Source: Candidatus Saccharimonadota bacterium (lineage in GTDB: Bacteria > Patescibacteriota > Saccharimonadia > Saccharimonadales > Saccharimonadaceae). From it: 36,228 nucleotides of DNA. The notes under the pieces are model-generated. The model ran no database searches. It saw nothing but the letters and a program-made list of their open reading frames with translations, and was not told where the DNA came from. The stretch covers positions 1-36,228 of the forward strand of contig JAFWMT010000001.1 of NCBI GenBank assembly GCA_017545525.1, written 5' to 3'. The translations under genes and the position numbers were made by a program. Positions within the stretch are counted from its first letter, which is position 1, and every line of letters begins with the position of its first letter. Positions 1 through 36,228 of the stretch are shown piece after piece.

Positions 1-22
1 CCAGGATCAAACTCTCCATTAA
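1..22 (-). rRNA. rrs: 16S ribosomal RNA, 5' end only (partial)
   Basis: The first bases are the reverse complement of the universal 16S 5' motif AGAGTTTGATCCTGG, so a 16S gene starts here and runs leftward out of the window. By alignment with E. coli numbering (the motif begins near nucleotide 8) the mature 5' end is close to position 22. Only this end is present, so the rest of the operon and the phylotype cannot be judged. Confidence 0.95.
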
Positions 23-140
23 AGTAATGTTAAATTTGAAAAACTCAACATAAATTAAAAACTGACGATGATTAATTGCACAACTAAATTGTTAAATTAT
101 TTCCAAAGACTGCTAAAATATCTACTCGCAGCTTTAGACT
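23..140 (-). promoter_or_regulatory. rRNA operon leader
   Basis: This is the roughly 118-nt AT-rich transcribed leader between the predicted rRNA start site (near 140) and mature 16S. On the minus strand it holds AGTCTTTGGAAAT (99-111), which resembles the antitermination boxA (consensus near TGYTCTTTGAAA). A boxB hairpin is not obvious. Assignment as boxA is an inference from similarity and position. Confidence 0.5.
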
Positions 141-146
141 GTCCCC

Positions 147-175
147 ATTTTATCGCACTTTTTTTATCTTGTCAA
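147..175 (-). promoter_or_regulatory. 16S rRNA operon promoter
   Basis: On the minus strand there is a perfect -35 TTGACA (170-175), a 17-nt spacer and a -10 TAAAAT (147-152). The TAA stop codon of the upstream surface-protein gene (150-152) lies inside the -10 box, so the whole -35/-10 region is in the end of that coding sequence. Transcription should start near 140. Confidence 0.85.
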
Positions 176-1409
176 GAGTTTTTTTCGAGTTTTTCCGACT
201 TCGAGAACGATTTGGAAGCATAAGCCAGATAAGAGCCAAAATTCCTAAAGTGCAGAGAAGGCCAAGCCACCACGGAAATTCGGCTGAATACGATTCCCTG
301 GTGAATGAACCGGTATTCGGAGTTTTAAGTTTTAAACTATTGCTAACTTTTATAGCGCCAGTATTACTGGTGATTTTTTCTTCGATTTGGAGATTAGTTT
401 TAGGCGTTTCTTCATTTTCGGCTGGCAATTCTGGGCTATCTTCGTTATTTTCGTTAAAAGTATCGTTCCCGGTTTCGTCCTCGGTTTCGTCTTCTTCCAG
501 AGAATTTCCTCCGAGCGATGTATCTGCTAGTTCATAGGTAGCCGTACTGTAACCATCTTCAAAACCATTGCTATAGCCTTCTTCAAAGCCAACGCCGTTA
601 CCGGTATTAAAACCGTCTTCATAGCCATTGGTGTAGCCGTCATTGTAACTAATCGCGTTCCCCTCGTTATATCCGTCCTCAAAGCCTTCTTCATAACCAA
701 AATCGCGAAAATATGCGTATGGGTGCGCGGTATCATACCAGATGTTATACTTTCTGCCGTCTTTACAATGGGTAAAATCCAAGGTATAAAATTCAGCGTC
801 GCCGTTGGTGTCTACGTAATAATACCTGATATATTTTTCGTATTCTGGACTAAAAGATGGTTTTTTAATGGTAAGAGTCGCCCTCTCATCATAAGGGAGC
901 AAGCTGTCTTCTTCATCTGTTTTGGTGCCGTCATAAAGCACGCGCCAGTATGGCTCTTCTATGCCGTTTTTAATGTCAGAGACGTAATTATCGCCGTGAT
1001 CTATCTCTAGCTGTACAATGTAAAGCCTCGACAAGAAATCGTCATAAGGTAGTCTCCAGTTATAGTTCCGATATAAGTCTTCGCTTCTGAGATAATATTC
1101 GAGCGTGCTAGTTCCGTCATCGTTGCTAAAATCAATCGAGGCGACGGAAAACTGAGCGTATTGGAAATTCGGCAAGCCGAGATAGTAGATTCCTCCCCTA
1201 GCCTCCATAATTCTAGTCACACAAGCTGACCTAAAATACTCTTGAGTAGGACAACCTGAATCGACTATGGCTTTTAGTTCGGTGGTAGCTAGAAATAATT
1301 GGTCAAATGACCAGGGGCCCTCGTCATTGATGGCGCTAGCACTAGGTATAGTAACTAGGCTAGAAAGAATAGCTAAAGTTGATATTATGAGGGGTAGTTT
1401 TTTTACCAT
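150..1409 (-). CDS. secreted, C-terminally anchored protein with GYxxGF-type repeats
   Basis: Unknown surface protein of 419 aa. A signal peptide is clear (MVKKLPLIIS, hydrophobic core, cleavage near SASA). The first 230 residues are a Tyr- and Asp-rich ectodomain with few cysteines. Residues about 238-287 are a repeat block of the pattern GYxxGF/GYxxGN (GYEEGFEDGYNEG and similar). An acidic Glu/Thr/Asn-rich linker follows, then TPNTG (about 363-367), a hydrophobic segment of about 21 residues and a 21-residue basic tail. That order resembles sortase substrates, although TPNTG is a variant of LPxTG and sits 10 residues before the membrane segment. ATG 1409 is chosen over an in-frame GTG at 1427 because AAGGAG lies just before it. 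It is transcribed from its own promoter (1471-1500) and lies directly upstream of the rRNA operon. No function is assigned. Confidence 0.85.
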   Translation of the reverse strand: MVKKLPLIISTLAILSSLVTIPSASAINDEGPWSFDQLFLATTELKAIVDSGCPTQEYFRSACVTRIMEARGGIYYLGLPNFQYAQFSVASIDFSNDDGTSTLEYYLRSEDLYRNYNWRLPYDDFLSRLYIVQLEIDHGDNYVSDIKNGIEEPYWRVLYDGTKTDEEDSLLPYDERATLTIKKPSFSPEYEKYIRYYYVDTNGDAEFYTLDFTHCKDGRKYNIWYDTAHPYAYFRDFGYEEGFEDGYNEGNAISYNDGYTNGYEDGFNTGNGVGFEEGYSNGFEDGYSTATYELADTSLGGNSLEEDETEDETGNDTFNENNEDSPELPAENEETPKTNLQIEEKITSNTGAIKVSNSLKLKTPNTGSFTRESYSAEFPWWLGLLCTLGILALIWLMLPNRSRSRKNSKKTLDKIKKVR

Positions 1410-1470
1410 ATAGCTCCTTTCAATCACCCGCTAACAGATGTGCGGCGTGATGATTATTTAATTTTGAGGG

Positions 1471-1500
1471 AGTATAGGCACATTCTAGCTGAAATTTCAA
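1471..1500 (-). promoter_or_regulatory. promoter of the anchored surface-protein gene
   Basis: Minus-strand TTGAAA (1495-1500), 18-nt spacer, TATACT (1471-1476). The predicted leader is about 55 nt and contains a small hairpin (CACGCCGC with GCGGGTG, one bulge) before the AAGGAG site. The -35 is directly preceded by a G-run motif shared with the comM upstream region. Confidence 0.7.
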
Positions 1501-1509
1501 CCCCCCACC
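1495..1509 (-). repeat. 15-nt motif GGTGGGGGGTTGAAA, copy 1
   Basis: The minus strand reads GGTGGGGGGTTGAAA and its last six bases are the -35 element of the surface-protein promoter. An identical 15-mer lies on the plus strand at 12329-12343, just before comM. An exact match of this length at two promoters is very unlikely by chance in 36 kb, so it may be a shared regulator site. Confidence 0.75.
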
Positions 1510-1565
1510 TCTGGCTTATGCTTAATTTGTTTAGTGCATGTGCTAAAAAGAGTCGAATCAACAAA

Positions 1566-1589
1566 AGAGCCGCGTGTAAACGCGGCTTT
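1566..1589 (-). terminator. terminator after gyrA
   Basis: GCCGCG (1569-1574) pairs with CGCGGC (1581-1586), extended by A-T and G-T pairs, with loop TGTAAA. It starts about 12 nt after the gyrA stop. On the minus strand it is followed by a short T run (CTCTTTTGTTG); the longer T run is on the plus side. Confidence 0.75.
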
Positions 1590-1601
1590 TTTGGTTTTTA
1601 T

Positions 1602-4133
1602 TTAAGCCTTTTTCGGTTTTTCGGGTTCTTGGTCAGTTTTTTGTTCGGTCTCTTCTTCCGGGAGGACGATGCCGATAGAGGCAACGGTGTCGCCTTCGGA
1701 CATCTTCATGATGCGAACGCCCTGGGTAGCACGACCAAGAGTCGGGATTTCTTTCATCGCGACACGGATGGCTTGCCCCTTGGTAGACATCATAATAACC
1801 TCTTTAGCGAGCGGATCAAGCGTATGAACAGCGACAATTGGGCCGGTTTTAGCGGTCACAGCGGCCACTTTAATACCAACACCACCACGCTTATGGGGCG
1901 GGAAGTTGGCAACTAGGGTAGCTTTACCGTAGCCGTTGGCCGAAACAGCGATGAGTTTCTGGTCTGGGTCAGTAATAACGTCCATGCCAACGATTTCATC
2001 TTTCGGACGGAGGCGCATACCCCTTACACCTCGAGCGGAGCGGCCCATCGCGCGCACTTCTTTCTCGTTAAAGCGCGTGGCCTGGCCAGCAGAGGTAGAA
2101 ATCACGATATCATGGTCACCGGTTGTTTCTTTAACCCATCTTAACTCATCACCAGCGTCTAGTTTAATCGCGATTAACCCGTTGCTGCGGACGTTAAAGA
2201 AGTCTTTGATTGCGGTCTTTTTAATCGTTCCCTTCTTTGTCGCCATAAAGAGGTAGCCGTCGGCGCTAGTATCACCCTGTTTGATGATTGCGGTGATTTT
2301 TTCCTCTGGGTGCATGTTTAGCATATTAACAGCGGCGGTTCCCTTAGCAGCGAGAGAAGCTTGAGGGACTTCATAGGCTTTCATACGGAATAACCTTCCT
2401 TGGTTGGTGAAGAATAAGAGATAATCATGAGAATTTGCAGTCAAAATCTGGGCGATGACGTCTTCTTCTTTAGTAGTCATGCCGCGCTTACCTTTACCAC
2501 CCCTGTTTTGCTTACGAAAATCGTTCTGAGGGACGCGCTTCATGTAATTCTCGGAAGTTAAGAGAATGACACTTTCTTCTTCAGGGATTAATTCTTCTTC
2601 AGAGAATTTGCCAACCTCGTGATTGATAATTTTACTACGGCGAGGATCGTCATATTTCTCTTTAATTGCAATTAATTCCTCTTTAACTACTCTTAAGACT
2701 TCTTTTTCGTCAGCGAGAATCGCCTCTAATTTCTTGATGAGTTCATGTAGCTGTTTTAATTCTTCTTCGATTTTGTCGCGTTCGAGACCTTGTAATCTGC
2801 GAAGTTGCATTTGAAGAATGGCGTTAGCCTGAATTTCAGAGAGGCCGAAACGTTTCATGAGTTGTTTGTCGGCATCGTCATAAGAGGCGCGGATAACTTT
2901 AATAACCTCGTCGATATTATCGAGAGCAATCTTTAAACCTTCGAGGATATGAGCACGTTCTTTTGCCTTCTTTAGGTCAAATTCGGTACGACGACGGATA
3001 ACTTTCTGGCGATGTTTGATGAATTCGCCAAGAATCTCTTTCAAACCGAGAATACGGGGCTGAATACCGTCAATAAGAGCGAGCATATTGTAGTGGAAAG
3101 AAGTCTGGAGAGGGGTCAATTTATAGAGTTGATTTAAGATCTTCTTCGGGAAAGCATCTTTCTTTAGTTCGACAACTACTCTTATCTTACCTCGAGCAGA
3201 TTCGTCGCGAGCATCAGCGATATGGTCTAATTTTTTCGCCAATACGAGGTCGCGGACCTTCTCAATAAAGTCCTCTTTGCTCATCCCATAAGGAACTTCG
3301 GTAATGACGATGTTATAACGTCCATTTTTTCTCTCTTCGATGTTCGCCACAGCGCGAATCACGACGGAGCCTTTCCCTGTTGCGTAAGCCTGTTTCATCG
3401 GCGCACCACCATAAACTTCAGCTCCGGTCGGGAAATCTGGGCCTTTAACGTATTTCATCAGACCTTCGAGAGAAATTTCAGGGTCGTCAATCTGAGCGAC
3501 AGTCGCATCAATCAATTCACCGAGGTTATGGGGCGGTATATTGGTCGCCATACCGACGGCAATACCCATCTGGCCATTTAAGAGAATATTTGGCACGGCA
3601 GCCGGAAGAACCGAAGGTTCTTTCTCGGAACCGTCGAAGTTATCGCGGAAATCGACCGTATCTTTTTCGATATCGGCTAAGAGCTCGGCACCAACTTTAT
3701 CAAGACGAGCCTCGGTATAACGAGAGGCAGCAGCTTCATCACCGTCCATTGAACCGAAGTTACCCTGCCCTTCAACTAAGGTATACCGCATTTTCCAAGG
3801 TTGAGCGAGATTAACCATCGCATCATAGATAGAGGAATCGCCGTGAGGGTGATATTTACCCATGACTTCACCGACGATACGTGCAGATTTAACGGTTGCG
3901 TGCGGAGCTTTCCAGCCATTTTTGTTCATCGCATAGAGAATACGGCGATTCACCGGTTTCAAGCCATCGCGAACGTCAGGGAGAGCACGGTCGACGATTA
4001 CAGAGAGTGAATAGCGTAGGAAGTAGTCTTCCATAGTATTTTCGACAGTACGAAGTTCAATGCCGTTCATAACAGGTTCCTCAGAGGACATTCCTTCCGC
4101 TCCTTTCAATTTGTCGTTGTTCTTTTCTGCCAT
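1602..4133 (-). CDS. gyrA: DNA gyrase subunit A
   Basis: Breakage-reunion subunit of DNA gyrase (A2B2), which introduces negative supercoils. The 843 aa match the family length. Catalytic tyrosine is Y139 in [11 protein letters not shown]. The quinolone-resistance region reads [10 protein letters not shown] with S100 and D104 at the positions of E. coli S83 and D87, so it looks quinolone-sensitive. The GyrA box [10 protein letters not shown], typical of gyrase rather than topoisomerase IV, is present, followed by the six-bladed C-terminal DNA-wrapping domain and an acidic/lysine-rich tail. It lies 9 nt after gyrB; its ribosome site GGAGG overlaps the gyrB stop (TAAGGAGG), implying translational coupling. 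Transcribed from the promoter before gyrB. Confidence 0.98.
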
Positions 4134-4142
4134 GGTTCCTCC

Positions 4143-6128
4143 TTAAAAGTCCAAATCGTCAAGATCAACGGATGCTGCTCTTGCCTGAATAAAGTTTTTA
4201 CGTAATTCAGCCTGATCGCCCATTAACTTCGAGAAAATTGCGTCGGCCTTCTCGGCGTCATCGATGTTTACTCTGATTAAAATGCGATTTTCGGGGTTCA
4301 TCGTGGTTTCCCAGAGCTGAGCGGCGTCCATTTCACCAAGACCCTTAAAGCGCTGTTGAGCGGTGTAACCAGCCTGTTTGAAGCGTTCAGAATCTTCATC
4401 AATTTTTACTCCGCTAGCTTTGCGTTCAGCAATCTTATCGGTCAAGGTCTTCTCGAGAGCTTCTTCGTCGTAAATGTAGTCAATTTTACGGCTGTTCCCT
4501 GTCCCTTTAATGAGCCCGAATAGAGGCGGTTTAGCGAGGTAGACATGGCCGGCCTTAATGACATCTGGCATATAGCGGAAGAAGAAAGTAAGTAACAGAG
4601 TAGAAATATGAGAACCATCGACATCGGCATCAGTCATGAAAACGATTTTATGATATCTTAGACCGTCGATGTTAAACTGGTCACCAATTCCGACGCCAAG
4701 ACCCTTAATCAGAGAGACTAACTCGGCATTAGCGAGCATTTTATCAAGACGAGCGCGCTCGGTATTTAAGACCTTACCTCTTAGAGGTAAGATGGCCTGG
4801 ATTTTAGAATCGCGGCCCTCTTTCGCGGAACCGGCAGCCGAATTACCCTCAACGATAAACAATTCGCACTCTTCGGCGTTTCTAGAGGAACAATCGGCGA
4901 GTTTAGAAGGAAGGTTGAGCCCTTCGAAGGCGCCTTTTCTAATTACGTTATCTCTAGCAGCGCGAGCAGCTTTACGCGCTCTAGCGGCGAGAGTCGCTTT
5001 GCCGACGATTTTCTTCGCAATGGCAGGATTTTCTTCAAGGTAATAACCGAAGTATTCAGTCATGACTTTATCGACATAACCTCTAATCTCAGGATTACCG
5101 AGCTTATTTTTAGTTTGGCCTTCGAATTGAGGATCAGGGAGTTTAACTAAGATAACAGCAGTTAAACCTTCTTTAATATCATCCCCTGTTAAATTATCTT
5201 CTTTCTCTTTCAAGAGGCCATTTTTACGAGCATAATCGTTAATCGTACGAGTTAAACCGGTACGAAAACCAACTACGTGCATCCCGCCATCGGGGGTTAG
5301 AACGTTATTGGCAAAGGGTTTTAAGGTTTCGGAATAGGAATCGTTATACTGAAGAGCAATTTCTACCTCGGCGTCGTTAACCTGTTTTTCAACATAGAAA
5401 ATATCATCGGTAAGCACCTCTTTCCCGTTGTTGAGGCGTTTAACGTAACTCTTAATACCCCCTTCAAAGTAGAAGGATTCTCGTTTACCAGTACGTTCAT
5501 CTTTTACGATAATCAAGATACCTTTAGTAAGGTAAGCTTGGTGACGGGCGTAACTAGAGACCCATTCGTAGTCAAAAGTAGTAGTTTCTTTAAAAATCTC
5601 GGGGTCAGGATAGAAAGTAATAGAGGTGCCAGATTCGCGCGGACTACCAGAGGTAACTTTTAAGTCCATAGTCGGTTTACCAGTGTCGAATTCGATATGA
5701 TGGGTTTTTCCATCTCGGTAAACTTCGGCAATCATGCTAGTAGAAAGTGCGTTGACTACAGATGAGCCGACGCCGTGTAGACCAGAGGAAACTTTATAGC
5801 CACCATCACCGAATTTACCACCGGCATGCAGAACGGTTAAAACAGTTTCCAGGGTTGATTTTTTAGTTTTAGGGTGGATATCGACAGGGATACCACGACC
5901 ATTGTCGTCAATACGCACTCCGCCATCTTTTAAGATAGTGATTTCGATTTTGTTCGCATAACCAGCAATTGCCTCATCAATAGAGTTATCGGCAATCTCT
6001 TTAATCAGGTGATGAAGACCATCATAACCGGTAGAACCGATGTACATACCTGGGCGTAAGCGTACAGGTTCGAGCCCCTCTAGGACACGGATTTCAGACG
6101 AATCATATTCTTCAGCTTTTCCAGCCAT
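4143..6128 (-). CDS. gyrB: DNA gyrase subunit B
   Basis: ATPase subunit of gyrase, 661 aa. The N-terminal GHKL ATPase shows EIADNSIDEA, DDNGRGIPV and GLHGVGSSVVNALS. The transducer domain follows, then the TOPRIM domain with FIVEGNSAAGSAKEGRD, PLRGKVLN and the metal-binding DADVDGSH. The C-terminus QQRFKGLGEM...TMNP is the conserved GyrA-contact region. It lacks the about 165-residue insert that lengthens E. coli GyrB to 804 aa, like Gram-positive enzymes. The ATG at 6128 follows a GAAGAGGT ribosome site and has a strong promoter at 6159-6187. First gene of the gyrB-gyrA operon. Confidence 0.98.
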   Translation of the reverse strand: MAGKAEEYDSSEIRVLEGLEPVRLRPGMYIGSTGYDGLHHLIKEIADNSIDEAIAGYANKIEITILKDGGVRIDDNGRGIPVDIHPKTKKSTLETVLTVLHAGGKFGDGGYKVSSGLHGVGSSVVNALSTSMIAEVYRDGKTHHIEFDTGKPTMDLKVTSGSPRESGTSITFYPDPEIFKETTTFDYEWVSSYARHQAYLTKGILIIVKDERTGKRESFYFEGGIKSYVKRLNNGKEVLTDDIFYVEKQVNDAEVEIALQYNDSYSETLKPFANNVLTPDGGMHVVGFRTGLTRTINDYARKNGLLKEKEDNLTGDDIKEGLTAVILVKLPDPQFEGQTKNKLGNPEIRGYVDKVMTEYFGYYLEENPAIAKKIVGKATLAARARKAARAARDNVIRKGAFEGLNLPSKLADCSSRNAEECELFIVEGNSAAGSAKEGRDSKIQAILPLRGKVLNTERARLDKMLANAELVSLIKGLGVGIGDQFNIDGLRYHKIVFMTDADVDGSHISTLLLTFFFRYMPDVIKAGHVYLAKPPLFGLIKGTGNSRKIDYIYDEEALEKTLTDKIAERKASGVKIDEDSERFKQAGYTAQQRFKGLGEMDAAQLWETTMNPENRILIRVNIDDAEKADAIFSKLMGDQAELRKNFIQARAASVDLDDLDF

Positions 6129-6158
6129 TTTATACCTCTTCTTTAATATTCTTTATCT

Positions 6159-6187
6159 ATTATACACCTATTTGGACTTTCTTTCAA
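6159..6187 (-). promoter_or_regulatory. gyrB-gyrA promoter
   Basis: Minus-strand TTGAAA (6182-6187), 17-nt spacer, perfect TATAAT (6159-6164), giving a leader of about 25 nt with a ribosome site. It is divergent from the iscS promoter about 40 nt away, so the two could share supercoiling effects. Confidence 0.85.
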
Positions 6188-6220
6188 GAAAGAAAGTACG
6201 GTAAAGATTATCTGTAGATG

Positions 6221-6229
6221 TGGTATAAT
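6221..6229 (+). promoter_or_regulatory. extended -10 promoter of iscS (leaderless)
   Basis: TGGTATAAT with no good -35. The ATG is 9 nt after the box, so the transcript should start only 2-3 nt before the start codon. Confidence 0.75.
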
Positions 6230-6238
6230 CACGATAAG

Positions 6239-7360
6239 ATGGTTTATCTAGACTATGCGGCAACGGCACCGATACTAAAAGAAGTGAAAGAGGCAATGCG
6301 AGAAGCTGAAGAGAAGTTTTTTGGTAATGCCTCAGCGCTGCACACCCCTGGACATTTGGCGATGAATGAGATTGAAAAGACTCGAGAGCTATTGGCGAAG
6401 ATAATCAAGGCGGAACCAGAGGAGATTATTTTTACTGCAGGCGCATCAGAGAGCAACAATACGGTAATTCGCACTTTTCAGGGGTGCGAAATTGAAACTT
6501 CGCCTATTGAGCACCATTCAGTTTTAGAGACGGCGAAAGTCTGTAGAGGTAAAAAATTGCCGAAGTTATACTCTTATATGTTGGCGAATAACGAAACTGG
6601 GGAGGTTTTAAAATTACCAGAGATAGACAAGAGTTTTTTTGATGATTCCCCGCTGTTTAGAGAGAAGAATGATTGGGGAAAAGAGCTAGTAACAGATAAG
6701 AGAAAAAGCTATTTGCATTCGGATTTAACCCAGGTTCTGGGGAAAATACCGATTGATGTGAAAAAATTAGGGTTAGATTACGCGAGTTTTTCGACACATA
6801 AAATCGGCGGTCCGATAGGGGTAGGAGCGCTGTATGTTAAAAAAGGAGTGCCGTTTAAACCTCTAATTATCGGGGGTAATCAAGAGAATAAGCGAAGGGG
6901 CGGGACTTATAATACGATTGGAATTATTGGATTTAGGACAGCATTAGAGAAGATTATGACTGAGAAAACCTGTGAAAGATATAATAAAGAGGTGAGAAAA
7001 CTGAGAGATTTATTAGCTAAGAGAATTCTAGAGGAAATCCCTGGTAGTTCCCTTAATACTGAGCTTAGAGCGAGTGCTTCCCTGCCGAATATCTTAAACG
7101 TCTCATTTCGGGCGGCAGAGGGAGAGTCGATCCAGTTGTATCTGGACGCCGAAGGAATAATTGTTTCAACTGGCTCGGCTTGCGCAGCTGGTGATACGAA
7201 ACCATCGCATGTTTTGATGGCAAAGACTGGGGATGCAGAGGTGGCACATTCTTCGATTAGGTTCTCTTTTGGGCTAGATAGTTCCCTATCTGATGTCGAA
7301 CAGGTGATGAAAGTTTTACCAAAAATTATTGATAGACTACAACAGATAAGCACAATCTAG
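6239..7360 (+). CDS. iscS: cysteine desulfurase (IscS/NifS family)
   Basis: PLP enzyme that takes sulfur from cysteine for Fe-S clusters and thio-modified tRNA. 373 aa from ATG 6239. It has the N-terminal YLDYAATAP, GASESNN for PLP phosphate, EHHSV (H92/H93), D162 and Q165, the PLP lysine K188 in STHKIGGPIG, and the persulfide cysteine C315 in STGSACAAGD on a short IscS-type loop. An upstream in-frame ATG at 6218 is rejected because its first codons would overlap the -10 box; family alignment also starts at MVYLDYAATAP. No Shine-Dalgarno site is present, consistent with a leaderless message. Its stop is only 3 nt from the stop of the convergent iscU scaffold gene. Shorter than E. coli IscS (404 aa). 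Confidence 0.93.
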   Translation: MVYLDYAATAPILKEVKEAMREAEEKFFGNASALHTPGHLAMNEIEKTRELLAKIIKAEPEEIIFTAGASESNNTVIRTFQGCEIETSPIEHHSVLETAKVCRGKKLPKLYSYMLANNETGEVLKLPEIDKSFFDDSPLFREKNDWGKELVTDKRKSYLHSDLTQVLGKIPIDVKKLGLDYASFSTHKIGGPIGVGALYVKKGVPFKPLIIGGNQENKRRGGTYNTIGIIGFRTALEKIMTEKTCERYNKEVRKLRDLLAKRILEEIPGSSLNTELRASASLPNILNVSFRAAEGESIQLYLDAEGIIVSTGSACAAGDTKPSHVLMAKTGDAEVAHSSIRFSFGLDSSLSDVEQVMKVLPKIIDRLQQISTI

Positions 7361-7363
7361 ATT

Positions 7364-7768
7364 TTAGGCTTGTTCTCGATAATTCTTAACGGCATCTTTT
7401 AAGGCGTCGTGGCCGAGAACTGAGCAGTGAAACTTGTGTTTAGGGAGTTTACCGAGGTAATCGTCGATATCTTGAGCAGTAATTTTAAGAGCTTCGTCAA
7501 GAGTTTTGCCCTTGGCTATTTCTGATAAGGCAGAAGTAGAGGCGATTGCAGAGGCGCAACCGTAAGTTTTCCAGCGAATATCGGTAATTTTATCGGTTTT
7601 TGGGTCAACTTTAATAAACATTTTCATCTGATCGCCACAGATAGGATTACCAACAATACCAGAGGCGTCATATTTAAATTTCGTTTCGTCGCCCATCAGA
7701 AAATTACGAGGATTTAGAAAATGATCCTTGACAATGTTGCTATAAACCCAATCTTGGCCTTCTTCCAT
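7364..7768 (-). CDS. iscU: Fe-S cluster assembly scaffold (IscU/NifU N-terminal family)
   Basis: Scaffold on which Fe-S clusters are built with sulfur from the desulfurase. The 134 aa carry the three conserved ligand cysteines: C44 in GNPICGD (with D46), C71 in YGCASAIASTS and C115 in HKFHCSVLG, preceded by H114. The HscA-binding LPPVK motif is replaced by LPKHK, so classical HscA recognition is doubtful. ATG 7768 has no Shine-Dalgarno site; a TGATATAAT box lies 6 nt before it. It converges on iscS with 3 nt between stops, so neither can have a terminator in the gap. SufU is an alternative name, but the family is clear. Confidence 0.9.
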   Translation of the reverse strand: MEEGQDWVYSNIVKDHFLNPRNFLMGDETKFKYDASGIVGNPICGDQMKMFIKVDPKTDKITDIRWKTYGCASAIASTSALSEIAKGKTLDEALKITAQDIDDYLGKLPKHKFHCSVLGHDALKDAVKNYREQA

Positions 7769-7774
7769 AGGTAT

Positions 7775-7783
7775 ATTATATCA
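7775..7783 (-). promoter_or_regulatory. extended -10 promoter of iscU (leaderless)
   Basis: Minus-strand TGATATAAT ends 6 nt before ATG 7768, placing the start of transcription on the start codon. No -35 is visible. Confidence 0.75.
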
Positions 7784-7790
7784 CAATGAA

Positions 7791-10394
7791 TTAATCGGAC
7801 GGATGTTGACTAAGCCAGTTGTCTAAAAATCCCGTCTGAGACTCCTCAGAGGCTCCAGAAGGTGGGTTTACGGGCTGAGACGTATCTTCTAGCGGTTTTG
7901 GAGTAGGAACGCTTTCTGGGGCTTCTGGTGGGCTAGTTTCGGCTTTTTTCGCTTTTTCAACTACGCTCCAGCGAGTTTCGATCTCTTTTTCGACTTCGGC
8001 ACGAGTTTTGCCGAATTTAGCAGCAGAATAAGTCTTCAAAGTCTTCATAAGGTCTTCGTTTGCTTCGCCCATTGGCGCAGGTAGATTCATGGTAAATGGT
8101 GCGGAAGGCATATCAAACATCATAACCTTAGCAACAGCAGCGAAATTTGGAGTTTTAGTTAGATCTTCGGCGGTAAAGGTAGGGGTGAAGGCTTTAGCCA
8201 TCAACTCTGCATCAGTAACGCCGATACGGCCGCAGACAATCGTACCAACGTTGCCTAGGAGCGCTTCGCGAATTTTTTCAGTAAGTTGGGTCATGAACTG
8301 GTTAGCGACGATTAGATTGAGACGGTATTTACGGGCTTCAGAGAGTATTGACTCGAAGCTATCTGTGGCAAAGTTCTGGAACTCGTCTACGTAGAGACAG
8401 AAATCTTGGCGTTGGTCCTCTGGAATATCTTGCCTACTCATCGCGGCTTGCTGGAATTTCATGACGAAAATCATACCGAGGAGATTGGCGTTAATATCAC
8501 CTAGTCGCCCTTTAGAGAGGTTGACGAGGAAAATCTTCTTATTATCCATAATTTCGCGGATATTGAAACCGGATTTAACCTGGCCTAAGGTGTTACGCAT
8601 GATGGTATTAGCAAGGAATGGTCCCCATTTAGAGGCAAACCAGGTTGTCACCTCGCCGGCGTCACTAGATTTCTGGGAAGCTGGGAACTCTTTAGTCCAG
8701 TAATCATAGACGGCTTTATCTGTAACGTATTTGAGTTTATATTTAACAAACTCTGGGTCGGTGAAACATTGAGGTATATCAATAAAGGTAGCCCCGGCAG
8801 GGTCGGACATTAAGAGAAGGGCGGCGTTTCTAAACATGTGCTGGCCGCGAGGGCCAAAGAAGCCCTGATTCTGGGGGTCAAAGAGAGATTGAAGCATGCT
8901 AATTCCCTCTTGAACGATGAAATCTTTTTGATCGTCGTCGGTAAACTCAAACATATTCATACCGACTGGGTGTTCGATATCAGCAGGGTCGAAATAGATG
9001 ACATCGTCAACACGTTCTTCAGGGACGCGTTTTAATAGTGCTTCAACAGCGTCGCCATGAGGGTCAATAAAGGCGAAACCACGCCCGTCGCACATATCTT
9101 GGAAAGCGAGATTCTCGAGAAAGACAGATTTACCCATACCCGTTTGCCCGATAACGTACATATGGCGGCGACGATCTTTTTCTTGAAGATAAATTGGTTT
9201 TTTATCGCCCCTGAATTCGTTAGTACCGAGGAAGAGACCTTCGGTGGCCAGTTTAGCTGGGCCGTCAACCTGTTTAACCAATTGACGTTCAACGCTAGAA
9301 CTCGGGATGGCGTTTTGCTCTGGTAGGTGGAAAATAGAGGCGAGCTCAACGCTATTTAAGATGCTAGAACGAACCTTCTGGGGGAAAAATCTAAAAGTAT
9401 AGTCGACAGTAAGTTTTTTGGGATCTTTCATGGTATTAATCTTAAAACCATTTAATTCAGGAGAATTGAACTGGGAAAAAGAACTCACAATACCGCCCAT
9501 AATCGCTTGAGAGCGAGGGTTAGACTCAGAGCTGGCTATAACCCTAATTAATGTCTCGAAGGCCGGAAAACGCATTTTATTAGTAATAGCGTTAACTTCG
9601 TCTTGTTTATAGTTAGTGACAACCTCTGTTTTCTTTTCTTCCCTCTCTGCAGGCGGTTCAAAAGGCGCTCGCATTACATCAATAACGAGTTGGCCAAATA
9701 AGGCTCCTCCTGTAGTAACTTTTTTACCTTCTTGAACATTTTTAACATACTGCTTGCCCCATTCTGCCCATTTTTTTTGTGCAGGACGGAAAAGAATTTG
9801 TACAGCAGCCCCTTCATTTTTATTCACGCTAGAAAGTGCGTTCAAAAGTGCCATTTGAGCATCAGTCTTAGTTTCTTCGTAAGTAGCAATCGGGAGATAA
9901 TATTCTTTATTTAAGGTTAATTCTGCCCCAGCTACGGCGCTTAAGCCACCACCACCTTCAAAGATGTTCTCTTCCGTTTTTTCCTCTATACGAGCGGTTG
10001 AATAGGCAGATTGGATAGCCTGTTTGACAGTATCTTTCAGGGCGGCTGGAACTATAGCATAGTAATGGATAAAGCCGTCTTTAGAGATAATTTCAAAGGA
10101 AAAATGCTGCTGCCCATAAAGTTTAGTCTTAAAACCTTTAGAGGCGGTAGAAGAAAGAATGGAATACATTACCTGGGCCTTAGAGATAGCTTCGTTGGCA
10201 ATATCTCTCTTATCGCGACCACCAGCATCGATATCGTCAGTGGAGGGAGGAAGATGAATAAGAAGAGGGGTCATTTTTAGACTACGTTCATATCTTTGAG
10301 CCTTACGAAGTTTACTGATTCTGGCACCAAAAACTATTGCAATCAAGAGAATGAAGGCGATGACCATAATCAGAATAACCACCCAAGAGTCCAT
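7791..10394 (-). CDS. membrane-anchored VirD4/TraG/HerA-like P-loop ATPase
   Basis: A type IV secretion/conjugation-type ATPase of 867 aa. One N-terminal membrane helix (residues about 4-24) is followed by a long domain of unknown fold (30-400) and an ATPase domain. Walker A is GQTGMGKS (416-423), then FIDPHGD (443-448), and Walker B FCLYVDEFQN (665-674) with RKYRLNLIVANQF after it, as in TraG/VirD4 and HerA-like DNA pumps. The last 70 residues are Pro/Ser-rich. The ATG overlaps the stop of the preceding small gene (TAATG) with AAGGAG upstream, so the two are coupled. No other type IV secretion genes, relaxase or mobile-element genes are nearby, so it may serve DNA transport, pilus or cell-surface work rather than conjugation; this is inference. 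Confidence 0.85.
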   Translation of the reverse strand: MDSWVVILIMVIAFILLIAIVFGARISKLRKAQRYERSLKMTPLLIHLPPSTDDIDAGGRDKRDIANEAISKAQVMYSILSSTASKGFKTKLYGQQHFSFEIISKDGFIHYYAIVPAALKDTVKQAIQSAYSTARIEEKTEENIFEGGGGLSAVAGAELTLNKEYYLPIATYEETKTDAQMALLNALSSVNKNEGAAVQILFRPAQKKWAEWGKQYVKNVQEGKKVTTGGALFGQLVIDVMRAPFEPPAEREEKKTEVVTNYKQDEVNAITNKMRFPAFETLIRVIASSESNPRSQAIMGGIVSSFSQFNSPELNGFKINTMKDPKKLTVDYTFRFFPQKVRSSILNSVELASIFHLPEQNAIPSSSVERQLVKQVDGPAKLATEGLFLGTNEFRGDKKPIYLQEKDRRRHMYVIGQTGMGKSVFLENLAFQDMCDGRGFAFIDPHGDAVEALLKRVPEERVDDVIYFDPADIEHPVGMNMFEFTDDDQKDFIVQEGISMLQSLFDPQNQGFFGPRGQHMFRNAALLLMSDPAGATFIDIPQCFTDPEFVKYKLKYVTDKAVYDYWTKEFPASQKSSDAGEVTTWFASKWGPFLANTIMRNTLGQVKSGFNIREIMDNKKIFLVNLSKGRLGDINANLLGMIFVMKFQQAAMSRQDIPEDQRQDFCLYVDEFQNFATDSFESILSEARKYRLNLIVANQFMTQLTEKIREALLGNVGTIVCGRIGVTDAELMAKAFTPTFTAEDLTKTPNFAAVAKVMMFDMPSAPFTMNLPAPMGEANEDLMKTLKTYSAAKFGKTRAEVEKEIETRWSVVEKAKKAETSPPEAPESVPTPKPLEDTSQPVNPPSGASEESQTGFLDNWLSQHPSD

Positions 10395-10702
10395 TAGTTT
10401 GTTCCTTCTCCTTTACCCGCACTTTCAGCACGTTTTTCTAGCCACCATTGATAGAATTCGTCAGTATTACCGGTTTGAGCCAATTTCGTTTCAGCCTGTT
10501 TCGCAGTCATATCGAGGGCAGCAGCACCTAGCTTTTGTTCCCTGGTTGACGGCTTTTCTAATTCGACGATTTCGATACCGTGGTTCGAATTATTGTTTCC
10601 AGTTGTATTATCTAGGGGTATAACTGGAGGAGCCACTGGCGGCACGCCACCCTGCACCGGGTCTGGCGGTAGAAAGTTTGTCATATTATTCCCATTATCC
10701 AT
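10394..10702 (-). CDS. small Pro/Asn-rich protein coupled to the TraG-like ATPase
   Basis: Unrecognised 102-aa protein. The first 40 residues are rich in Pro, Asn and Gly (probably disordered); the second half (about 45-95) looks helical, with STREQKLGAAALDM and FYQWWLEKRAE. No signal peptide or membrane segment. It shares a base with the following ATPase gene (TAATG), so translation is probably coupled and the products may act together. ATG 10702 lies 6 nt after TGGTAAAAT, so the mRNA should be leaderless. A second in-frame ATG six codons on is possible. Confidence 0.7.
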   Translation of the reverse strand: MDNGNNMTNFLPPDPVQGGVPPVAPPVIPLDNTTGNNNSNHGIEIVELEKPSTREQKLGAAALDMTAKQAETKLAQTGNTDEFYQWWLEKRAESAGKGEGTN

Positions 10703-10708
10703 ATGCTT

Positions 10709-10717
10709 ATTTTACCA
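10709..10717 (-). promoter_or_regulatory. extended -10 promoter of the small gene/ATPase operon (leaderless)
   Basis: Minus-strand TGGTAAAAT, 6 nt before ATG 10702, in the 18-nt gap after the next gene upstream. Confidence 0.65.
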
Positions 10718-10720
10718 CAT

Positions 10721-11074
10721 TTAAATTTTTTTGTAGACTAAAAATTCCGCTAAAAATAGAAAAATTGCGATGAGACTAACGGTCCAGAGGCTAATAGCAC
10801 CAAAAGAACGAGCCATAAGGAGCATAATAGGACCAAAGGCAAAAACGGCAGAATAGAGATAATCTTTTTTACTGAATTTTTCCCTTTTAAAAGCGATTTT
10901 CTGGAAAAGATGAAATAAAAGGCAGATTATACTGAAGCAGGTTAAATAAATTGTTGTAAAAAATAATAAAACTCCGAACGGACCAATTGTCGTCGGAGAA
11001 GTTAGGTTTAGCATTAAAATTAAAACTGCGAGTCCAATAATGCTAATAGAGATCATAATGCGTTTATGCTTCAT
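10721..11074 (-). CDS. small integral membrane protein
   Basis: Unrecognised 117-aa protein with about four hydrophobic segments (about 6-25, 32-56, 75-90, 95-112) joined by a basic loop (KIAFKREKFSKKDY). No catalytic motif is visible. It starts with a leaderless-type arrangement (TGATACAAT, 6 nt, ATG). It lies upstream of the ATPase pair on the same strand, but has its own promoter. Confidence 0.7.
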   Translation of the reverse strand: MKHKRIMISISIIGLAVLILMLNLTSPTTIGPFGVLLFFTTIYLTCFSIICLLFHLFQKIAFKREKFSKKDYLYSAVFAFGPIMLLMARSFGAISLWTVSLIAIFLFLAEFLVYKKI

Positions 11075-11080
11075 GATCTT

Positions 11081-11089
11081 ATTGTATCA
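11081..11089 (-). promoter_or_regulatory. extended -10 promoter of the membrane-protein gene (leaderless)
   Basis: Minus-strand TGATACAAT, 6 nt before ATG 11074. Confidence 0.65.
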
Positions 11090-11101
11090 TAAATGTTGTC
11101 T

Positions 11102-11437
11102 GCCCCCAAGTATTTTTATGGAGGGGGGCGGGGGCTATCCGGCACTTAAAATCTTAACTATTGACCTGAGCCCTGATCCGCCTTTCCCTTTTGACCGCTT
11201 CACGCTAGGTGAAGCAAATGTCCTTAGTAGCGTTTTCTTTCATTCTTTTTGATAGGAAGGTACTAATGAAAGATTTTCTACTGCGCTCTACGCTTTATTT
11301 AGCGGAGCTCTAGGTAATTCCTATGTTGTAATTTATGGCTAGAAATTACCTTTTCGCCCGCTAAATTTTACGGTTTTTCTTTACTCATTTTGTTAATTTG
11401 CCTTTTTATATTTAGTTTTTGTTTAGTCATCTCGACT
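11102..11437 (-). ncRNA. candidate structured RNA region, unknown class
   Basis: This part of the long gene-free stretch (11090-11640) contains stacked inverted repeats. ATTTAGCGG (11297-11305) pairs with CCGCTAAAT (11358-11366), enclosing AGGTAATT with AATTACCT. TCTTTCATT (11236-11244) pairs with AATGAAAGA (11265-11273), extended by AGTAG (11226-11230) with CTACT (11278-11282). GCTTCAC (11198-11204) pairs with GTGAAGC (11210-11216). GCCCCC (11102-11107) can pair with a G-run near 11125. A minus-strand promoter at 11444-11472 would transcribe all of it. A 20-codon frame (MTKQKLNIKRQINKMSKEKP) begins at 11430 but has no good ribosome site. I cannot name an RNA family, and the strand and 3' end are uncertain. 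Confidence 0.4.
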
Positions 11438-11443
11438 GTTTCC

Positions 11444-11472
11444 ATACTAGCACATTTTCTTTAAAAAATCAA
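11444..11472 (-). promoter_or_regulatory. promoter of the structured RNA region
   Basis: Minus-strand TTGATT (11467-11472), 17-nt spacer, TGC-TAGTAT (-10 at 11444-11449). Spacing and the TG extension are good; the hexamers are each 4 of 6. Confidence 0.5.
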
Positions 11473-11643
11473 TAGATTTGTTCAATTTTATTGATGTAAT
11501 TTTTACATTTTTAATGATGTTTTTCCCTGTTCTAATTTAGTGTTCATTGTGTTGTAAAAAATACAACAAATTTACAGAAAATTGATTGAAATTGTGGTTA
11601 TTTTGAATAATTGTTGTGATTAAAAATAATTTTGAGTATTAAA

Positions 11644-11679
11644 AAACGGCCCGGGTTACATTATGCAAGAACTAGGCCA
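11644..11679 (-). terminator. tmRNA terminator
   Basis: Minus-strand GGCC...GGCC imperfect stem (GGCCTAGTT with AACCCGGGCC) followed by a run of six T, about 20 nt after the tmRNA 3' end. 11473-11640 is AT-rich and shows nothing else. Confidence 0.65.
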
Positions 11680-11698
11680 TGATCATTCAATTTTAAAT

Positions 11699-12055
11699 TG
11701 GTGGAGCTGCCGGATACTGCCTCCGGGTCCGAAATACCACCTGGTTGTAATTCTACGCGTATAGTTTTCTGTTTTGTCTTGGCAAACATTATCAGCTGCA
11801 GAAAACGAAACTGATAAAAGCCATGGCTGGTTTTCGAGCCAAATTTCGCCAACTAAATAACTCTATTCCCGTTGTATGATAATTCTCCGCCTACGGAAAC
11901 TCGGACAAAGAATCAGCCCAAAAAATTAATTAGGCATAAGCTGGCATGTACATGACATGCGCAGTTTTCGTGTTTTTAGCACTTATTTAATACTTACGGT
12001 ATTTAATCGACGCGCCTTACAACTGTTAATATCCCGTCTAAGCTTTGTCAGCCCC
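11699..12055 (-). ncRNA. ssrA: transfer-messenger RNA (tmRNA)
   Basis: Rescues stalled ribosomes and tags the unfinished protein. The 5' end GGGGCTGACAAAGCTTAGACGGGAT matches in order the conserved start GGGGCTG and GACGGGAT (broken here by lineage-specific bases); the 3' end CAGCTCCACCA pairs with GGGGCTG as the acceptor stem, CCA is encoded, and GGAC-stem-stem-CAGCTCC mirrors the E. coli T-arm. Length 357 nt. The likely tag frame starts at GCT 11980 and ends at TAA 11930-11932, giving AKNTKTAHVMYMPAYA. The T-loop is GGCAGTA (11715-11721) instead of TTCRANY, which is odd. The short reading frames over this region are artefacts of the RNA. Confidence 0.88.
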
Positions 12056-12066
12056 AACTGGTTATA

Positions 12067-12095
12067 ATTATACCACAAGAACTAAGTTTTAGCAA
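12067..12095 (-). promoter_or_regulatory. tmRNA promoter
   Basis: Minus-strand TTGCTA (12090-12095), 17-nt spacer, TGG-TATAAT (-10 at 12067-12072). Start near 12060, a few bases before mature tmRNA. The -35 lies in the tail of the upstream small RNA terminator. Confidence 0.75.
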
Positions 12096-12099
12096 TAGA

Positions 12100-12205
12100 A
12101 TAAGACCGGTAACTGCGAGGAAAACCGGTCTTATGTGTAGAGTGTGGAGTTATTTTGGCTAAATTTTTATTTTTGGCTTTTGAATAATTTTTTTATTCAA
12201 AAGCT
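12100..12205 (-). ncRNA. candidate small regulatory RNA
   Basis: A perfect promoter (12212-12240) places the start at 12205, the first base of a hairpin: AGCTTTTGAATAA-type stem, GCTTTTGAATAA (12176-12187) pairing over 12 bp with TTATTCAAAAGC (12193-12204). An unstructured A- and C-rich stretch follows, including AACTCCACACTCTACACA on the minus strand, then an 11-bp perfect hairpin ATAAGACCGGT (12100-12110) with ACCGGTCTTAT (12124-12134) and a weak T-rich end. This 5' hairpin, open middle, 3' hairpin layout is typical of bacterial small RNAs. There is no coding frame of note. The CTCC in the open part could pair with Shine-Dalgarno GGAG; that is inference. Confidence 0.6.
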
Positions 12206-12211
12206 ACCTCT

Positions 12212-12240
12212 ATTATAGCGCCCTAAATTGCTAATGTCAA
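12212..12240 (-). promoter_or_regulatory. perfect consensus promoter of the candidate small RNA
   Basis: Minus-strand TTGACA (12235-12240), 17-nt spacer, TATAAT (12212-12217): both hexamers match the sigma-70 consensus exactly. No coding start follows; the next features downstream are the two hairpins and tmRNA. Confidence 0.85.
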
Positions 12241-12328
12241 TATGTTTTTTGAACAATTTTTGTATATTTTTTGCAGAGTTTTCCACAAGTAATTTTATTA
12301 ACTTTCTTGCTAAAACTACGGACAAAAT

Positions 12329-12364
12329 GGTGGGGGGTTGAAAATAATGGAGAGGCGTGATACT
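12329..12364 (+). promoter_or_regulatory. comM upstream regulatory region with shared 15-nt motif, copy 2
   Basis: GGTGGGGGGTTGAAA (12329-12343) is identical to the motif at the surface-protein promoter. Its TTGAAA may be a -35, with GATACT (12359-12364, 15-nt spacer) or TACTAA (12361-12366, 17-nt spacer) as a weak -10. If so, transcription starts next to ATG 12374. Confidence 0.55.
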
Positions 12365-12373
12365 AAAAGGGCC

Positions 12374-13879
12374 ATGATAAGTAAAATACATTCTGTAGTG
12401 CCCTACGGCTTTGAAGGAAAGCTGGTTGAAGTCGAGGGTGATATGAATAGAGGGTTACCAGCTTTCAATATTGTGGGCATGGCAAATAAAACGATTAATG
12501 AAGCGAAAGATCGGGTAAGAAGTGCGCTGGTAAATTCGGAGTTTTCGTTTCCAGATAAAAAAGTAACGATAAATCTTGCGCCGGCGGAACTTTTAAAGGA
12601 CGGAGCTTATCTAGATTTACCGATAGCATTGTCGGTATTAGTGCTATCCGGGCAGCTAATTACAAGTGACGTAAGAGGTAAAGTATTTGTGGGGGAGTTG
12701 TCTTTAAACGGGGAGGTAAAACCAGTACGAGGGATAATTAATATAGTTGAGACGGCAAAACAGGTTGGGTATAGAGAAATCTACGTGCCAATTAAAAATT
12801 TGGCGCAGGCGTCGCTAATATCAGGTGTAGAGATATATGGGGTAGATACTTTGCAAAACTTATTTTTGGCGTTAAAAGAACAGATAGAATTAAAGCAGAC
12901 GGAAGAAAGCATAAGAGAGAGCTCAAAAGAATCAGTCGGGCCGATTTTAGACCATATCAGGGGTCAGAAACTGGCAAAGCGAGCAATGGAAATTGCAATT
13001 GCGGGCCATCATAATATCTTGATTTCTGGTCCGCCTGGGGCTGGAAAGACTTTGCTAGCGAAGGCTGCGGCGAATTTATTGCCCAAACTCACTCCTAGCG
13101 AAATGGTTGAAATTACGAAAATTTATTCGATCGCGGGTTTATCTACAGATGAAATTGTAATGGAAAGGCCATTTAGGAGCCCGCACCATACTGCGAGCCC
13201 AACCTCGATTATCGGGGGAGGAGCGACGGCGGGCCCTGGGGAAATTTCTCTAGCACACAAAGGAATTCTGTTTCTAGATGAAATACCAGAGTTCCAGCGA
13301 TCAGTACTAGAGGCTTTAAGGCAGCCGCTTGAGGATAAAGAGATTACGATATCGAGGGCAAATCGAAAATCGGTCTTCCCGGCGGATTTTATGCTAGTAG
13401 CAACAATGAATCCCTGCCCTTGTGGTTATCTTGGAGATCCGACGCATGAATGCAAATGTACCGAGACGCAAATCCAGAATTATCAGAAGAAATTATCGGG
13501 GCCGCTATTTGATCGAATTGATATGAATATTAACGTTGAAAAGGTGGCGAATGAGGATTTAAGAAAAACTTTGCCTCAAGAAACCGGCGAGCATAATGTT
13601 GTAAAAAATACTATAACAGAGGCGATTTCAAGGCAAAAGCGACGTTACGGACGAGATGGGTTTTATAATAGTTCCCTTTCTTCGTTTGAGGTTTCGCAAA
13701 TGTTAAAGCTAGAACCGGCGGCCGAAAAGTTACTAGCTAGTGCTTCGGAAAAATTAAATCTTTCGGCACGGGCGTATTTTAAAACGATTAAAGTCGCTCA
13801 AACAATTGCAGATTTAGAAGGAGCCGACTTAATTAAACAAAATCATTTGGCCGAAGCGTTGACTTTTCGAAAACGCTAA
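12374..13879 (+). CDS. comM: ComM/YifB-family AAA+ ATPase (Mg-chelatase-like)
   Basis: In other bacteria ComM is a hexameric helicase that promotes branch migration during natural transformation. Here 501 aa from ATG 12374. The N-terminal ribosomal-S5-like/ChlI domain shows PAFNIVGMANKTINEAKDRVRSAL and LAPAELLKDGAYLDLPIAL. Then come Walker A GPPGAGKT, the RSPHHTASPTSIIGGG motif, Walker B GILFLDEIPEF, NPCPCGYLGD with its cysteines, the arginine-finger region LFDRIDMNI, and the C-terminal SARAYFKTIKVAQTIADLEG. The family usually begins M(I/L)xKxxS, favouring MISKIHSVV over ATG 12347; AAAAGGG is very near the start. It suggests this organism takes up DNA. Confidence 0.9.
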   Translation: MISKIHSVVPYGFEGKLVEVEGDMNRGLPAFNIVGMANKTINEAKDRVRSALVNSEFSFPDKKVTINLAPAELLKDGAYLDLPIALSVLVLSGQLITSDVRGKVFVGELSLNGEVKPVRGIINIVETAKQVGYREIYVPIKNLAQASLISGVEIYGVDTLQNLFLALKEQIELKQTEESIRESSKESVGPILDHIRGQKLAKRAMEIAIAGHHNILISGPPGAGKTLLAKAAANLLPKLTPSEMVEITKIYSIAGLSTDEIVMERPFRSPHHTASPTSIIGGGATAGPGEISLAHKGILFLDEIPEFQRSVLEALRQPLEDKEITISRANRKSVFPADFMLVATMNPCPCGYLGDPTHECKCTETQIQNYQKKLSGPLFDRIDMNINVEKVANEDLRKTLPQETGEHNVVKNTITEAISRQKRRYGRDGFYNSSLSSFEVSQMLKLEPAAEKLLASASEKLNLSARAYFKTIKVAQTIADLEGADLIKQNHLAEALTFRKR

Positions 13880-13890
13880 TCTATTAATAC

Positions 13891-13919
13891 TTGCACTATG
13901 ATTTTGGTTTTGCTATGAT
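13891..13919 (+). promoter_or_regulatory. promoter of the GDPD-like gene (leaderless)
   Basis: TTGCAC (13891-13896), 17-nt spacer, TGC-TATGAT (-10 at 13914-13919), then 6 nt to ATG 13926. The transcript should begin at the start codon. Confidence 0.75.
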
Positions 13920-13925
13920 AAATTT

Positions 13926-15248
13926 ATGAGCGGTGAAAAAAGTATATCAACTTCGGATAGTACTGGTGATCAGGATAATAAGTGGAGTGTGTTGTTTGAA
14001 GATGAGAGAAAATCTGACGATACTGAGGATAAGACTGAAAAATTAATCGGTAGGGCGAAATTGTACCGTAAGTTTGGAGGGATGGCGCTCCTTGCAAAAC
14101 AACTTGATGAAGGTGGTCATCTTAAAACAACACCTTCTGAAACGGGAGATTCGCAATTTGCAGATCATGCGCAGAAAGAGGTCGGATTAGAAAACCATGA
14201 AAGTCTTGATTCGCCAGAAGACGTACAAGCAGAAGCTTTAATTGAACAAATTGAAGCAGCGCTTGAGCTGGTTGATAAATCTCTTGGCAACCAGATAGAC
14301 TATTCTATTATTAATCATAAACAGATCAATACTCGAGATGCTCTTGAACACGAACTCCAGAGTGGCACTAGCATCCCTGAACTGGATATTCGTTTCGATA
14401 AAGATGGCAAGCCATGGATTTCGCATTCTCCGAGAGCTGGGGCGAGATTCTTCTTCTCGAAACCTATCCATAAACTTTCTAGTAAAGAGGTGGCTGGTAT
14501 AGAACAGAGATTGTCGCTCGAAGATGGGCTAGGTATTTTTAAAAAATATTATGAGGACAATCCTGATCATAAGGTAGTTTTAGAATTAAAAGAGCTCGGT
14601 CCTTCGCCCGATACTCGTCAAGCTTATCTTGAAAGTATAAGAGATTTACTTGAACAAAATGGATTGACTGAAGCCGCTATTTTCGCAACCTTATCGCCTA
14701 GTATATTGAAAGCTACCCATGCAGTTTTCCCTGAAAATTCTAAAATTCTAAACGGCGGCATTTGTCCGGTTATCAGTTACGATATTGCTGAAAAATCTCT
14801 CGAAGAGACACCAAAAGAACAAGAATTTGCGATGAAGGCACCTAATCTGGAACTTTTCTTCTCCAATTCTACTGAAATTGCAGAACGCCCGGATGGTTAT
14901 GGTAAACAAACAGGGTATTTGTGGACAAGACTTCCCCTAGAAACGGTGAAGACATTAGCTAGATTGAATGAGCGAGGTAAAGTTGGGGCCGCATCCCTCA
15001 CGCTTGTGAACAAATTTGCTAACATATTGGACAAACTTAGTCCTAAAACTGCAAAAAAAGTGCGTGAACATTATGCTGCGCAATTAAATAAATTGGGCAT
15101 TAGGAAACAAGTAGCAATAGCAAAGAATAATCCGGTGGAAAGCCTTAAAAAAACTAAGGAACAGATGGGTGATGACGCCATTATCTATTCTGACACTAGC
15201 CCTGGTGAATGGGCGGCGGATTTACCTGAAAAACCTAAACAGACTTAA
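13926..15248 (+). CDS. divergent GDPD/PLC-like phosphodiesterase-fold protein
   Basis: 440 aa with no signal peptide. Residues 1-100 are acidic and probably disordered. From about 125 it resembles glycerophosphodiester phosphodiesterases: IINHKQINTRDALEHELQSG fits the HRG...ENT...A..aG start, ELDIRFDKDGKPWISHSP fits E.DV..T.DG..V..HD, and VVLELKE fits the I.iK strand. The second histidine (SHSP) and the two acidic residues are present, but HRG is NHK, so activity is uncertain. The second half is unusual, with a lysine-rich end and DDAIIYSDTSPGEWAADLP near the C-terminus. It has its own promoter and lies before infC. Function is inferred from weak motif similarity only. Confidence 0.6.
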   Translation: MSGEKSISTSDSTGDQDNKWSVLFEDERKSDDTEDKTEKLIGRAKLYRKFGGMALLAKQLDEGGHLKTTPSETGDSQFADHAQKEVGLENHESLDSPEDVQAEALIEQIEAALELVDKSLGNQIDYSIINHKQINTRDALEHELQSGTSIPELDIRFDKDGKPWISHSPRAGARFFFSKPIHKLSSKEVAGIEQRLSLEDGLGIFKKYYEDNPDHKVVLELKELGPSPDTRQAYLESIRDLLEQNGLTEAAIFATLSPSILKATHAVFPENSKILNGGICPVISYDIAEKSLEETPKEQEFAMKAPNLELFFSNSTEIAERPDGYGKQTGYLWTRLPLETVKTLARLNERGKVGAASLTLVNKFANILDKLSPKTAKKVREHYAAQLNKLGIRKQVAIAKNNPVESLKKTKEQMGDDAIIYSDTSPGEWAADLPEKPKQT

Positions 15249-15258
15249 GATTAATCTC

Positions 15259-15287
15259 TTGCATATTCTTGGGAAATTTGATATAAT
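15259..15287 (+). promoter_or_regulatory. infC-rpmI-rplT-rpmB promoter
   Basis: TTGCAT (15259-15264), 17-nt spacer ending TGA, TATAAT (15282-15287). Leader of about 30 nt with AGAAAGGA before infC. Confidence 0.8.
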
Positions 15288-15323
15288 GTTCATTAGGTTA
15301 ATTCAAGAGAAGAAAGGACTATT

Positions 15324-15842
15324 ATAAAAAACAATTCACGCACGCGGTTGAACGGAGAGATTCGCTACCAGCAAGTGCGCGTAATCGGTTCTAGTGGTGA
15401 GCAACTAGGCATTATGTCTAGTCGTGAGGCTCAGCTTCTGGCGAATGAACAGGGAGTAGACTTAGTGGAAATAGCCGCTAACGCTGACCCGCCGGTCGTT
15501 AAAATTATTGACTGGGGTAAATTCCAGTATCAAAAGATGAAAGAAGAGGCGAAGAATCGGAAGAAAGCTCGTGAGAAACAATCCGAGCTGAAACAGATGA
15601 AAATCGGCCTCAAGATTTCAGATAACGACTTGAACATTAAAGTCCGAAAAATGCGTGAGTTTTTAGATGATGGCGATCGCGTAAAGATTATTGTTATCTT
15701 TAAAGGGCGCGAGATGGCTCATCGAGAGATTGGAAACGAACTAATGAGTAAAGTTGTTTCCCTGCTCGGTGATGATGTCATCACTGAAGGTAAAACGCAA
15801 ATGAACGGACGGAACTTGTCAGTACAGGTTCGACGAAAATAA
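15324..15842 (+). CDS. infC: translation initiation factor IF-3
   Basis: Binds the 30S subunit, keeps it free of 50S and checks start codons. The frame opens upstream of the first conventional start (TTG 15348): the in-frame codons ATT (15321) and ATA (15324) are followed by KNNSRTRLNGEIRYQQVRVIG, which matches the IF-3 N-terminus. With AAAGGA at 15313-15318, ATA 15324 has the better spacing; ATT 15321 is the E. coli-like alternative. From ATA the protein has 172 aa, the usual length. Both IF-3 domains are there (VDLVEIAANADPPVVKIIDWGKFQY; KIGLKISDNDLNIKVRKMREFLDDGDRVKI). A rare start codon would let IF-3 repress its own synthesis. First gene of a translation operon. Confidence 0.93.
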   Translation: MKNNSRTRLNGEIRYQQVRVIGSSGEQLGIMSSREAQLLANEQGVDLVEIAANADPPVVKIIDWGKFQYQKMKEEAKNRKKAREKQSELKQMKIGLKISDNDLNIKVRKMREFLDDGDRVKIIVIFKGREMAHREIGNELMSKVVSLLGDDVITEGKTQMNGRNLSVQVRRK

Positions 15843-15890
15843 CAGCGAAGGTACGAAAAAAGTATTTTCCTACTTTCTAGGCCTGCTGTT
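15841..15890 (+). promoter_or_regulatory. hairpin between infC and rpmI, candidate L20 leader
   Basis: AACAGC (15841-15846) pairs with GCTGTT (15885-15890), and inside it GAAGGTA (15847-15853) pairs with TACTTTC (15871-15877, one G-U). It begins in the infC stop codon and ends 46 nt before rpmI. In other bacteria ribosomal protein L20 represses this operon by binding an rRNA-like leader here. The role is inferred from position and structure. Confidence 0.5.
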
Positions 15891-15936
15891 AGTACATTCT
15901 GGGGGAAAATATTAACTATAAATAAAGGAAAATATT

Positions 15937-16131
15937 ATGCCAAAGTTAAAAACGCATAAAGGTACCGCCAAGAGAATCAAGATTACCGGGTCGGGTAAGT
16001 TGGTTCGTGAGCGGGCTTTTGGGAATCACATTCTCGCAAAAAAATCTAAAGCCAGAAAGCGCAACATGAAAACTGCTGCGACGATTGACGGCAAAATTGG
16101 TAAAAACGTAAAGAAGGCTTTAGGAGTTTAA
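15937..16131 (+). CDS. rpmI: 50S ribosomal protein bL35
   Basis: Small basic 50S protein, 64 aa, normal length. It has [24 protein letters not shown] and the KKSKARKRN segment typical of bL35. Preceded by AAAGGA about 8 nt before ATG. It lies after infC and 1 nt before rplT, the conserved infC-rpmI-rplT order. Confidence 0.97.
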
Positions 16132-16132
16132 G

Positions 16133-16480
16133 ATGAGAGTTAAAAGAGGAGTCGCGGCACACGCGAAGCATAAGAAGTTATTAAACAAAACTAAGGGGAT
16201 GCAGCATTATCGCCGCCGTAGTTTTCGACTCGGCAAACAGGGCGTAATTAAGGCTTTATCCTATAGTTACCGAGATCGTAGAAACCGGAAGCGCGACCTT
16301 AGAGCGCTTTGGATTACGCGAATTAACAACGCTTCGAGAGAGCTTGGTCTTTCCTACTCGCAATTGATTGCGGGCATGAAGCGCAAAAATATTTCGCTTG
16401 ATCGTAAAGTTCTCGCAGATTTAGCCGTAAATAATCCGGAAGCGTTTAAAGCAATTGTTAATACAGTGAAGGAGAAATAA
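16133..16480 (+). CDS. rplT: 50S ribosomal protein bL20
   Basis: Early-assembly 50S protein, 115 aa. [22 protein letters not shown], the [11 protein letters not shown] stretch and the [29 protein letters not shown] block are diagnostic. Joined to rpmI by TAAGATG, with GGAG in the end of rpmI, so translation is coupled. In other bacteria it is the repressor of this operon. Confidence 0.97.
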
Positions 16481-16481
16481 G

Positions 16482-16709
16482 ATGGCGATTTGTGAAATTA
16501 CTGGTAAAGGTAAGATGTATGACCATAATGTTTCTTTCTCGCAGAGACATACAAGGAAGGTTTTCAAACCAAATGTCTCAAAGCGAACTTTGATTATTAA
16601 TGGCAAAAAAGTGAAATGTAATGTTTCGGCTTCGGCGCTTCGAACTTTGAAGAAAAAAGGTTTGGTTGAAAGTCCGAAGGCTCATGCTGAGAAAAAAGCG
16701 AACAAATAA
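16482..16709 (+). CDS. rpmB: 50S ribosomal protein bL28
   Basis: 50S protein, 75 aa: MAICEITGKGKMYDHNVSFSQRHTRKVFKPNV is a clear bL28 start, with RTLKKKGLVE near the end. Preceded by AAGGAG, with the same TAAGATG junction to rplT. The link to infC-rpmI-rplT is unusual; bL28 is more often alone or with rpmG. The operon ends at the hairpin at 16724-16751. Confidence 0.95.
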   Translation: MAICEITGKGKMYDHNVSFSQRHTRKVFKPNVSKRTLIINGKKVKCNVSASALRTLKKKGLVESPKAHAEKKANK

Positions 16710-16723
16710 TTTATGTTTCAAAC

Positions 16724-16751
16724 AAAAAATCACCCTTTCGGGTGATTTTTT
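16724..16751. terminator. bidirectional terminator between rpmB and rnpB
   Basis: AAAAAATCACCC (16724-16735), loop TTTC, GGGTGATTTTTT (16740-16751). It has T runs on both strands and lies between convergent rpmB and rnpB, so it can stop both. Confidence 0.92.
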
Positions 16752-16754
16752 GAT

Positions 16755-17099
16755 AATGAGCCTGCGTTAAGCCGGGTTCTGTGATTATCTAGAAAGATAA
16801 TCGGTAATCATCTATCTCGGTGCTACATTGCTATAACACTCTAGCGGTGAGCGTGCGTCCTCGAGCAAAGGCTGATAGCACTCCTTGCAACAGGTAGGGT
16901 TTGCCTCCATACCGTATCGCTACAGCATGCTGTGGGCTCTTACCCCACTCTTTTCACCCTTACCCCGCGAAGCGAGGCGGTATAAGTTTCTGTGGTACTT
17001 TCCCTATCCTTGCGGACGGTCGCCGTTAGCGACTACCTTGCTCTGTGTTGCCCGGACTTTCCTCTTGGGTTATCCCAAGCGATTACCTTTTGGGCTCCC
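16755..17099 (-). ncRNA. rnpB: RNase P RNA (type A-like)
   Basis: Catalytic RNA that matures tRNA 5' ends. The minus strand shows GAGGAAAGTCCGGGC near its 5' end (17059-17073) and ACAGAACCCGGCTTA near its 3' end (16766-16782), the two conserved strands of helix P4 and its surroundings. GAGCC close to the 5' end pairs with GGCTC at the 3' end as helix P1. Internal GGTGAAAAG and the AGAGTGGGGTAAGAGCCCAC region fit the specificity domain. The 5' end is set about 6 nt after a TATAAT box; ends are approximate. A coding frame on the plus strand here is spurious. Confidence 0.95.
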
Positions 17100-17103
17100 T
17101 GTA

Positions 17104-17132
17104 ATTATACCACAAAATCTTGAAAATGTCTC
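17104..17132 (-). promoter_or_regulatory. rnpB promoter
   Basis: Minus-strand GAGACA (17127-17132), 17-nt spacer, TGG-TATAAT (-10 at 17104-17109). Confidence 0.75.
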
Positions 17133-17141
17133 TGGTTAAAT

Positions 17142-18050
17142 TTAGGCGCCAATTCGATCTTTACCATTGCGGCGAGGGGCGTTGTGTTCAATATATTCAA
17201 TAATTTTCGAAGCAACGTCGCGACCAGTAACTTTTTCGATACCGAAGCCAGGAGAAGCATTTACCTCTAGAACGAGTGGCCCCTTGGCAGAGCGCATTAA
17301 GTCTACACCACAGATGTGAAGGCCCATAGCTTTAGCAGCTTTTACAGCCACTTTCTTCTCTTGATCGGACAATTTAACAGGGGTGCCGAGACCACCTTTA
17401 TGAAGATTGGAACGAAAATCGTCGTCTAACGATTCCCTCTTCATTGAGGCGACGACGCGACCGCCAACGACAAAAGCACGAATATCAGTACCAGCCGATT
17501 CTTTAATAAATTCCTGTAATAAGATGTTGGTACCATCTTCGTTATAGAGGTAGAAAGCCTGAAGAGCGGATTTCGCAGCTTTACGGGTGTCCGCTAGAAT
17601 GACGCCGTTACCATGAGTACCGGTGGCAAGCTTGATAATTACGGGGAGGCCAATCTGTTCTAGCAAATCATCGATATCTGAAGTGTTACGGGAAACTAGA
17701 GTTTTAGGAGTATCGACATCATATTTAGCAAGAATTTGGGCAGCACGAAGTTTGTCTCTAGCACGAGTGATTGCCACAGAGGTAGATGGAGTATAAATGC
17801 CTTGCATCTCGAACTGGCGAACAACAGCACAGCCGTATCTAGTCATATTATTAGAAATACGAGGCAAAATAGCATCAAAGCCTTTGAGCTTTTCTCCTTC
17901 GTAATAGACATCTGGGTGTTTATCATCTAGAGCTAAATAACAATTCTTGTATTTAATCACTCTGACTTCGTGACCACGTTTTTTAGCTTCTTCGACTAGG
18001 CGTTTAGTAGAGTAATTACCTGGACCGTTAGATAAAATTGCAAGTTTCAT
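17142..18050 (-). CDS. rimK: RimK-family ATP-grasp ligase
   Basis: In E. coli RimK adds glutamates to the C-terminus of ribosomal protein S6. The 302 aa show MKLAILSNGPGNYSTKRLVEEAKKRGH, the PRISNNMTRYGCAVVRQFEMQG preATP-grasp region, TPKTLVSR, the ATP-binding PVIIKLATGTHGNGVILAD, LLQEFIKESAGTDIRAFVVGG, and the metal-binding LVLEVNASPGFGIEKVTG. The start has AAGGAG 5 nt before ATG. It lies 14 nt after a retropepsin-like gene of the RimB type, the partner known from the rimABK locus, which supports RimK over other ATP-grasp ligases. Its substrate here is not shown; a LysX-type activity is less likely. Confidence 0.88.
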   Translation of the reverse strand: MKLAILSNGPGNYSTKRLVEEAKKRGHEVRVIKYKNCYLALDDKHPDVYYEGEKLKGFDAILPRISNNMTRYGCAVVRQFEMQGIYTPSTSVAITRARDKLRAAQILAKYDVDTPKTLVSRNTSDIDDLLEQIGLPVIIKLATGTHGNGVILADTRKAAKSALQAFYLYNEDGTNILLQEFIKESAGTDIRAFVVGGRVVASMKRESLDDDFRSNLHKGGLGTPVKLSDQEKKVAVKAAKAMGLHICGVDLMRSAKGPLVLEVNASPGFGIEKVTGRDVASKIIEYIEHNAPRRNGKDRIGA

Positions 18051-18064
18051 TTTTACTCCTTTCC

Positions 18065-18574
18065 TTAGTTACTAATATATTTCTGATGAAATTTATAGGG
18101 GTCAGCCTTCAATTCTTCACTTAATTTAGAGGAAGAGGAAGCTTTCGGGCGAGCGACTGAAAATTTAGCAACATCAACGAGAAAAACCCCTTCTAGAGTG
18201 CGCCGACCGATTAAAATCGGAAAATGGTTACGAGAACGGTTAGAGAGTGTGAATGTAGTGGTAAAGTTTTTTCCGCCTAGAGATAGAGGAAGTTCAACGC
18301 GGTAGCGAATTTGCTTATCTCCGTGAGAAGAACGAACAGATTTTGCGGTGTATTTTTTAGTTTTAAGGCGTTCACCGGTGTAAAATGGTGACTTTTGATG
18401 AAAAAGTGAAAAAACTAAAGTGCCATCCTTTTCCATATCGATATCTGAAGCCCAGATAGAAGAAGTGTCAGCACCAGTGTCGATTTTAGCGGGGATATTT
18501 TTAATTTTTGAAACATCAACAAACTCGGTCGAGCCGATAATACTTAACTGATTGTGATTTTTTGTTGACATCAT
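18065..18574 (-). CDS. retropepsin-like protease, RimB/COG4067 type
   Basis: 169-aa pepsin-fold protein, too short for a two-lobed enzyme and so probably a dimer. DTGADTSSIW (D32) is the catalytic motif; ELPLSLGGKNFTTTFTLSNRSRNHFPILIGRRTL carries the second hallmark (ILIGR). These fit the family long labelled ATP-dependent zinc protease (PF05618) and now called RimB where it accompanies RimK. No signal peptide, so cytoplasmic. It begins MM with TGGTATAAT 8 nt before the first ATG and no spaced Shine-Dalgarno. It is the first gene of an operon with rimK and may trim or regulate the RimK product. Confidence 0.82.
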   Translation of the reverse strand: MMSTKNHNQLSIIGSTEFVDVSKIKNIPAKIDTGADTSSIWASDIDMEKDGTLVFSLFHQKSPFYTGERLKTKKYTAKSVRSSHGDKQIRYRVELPLSLGGKNFTTTFTLSNRSRNHFPILIGRRTLEGVFLVDVAKFSVARPKASSSSKLSEELKADPYKFHQKYISN

Positions 18575-18582
18575 ATCCCTTT

Positions 18583-18591
18583 ATTATACCA
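18583..18591 (-). promoter_or_regulatory. extended -10 promoter of the rimB-rimK operon
   Basis: Minus-strand TGGTATAAT, 8 nt before ATG 18574, giving at most a 1-2-nt leader. Confidence 0.7.
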
Positions 18592-18636
18592 CTTCAGGTT
18601 AAAAAAGTCAATATTCTACCCCTGTTAATTTCTGTT

Positions 18637-19485
18637 TTATCTCTTTAGGGTTTTGTCGATGGCAGAGTTGGCCTCGGAATCGGCAATCACATTTTCAGAG
18701 CGAGGAACATGGGTAAAAGAGACTGCGTCAAAATTATTTAATTTAGACTGAATATCATTATAAATAGGGAGAATATCCTGATTTTTAATGTTAAAAATGC
18801 CGTTTAGTTGATTCACGACCATAAGGCTATCAGAAATGAAGCGCACTGTCTTAAAGCCAAGCTCGATGGCGCGTTCAATTCCCTTACGCATAGCGTAGTA
18901 TTCTGCTAGTCTAGAGGTGGCAAAGCCAATGAACTCGCCTTTTTGTTCAATAATTTTGCCGCTGTCATCGTGGATGCAATAGCCGATGCCAGAGGGGCCT
19001 GGATTACCTCTAGAAGCGCCGTCGACGTTGATAGTAACGCTGTTCGCAGTATCACGAGGAGAGATGCGCTCAGTCGAAACCTTCCCTCTTTCAATCTCGA
19101 GAACGGACAATGTAGTCTCGTTAAGATGGACATTGGAGGTATTAAAATCCTTGATGAATTTATAAGCGGTATATCTTTCGCGAGGAGAAGGTTTAACGTT
19201 GTTTTCTATGCCTAGCTCATAAATAATATACAGATTGCTTAGTTGACTAGAATCTTCGGTGGCGAGAAAGGTGATAACGTCTTTTAATTTAATCGAGTTA
19301 GCATTCAATCCGGTATATTCATTTAGAGAGCGAGCCATGGCTTCTTCAGGCTGTTCGCCGAACTTAATCTTCCCTGTTGGAAGCTCCCAAAAAACCGGCG
19401 ATTCAGAACGACCCCGGTTACGCTTAAAAACTAGGACGCCGTCCTCGTTTCTAATTAATCCAACTACTCGAATTCTTTGTTTCAT
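18637..19485 (-). CDS. Nudix-like domain fused to ribonuclease HI
   Basis: 282-aa two-domain protein. Residues 1-135 are Nudix-like: VVGLIRNEDGVLVFKRNRG, FWELPTGKIKFGE, then the box G38-L60, where the consensus REUxEExGU reads RSLNEYTGL. One expected Glu is Ser and another Tyr, so pyrophosphatase activity may be weak. Residues 149-282 are RNase HI with all four metal-binding acids: D155 (NVDGASRGNPGP), E195 (RLAEYYAMRKG), D219 (FISDSLMVVNQL) and D269 (HVPRSENVIADSEAN). This half should cut RNA in RNA-DNA hybrids. The start has GAAGGTGGG just upstream. A 132-nt structured RNA ends 18 nt before the ATG, so the gene may be controlled by it. Confidence 0.87.
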   Translation of the reverse strand: MKQRIRVVGLIRNEDGVLVFKRNRGRSESPVFWELPTGKIKFGEQPEEAMARSLNEYTGLNANSIKLKDVITFLATEDSSQLSNLYIIYELGIENNVKPSPRERYTAYKFIKDFNTSNVHLNETTLSVLEIERGKVSTERISPRDTANSVTINVDGASRGNPGPSGIGYCIHDDSGKIIEQKGEFIGFATSRLAEYYAMRKGIERAIELGFKTVRFISDSLMVVNQLNGIFNIKNQDILPIYNDIQSKLNNFDAVSFTHVPRSENVIADSEANSAIDKTLKR

Positions 19486-19503
19486 CCCACCTTCTTATCT
19501 TAA

Positions 19504-19635
19504 AAGCCCTGCTAGCCCGTTTTCCCCGTAATATATACAAGGTGGGTAAAATCTTATGCGACACGCCCACGGGCGTGAAGCCACGAAATCCCTAAAACAT
19601 GATTATTCAGGAAAATCATGCTGCCAACAGGGCTT
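19504..19635 (-). ncRNA. structured RNA or leader element, unknown class
   Basis: A 132-nt element closed by an 8-bp perfect stem, AAGCCCTG (5') with CAGGGCTT (3'). It contains a CATGATT/AATCATG hairpin (19598-19620) and a CACGCC/GGCGTG hairpin (19562-19577), and possible GCCCGT-ACGGGC pairing. A TGATATAAT box ends 6 nt before the first A of the closing stem, so RNA start and stem start coincide, as in stable RNAs. TTTT follows the 3' strand. It could be an independent RNA (6S-like rod) or a 5' regulator of the Nudix-RNase H gene. The SRP RNA core GGAAG...AGCA is not seen. Class unknown. Confidence 0.55.
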
Positions 19636-19641
19636 AATAAT

Positions 19642-19650
19642 ATTATATCA
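19642..19650 (-). promoter_or_regulatory. extended -10 promoter of the 132-nt structured RNA
   Basis: Minus-strand TGATATAAT. The TGA is also the stop codon of the site-2 protease gene (19648-19650). Confidence 0.75.
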
Positions 19651-20298
19651 TATTTGTTGACCAACCAATAGATAAAAGAAGTTAATTATCCCATTCATGC
19701 CATTTATCATAAGAGATGAAAAAACTTCGCTGAAGAGGAAAATCATGGCATAGACAATAATAAAACCGTAACGTTCGATACTCTCGAGGAATGTGCGAAA
19801 GTTATCAGGGGCGATAGCGTAAAGTACGCGAGAGCCATCGAGAGGCGGTATAGGGATCAGATTAAAGAGCATGAAACCGAGGTTGATTAATACTAACTCG
19901 GAAAAGATGAAATTTAAGACTTCCCCGCCTGCTCCATAAAGAAAACCGGTAAAATGGCCGATTAAAAATGACAAAAATGCAAGTAGAAAATTTGTAAATG
20001 GGCCAGCGACGGCGACTAGAGCCATGCCCCATTCTTTCCATTTGAGATTGTAACGATTGACTGGGACAGGTTTTGCCCCGCCAAAAACTGGGGCTTTTAT
20101 GATATATAAAACAACTGGTACAAGAATGGACATATAGGGGTCAATATGCTTAATTGGGTTAAAGGTAAGCCTGCCGGCATCTTTCGCGGTATGGTCGCCG
20201 AGCCAATAAGCAACGACTCCATGGGAAAGCTCATGTAAAATAACCGAACCAACTACGATTAACAGAACGATAATAACGTAGCCGAAATTGAGATTCAT
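19648..20298 (-). CDS. site-2 protease family (M50) membrane metalloprotease
   Basis: 216-aa polytopic protein with about five membrane segments. The zinc motif HELSH lies in VILHELSHGVVAYWLGD in the first half, and NLIPIPPLDGSRVL supplies the third ligand Asp (NxxPxPxLDG). KDAGRLTFNPIKHIDP and FGGAKPVPVN are typical of the short S2P family that cuts substrates within the membrane. It starts at TAATG overlapping the upstream gene. Its stop codon is part of the promoter of the next RNA. The substrate is unknown. Confidence 0.9.
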   Translation of the reverse strand: MNLNFGYVIIVLLIVVGSVILHELSHGVVAYWLGDHTAKDAGRLTFNPIKHIDPYMSILVPVVLYIIKAPVFGGAKPVPVNRYNLKWKEWGMALVAVAGPFTNFLLAFLSFLIGHFTGFLYGAGGEVLNFIFSELVLINLGFMLFNLIPIPPLDGSRVLYAIAPDNFRTFLESIERYGFIIVYAMIFLFSEVFSSLMINGMNGIINFFYLLVGQQI

Positions 20299-20744
20299 TA
20301 GCTTAACACCACCACTTCTTTAGTAGATGGAAGACTATCGAGATTTTTGACTTTTAATTTCTTTTCGGTACGAGCGGTCAACTTCAAATCAGAAACCATG
20401 GCGTCGACGTTGCCCATAGCGATGACGAGTTTAGGTTCAATCTCGCGAATGGCGCGGATAGATGAGGTGCAAAGGATATCAGCAACAATATCATCTAATC
20501 CTTCTTCTATGCCACCGATGATGCCAACGTGGACCCCGCCGATTTCAGCGTCATAGATAGTTCTTCCGCTTTCAGTTAGCACGCCACGAATAGTAGCTTC
20601 ACCAATTTCGAACTCGCCTGGTCCGGAAATTTTACCAACCGCAAGGCCGGCATCAATAATTGCGTCAGCGATATTAAATCTAATGGTACTTTTTTTCGTG
20701 ATGATGGCAATCTCATCTGGATTTTTACTTTCTAGCTCAAACAT
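20298..20744 (-). CDS. MBL-fold-like protein lacking metal ligands
   Basis: 148-aa soluble protein. GPGEFEIGEATIRGV and the following beta-rich region resemble UlaG-like metallo-beta-lactamase-fold proteins common in CPR bacteria, but the HxHxDH motif is absent, so a hydrolase role is doubtful. DILCTSSIRAIREIEPKLVIAMGN looks like the alpha/beta core seen in such proteins. AGGAGG lies just upstream of the ATG. It overlaps the site-2 protease by one base (TAATG) and follows the winged-helix gene by 8 nt, so the three probably form an operon. The family call is tentative. Confidence 0.6.
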   Translation of the reverse strand: MFELESKNPDEIAIITKKSTIRFNIADAIIDAGLAVGKISGPGEFEIGEATIRGVLTESGRTIYDAEIGGVHVGIIGGIEEGLDDIVADILCTSSIRAIREIEPKLVIAMGNVDAMVSDLKLTARTEKKLKVKNLDSLPSTKEVVVLS

Positions 20745-20751
20745 TTTCCTC

Positions 20752-21357
20752 CTATTCTTTTATTATTTTCTCTGGATCAATGATTTCAGTAATTTCCATC
20801 TCAAGGACATCCAAGATGAAACGATCACGAACGTTCTTACGATAAGTGAAGTCATCAGATGACATGATAACGTAATTAATCGGTTTTCCCTGTTTCTTCT
20901 CGATTACTTCTGCCCAACGGGTTAATTTCTTCGTTTTATCGTTGCCAATAATCAGAAGGTCGATGCCGTCTTGTCCCGGAAGACGATTTGTAACGATGAG
21001 GCCCTTAAGGTAATTTTTGACTGGACGACAATATTCTTCCCATGTAGTTTCGCGAACATCTTTTTCACGAGCTGCATCAATTTTTTTCGAGAAAATATCA
21101 ACGAGCGGACGAGTAAATGGGTGTTTTGAATTAGCTGAGTAATAAACTTTATTGTCAAAAGTTTCATTTTTTATAATGCCGATACTTTCGAGATTTAATA
21201 ATTCCCTACGGACAGAGTTAATTTGTTCGTCGATTACTCGGGTCATTTCACGAACATAAAAAGATTTTTCAGGATTTTCGAAAAATAGTTTTAAAAGCTT
21301 AGCTCGAGTCTTCGAGCCGAAAAGTTTTTCAATAGGCGTGCTATTTTCTTTACTCAT
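20752..21357 (-). CDS. winged-helix DNA-binding protein
   Basis: 201 aa. Residues 10-80 are a winged helix-turn-helix: LFGSKTRAKLLKLFFENPEKSFYVREMTRVIDEQINSVRRELLNLESIGII, followed by a wing (VYYSANSKHP). From about 110 an alpha/beta domain (LKGLIVTNRLPGQDGIDLLIIGNDKTKKLTRWAEVIEKK) recalls a nucleotidyltransferase-like fold, without a complete GSxxxGD motif. This pairing is common in CPR genomes, with unknown targets. First gene of the operon with the MBL-like and protease genes. Leaderless-type start (TGCTAAAAT, 9 nt, ATG), no Shine-Dalgarno. Confidence 0.75.
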   Translation of the reverse strand: MSKENSTPIEKLFGSKTRAKLLKLFFENPEKSFYVREMTRVIDEQINSVRRELLNLESIGIIKNETFDNKVYYSANSKHPFTRPLVDIFSKKIDAAREKDVRETTWEEYCRPVKNYLKGLIVTNRLPGQDGIDLLIIGNDKTKKLTRWAEVIEKKQGKPINYVIMSSDDFTYRKNVRDRFILDVLEMEITEIIDPEKIIKE

Positions 21358-21366
21358 TCTGTATAT

Positions 21367-21375
21367 ATTTTAGCA
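21367..21375 (-). promoter_or_regulatory. extended -10 promoter of the winged-helix operon
   Basis: Minus-strand TGCTAAAAT, 9 nt before ATG 21357; leader of about 2-3 nt. Confidence 0.65.
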
Positions 21376-21399
21376 CAAATTTAATAAAAAGATTTAAGT

Positions 21400-22194
21400 T
21401 TAGTGAGATTTCTTTAAATTGTTAAAATAATTTATGACGTATGGATAAACTTTTTCTAATTCTAGCCAAACAATATCCTTATTCCTCTTAAACCAAGTCA
21501 TTTGACGCTTAGCTAAATGCCAATCTTCATAGAAGCATTTTTGTTCAGCTTCTTCAATCGACATCTTTCCGTTCATATATTGCCAAGCAAATTCATAAAT
21601 ATCGCTCTTCATGGCTTCATTATCCCAGCCATATTTTTCAACGAGCGTTCTTGTTTCCATATATAAATCTTTATTAAACATCTGAGTGACTCGTTTATAC
21701 AATCTCCCTCTTAATTCTTCAGCAGACCACTTTATACCAACAATCAAATAATCACCTTTTATCTCTTTACGGTCTGAACAACTTTTTTGTTCAAAGTCAC
21801 CGATTTTTTCGCCGGTAGGGCCTTTGAACTGATAATCGTAAATAAGCGCGTCAATATATAAACCGGTGCCACCAACTATAATCGGGACTTTGTCGCGAGA
21901 TTTAATATCTTTAATTTTTTCTTCGGCATATTTTTTCCAATCTGCGACCGTATAACGTTCGCCAGGCTCGACTAGGTCTAAACCATAGTGAGGGATACCC
22001 TGCATTTCGGTTTTAGTCGGTTTGGCAGTACCAATGTCCATGCCTTTATAAATTGCGCGTGAATCAGCAGAAATAATTTCACCATTTAAGGCTTTCGCGA
22101 GTTTTATGCTGACTCCGGTCTTGCCAGAGCCGGTAGGGCCTAAGATAATAATTGTACTGTAAATAATGTTTTTTCGGAACGCTCCTTCAGGCAC
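21400..22194 (-). CDS. miaA: tRNA dimethylallyltransferase
   Basis: Adds an isopentenyl group to A37 of tRNAs that read UNN codons. 264 aa, about 40-50 shorter than typical. P-loop GPTGSGKT, then EIISADSRAIYKGMDIGTAKPT and IPHYGLDLVEPGERYTVADW, IIVGGTGLYIDALIY and the C-terminal KRQMTWFKRNKDIVWLE are diagnostic. The start is a GTG overlapping the thrS stop (TAGTG) with AAGGAG in the end of thrS, so it is coupled to thrS. The shortened C-terminal half is probably a lineage trait. Confidence 0.93.
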   Translation of the reverse strand: MPEGAFRKNIIYSTIIILGPTGSGKTGVSIKLAKALNGEIISADSRAIYKGMDIGTAKPTKTEMQGIPHYGLDLVEPGERYTVADWKKYAEEKIKDIKSRDKVPIIVGGTGLYIDALIYDYQFKGPTGEKIGDFEQKSCSDRKEIKGDYLIVGIKWSAEELRGRLYKRVTQMFNKDLYMETRTLVEKYGWDNEAMKSDIYEFAWQYMNGKMSIEEAEQKCFYEDWHLAKRQMTWFKRNKDIVWLELEKVYPYVINYFNNLKKSH

Positions 22195-23930
22195 TAGATC
22201 TCCTTCAAACGCTTGGCAAGCTTGGATAATTCAACTTTCTCTTCTTTGTCGCGAAGGCGAAGAGAAACTGTATTCTCGGAAGCATCTTTCGGGCCAACGA
22301 TAAGTACGGCAGGAATTTTAAGCCCAGTAGCACGTTTAATCTTCTTCCCTAGCGAATCGGCGGAATCGTCTACGCTATAGCGAATTTTATTCTTCGGAAG
22401 GGGGCGATCAAGGCAAGTATCGTCTAAGATGTCTGTAATTTTTTTGACGTAATCCGAAACTTGATTATTGACAGTTAGAATACGGACGTTTTCAGGAGCA
22501 TTCCACATCGGAAGCCAGCCGGCAGTATGTTCAAGATAAATACTCATGAAGCGTTCGATTGAACCGATTAAGGCGCAGTGAATCATGATTGGAGTCTTTT
22601 TACTACCATCAGCGTCAATATATTCTAGTTTAAAGCGGTTAGGTAAAGCATAATCTAGCTGCACTGTTGCAAGTTGCCACTCGCGGCCAAGTGCGTCGAC
22701 TGCCATAAAATCCATCTTTGGACCATACATAGCGGCTTCGCCTTCACCAATAAAGTAATCCATTTTGAATTTCTCGGCCATATCCTTAATCGCGGATTCA
22801 GCTTTTTGCCACATTTCTGGTGTGCCAATATAACCATCGCCGTCATCACGGAAAGAAAGACGAAGATGCAATTTCATATCTATCTCTTTATAAAGCTCTT
22901 TGGCAGATTCAATTAACTCGCCGAAGATGTCGCCAACTTGGTCTTCAGTACAGAAGACGTGCGAGTCGTCTTGGGTAATAGAACGGACACGAGAAAGACC
23001 GCCAAGCTCACCTTTCTTCTCGTCACGATAAACCATAGTAGTTTCGAGATATTTAATCGGTAAATCTTTATATGAACGAGGAGAGCTAGCGTAGATTTGA
23101 GAATGGTGCGGACAAGAAACCGGTTTAATGGCTAGATGATCGCCGCTTTCCTGCGAAATGAATTGGAACATTTCGGGAAATTTCTCGTAATGACCTGAGG
23201 TTTTAAAGAGTTCAATATTAGCAATATGCGGAATACAAACTTTTTTATAGCCGCGTTTTAAACGAAAACTTTGAGTAAAATCATTAAGCAAATCGCGTAA
23301 AATGGTACCGCGTGGAGTGAAGAGCGGTAAACCAGAGCCAACTAAGTTAGAATAACAGAATAAATCTAATTCTTTGCCGAGTTTGCGATGGTCACGCGCT
23401 TTTGCTTCTTCTTGGCGCTTCAAATAGTCGTCGAGTTCTGCTTCTTTGTCAAAAGCAACGCCGTAAATACGGGTCAACATCGGACGCTTCTCATCGCCAC
23501 GCCAGTAAGCACCAGCGACACGAATAAGCTTAAAATGACCCACTTCGCTTAAGTCTTTAACGTGCGGCCCTTTACAAAGATCAGTAAAGAGATCGCCTAG
23601 ATCATAAAAAGTAATTTTTTCTTTTTCAGGGAGTTCTTCAATGAGTTCAATCTTATAATCTTGGCCGTGTTTCTTCGCCCAGTCGAGCGCTTCAGCCTTA
23701 GAAGCTTCACGTTTTTCCATCGTAAGTTTTTTAGCAATAATTCCCTGCATCTTCTTCTCGATTTTCGGAAGATCCGTGTCAGAAATTTTTGTTTTGCCGA
23801 AATCGATATCGTAGTAAAACCCGTCGTCAATGGCGGGACCGATGCCGAATTTGGCTTTCGGATAAAGTTCTAATACTGCCGCGGCAAGAACGTGGCTCAA
23901 AGTATGACGCATTTTTTCTAAATCGTTCAT
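22194..23930 (-). CDS. thrS: threonyl-tRNA synthetase, without TGS domain
   Basis: Class II synthetase, 578 aa. It begins directly at the editing domain (EKMRHTLSHVLAAAVLELYP with HxxxH, and later CKGPHVKD), so the usual N-terminal TGS domain of about 60 residues is missing. The catalytic core has the zinc-binding KPVSCPHHSQIY, motif 2 YRDEKKGELGGLSRVRSITQDDSHVFC, EFLIGEGEAAMYGPKMDF-type motif (FIGEGEAAMYGPKMDF) and motif 3 (HCALIGSIERFMSIYLEH). A C-terminal anticodon-binding domain follows. A GGAG site precedes ATG; promoter at 23957-23965. Operon with miaA. Confidence 0.95.
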   Translation of the reverse strand: MNDLEKMRHTLSHVLAAAVLELYPKAKFGIGPAIDDGFYYDIDFGKTKISDTDLPKIEKKMQGIIAKKLTMEKREASKAEALDWAKKHGQDYKIELIEELPEKEKITFYDLGDLFTDLCKGPHVKDLSEVGHFKLIRVAGAYWRGDEKRPMLTRIYGVAFDKEAELDDYLKRQEEAKARDHRKLGKELDLFCYSNLVGSGLPLFTPRGTILRDLLNDFTQSFRLKRGYKKVCIPHIANIELFKTSGHYEKFPEMFQFISQESGDHLAIKPVSCPHHSQIYASSPRSYKDLPIKYLETTMVYRDEKKGELGGLSRVRSITQDDSHVFCTEDQVGDIFGELIESAKELYKEIDMKLHLRLSFRDDGDGYIGTPEMWQKAESAIKDMAEKFKMDYFIGEGEAAMYGPKMDFMAVDALGREWQLATVQLDYALPNRFKLEYIDADGSKKTPIMIHCALIGSIERFMSIYLEHTAGWLPMWNAPENVRILTVNNQVSDYVKKITDILDDTCLDRPLPKNKIRYSVDDSADSLGKKIKRATGLKIPAVLIVGPKDASENTVSLRLRDKEEKVELSKLAKRLKEI

Positions 23931-23956
23931 TTTAACTCCATTTCTTCTTAATACTA

Positions 23957-23965
23957 ATTATACCA
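23957..23965 (-). promoter_or_regulatory. extended -10 promoter of thrS-miaA
   Basis: Minus-strand TGGTATAAT, giving a leader of about 20 nt with GGAG. No clear -35. No T-box stem is visible. Confidence 0.7.
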
Positions 23966-24000
23966 CAGCTAAAGTTTAGAGTGGGTAAAAAGTGTAGCAG

Positions 24001-24960
24001 TTACCCCATAATTTGTGGCAAAGTGACAAAGAATAGAGTCATCATGGTTGGCATAGTAATGATAGACATTAAGGTAGAAATTACCACTATTTGACTAGCT
24101 TCGGCAACATCACCTCCATACTTCTCGGCAAAAAGACCGAGCGAAGTAGCTGTAGGGAGAGCTTGGATAAGTGTGCAAATTAAAACGACTTCGTCTGGGA
24201 AATTAAAAATGATTTTAGTGACAAGGTATGTAATGGCAGGGGCAATGATGAGTTGAATGGCGGCGACGATGAACAAACGCCACTTTTTTAAAATCTTCTT
24301 GAAATCGGCGGTAGACAGCATATAACCAATACAGAAGAGCGAGAGCGGTGTAGTGGCACCAGAAACATATTTAACAGAATCATGTAAGACCGGCATAGTC
24401 GCTTCCACATTAACATGGCACAAGAAAAGCACCATACCAAGGATGACTGCGACGATATTCGGATTAAAGATAGTTTTAAGAATAAATTTAGAATCAATTT
24501 TACGCTCAAAGAGCCAGACGCCATAAGAAAACAAAGCGAGGTTGAATGCGATGATGAAACCGCAGTAAGGAATAACTCCGCGTTCGCCAAATGCCATGCT
24601 AATCAATGGATAGCCTAGAAATGTAGCATTATTAAACGCAAAGGAAAATTGAGCTTCATAGCTAAGCTCGCCTGGAAAGAACTTTTTATTATAAACTATC
24701 TTAGCGGCAATAATAACTAGGAGCATGGTAACGATGCCGCCCACGAGGCCCATAAAGAAAAGTTCGGAAAACTCGTCAGAATACTCGCCAGGAAAAGCGT
24801 TAAAGAGGGAGGCTGGCATTAAAACCATTAATAATAAGTTAACGAGTTTTTTGTTAGTATTTTTATCAATCCACTTAATCTTACCTAAAAATAAACCAAA
24901 TGCAATAATAACAGCTATAACAATAAGACTAGTGTAAAATTTAGTGAAGTCTATATTCAT
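24001..24960 (-). CDS. AEC-family membrane transporter
   Basis: 319 aa with about ten hydrophobic segments, the size and layout of the auxin efflux carrier (AEC/bile-acid-type) family, which includes malate and malonate carriers. SFAFNNATFLGYPLISMAFGERG fits the conserved NxxFxGxPL segment in the middle of AEC proteins; TLIQALPTATSLGLFAEKYGGD fits the second repeat. The substrate is unknown; an organic acid or amino acid is a guess. Leaderless-type start: TGTTATAAT, 6 nt, ATG. Monocistronic. Confidence 0.85.
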   Translation of the reverse strand: MNIDFTKFYTSLIVIAVIIAFGLFLGKIKWIDKNTNKKLVNLLLMVLMPASLFNAFPGEYSDEFSELFFMGLVGGIVTMLLVIIAAKIVYNKKFFPGELSYEAQFSFAFNNATFLGYPLISMAFGERGVIPYCGFIIAFNLALFSYGVWLFERKIDSKFILKTIFNPNIVAVILGMVLFLCHVNVEATMPVLHDSVKYVSGATTPLSLFCIGYMLSTADFKKILKKWRLFIVAAIQLIIAPAITYLVTKIIFNFPDEVVLICTLIQALPTATSLGLFAEKYGGDVAEASQIVVISTLMSIITMPTMMTLFFVTLPQIMG

Positions 24961-24966
24961 AAGCTT

Positions 24967-24975
24967 ATTATAACA
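24967..24975 (-). promoter_or_regulatory. extended -10 promoter of the AEC transporter (leaderless)
   Basis: Minus-strand TGTTATAAT, 6 nt before ATG 24960. Confidence 0.75.
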
Positions 24976-25005
24976 CTAATTCTGCCCGGTGATAATTGAA
25001 TCTGA

Positions 25006-25668
25006 CTAGTTCTTCTTCCCTACCCCGCCGCGAATTTTAAGAATTTTGCAGGTTTTTATAATCGTATCGTTAAAACTATCGTTGATTTTTAAATTATGGC
25101 CGAAACTATGTTTAAGTTCAGTTTTAATATCATTAAAATGGGCACAGGCTAAAATAACTTCTTTTAATTTCAGATCATCTTTTTTAAGAAAATTATGAAT
25201 GGTTTGGGAAATTTCGGTTTCAGTTAATTCGCCATCGTCAATTTTTCCCGTCCACGAGTCTAATAAAAGAGTACGAGCTTTCTGTTTAAGGTGAAAAAGA
25301 AAATTATAGTAGTTGATAGTCTTAGCAACTGGTTTAGTCGTTAAAATAACAATTTCGCGTTGAATAAAAGTTTCTGGTTTCTTTAAACTCAAACCGAGGA
25401 ATTGCTGGTTTTTAAATTTACGCTGAAAATATTTAAGTGAAGTGATTGACAAAAGATAGTTCGCAAAAATTATTAGATCGACTTTCCCGATATAGGGGCG
25501 CAAAGCTTCTCTCGCGCATTGGCGTGCTCCCCTAGAGCTAGATTGGATTTTTTCGGCATTGCGCCAGTCAATCACCCTAATCACTTCAACAACCGGCAAT
25601 GCCTCTTCTAATTGATCAGCAAATAATTCCCCACCATAACCGCTGTCAAAAACGACAACTTTTAACAT
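25006..25668 (-). CDS. Asp/Glu racemase-like protein lacking one catalytic cysteine
   Basis: 220 aa resembling glutamate racemase MurI. VVVFDSGYGGELFADQL matches the N-terminal DSGxGG motif (D8), and VILACAHFNDI (C175) matches the second motif GCTHYP. The first catalytic motif, normally ACNTAS, reads FANYLLS (A69-N70), so the first cysteine is Ala. A normal two-cysteine racemase reaction is therefore unlikely. The protein is also about 40 residues shorter than MurI. ATG 25668 has GGAAGGA upstream and a TGATAAAAT box near 25703-25711. Alternatives are a degenerate racemase or a binding protein. No peptidoglycan genes are next to it. Confidence 0.7.
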   Translation of the reverse strand: MLKVVVFDSGYGGELFADQLEEALPVVEVIRVIDWRNAEKIQSSSRGARQCAREALRPYIGKVDLIIFANYLLSITSLKYFQRKFKNQQFLGLSLKKPETFIQREIVILTTKPVAKTINYYNFLFHLKQKARTLLLDSWTGKIDDGELTETEISQTIHNFLKKDDLKLKEVILACAHFNDIKTELKHSFGHNLKINDSFNDTIIKTCKILKIRGGVGKKN

Positions 25669-25799
25669 TTTTTCCTTCCCCCTCCACTCGTTCCGATTTT
25701 ATCACGTTTTTTCAGGGGTGAAATTTTTAAATTGCGATTTGTGCGACAAATGTCTCATAAAATAAAAAATCGTGAAAAAAATAAGGGGTGAGGTATTAA

Positions 25800-25844
25800 C
25801 CAGAATAAAAACTAAACCCCTTTAATGTTTACTTTTTATTCTGG
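25800..25844 (-). terminator. long hairpin after the NDT-HD gene
   Basis: Stem of 18 bp with one C-C mismatch: CCAGAATAAAAA (25800-25811) with TTTTTATTCTGG (25833-25844), continuing inward to a 9-nt loop. The minus-strand 3' arm is T-rich. It lies between two same-strand genes and probably ends the upstream one. A short inverted repeat ATTTGT-ACAAAT (25735-25749) nearby may be an operator; otherwise 25669-25908 shows little. Confidence 0.6.
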
Positions 25845-25908
25845 TGGGGCTTAATTAGCCAGGCTTTAACAATATAGAGAGATAACATTTGCGAAAGGTT
25901 AAATAATT

Positions 25909-27015
25909 CTAGCTATGTTTTTTAGTTTCTATACTCCTTATATAGCTTCTTTGTCTTTCTAAAAATTTCTTCTTATCGGACAATAATTTCCTGATGTCAA
26001 CTAAAAACTTTTTGTATTCTTCGTCCTTAAAGAAAAACTTTGCGTATCCATTCTCGCCAAACTTGAGCTTAAGGTGTTTATATGCCCGATTAAATAATTC
26101 ATCATCACTATACTCTGGATGTAATCTTTTACCATAAAAATAACTTCTCTCAAGACAAGCTTCAATGTTATTGTTTCTATCTGCCGTCGATACTATTTTC
26201 CCATAAATGCTGCGTGGTTCATGGTCTGAGGAGGCTCGATGATCCTCAATAGCTTCTCGTATTGTTCTTAATTCGTCTCCGGAGAAAAAATCGCTCAGTT
26301 TCTTGTCTTTTTGCATTATTTTTGCCGATACTATTTCGTGTCTTTTCGGGTCAATATGATGCCCAATGTCATGATATGCGGCGACAACATATACGATATT
26401 GTAATTAATATCTGGAACATCTTGAGCGAACTTAAAACTTCTATCAATAACGTATTTTATATGGCTTAAACTATGTGCTGGCTCATTTTTTTCATATTCT
26501 GGAAAAACGACAGTTTCTATATGTTTTCTTAACTCGTTATTTACCTTAAGTAAGTTAAAGTCCGTTACAATTTGTTTAAATGGTCGAATCAGGTCGTCTG
26601 GAGAATCATAAAAGATTACTTTTGTTGCAAGATTCGATATCGTGGTTGATATGTCGCTGCCAGTTTTAGCAATTACAAAAATTGGCTTTCCGATAGCATA
26701 GCAGTACCCAGCATTGATACCGAGCCCAACACCCTTCTCGCTAAATTCGATTATATTACAATCACATCGCCGCATAGCAGGAAAAGCATAATCTGTCATC
26801 AAAGTTTTGCCTTTTGGAATTTCTGCTTTACCCCATTTTTCAACATCACGAGCCATGAGAGTGATGGTTATGCCGGCTTTATTAAGGGCTTTTTCGATAG
26901 CTTCAACTTTTGCTTTATCCTCGTCTCCCTCGTGAAACTTTAATGCAAAAAATGAGTGGAGCGTACCCGGTTTTCTAGTCTTAGGAATTGCTACTGGTTT
27001 TGCTATTTCGACCAT
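25909..27015 (-). CDS. nucleoside deoxyribosyltransferase-like domain fused to HD phosphohydrolase
   Basis: 368-aa fusion. Residues about 18-150 resemble the nucleoside 2-deoxyribosyltransferase/DNPH1 fold: SFFALKFHEGDED (start strand), CDCNIIEFSEKGVGLGINAGYCYAIGKPIFVIA (the segment usually GxGxE.GyA.A.GKP) and a helical end. The catalytic Glu of that segment appears to be N101. Residues about 160-360 form an HD domain: HSLSH (181-185), YHDIGHH (H215-D216), DHR (258-260) and STADR (D279). It probably acts on nucleotides or nucleotide signals, but substrate and reaction are unknown. The start is leaderless (TGTTATAAT, 6 nt, ATG 27015), directly before the tRNA-Val terminator. No phage or defence genes are adjacent. 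Confidence 0.75.
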   Translation of the reverse strand: MVEIAKPVAIPKTRKPGTLHSFFALKFHEGDEDKAKVEAIEKALNKAGITITLMARDVEKWGKAEIPKGKTLMTDYAFPAMRRCDCNIIEFSEKGVGLGINAGYCYAIGKPIFVIAKTGSDISTTISNLATKVIFYDSPDDLIRPFKQIVTDFNLLKVNNELRKHIETVVFPEYEKNEPAHSLSHIKYVIDRSFKFAQDVPDINYNIVYVVAAYHDIGHHIDPKRHEIVSAKIMQKDKKLSDFFSGDELRTIREAIEDHRASSDHEPRSIYGKIVSTADRNNNIEACLERSYFYGKRLHPEYSDDELFNRAYKHLKLKFGENGYAKFFFKDEEYKKFLVDIRKLLSDKKKFLERQRSYIRSIETKKHS

Positions 27016-27021
27016 ATTGTC

Positions 27022-27030
27022 ATTATAACA
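27022..27030 (-). promoter_or_regulatory. extended -10 promoter of the NDT-HD gene (leaderless)
   Basis: Minus-strand TGTTATAAT, 6 nt before ATG 27015. Confidence 0.75.
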
Positions 27031-27040
27031 TTATCCTTCA

Positions 27041-27079
27041 GAAATTAAATAAAGAGCCTTGGGCTCTTTCTTTAATTTC
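27041..27079 (-). terminator. tRNA-Val terminator
   Basis: AAGAGCC pairs with GGCTCTT around a CAA loop, extended by GAAATTAAA with TTTAATTTC across a short internal loop. It starts right at the encoded CCA of tRNA-Val. Confidence 0.85.
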
Positions 27080-27156
27080 TGGTGGGTTGTGAGGGGCTCG
27101 AACCCCCGACCTTCTCGGTGTAAACGAGACGCTCTAGCCAACTGAGCTAACAACCC
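27080..27156 (-). tRNA. tRNA-Val (anticodon UAC)
   Basis: The minus strand folds as a full cloverleaf: acceptor GGGTTGT/ACAACCC, D-stem GCTC/GAGC, anticodon stem TCTCG/CGAGA with loop TTTACAC (anticodon TAC, reading GUN), and T-arm GGGGG-TTCGAGC-CCCTC. Discriminator A and CCA are encoded. No mismatches in the stems apart from one G-U. Confidence 0.96.
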
Positions 27157-27165
27157 GTTCTAATT

Positions 27166-27174
27166 ATTATATCA
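27166..27174 (-). promoter_or_regulatory. extended -10 promoter of tRNA-Val
   Basis: Minus-strand TGATATAAT, about 9 nt before the mature 5' end. Confidence 0.65.
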
Positions 27175-27191
27175 CAAAGTGAAGTTTTAGG

Positions 27192-27761
27192 CTAGTTCTC
27201 CCTATCGAAATTGGCGATTGGGCTTAAACGCGAACTAGCGGTTTCAGTAAGATACATAATTTTATCTACGGTTTTTAAGATTTCGTCTTTTTTATAGCCG
27301 TCAGATTGCCATTTTTCCAAAACAGCGGCAATTTCTTTGATATAAATATCGAGTATTTCCCTGTTGATTTTTTGACTAGACGTTAAAATGTGTGGTGACA
27401 GAATTAAAATCATTTCTTCAATTAAATCTTTTTGACCATATTTAAGAAGAAAATTCATAATTTCTTGATGAATGTAAATAAAAATTAAAGTTCTTTCGTA
27501 TAAGTTTTTTATTTTAACATTTTTGCGCAAACAACGAAAGAAACTTTTATATTGACGTAAAATATAATCTTCGTAATCTGGGACGATGGCGTAGATTGTT
27601 TGATGGTGACGGTAAAAAGTTGAGCGAGAAATTTTGGCAGTTTTAATAAGGTGTCTGATATTGATTTTGGTTTTAGCGGAAAAATATGCTATGGCTATAG
27701 CATGTTCAATTTCACGGAATTTTTTGTTTTTTAATTTTTTATCTGTAAATCTTCTGGGCAT
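27192..27761 (-). CDS. TetR-like transcriptional regulator
   Basis: 189 aa. The N-terminal helix-turn-helix reads INIRHLIKTAKISRSTFYRHHQTI, the TetR/AcrR pattern (xxxTFYxHF). The rest is helical, as in the ligand-binding part of this group, but shows no specific similarity. It follows the GT2 glycosyltransferase gene by 9 nt on the same strand, so it is probably cotranscribed and may control that operon. No good Shine-Dalgarno is visible before ATG 27761, so the start is uncertain. Confidence 0.7.
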   Translation of the reverse strand: MPRRFTDKKLKNKKFREIEHAIAIAYFSAKTKINIRHLIKTAKISRSTFYRHHQTIYAIVPDYEDYILRQYKSFFRCLRKNVKIKNLYERTLIFIYIHQEIMNFLLKYGQKDLIEEMILILSPHILTSSQKINREILDIYIKEIAAVLEKWQSDGYKKDEILKTVDKIMYLTETASSRLSPIANFDREN

Positions 27762-27770
27762 GGCCGAAGT

Positions 27771-29396
27771 TTATTTTTTTACCACTTTCTTCGTTACGTC
27801 AAATTTTTCCATGTATAGTCCGAGCATGAGACGAGTTTGAGCATAAAAAGCGGCGAGAGACTGGTAGATGATTGAGGTAATAGGCATCAGAATCCATTGA
27901 ATAGCCATGAGGAAATTCCTGCCTTTACGATATTTGGCTGGACGTTTCGGTAAAATTTTAAAGGAAACCAAAACTGAAACGATAAGACCGATAGAGGCGA
28001 AAGTCTCAACTATACTAACGATATTCGGAAGATTATAAGCAACCATGGTATGGGCCGAGACATTCATAATCATTGGCACCCAACCGCCGAAAGCAACGAT
28101 AGGGGCAAGAATAGCTAGAGTAACGTGGCCATCTAAGAGACGCCAGAACTTCGGGAAAAGTTTCCAAAAAGGCATGATACGATTCTCTTTTTTGACGAAT
28201 AATCTGGAGCCGACGTAAGCAACATCACTAGCGCCGTAATACCAACGACGAACTTGGACGAATTGGGCTTTAATGGTTTTCCAGAGAGTTTCGTCAATGA
28301 CGGCGTCTTGGTAAATCGGAATGCGAATTGGCAGGACTGAATAATCACCGGAGAAGAAGAAAAGACTTCGCCAATACTGATGACCATCTTCAACAATAGT
28401 GCGTTTAGACCAAAAATGCATGGCTTTTAAAGCTTGGAGAGGCTGAGAATGCGAAGCGAAGTTGCGGAGAACGTGCGGGCGCATGGTTGAGATAACGTTA
28501 AAGAAAGAGTTTGAGACAGCAATAATGCGCGAAGGGGCGGGAGCGTCCCAAATGTTGTTCATGAAGAGCGAGACTGGTTGGTAACTTAAGCGCTGACGGT
28601 TCGGATGCACAATAAACTCATAAGCGACAGAGTCGAAATACTTCGGGGCGACGTGGTTGTCGCTATCGAGAGAAGTGACGATGATGTTCTCGATAGAGAG
28701 GTGTTTTTCATCGATAAAATTAGCTAGATATTCGCCAGCATAAGTCAGGTTTGGGCCTTTGCCGACAATTTCATGAGGAAGATTGGCAGTATGCTTAACG
28801 AGCAGAAAATGCTTAAAAGTGCTGCGATACTTTTTGGCAAGATTCTCGGCGGTTTCTGCCATCGATTCCCCGCCACGCTCTTCGTAAGCGAGAACGAAAA
28901 TAATGTGATCATTCGGAAAAGTAGAATTTTTAACGGCTTCAATTGAAGGCCCGAGCACTTCTTCACCTTCGTTATAAGCGGTTATAATAACCGCATGATA
29001 GATTTTTGAAGGTTTCGGATATTCTTTTTCCATAGCTGCAATCATCTTTAAATTTTCAATGTGCTCTCTAAAATGATAACTTTTATGATCTTCATCATGA
29101 AGACGTTCGTAGGCTTCGTGAGGATTTTCCAAATCTTCTAGACGCCGCCTCCAATCTACGCGACCGGCGCGCTTTAAAACCTCGTAGCCCTGAACGGTAC
29201 GATAAGCAACCCCGATAGCTTTAACGAGAGTAGTAGCGATTAAAATAAACAGATAAATGGCGCCCAGTACCGGATCAAACCAAGATAAAAGAAATAATAA
29301 AATGATTGCGCCATAAGAAATGAGCCCTGGCAAAATCTCTAGGAAGCGGTAAAGCTTTGTACGTTTTCCCTGCGGAATTTCGAGGTTAGTGCGCAT
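27771..29396 (-). CDS. membrane glycosyltransferase, GT2 family
   Basis: 541-aa inner-membrane enzyme. Two N-terminal membrane segments (about 20-65) are followed by a cytoplasmic GT-A domain: HAVIITAYNEGEEVL, SLDSDNH as the DxD motif, an acceptor region with IVEDGHQYWRS (ED motif) and QVRRWYYG, the Q/RxxRW motif of processive enzymes. Three or four C-terminal membrane segments follow (about 415-510). This layout is like cellulose/hyaluronan synthase and N-glycan-type polysaccharide synthases, so it probably makes and exports a surface glycan; sugar and product are unknown. Start ATG 29396 overlaps the upstream stop (TAATG) with GAGAAGG before it. Confidence 0.85.
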   Translation of the reverse strand: MRTNLEIPQGKRTKLYRFLEILPGLISYGAIILLFLLSWFDPVLGAIYLFILIATTLVKAIGVAYRTVQGYEVLKRAGRVDWRRRLEDLENPHEAYERLHDEDHKSYHFREHIENLKMIAAMEKEYPKPSKIYHAVIITAYNEGEEVLGPSIEAVKNSTFPNDHIIFVLAYEERGGESMAETAENLAKKYRSTFKHFLLVKHTANLPHEIVGKGPNLTYAGEYLANFIDEKHLSIENIIVTSLDSDNHVAPKYFDSVAYEFIVHPNRQRLSYQPVSLFMNNIWDAPAPSRIIAVSNSFFNVISTMRPHVLRNFASHSQPLQALKAMHFWSKRTIVEDGHQYWRSLFFFSGDYSVLPIRIPIYQDAVIDETLWKTIKAQFVQVRRWYYGASDVAYVGSRLFVKKENRIMPFWKLFPKFWRLLDGHVTLAILAPIVAFGGWVPMIMNVSAHTMVAYNLPNIVSIVETFASIGLIVSVLVSFKILPKRPAKYRKGRNFLMAIQWILMPITSIIYQSLAAFYAQTRLMLGLYMEKFDVTKKVVKK

Positions 29397-29758
29397 TAAC
29401 CTTCTCCGAGTAAACGAATCAAAACTAAAATTGTACCGAGAATCAGCGCAGTAGTAGTAATTGAAAAGAATTTAGCCATGCCACTCCCACGTTTATGAAA
29501 AATGCGGAGGGTGAGTAAATTATGTAGAAGGCCAAAATTAAGAGCGAGCAAAGGAAAAACCAATAGCCCGGTCCAAGTACCGTCGCGGTAACCGCCAATA
29601 TCGCCATAGCCGATTTTAACAACGGCGGAATTTGTGTTTAAGTTAATGATAGAAAAAACAAGTAGCACAATGGAAAGCAGAAGATTTAGGAGCATCAGAA
29701 TAAAAAGCCAACGCTCGGACCGATAAATAGCGATTAAATCTTCTTTAAAGGTTTCCAT
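29396..29758 (-). CDS. small membrane protein, partner of GT2
   Basis: 120 aa with three membrane segments (about 15-38, 62-82, 95-116). Charged N-terminus METFKEDLIAIYRSERW on the probable cytoplasmic side. It shares one base with the GT2 gene (TAATG) and follows the HdeD-like gene by 2 nt, so the three are tightly coupled. No known family; a role as an accessory to the glycosyltransferase is inferred from position. Only a weak GGGAAC-like ribosome site. Confidence 0.7.
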   Translation of the reverse strand: METFKEDLIAIYRSERWLFILMLLNLLLSIVLLVFSIINLNTNSAVVKIGYGDIGGYRDGTWTGLLVFPLLALNFGLLHNLLTLRIFHKRGSGMAKFFSITTTALILGTILVLIRLLGEG

Positions 29759-29760
29759 GT

Positions 29761-30360
29761 TTAGCTTTTGTTCCCTGTTAATTTGTCGACAATTTGATTA
29801 ACGTGTTGGATAAACATAGTATCGCTAATGATGCCAACAAGACCGGTTATAATCATCATCCAACCAATCAGGACAATGACTGCGCCAGAGTAGAAAGTAA
29901 CGAAGACGCCAAGTACTAACATGACTAAGGCAAAAATTAAAATGTATTTCCAGGTAGAGATGCCGGCAGCGGCAAGTTTAGAAGCGGTATTAATACGAAC
30001 TAGGGATTCATAGATGATAATAATACCGATGATGACACGAAAGACGCTCGCAATGTCTTCACCAATAACGAGCGCGGCAATGCCAATCAAAACTGAGACG
30101 ACGCCGGAAAGAAGACCATTGTTGAAGAAGTCGTTTTGGCCCTTTTCGAGGAAATAATTAACAATCTGAAAGCCACCTTTAACAATAAAGAAAGCACCGA
30201 CAATGTAGGCTAGAACCTGAATCATGGTATCTTGGAGAACGATGAACAATAACCCGAGAATGACAAGAGCAAGGGACTCGATAATGGCAGACCAAGCTAC
30301 TTTTTTAATGTCTCCGCTAACGTTTTCAATTGGACGTTTAATAATTTCCACCTTAGCCAT
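29761..30360 (-). CDS. HdeD/DUF308-like membrane protein
   Basis: 199 aa with six membrane segments in paired repeats, the pattern of HdeD (DUF308): LALVILGLLFIVLQDT, AYIVGAFFIVKGGFQIVNYF, GLLSGVVSVLIGIAALVIG, then VIIGIIIIYESLVRI and a final pair. HdeD in E. coli is linked with acid stress; here the function is unknown. First gene of the probable operon with the small membrane protein, GT2 and TetR-like gene. AAGGAG site before ATG; promoter TGGTATAAT at 30382-30390. Confidence 0.8.
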   Translation of the reverse strand: MAKVEIIKRPIENVSGDIKKVAWSAIIESLALVILGLLFIVLQDTMIQVLAYIVGAFFIVKGGFQIVNYFLEKGQNDFFNNGLLSGVVSVLIGIAALVIGEDIASVFRVIIGIIIIYESLVRINTASKLAAAGISTWKYILIFALVMLVLGVFVTFYSGAVIVLIGWMMIITGLVGIISDTMFIQHVNQIVDKLTGNKS

Positions 30361-30381
30361 AATTTCTCCTTAACTAACTCA

Positions 30382-30390
30382 ATTATACCA
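30382..30390 (-). promoter_or_regulatory. extended -10 promoter of the HdeD-GT2 operon
   Basis: Minus-strand TGGTATAAT with a leader of about 15 nt carrying AAGGAG. Confidence 0.7.
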
Positions 30391-30413
30391 TAATTACTTC
30401 AAATGATATAAAA

Positions 30414-30432
30414 ATGGAGCCGATGGCAGGGA
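30414..30432 (-). pseudogene. tRNA-Thr 3'-end fragment
   Basis: A 19-nt exact copy of 30533-30551 (ATGGAGCCGATGGCAGGGA), that is the 3' T-stem strand, acceptor strand, discriminator and CCA of tRNA-Thr. On the minus strand it is preceded by other sequence with a 7-bp hairpin (GCGAACC/GGTTCGC, 30460-30476) and GGGAG/CTCCC closure (30429-30433 with 30476-30480). The 5' half is absent. Confidence 0.75.
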
Positions 30433-30494
30433 GAAAGAATCTCGCACTTCGTGCTCGATGCGAACCTTTGGTTCGCTCCCTACCATTGAACTTT

Positions 30495-30534
30495 ATAGAA
30501 AATAAGTAGACCTAAAGGTCTACTTATTTTCTAT
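30495..30534 (-). terminator. tRNA-Thr terminator
   Basis: 18-bp perfect stem (AGAAAATAAGTAGACC with GGTCTACTTATTTTCT plus two flanking pairs), loop TAAA. It begins at the last A of the encoded CCA. Confidence 0.85.
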
Positions 30535-30609
30535 GGAGCCGATGGCAGGGATCGAACCTGTGACCTGCTCGTTACGAATGAGCTGCTCTACCAACTGAGC
30601 TACATCGGC
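30534..30609 (-). tRNA. tRNA-Thr (anticodon CGU)
   Basis: Cloverleaf on the minus strand: acceptor GCCGATG/CATCGGC, D-stem GCTC/GAGC, anticodon loop TTCGTAA (CGT, reading ACG), T-loop TTCGATC, discriminator T and encoded CCA. Two stem positions are A-C mismatches: 31-39 in the anticodon stem and 49-65 in the T-stem. It lies between partial copies of itself and is probably read from the promoter at 30691-30699. Confidence 0.9.
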
Positions 30610-30639
30610 ACTAGTTAAACTGTTATAAGGTGCATTCGT

Positions 30640-30684
30640 CGAATGAGCTGCTCTACTATCATAATTAGGAGCTACATCGGCACT
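30640..30684 (-). pseudogene. tRNA-Thr 5'-half fragment with altered D-loop
   Basis: Identical to the tRNA in two blocks: 30669-30684 (acceptor 5' strand and D-stem) and 30640-30656 (D-stem 3' strand and anticodon stem 5' strand up to CATTCG). The D-loop is longer and different. It stops at the anticodon and ends in the palindrome CATTCG-T-CGAATG. It lies exactly at the start of the predicted transcript, between the promoter and the intact tRNA. Confidence 0.75.
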
Positions 30685-30690
30685 CCTATC

Positions 30691-30699
30691 ATTATATCA
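30691..30699 (-). promoter_or_regulatory. extended -10 promoter of the tRNA-Thr region
   Basis: Minus-strand TGATATAAT; its TGA is the stop codon of rel (30697-30699). Transcription should begin near 30684, at the 5'-half fragment. Confidence 0.7.
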
Positions 30700-32175
30700 T
30701 ACTTTATGGGATTTATGGGGGTTTTTAGGGTTAGGTTCTGGTGAATGATGTTCGCGGTTCTCGCGATTTAGGTAATGGAGTAGTTTTGAACGAGCGTGGG
30801 AGGTGAAAATTTTGCCAAGCCAGGACTGTTTTGGAGTCTGGTTTTTGGATGTCAAAATTTCGACAATGTCGCCTTGTTCTAGTTTTTTGTTCAGGTTGGA
30901 CATTTTTCCATTAATTTTTACGCCAACAACATGGTCGCCAATTTCAGAATGGAGCTTGTAGGCAAAGTCGAGAGGCAAAGCACCTTTCGGAAGATCAATA
31001 ATGTCTCCTTTAGGGGTATAAACAAAGATTTTGTCGGCAAAAAGATTGATTTTCAATTTTCTTAGATCAACTTTTTTACCCTCACGCAAACGAGCGGCAG
31101 TCATTTGTAGCTCAGAAATCCAAAGTAAGTTAGTCGGTAAGTGTTCAATCTTCCCTTTTTTATAATTTTCGGTTAATTTTTGTTCATTATAGTAGAAGCT
31201 GGCAGCAAGACCACGTTCGGCATACTCATGCATTTCTTTTGTACGGATTTGAAATTCGACAACGCGTTTGTCTTTGGTGATCACGGTTGTATGAAGCGAT
31301 TGATAGCCGTTTTGTTTCGGCATGGCAATATAGTCTTTAATTCGACCGTTCATCGGGGTATATAGAGAGTGAATAATGCCGAGAACAAGATAACAATCTG
31401 TAATGTCGTCAACAATTACTCGAAGAGCAGTCAAATCGTAAATTTCGTTAATGTTTTGGTTATGTTTGGCAAGTTTTTTGTGAAGGGAGTAAACTGACTT
31501 CACGCGACCGGAGATTTTAAATTTAATTTTCTCTTTTTTTAAGGCTTTTGAGACTTCTTCTTCGATTTTTTGCAGAGATTTTTCGGCGGACTTATTATAT
31601 TTTTCGATTAATTCTTTTAATTCGGCATAGCGTTTCGGGTCGACATATTTAAACGATAAATCGGCCATCTCAACCCTTAACAACCCCATGTTTAAACGGT
31701 CGGCAAGCGGGGCGAAAACTTCGAGAGATTCTTTGGCAATTTTTTTCTGTTTATCGGGAGGAAGAGCGGAAAGAGTGCGGAGATTATGGAGACGGTCGGC
31801 AAGTTTAATGATCAAAACTCGAATATCGGCACCGAGCGCAATCATAAGTCTCAGAAAATTGTCTTTCGTAGCGGGAAGATAAGTATCAATATCGCGCATG
31901 CCGTTACGGGCGGTAGAAAGCTTTGTCACGCCATCGACTAGAAAGGCAACTGATTCGCCAAAATCCCGACGAATATCATCAAGGGTTAAGCCGGTATCTT
32001 CAACCGTGTCATGCAGAATGCCGGCGATGATAGTATCTTCGTCCATGCCCCATTCTTCGAGGATTTTTTTAACAGCGAGAGGATGAACGATATAAGGCTC
32101 ACCGGTTTTACGAAATTGGCCCTCATGGGCTTCCTTCGCAACAGCGACAGCTTTTTCAATGCGCTCTTTGTTCAT
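30697..32175 (-). CDS. rel: RelA/SpoT-type (p)ppGpp synthetase/hydrolase, short form
   Basis: Makes and breaks the alarmone (p)ppGpp. 492 aa. Hydrolase HD domain: FRKTGEPYIVHPLAV, AGILHDTVEDT (H55-D56) and ADRLHNLRTL. Synthetase domain: EIYDLTALRVIVDD, GRIKDYIAMPKQNGYQSLHTTVI. TGS domain: DKIFVYTPKGDIIDLPKGALPLDFAYKLHSEIGDHVVGVKINGK. It stops soon after TGS, so the helical, zinc-finger and ACT regions of long Rel (over 700 aa) are missing, and ribosome-dependent control may differ. Leaderless-type start: TGCTATAAT, 7 nt, ATG 32175; that -10 contains the parB stop. Confidence 0.95.
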   Translation of the reverse strand: MNKERIEKAVAVAKEAHEGQFRKTGEPYIVHPLAVKKILEEWGMDEDTIIAGILHDTVEDTGLTLDDIRRDFGESVAFLVDGVTKLSTARNGMRDIDTYLPATKDNFLRLMIALGADIRVLIIKLADRLHNLRTLSALPPDKQKKIAKESLEVFAPLADRLNMGLLRVEMADLSFKYVDPKRYAELKELIEKYNKSAEKSLQKIEEEVSKALKKEKIKFKISGRVKSVYSLHKKLAKHNQNINEIYDLTALRVIVDDITDCYLVLGIIHSLYTPMNGRIKDYIAMPKQNGYQSLHTTVITKDKRVVEFQIRTKEMHEYAERGLAASFYYNEQKLTENYKKGKIEHLPTNLLWISELQMTAARLREGKKVDLRKLKINLFADKIFVYTPKGDIIDLPKGALPLDFAYKLHSEIGDHVVGVKINGKMSNLNKKLEQGDIVEILTSKNQTPKQSWLGKIFTSHARSKLLHYLNRENREHHSPEPNPKNPHKSHKV

Positions 32176-32182
32176 ATTTTTT

Positions 32183-32191
32183 ATTATAGCA
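32183..32191 (-). promoter_or_regulatory. extended -10 promoter of rel (leaderless)
   Basis: Minus-strand TGCTATAAT. The TAA stop of parB (32184-32186) lies inside TATAAT. 7 nt to ATG 32175. Confidence 0.75.
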
Positions 32192-33023
32192 AGTTTTCAA
32201 TCAATTTTTTCAATTCAACGCTGTTTTTGCATCTGAAAGTAAGCGAGCGGCCGTGGATGAGGGCGGTGGCGTTATATTTCGCAGTAAGAGCATTTTCGTC
32301 TTTTATATATTCTCCGCGTTTAATTGCAGCGGCACTAGATTTCTTCTTCGTTTCAGCAAAGTAGCGTTCAACTTTTCGGGCAGTCCAGCCTTCTTCAACG
32401 ATTTTCGGGAGGATTTTTTGAATGGTCTTTTCGTCACGTGAAACGAGTGGGCGCATGACGCCTTCGCTAATCTTTTCTTTAACCATGATTTTTTTAGCTT
32501 CTTCGGGCAGGCTAAGTAAACGTAAAGTGTTTTGAATAGTGGTTTCGCTCTTTCCTACTTTGGCGGCGATATCTTCGGTACTTAAATTAAACTGGTTTTT
32601 TAATTTTGCGTAAGCGGTCGCGAGTTCGATTGCGTTCAAATCCTCACGCTGAGCGTTTTCGATGATGGATAATTCAAGACGATTTTGAGAATCTAGGGTT
32701 CGCACAATCGCAGGGATTTTTTTCAGACCAGCAATTTTCGAAGCACGCCACCGACGTTCGCCGGCAACAATTTTATATTTACCATCTTCTTTTGTAACGA
32801 CAATGGGCTGCAGAACGCCGTGCTCTTTAATCGAAGCAGCGAGAGCTTCGAGGGCCTCTTTATTAAAATCTCGGCGAGGCTGTTCCTCATCGCGTACAAT
32901 CTCGTCAAGCTTTATTTCTTTTAGCTGGCTTTCCTTTTTATCCTCAAGCGCTGTAGGGTCAAACTCGTCGTCAATTAACTCCGTTGGGATTAATGATTCG
33001 AAACTTCTACCTAAACCTTTCAT
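32184..33023 (-). CDS. parB: chromosome partitioning protein ParB
   Basis: CTPase clamp that loads at parS and acts with ParA in chromosome segregation. 279 aa. The N-terminal ParB/Sulfiredoxin domain has EIKLDEIVRDEEQPRRDF, LAASIKEHGVLQPIVV and VAGERRWRASKIAGLKKIPAIV (GERRxRA CTP motif), then ELSIIENAQREDLNAIE. The HTH follows: TEDIAAKVGKSETTIQNTLRLLSLPE. It overlaps parA by four bases (ATGA) with AAAGGA upstream, so it is coupled. The first 40 residues are acidic. A likely parS lies within its own gene. Confidence 0.96.
   Translation of the reverse strand: MKGLGRSFESLIPTELIDDEFDPTALEDKKESQLKEIKLDEIVRDEEQPRRDFNKEALEALAASIKEHGVLQPIVVTKEDGKYKIVAGERRWRASKIAGLKKIPAIVRTLDSQNRLELSIIENAQREDLNAIELATAYAKLKNQFNLSTEDIAAKVGKSETTIQNTLRLLSLPEEAKKIMVKEKISEGVMRPLVSRDEKTIQKILPKIVEEGWTARKVERYFAETKKKSSAAAIKRGEYIKDENALTAKYNATALIHGRSLTFRCKNSVELKKLIENLL
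32430..32445 (-). promoter_or_regulatory. candidate parS site inside parB
   Basis: The minus strand holds GTTTCACGTGA, 11 consecutive matches to the consensus TGTTTCACGTGAAACA; 12 of 16 overall. It encodes VSRD of ParB. In B. subtilis a parS also lies within the parB homologue spo0J. Confidence 0.55.
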
Positions 33024-33790
33024 TTTGTCCTTTCCTCCACTTCTTTAGTAAATTCTTTGTAGGCTTTGGCGCCTTTGCTAAACTTATCGTAAGCGCCGAC
33101 AGGAACGCCGTGAGATGGAGCTTCGGCGACGCGAACGTTGCGTGGAATTGTCGTTTTAAAGGTTAAATCTTTAAAGTATTTCTTAATTTCGGCGTAAACC
33201 TGGGATGAGAGAGAGGTTCTCTTGTCGTACATGGTCGCGAGCACACCAAGGAGCTTCAAGTTCGGATTAGCCTGTTTCATGACAAGTTTCATTGATTCGA
33301 GCAGTTGAGCAACACCTTCTAGGGCGTAGAATTCGGTTTGAACTGGTAAGAGAAGATAGTTACTCGCAATCATGCCGTTTACAGTTAATAATGAGAGCGA
33401 CGGAGGCGAATCAATAATAATGTAATGATAATTCGCTTCTATATCACGAATTGCATCACGAAGACGCACGAATTTGCGCGTCATACCAGTAATCTCGACT
33501 TCAGCGTTGGCGAGTTCTGGCGTCGCAGGAGCAAGATCGAAATTCTTGTATTTAGTCGGGCGGATAATTTCGGATAAATTTGCCTTATTTAAAATCACCT
33601 CGGTCATAGTTGAACCAAGAGAGGGGTCGTTCTTATCAACGCCGAGACCGCTAGTAGCGTTTCCCTGCGGATCGAAGTCTATCAACAAGGTTTTCTTCTT
33701 ATCTTTCGCGAGATAATAAGCGAGATTGACAGCGGTCGTAGTTTTCCCTACGCCACCTTTCTGGTTGGTTACACATATTACCTTCGCCAT
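33020..33790 (-). CDS. parA: chromosome partitioning ATPase ParA
   Basis: Walker-type ATPase that moves or anchors ParB-bound origins. 256 aa. Deviant Walker A KGGVGKTTTAVNLAYYLA (residues about 10-27), LLIDFDPQGNATSGLG, and Walker B HYIIIDSPPSLSLLTVNGM, with PVQTEFYALEGVAQLL. No N-terminal HTH, so it is the chromosomal Soj type. It precedes parB with an ATGA overlap. Near-leaderless start: TGCTATAAT, 10 nt, ATG. The presence of parAB suggests the origin of replication may be near, but no dnaA or origin is in the window. Confidence 0.96.
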   Translation of the reverse strand: MAKVICVTNQKGGVGKTTTAVNLAYYLAKDKKKTLLIDFDPQGNATSGLGVDKNDPSLGSTMTEVILNKANLSEIIRPTKYKNFDLAPATPELANAEVEITGMTRKFVRLRDAIRDIEANYHYIIIDSPPSLSLLTVNGMIASNYLLLPVQTEFYALEGVAQLLESMKLVMKQANPNLKLLGVLATMYDKRTSLSSQVYAEIKKYFKDLTFKTTIPRNVRVAEAPSHGVPVGAYDKFSKGAKAYKEFTKEVEERTK

Positions 33791-33800
33791 AATACTTAAG

Positions 33801-33809
33801 ATTATAGCA
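33801..33809 (-). promoter_or_regulatory. extended -10 promoter of parA-parB
   Basis: Minus-strand TGCTATAAT, 10 nt before ATG 33790; leader of about 3-4 nt. It lies just after the T-rich tail of the rod-like element. Confidence 0.7.
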
Positions 33810-33830
33810 TAAAAAAGAAAAAGTAGCTAG

Positions 33831-33995
33831 AATATATGAGTTGGGCTTCCTCAACGGGTGAAACCTGCATCAAGATAAAAATTACAACGGATTAGGCGGA
33901 TTTGTTCGAAAATTACAGTTTTCTCACAAATCCGTAACCGTTGTAATTTTTATATGAGCGGTTTCACATGTTTCGGAGAGCCCAACTCATATATT
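33831..33995 (-). repeat. 165-nt rod-like inverted repeat after rplU
   Basis: Nested perfect arms: 33831-33847 with 33979-33995 (17 bp), 33858-33865 with 33960-33967 (8 bp), 33875-33890 with 33938-33953 (16 bp), 33897-33905 with 33926-33934 (9 bp), 33908-33912 with 33919-33923 (5 bp). That is about 55 bp separated by internal loops. CTAG at both ends extends the base and includes the rplU stop. A T-rich tail (TTTTTCTTTTTT on the minus strand) follows, so it may be a giant terminator, a stable RNA or a MITE-like insertion. Confidence 0.85.
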
Positions 33996-33996
33996 C

Positions 33997-34305
33997 CTAG
34001 GCGATTTTTGTGATTTCGATTTCAGTGTATTTCTGGCGGTGGCCAGTTTCTTTGTGGACACGTTTTTTCGCTTTGTAACGAATTACGCGGATTTTATCAC
34101 CCTTAACTTCAGGCGTTTTAACTTTAGCTGAAACTTTTACGCCCTTTACCGTAGGAGTGCCGACGGTCGTTTTATCGCCATCGATTACGAGTAAAGCGTC
34201 AAGTTCGAGCTCTTTAGTTCCTTCCGGGAGGAGGTCCACCCGTAGGGTCTCTTTTTCGGCGACGAGATACTGCTTCCCGCCGACGAGAATGACTGCTTTT
34301 TTCAT
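33997..34305 (-). CDS. rplU: 50S ribosomal protein bL21
   Basis: 102-aa 50S protein, normal length. AVILVGGKQYLVAEKETLRVDLLPEG, the VGTPTVKGVKVSAKV strand and KIRVIRYKAKKRVHKETGHRQKYTEIEITKI are diagnostic. AAGGAA before ATG; promoter TGGTATAAT at 34330-34338. The usual partner rpmA (bL27) does not follow; the gene runs straight into the rod-like inverted repeat, with its TAG stop in the base of that stem. Confidence 0.97.
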   Translation of the reverse strand: MKKAVILVGGKQYLVAEKETLRVDLLPEGTKELELDALLVIDGDKTTVGTPTVKGVKVSAKVKTPEVKGDKIRVIRYKAKKRVHKETGHRQKYTEIEITKIA

Positions 34306-34329
34306 ATAATTCCTTTATTAATTCGTTCT

Positions 34330-34338
34330 ATTATACCA
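34330..34338 (-). promoter_or_regulatory. extended -10 promoter of rplU
   Basis: Minus-strand TGGTATAAT; its TAA (34331-34333) is the stop codon of the LPNTG protein. Leader of about 18 nt with AAGGAA. Confidence 0.75.
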
Positions 34339-35680
34339 TATCACTTGGTTTTTGGGAAGAGCCCTCGGTAGTTTTTTCAGTTTTGTCTTCGAGCTCTTTG
34401 CTTTCTTTAGCAATTTGTTCATCTTTACCGGTGACTTCGTTTTCGGCAGTTTTGAGAGTCTTTTTAGTGCGATAGAAGTAGTAGCCTGCTCCACCGATAC
34501 CAATGATGACGATGATTGCCATAATAATCTCAAGCGGACCGGTATTAGGAAGCTCGTCGGGAGTGCCTGGAGTATCGGGTTCACAGCTACGTGTTACGGT
34601 GATTTTAACCTTGTCATGAATAGTGCCATTAGCGGTACTGGCGCCAGCTAAATTATAAACAACTGTGTCGCCACAAGGAAACTTATCCATATCGTCTTCT
34701 ACTTTAACTTGATAAGTGGCGATAGCTTGCTGGTCGGACGCGTAATCCCCAATATTAAGACCGTCTCCGAAAAGACCTTCTGAACTTTCGTTTCCTTCAG
34801 ACGTAGGAGTAGCAAGATAAGTGGAACCCGGAATGCTAACTAGGCCATCGCCTAACTTATCGTATAAAACTACGCCATTCTGGATGGTAGTGCCAGTGTT
34901 ATGATAACGGATTTTGAAATCTAGAGTATCGCCTGGTTTTGCAGAGATATATTGACTATAATCATTATCGCTGCCAGTTACCTTACCGGTTTTTTCCATG
35001 TAAAAACCTGGCTGATCAACTTTAATCTGGAAAGTAACGTACCCGGCATATTCGTTACAACCTGGAATAACACCCCAATAATTATCATAATAGGCAAGAA
35101 ATACTCCTTGATCATCCCAAAGTGCAGCATCACTTAACACTTTGCCGTTGCTAGAACCACCGTTATGGATAACAGCAGAGCCGTCTACATAACGTAGGTA
35201 GACAATTTCGTCGGTGTGAAGAAAAGCAGTATCCCAGACTTCAGAAGGATTGGAATTAGTAGCAGAGATGATACCCTTAATGACGGCAGCTTCGCCAGCA
35301 TCGACGGCTTCAGGAGCCTCCATGCGCAAACGAACATTGTTGGCAATACCAGAGCCATCACTGTTAGTATCGCCACCGGCGTTATTATGATAGTAAACAT
35401 ATACTTCATATGTTTTGCCAGCTTCAATATCGACATTATCAGAATAAGTATCTCCGGTGCCATATTCACGTACGCGAACAAAATTACGTTCATCACCAAT
35501 AGTTGGATTATCGGCCATAGAATTGAAAGTAGGTTCGTAAGCCGGATTATCCCAAGTATAGGTGGTACGTTCTGGGCCCCATGTAGCGTTCTCTGCATTA
35601 GCTTGATAATTAGTGAGTGTTACTACTCCAACTAGAGCTAGAATGACGCTAGCAGTGAGTTTTATTTTGGTAAATTTCAT
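34331..35680 (-). CDS. LPNTG-anchored surface protein with a DUF11-like repeat
   Basis: 449 aa, signal peptide (MKFTKIKLTASVILALVGVVTLTNYQANA). The ectodomain has two beta-rich units: one with VDIEAGKTYEVYVYYHNNAG, the other with DYSQYISAKPGDTLDFKIRYHNTGTTIQNGVVLYDKLGDGLVSIPGST, a DUF11/SipW-type conserved-repeat pattern. Linker PDTPGTPDE, sortase motif LPNTG (377-381), a 22-residue membrane segment, then an unusually long 46-residue charged tail (RTKKTLKTAENEVTGKDEQ...); ordinary sortase substrates end with a few basic residues. AAGGAG site before ATG. It follows another low-complexity protein gene by 11 nt, probably in one operon. Likely a host-facing or pilus-like protein; function unknown. 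Confidence 0.88.
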   Translation of the reverse strand: MKFTKIKLTASVILALVGVVTLTNYQANAENATWGPERTTYTWDNPAYEPTFNSMADNPTIGDERNFVRVREYGTGDTYSDNVDIEAGKTYEVYVYYHNNAGGDTNSDGSGIANNVRLRMEAPEAVDAGEAAVIKGIISATNSNPSEVWDTAFLHTDEIVYLRYVDGSAVIHNGGSSNGKVLSDAALWDDQGVFLAYYDNYWGVIPGCNEYAGYVTFQIKVDQPGFYMEKTGKVTGSDNDYSQYISAKPGDTLDFKIRYHNTGTTIQNGVVLYDKLGDGLVSIPGSTYLATPTSEGNESSEGLFGDGLNIGDYASDQQAIATYQVKVEDDMDKFPCGDTVVYNLAGASTANGTIHDKVKITVTRSCEPDTPGTPDELPNTGPLEIIMAIIVIIGIGGAGYYFYRTKKTLKTAENEVTGKDEQIAKESKELEDKTEKTTEGSSQKPSDMV

Positions 35681-35691
35681 TTTACTCCTTT

Positions 35692-36228
35692 CTATTGCCC
35701 ACCGTTATTAAATATATTTGCTAATTCTTCTTGTGTACGTTCCACGTTTTCGCCAGCGCCACTCTGGTTGCTTGTGTCAACCGTCGGTTGTACGACCGTA
35801 TTGGCATTGTCTGCCTCAACAGCTTCTGGATGGTTGGCATTAGTTTCTGTAGGATCGAAGGTTGATGCGACTCCTGCTTCCGCATCAGTAACTTCTTGTG
35901 GCGTAGCTTCGCCACCCTCGCCTTCGCGAACGACCTGTTCGCCTGAAGATGGATCAACTAATGGTTCATTGTCGACGGTTACGCCTTGATTCTCCGCGAT
36001 GGCTTCGCTGCCTGGTGCGGCATCTGGGACACCATGTTCTTGTTCCATGGTATTATTATTTACTTCACTACCCGGGTCAGCGTCTGAGGCGTTGTTCTCT
36101 TCAGTAGCTTCGCGCTCCGTATCGCCCTCGGTATTTTCGGTGGGGCCCATTTGCTGTTGGTCGTCACCAGCATGAGTTTCAGAACCTTTACCGCGGTCTG
36201 GTGGAGTTGGGGTAGGGGTAGGGGTAGG
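35692..36228 (-). CDS. Pro/Thr-rich acidic protein, C-terminal part (cut by window edge)
   Basis: The frame stays open to the right edge, so only the last 178 residues are seen; an internal Met at 36150 is not the start. At the edge the sequence is a (PT)n run, then PPDRGKGSETHAGDDQQQ, then a long Glu/Asn/Ala/Thr-rich region with repeats such as DADPGSEVNNN and DAAPGSEAIAENQG. It ends ERTQEELANIFNNGGQ. No membrane segment or LPxTG is in this part. It lies 11 nt before the LPNTG gene on the same strand. It looks like a disordered linker of an exported or envelope protein, but its N-terminus is needed to say. Confidence 0.75.
   Translation of the reverse strand, partial: PTPTPTPTPPDRGKGSETHAGDDQQQMGPTENTEGDTEREATEENNASDADPGSEVNNNTMEQEHGVPDAAPGSEAIAENQGVTVDNEPLVDPSSGEQVVREGEGGEATPQEVTDAEAGVASTFDPTETNANHPEAVEADNANTVVQPTVDTSNQSGAGENVERTQEELANIFNNGGQ

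Follow-up and report, generated by a model that had tools for sequence, protein, structure and literature searches.

Gram-positive bacteria possess small RNAs of the RsaE/RoxS kind, the C-rich loops of which are aimed at Shine-Dalgarno-like sequences, and in sponge/anti-sRNA pairs and kissing-loop antisense systems two small RNAs expose complementary loops. The CiaR-dependent csRNAs of streptococci combine two stem-loops with an unpaired region that could pair with translation starts (PMC3091779), and CcnA of Caulobacter is presented as a replication-cycle noncoding RNA that is thought to act on ribosome-binding sites (PMC8959179). With regard to the Patescibacteria, a recent review describes the mechanisms of differentiation as completely unknown and cell-cycle regulation as virtually unknown, considers regulation of translation likely to be key, and mentions Tn-seq data for Southlakia epibionticum (PMC11665869).

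Here we analyze a 36,228-nt stretch of DNA (hereinafter the window) from a Candidatus Saccharimonadota genome (the own genome, G000) that harbors sRNA1, a small RNA gene similar to but distinct from all these systems. It shares C-rich loops with RsaE and RoxS but differs from them in sequence and structure and has no Rfam match. Unlike the sponge and kissing-loop pairs, sRNA1 and its loop partner, denoted RNA3, both bear DnaA boxes, and another RNA, denoted RNA2, matches a different part of the putative hub. The csRNAs are similar to sRNA1 in having two stem-loops around an unpaired region and a strong promoter under a dedicated regulator (PMC3091779), a putative one in the case of sRNA1; unlike the csRNAs, sRNA1 is present in one copy per genome, carries a DnaA box where the csRNAs depend on CiaR, has small RNAs as its apparent partners and has no established anti-AUG segment. 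The likeness to CcnA is that of a noncoding RNA with a putative tie to the replication cycle, but CcnA is located at the origin and presumably activated by CtrA (PMC8959179), whereas sRNA1 has a DnaA box and, in each of six genomes, is separated from dnaA by more than 100 kb; no sequence relation between the two is claimed. Trans-acting small RNAs, sponges and kissing loops are of a known kind, and what is new to our searches is the sRNA1 family itself, the DnaA boxes on two complementary small RNAs and the class-wide reach. No report of such a small RNA from Saccharibacteria, Patescibacteria or TM7 was found in the literature that we searched, most subscription papers being outside that search.

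The sRNA1 gene and its conservation

The features of the locus, in window coordinates, are as follows.

12235..12240, minus strand: -35 hexamer of sRNA1, TTGACA
12212..12217, minus strand: -10 hexamer of sRNA1, TATAAT, after a 17-nt spacer
12100..12205, minus strand: sRNA1, both ends predicted, the 3' one lying a few nt beyond the base of the terminator-like hairpin
12176..12204, minus strand: 5' hairpin of sRNA1, 12 bp with an A-rich 5-nt loop, covarying
12137..12163, minus strand: open stretch UUUAGCCAAAAUAACUCCACACUCUAC with the invariant core ACUCCACACUCUAC, complementary to the apical region of RNA2
12100..12134, minus strand: 3' terminator-like hairpin, 11 bp with a 13-nt loop, the stem covarying
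12111..12123, minus strand: terminator loop UUUCCUCGCAGUU, of which the CCUCGCAGUU part is complementary to the loop of the RNA3 hairpin
12279..12287, plus strand: DnaA-box-like site TTTTCCACA, 39 nt upstream of the -35 hexamer and in the same place in relatives
11699..12055, minus strand: tmRNA gene (RF00023, 98.9 bits), neighbor of sRNA1
12067..12095, minus strand: the tmRNA's own promoter, TTGCTA-17-TATAAT with an extended -10
12347..13879, plus strand: ComM/YifB-type Mg-chelatase AAA ATPase, divergent neighbor, with an in-frame TTG at 12338

A preceding interpretation of this DNA (the sequence-only reading) had described a perfect sigma-70 promoter, among the strongest in the window, followed by a 12-bp hairpin, an open A/C-rich stretch and an 11-bp hairpin, with no coding start, and all these elements are present. 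The promoter (TTGACA-N17-TATAAT, minus strand, 12240-12212) matches the sigma-70 consensus in 12 of 12 positions and is the sole perfect TTGACA-N16-18-TATAAT on either strand of the whole window. The arms of both hairpins are perfect (12176-12187 with 12193-12204, 12 bp; 12100-12110 with 12124-12134, 11 bp), and about 41 nt of open A/C-rich sequence separate the two structures. Given that the -10 hexamer ends at 12212 and that the start is expected about 7 nt further on, transcription is predicted to begin at 12205, the A immediately preceding the first stem base. From this start to the foot of the second hairpin, with both ends predicted, the RNA comprises about 106-107 nt. The subsequent U-tract is weak in the own genome (UUCUAUU) and stronger in many relatives (e.g., UUUUUCU). 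The predicted fold, at -27.9 kcal/mol, compares with -10.1 +/- 2.4 for 200 dinucleotide shuffles (z -7.4), none of which (0/200) is as good. There is no ATG or GTG within sRNA1, and a TTG inside hairpin 1 is replaced by CTG or CCG in relatives, in which indels break the frame. These features suggest that sRNA1 is transcribed and, judging from promoter strength alone, might be abundant.

Using BLAST, we detected sRNA1 in 51 of the 60 genomes of the home genus, including the own genome, a degree of conservation that excludes a chance origin. Seven of the nine negative genomes are less than 90% complete, the remaining two being G035 (99% complete) and G041 (91% complete). At least 118 stretches of DNA contain relatives; among the matches listed, nearly all come from Candidatus Saccharibacteria of ruminant and other guts, and one is labelled Nomurabacteria. 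An alignment of 52 sequences (the 51 genomes plus a second copy in G058) shows drift in the flanks but retention of the AACUCCACA-CUCUAC core and of the CCUCGCAG loop, and the promoter pattern TTGAC-N17-TAT..T is retained in 50 of the 51 loci. Both-side changes were observed in 7 of the 12 base pairs of hairpin 1 (62 sequences, 38 distinct) and in 8 of the 11 pairs of the terminator stem (45 sequences, 20 distinct), and for neither stem was the covariation score reached in any of 500 shuffles. The RNA thus passes the conservation test that the sequence-only reading had set for itself: the promoter, the stems and the open core are all kept among relatives. By the criteria of comparative sequence analysis, sRNA1 is a real noncoding RNA gene with a conserved strong promoter, and its architecture (hairpin, single strand, terminator) is shown by covariation.

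The tmRNA gene, which is missed by ARAGORN but detected by Rfam at 12055-11699 of the minus strand, begins about 45 nt downstream of sRNA1 in the own genome. The orientation of tmRNA relative to sRNA1 flips between genomes within this single genus: it is co-directional and downstream in 16 of the 51 loci, opposite in 26 and upstream in 9. Because the arrangement of the own genome is found in only 16 of 51 loci, sRNA1 does not depend on tmRNA and is independent of it. The comM gene adjoins sRNA1 in 50 of the 51 genus loci, at a median distance of less than 300 nt, and adjoins the sRNA1 relative in 18 of 26 outgroup loci. Further along the window, infC (IF-3), at 15348, is read from a TTG start in the list of open reading frames.

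Weak BLAST matches in other families represent the same gene as indicated by the promoter, the 5' hairpin, the A-rich blocks and the terminator. The 5' hairpin of these relatives carries GAAUAAAAAAAG and is followed by CAAAAACAAAAA and by a terminator loop U(U/C)CUCGCA. With a class-wide covariance model built from ten other-family sequences (E <= 0.01), we identified sRNA1 relatives in 229 of 392 genomes and 124 of 149 genera of the class, usually one per genome; this is a lower bound, given the strict filters and the fact that most home-genus copies, which BLAST does detect, escape the model. The class is probably Saccharimonadia, as judged from the names of the relatives and the NCBI taxonomy. 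Of the 12 loci inspected in further genera of the home family, the majority contain AACUCCAC, and the loops are mostly CCUCGCAG or ACUCGCAG. The CUCGCA loop extends across the order. Five loci that belong to other orders of the class retain both the 5' hairpin and the A-rich part, and neither the CUCGCA loop nor the DnaA box was seen in them. The terminator loops of these relatives are of the UUCC or ACCA type. The possibility that CUCGCAG is a general terminator loop was rejected: all 69 such hairpins in 921 kb of sequence from 118 loci belong to sRNA1, one per locus. sRNA1 is a free-standing, normally single-copy small RNA gene of Saccharimonadia, subject to the above assignment of the class.

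The DnaA box and the complementary RNAs

The site upstream of sRNA1 resembles TTWTNCACA, which we take to be the DnaA box consensus. The sequence TTTTCCACA occurs once in the window, and a single exact copy in 36 kb is unsurprising (36 of 100 shuffles). Comparison of loci reveals a fixed position: within the genus, TTTTNCACA falls into one 20-nt bin in 109 of 113 loci, and relatives outside the genus carry TTATNCACA at the corresponding upstream place, with 21 of the 26 outgroup loci having it in the bins from -100 to -61 relative to a GAAUAAA anchor and no copy elsewhere in the 62 kb. Control patterns yielded no comparable positional peak at the same loci. The consensus also clusters around dnaA (61 copies in 47 kb from 15 genomes, with about 4 expected from the window shuffle rate). 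We considered and rejected the possibility that the sRNA1 box is part of oriC: in the six one-contig genomes that list both positions, dnaA is located roughly 120-200 kb from sRNA1, the contigs being assumed to be circular. The positional conservation of the motif shows that the sRNA1 promoter carries a DnaA box, and control of sRNA1 by DnaA appears probable.

Secondary matches to sRNA1 in the genomes of the genus led to two additional, genus-wide RNA genes, which in the own genome are located as follows.

G000 contig 3, 92448-92631, minus strand: RNA2 (E 2.7e-13 in the own genome)
G000 contig 8, 10210-10296, minus strand: RNA3 (E 1.9e-18 in the own genome)

RNA3 was found as a secondary match of the sRNA1 promoter region in the own genome; the candidates at the first-listed places in G037, G028, G057, G007 and G036, which were picked up by the same promoter similarity, are not RNA3. 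It consists of a promoter (TTGACA-17-TAAAAT), a hairpin with the loop AUUAAACUGCGAGG, a conserved linker AUGUAUGACCU and a terminator, is present in 40 of the 60 genus genomes at E <= 3e-4 and shows both-side changes in 20 of 24 pairs, in an alignment fitted to the model. The loop CUGCGAGG is invariant in 41 of the 41 copies read, the model favoring copies that contain it, and is the exact complement of the invariant sRNA1 terminator loop CCUCGCAGUU. DnaA boxes are present within 100 nt upstream of RNA3 in 28 of 30 cases, compared to 2 of 523 random windows, and occur in both orientations in 19 of the 30. The longest Watson-Crick match between sRNA1 and RNA3 is at least 10 nt in 26 of 27 genomes vs 4 of 270 shuffles; these genomes are related, so that the trials are not independent, and this test was chosen after the full-length duplex had given a weak result (the real pair surpassed every shuffle in 3 of 27 genomes, median z -1.9) because the long palindromic terminators dominate. 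Given that both loops are invariant, covariation between the partners cannot be seen. Downstream of RNA3 in the own genome is an ABC transporter-like gene, the promoter of which is leaderless-like. A CCGAACA motif, possibly a transcription factor site, is conserved further upstream of RNA3 and also near RNA2. In another family, genome G075 (L428, 388-445) contains a hairpin with AAAACUGCGAGG directly before the AUG of what is presumably a LemA-like gene; this hairpin, with the loop GAAUAAAACUGCGAGG, resembles that of RNA3 and the complement of the sRNA1 loop.

The second candidate partner emerged from secondary matches of the sRNA1 core, which in nine genomes lie antisense within RNA2, a gene with its own promoter and terminator. 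RNA2 was identified in 47 examined genomes of the genus, including the own one, and features the promoter CAAT.TTGACA-17-TAAAAT, a conserved CGUUGAGAG internal loop, a GGGUGG...CCACCUAGAAA stem and a terminator, with both-side changes in 11 of 20 pairs. Its neighbors vary between genomes; in the own genome, it is located upstream of a large gene with a -10 only 6 nt before the ATG (leaderless-like). Complementarity between the open stretch of sRNA1 and the apical region of RNA2 extends across much of the genus: in 30 of 40 genomes, the duplex of the cognate pair scores better than any of 60 shuffles (median z -4.1), and 37 of the 47 RNA2 copies match the perfect complement at a score of at least 17 of 29. 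About 10 of the 47 copies, a deep clade among them, lack this complementarity, and there the sRNA1 core is still kept wherever sRNA1 is found. A non-pairing base occupies one RNA2 position in 31 of the 37 scored copies, no bias of RNA2 toward pair-keeping (wobble) transitions was detected (56 keep and 65 break the pair), and the complementary segment also forms a small hairpin of its own. No match that would indicate pairing between RNA2 and RNA3 was found, and outside the genus the RNA2 and RNA3 models yielded weak matches only, none of them convincing. G035, the nearly complete genome in which sRNA1 was not detected, has both RNA2 and RNA3; its RNA2 bears GUGUGAAGU, the complement of ACUUCACAC, an sRNA1 core variant observed nowhere else.

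A candidate RNA hub and its rivals

The reading that we favor, with a probability of roughly 0.55, is that sRNA1 is an antisense and kissing-loop hub that is expressed from a DnaA-boxed promoter, probably under the control of DnaA, pairs with RNA2 and RNA3 and sets translation in step with replication. The transcript would begin with a protective 5' hairpin, continue as an A-rich single strand and end in an intrinsic terminator. The open core would pair, in antisense fashion, with the apical region of RNA2, which would be a target or a sponge, and the terminator loop would kiss the loop of RNA3; the complementarities described above point to such pairing in the cell. Since RNA3 also has DnaA boxes, the levels of sRNA1 and RNA3 would change in concert, and each RNA would titrate the other. 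The weakest step is the effect on translation: through Shine-Dalgarno-like segments (CUCC/CCUC vs GGAG/GAGG), the circuit could adjust the translation of a small set of genes in step with replication. An extended version, in which DnaA drives the two kissing RNAs, the open stretch of the class-wide hub binds RNA2 within one genus, and the circuit replaces protein regulators in the switch between the host-attached and free states, is a speculation that we consider unlikely.

The sequence-only reading had proposed that the CTCC-containing stretch could mask Shine-Dalgarno sites, sparing leaderless genes. As a general mechanism, this is not established: only the home genus and some genera in its family have the CUCC motif, which is absent in other families, whereas the RNA is class-wide, and the conserved partners that emerged are small RNAs rather than mRNAs. 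A related, rather improbable alternative is an anti-Shine-Dalgarno RNA of the csRNA/RsaE type, in which CUCC and CCUC block many mRNAs, and RNA2 and RNA3 are target-mimic sponges. Two hairpins flank an unpaired region just as in csRNAs (PMC3091779), both conserved segments include 4 nt complementary to Shine-Dalgarno sequences, and the G075 hairpin places AAAACUGCGAGG directly before a start codon outside the genus. As to pairing with start codons of the csRNA type, the core contains no CAU. Against the anti-Shine-Dalgarno alternative, the exact complement of the 14-nt core is found nowhere else in the 31 genomes that carry the core, and no conserved mRNA target of sRNA1 was found. The one candidate with a long perfect complement to the loop, the infA-rpmJ intergenic site (own genome, C3:14691), was rejected, being kept in only 2 of 26 loci (30 were examined, 4 of which lack a recognised rpmJ). 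The absence of the core complement elsewhere and the lack of conservation of the infA-rpmJ site lead us to prefer a hub of small RNAs, with Shine-Dalgarno masking by sRNA1 as a possible rival.

The other substantial alternative, to which we assign a similarly low likelihood, is that sRNA1 is primarily a protein-binding RNA: the 5' hairpin together with GAAUAAAAAAAG and CAAAAACAAAAA would be bound by an RNA-binding protein or by RNA polymerase, and the pairing function would have been added later, within one order or genus. No other part of sRNA1 is as widely conserved as these A-rich blocks, which persist even in the orders with a different loop, and a protein may bind the A-rich 5' half, a part that predates the pairing segments. 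However, this explanation does not account for an invariant loop that is exactly complementary to the invariant loop of RNA3. A search for Hfq (PF17209) detected no gene in the own genome, which is 96% complete (controls match in 5 of 14), and a Hfq-dependent small RNA was accordingly rejected. So was 6S RNA, given that the fold consists of two separate hairpins rather than a long hairpin with a central bubble and that there is no match to RF00013. In agreement with the earlier description of the RNA as new, Rfam 15 at gathering thresholds gave no match on sRNA1, RNA2 or RNA3; the sole sub-threshold match over an sRNA1 relative (L431) is to anti-hemB, with 22.9 of the 49.5 bits required.

A conserved DNA element, i.e., a DnaA titration or regulatory site with the RNA as a by-product, would be in line with the fixed position of the DnaA box but is very improbable in view of the compensatory changes in both RNA stems and the invariant promoter spacing and loops. 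Least credible of all is a 5' precursor or leader of tmRNA, or a tiny mRNA, as might be imagined from the nearby tmRNA start and the UUG in hairpin 1: tmRNA has its own promoter and is opposite or upstream in 35 of the 51 genus loci, and the UUG becomes CUG or CCG in a frame broken by indels.

Under the favored reading of sRNA1 as a hub, a noncoding RNA that is spread across the class, carries a DnaA box and has small RNA partners in the home genus becomes a concrete, testable candidate regulator. Together, sRNA1, RNA2 and RNA3 would provide a large lineage, in which Rfam 15 gave nothing at these loci, with additional RNA families. If the reading is true, it would reveal a replication-coupled RNA circuit in a lineage of ultra-small symbionts that, in the genome examined, has no detectable Hfq.

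Follow-up and report, generated by a model that had tools for sequence, protein, structure and literature searches.

A palindromic rod downstream of rplU in a Candidatus Saccharimonadota genome belongs to a dispersed repeat family with site-specific inverted arms

To our knowledge, protein-coding palindromes are known chiefly from the Rickettsiales, and the Rickettsia palindromic elements (RPEs) and their Wolbachia counterpart were reportedly described by Ogata, Claverie, and co-workers. RPEs are long stem-loops of 105–146 bp that occur both between genes and in frame within conserved genes, with several families in a single genus (PMC2229807; PMC10969869), and a 12-bp terminal repeat is given for them (PMC2229807). 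Palindromes that lie within translated genes are also found in the mitochondria of Nematomorpha as long inverted repeats, both arms of which encode conserved protein regions (PMC6649704).

The element analyzed here was found in a stretch of 36,228 nucleotides of contig JAFWMT010000001.1 (GCA_017545525.1), hereafter the window, and RPEs appear, by description, to be its nearest known kind. Both are long stem-loops of similar length (the core here is 126 nt) with many dispersed copies and several families in one genus, and both have copies in frame within conserved protein genes that encode a common peptide (here the genes for ValRS, IleRS, ObgE, TruB, and a FemAB-like protein, as judged from sequence alone). 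However, the present element belongs to another phylum, its arms are site-specific and mutually matched, unrelated families use the same insertion points, and no common terminal repeat was found. The Correia, ERIC, and RUP elements are likewise short, palindromic, dispersed near genes, and non-coding or with small ORFs, whereas the present element has neither a fixed terminal inverted repeat nor a direct target duplication. Unlike the nematomorph palindromes, it is an inserted repeat family. No reports of such elements in Saccharibacteria were found in the literature searched, the coverage of which was incomplete; the phylum, the recurrence of unrelated families at the same gene positions, and the site-specific inverted arms are new here.

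The rod after rplU and its repeat family

The 165 nt from 33831 to 33995 were predicted to fold as one rod, whose 69 pairs are arranged in stems of 17, 3, 4, 8, 2, 3, 16, 10, and 6 bp. The minimum free energy of positions 33825–34010 was −92.6 kcal/mol (z = −14.2), and none of 200 shuffled sequences folded equally well. The long paired rod reported by the first-pass annotation is thus real, and its pairs exceed the approximately 55 that were claimed. The features of the locus are as follows.

33020–33790, minus strand: parA-like partition ATPase gene, the next gene downstream (ParA-family models; ORF)
33831–33849, no strand assigned: left outer arm, private to the copy after rplU, pairing with 33976–33995
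33850–33977, plus strand (the orientation of the R1 model): palindromic core conserved in the family (cmsearch with R1, 133.8 bits, positions 1–126 of 126)
33875–33953, plus strand: inner part of the core, with the 16-bp stem, the 10-bp stem, and the 6-bp apical stem
33978–33995, no strand assigned: right outer arm, on the side facing the rplU stop codon
33997–34305, minus strand: rplU, encoding 50S ribosomal protein L21 (TIGR00061, 85.9 bits; ORF)

The outer stem comprises 17 perfect base pairs between 33831–33847 and 33979–33995, followed by three further pairs. A 2-nt bulge between the 16-bp and 10-bp stems (AGGCGG opposite CCGT) was kept across the family. The rod lies between rplU and parA and a single nucleotide separates its right end from the rplU stop codon; the rod had been described as starting within that codon, but as rplU is read from the minus strand, the rod begins just past it. 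The T-rich tail that had been placed after the rod exists as a T-rich stretch, but several bases separate it from the stem, and the rod itself drew no terminator-like call. The rod had also been thought to occupy the usual place of rpmA. This displacement was rejected, as rplU adjoins parA generally in the genus, with the rod present or absent, and the parAB neighborhood, which had been linked to a possible cruciform, was judged to be incidental.

A second copy, 86% alike, was found in the same genome (720 kb in nine contigs), where a tRNA gene region lies on one side and a rubrerythrin-like gene on the other, the names of these neighbors being our reading of the ORFs. Four further copies were recovered from congeneric genomes. 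The common core was represented by a covariance model, R1, with 126 positions and 45 pairs, for which the E-values are rough. Among genomes chosen as one per species and mostly assembled from metagenomes, the R1 family was detected in 66 of the 118 genomes of a rumen Saccharibacteria genus of the Nanosyncoccus type, with up to 29 matches per genome, some of which represent both strands of one palindrome. The named relatives are Candidatus Saccharibacteria of the ruminant gut, including Candidatus Nanosyncoccus alces. When 247 genomes from 132 genera of the order were searched, only this genus matched. Viral contigs, scanned for an exact 19-base match, yielded none.

Pairs of copies with 97–100% identical cores were found in four genomes (G131, G108, G105, and G138), while their flanks and outer arms were only about half alike, which is the random level. 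The core of approximately 126 nt is mobile, dispersed, and recently copied within genomes. Between genes, most copies directly follow a stop codon, and both orientations occur relative to the neighboring genes, which were taken as ORFs of at least 90 codons and not from curated annotation. The search for further copies that the first-pass annotation had proposed as favoring a miniature inverted-repeat transposable element (MITE) was therefore positive in the genome itself and across the genus, and its MITE option proved right in kind, given the dispersed copies and the lack of the element at the rplU–parA site in the relatives that were read.

Occupancy of orthologous sites and protein genes

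The intervals between rplU and parA and between rpsG and gap contain, in different species, several unrelated palindrome families or short terminators, and terminator hairpins right after the stop codons are the usual state at both the rplU and rpsG sites. The element that follows rplU in the window was missing from the same site in the relatives that were read, although intergenic DNA between the species is too diverged for the empty sites to be aligned base by base. As most relatives have a short terminator or another palindrome there, the rod is presumably not needed at rplU, although its presence might by default retard the decay of the transcript or transcription itself.

In other species, the rplU–parA interval holds at least three to four other rod families of approximately 200 bp, also with matched site-specific arms. 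The types are represented by loci L209 and L217 (ATAATGAGATTTAGACC), L125 and L161 (GAGCATTTGACGAACCC), and L205 and L183 (GAGCATTGAGCGAACCC). At L209, the remains of one rod family stand beside a full copy of another, and in a few relatives (L157, L163, L214, and L191), other sequence enlarges the interval, adding between 0.8 and 2.5 kb.

The family was also found in frame within long ORFs for valine-tRNA ligase (two copies in one gene), isoleucine-tRNA ligase, ObgE, TruB, a FemAB-like protein, and a P-type ATPase, and the genome of the window has an in-frame family copy in an O-antigen-ligase-like gene. A GC-rich subset encodes one recurring peptide, ISKHLRG..SHF.NGHGRE..TEI.GRVRL..C..DDREPSTLRN. 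Palindromes concentrate at hot spots in the linker of IleRS and the linkers of ValRS: in approximately 20 further species read for each gene, other palindromes without stop codons occupied the same position. In the genome of the window (G000), the IleRS gene carries a palindrome of another family (L394).

In many species, the same positions in the linkers hold in-frame palindromes of several unrelated families (L383–L402 for IleRS and L403–L422 for ValRS), with apparent nesting of one palindrome in the loop of another at L395, L397, L418, and L422. A divergent subfamily with arms of 26–37 bp was observed in frame in an O-antigen-ligase-like membrane protein of several species (L037, L039, L082, L090, and L117), L082 being from the genome of the window (C7:38556–38673).

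Origin of the matched outer arms

Detectable arms were present in 73 copies, with a median length near 20 bp and approximately 95% complementarity within a copy. The arms are private: the mean score of a left arm against the right arm of another copy was 0.59, compared with 8.1 within copies. The outer arms are thus unrelated between copies and nearly perfectly complementary within each. A gene ends inside an arm in 41 of 72 cases. Of the 18 tail-to-tail gene pairs, six have their two stop codons within the two arms, which leaves the paired genes with mirrored ends. At orthologous sites of different species, the arms differ, including changes in length that are mirrored in the opposite arm (L109 versus L121; L296 versus L298). 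For other palindrome families at the end of rpsG, the last rpsG codons recur inverted downstream (L297 GCGAGATAAAAAATAA; L321); as rpsG is conserved, the copy on the coding side must have come first. At L085 (approximately 1325–1400), the 3′ end of the element and its arm lie in a tandem repeat just downstream, perhaps a trace of copying slippage.

These properties were weighed against an ordinary MITE derived from an insertion sequence, for which a transposase would be supplied in trans and the arms would have become complementary later, only by selection or arm conversion. The dispersed, non-coding, and recently copied core fits such an origin, but the outer ends are not common to the copies (the cross-copy score above and identities of about 0.5), and the recent copies show matched arms already. 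Direct target duplication was not above chance, as direct repeats of at least five bases numbered one versus 1.7 expected outside the arms and five versus 4.2 at the core edge. In a transposase search confined to PF01797, the Y1 transposase was detected in five of 116 genomes; neither the genome of the window nor any genome with many copies was among the five. We regard an ordinary MITE as distinctly improbable. The repetitive extragenic palindromes (REPs) mobilized by RAYT transposases (PMC3733652) resemble the element as extragenic palindromes after genes with a bulged hairpin, but they are 20–40 bp long, and a REP/RAYT system was rejected on the same PF01797 search, with the Y1 transposase absent from the genome of the window and from those with many copies.

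The main rival to the explanation we favor is insertion of the core into the loop of a pre-existing host hairpin, either a terminator or a small palindrome, in which case the arms would be the stem of the target and older than the core. The narrow arm length and the terminator hairpins usual right after the stop codons at the rplU and rpsG sites are in its favor. A few coding sites that lack the element have short inverted repeats (L353, L360, and L350), which also fit such insertion but could equally be scars. Against it, hairpins of at least 15 bp unlike terminators were rare outside elements (nine of 27 in 644 kb) in comparison with approximately 20 distinct arm pairs in one genome, and the arms extend into protein-coding ends on both sides. 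A T run followed the stem at only 15 of 85 gene ends with an element, compared with 28 of 29 terminator controls; an intrinsic terminator was disfavored on this ground, and none was called at the copy after rplU. Insertion into an existing hairpin is considered unlikely.

We consider it probable that the repeat family to which the rod after rplU belongs is non-autonomous, of the MITE or protein-coding-palindrome kind, and that its arms arise by snap-back copying and its stems are kept by template switching. In such a process, the core would be copied to a new site and would fold as a single-stranded DNA hairpin at insertion or replication, and the 3′ strand would snap back and copy approximately 20 nt of adjoining DNA, leaving one arm as an inverted copy of local sequence. 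Later template switches would re-copy one arm onto the other and keep both the arms and the core stems matched. The element would be essentially selfish or neutral DNA, with insertions presumably tolerated after stop codons and also in flexible protein linkers, since a reading frame runs open through the core. The copies, the mobility of the core, and the locally matched arms were observed; the snap-back step we infer. More tentatively, and with doubt outweighing confidence, snap-back insertion may amount to an inverted target duplication of approximately 20 nt made without the usual transposase, in which a perfect stem is created anew with every insertion and the ends of neighboring genes can be rewritten. 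Homogenization alone falls short as an explanation of the narrow arm length.

Hairpins and compensatory changes are known to arise by template switching, which has been reported both to make and to maintain hairpins (PMC8794818). Such quasipalindrome mutations share with the present family the inverted local copies, the matched stems, and the multi-base compensatory changes, but they act on existing sequence, whereas here they are coupled to a dispersed core.

RNA-level and DNA-level pairing

The covariance analysis proposed by the first-pass annotation, which took compensatory changes as proof of an RNA, was run on the core. In an alignment fitted to the R1 model, and therefore leaning towards structure, 41 of 45 pairs had changed on both sides and 93% of the cells were paired, although copies cluster by descent and the counted cells are not independent events. 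None of 500 shuffles came close, and sliding the partners destroyed the signal. The covariation is overwhelming, yet its pattern fits DNA-level copying between the arms.

In an RNA under selection, G-U pairs should be tolerated and A-C mismatches should not. As a strand test on whole rods is confounded by the fixed G-U pairs of the core, arms and core were counted apart. The ratio of G-U to A-C was 50:31 for the core and 15:24 for the arms, compared with 108:10 over the varying pairs of RNase P from the same genus; the core ratio is slightly above 1:1 (p = 0.045). As the ratio is near 1 in both arms and core, unlike in RNase P, the pairing appears to be kept at the DNA level. Judging from these substitution patterns, the stems are probably matched by template switching between the arms and not by selection on an RNA, although selection for a DNA hairpin would yield the same ratio. 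The core may have a weak RNA component, and the conserved bulge suggests some selection on the folded form.

A structured RNA or mRNA 3′-end element (a rod RNA, an RNase III target, or a decay barrier), with pairing kept by RNA selection, would account for the strength of the covariation, the location directly after stop codons, and the conservation of the bulge and internal loops. It does not fit the G-U to A-C ratio, the copies in either orientation to neighboring genes and within ORFs, the lack of the element in about half of the genomes, or the unrelated elements at the same sites in other species. A search of the rod against Rfam gave no family at the gathering score and just weak microRNA-type matches below the cut-off. 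The stable, 6S-like rod RNA suggested earlier finds no backing in that search, in the in-frame copies in protein genes, or in the G-U counts, which have no RNase P-like excess, and a structured RNA is the least probable of the explanations considered here, with very little credence left to it. Action of the rod as an RNase III target, decay barrier, or terminator may be a side effect.

The family carries a warning for the usual proof of structured RNAs, as covariation can arise at the DNA level, and the count of G-U against A-C helps to separate the cases. Template switching seems to have left a natural record in the site-specific arms. The presence of several families in small Saccharibacteria genomes, repeatedly at the same IleRS and ValRS linkers, suggests that the phenomenon is not merely rickettsial, and Saccharibacteria offer more than 100 species in which protein-coding palindromes can be compared. 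If the snap-back reading is true, every insertion makes its own stem and may rewrite the ends of neighboring genes.
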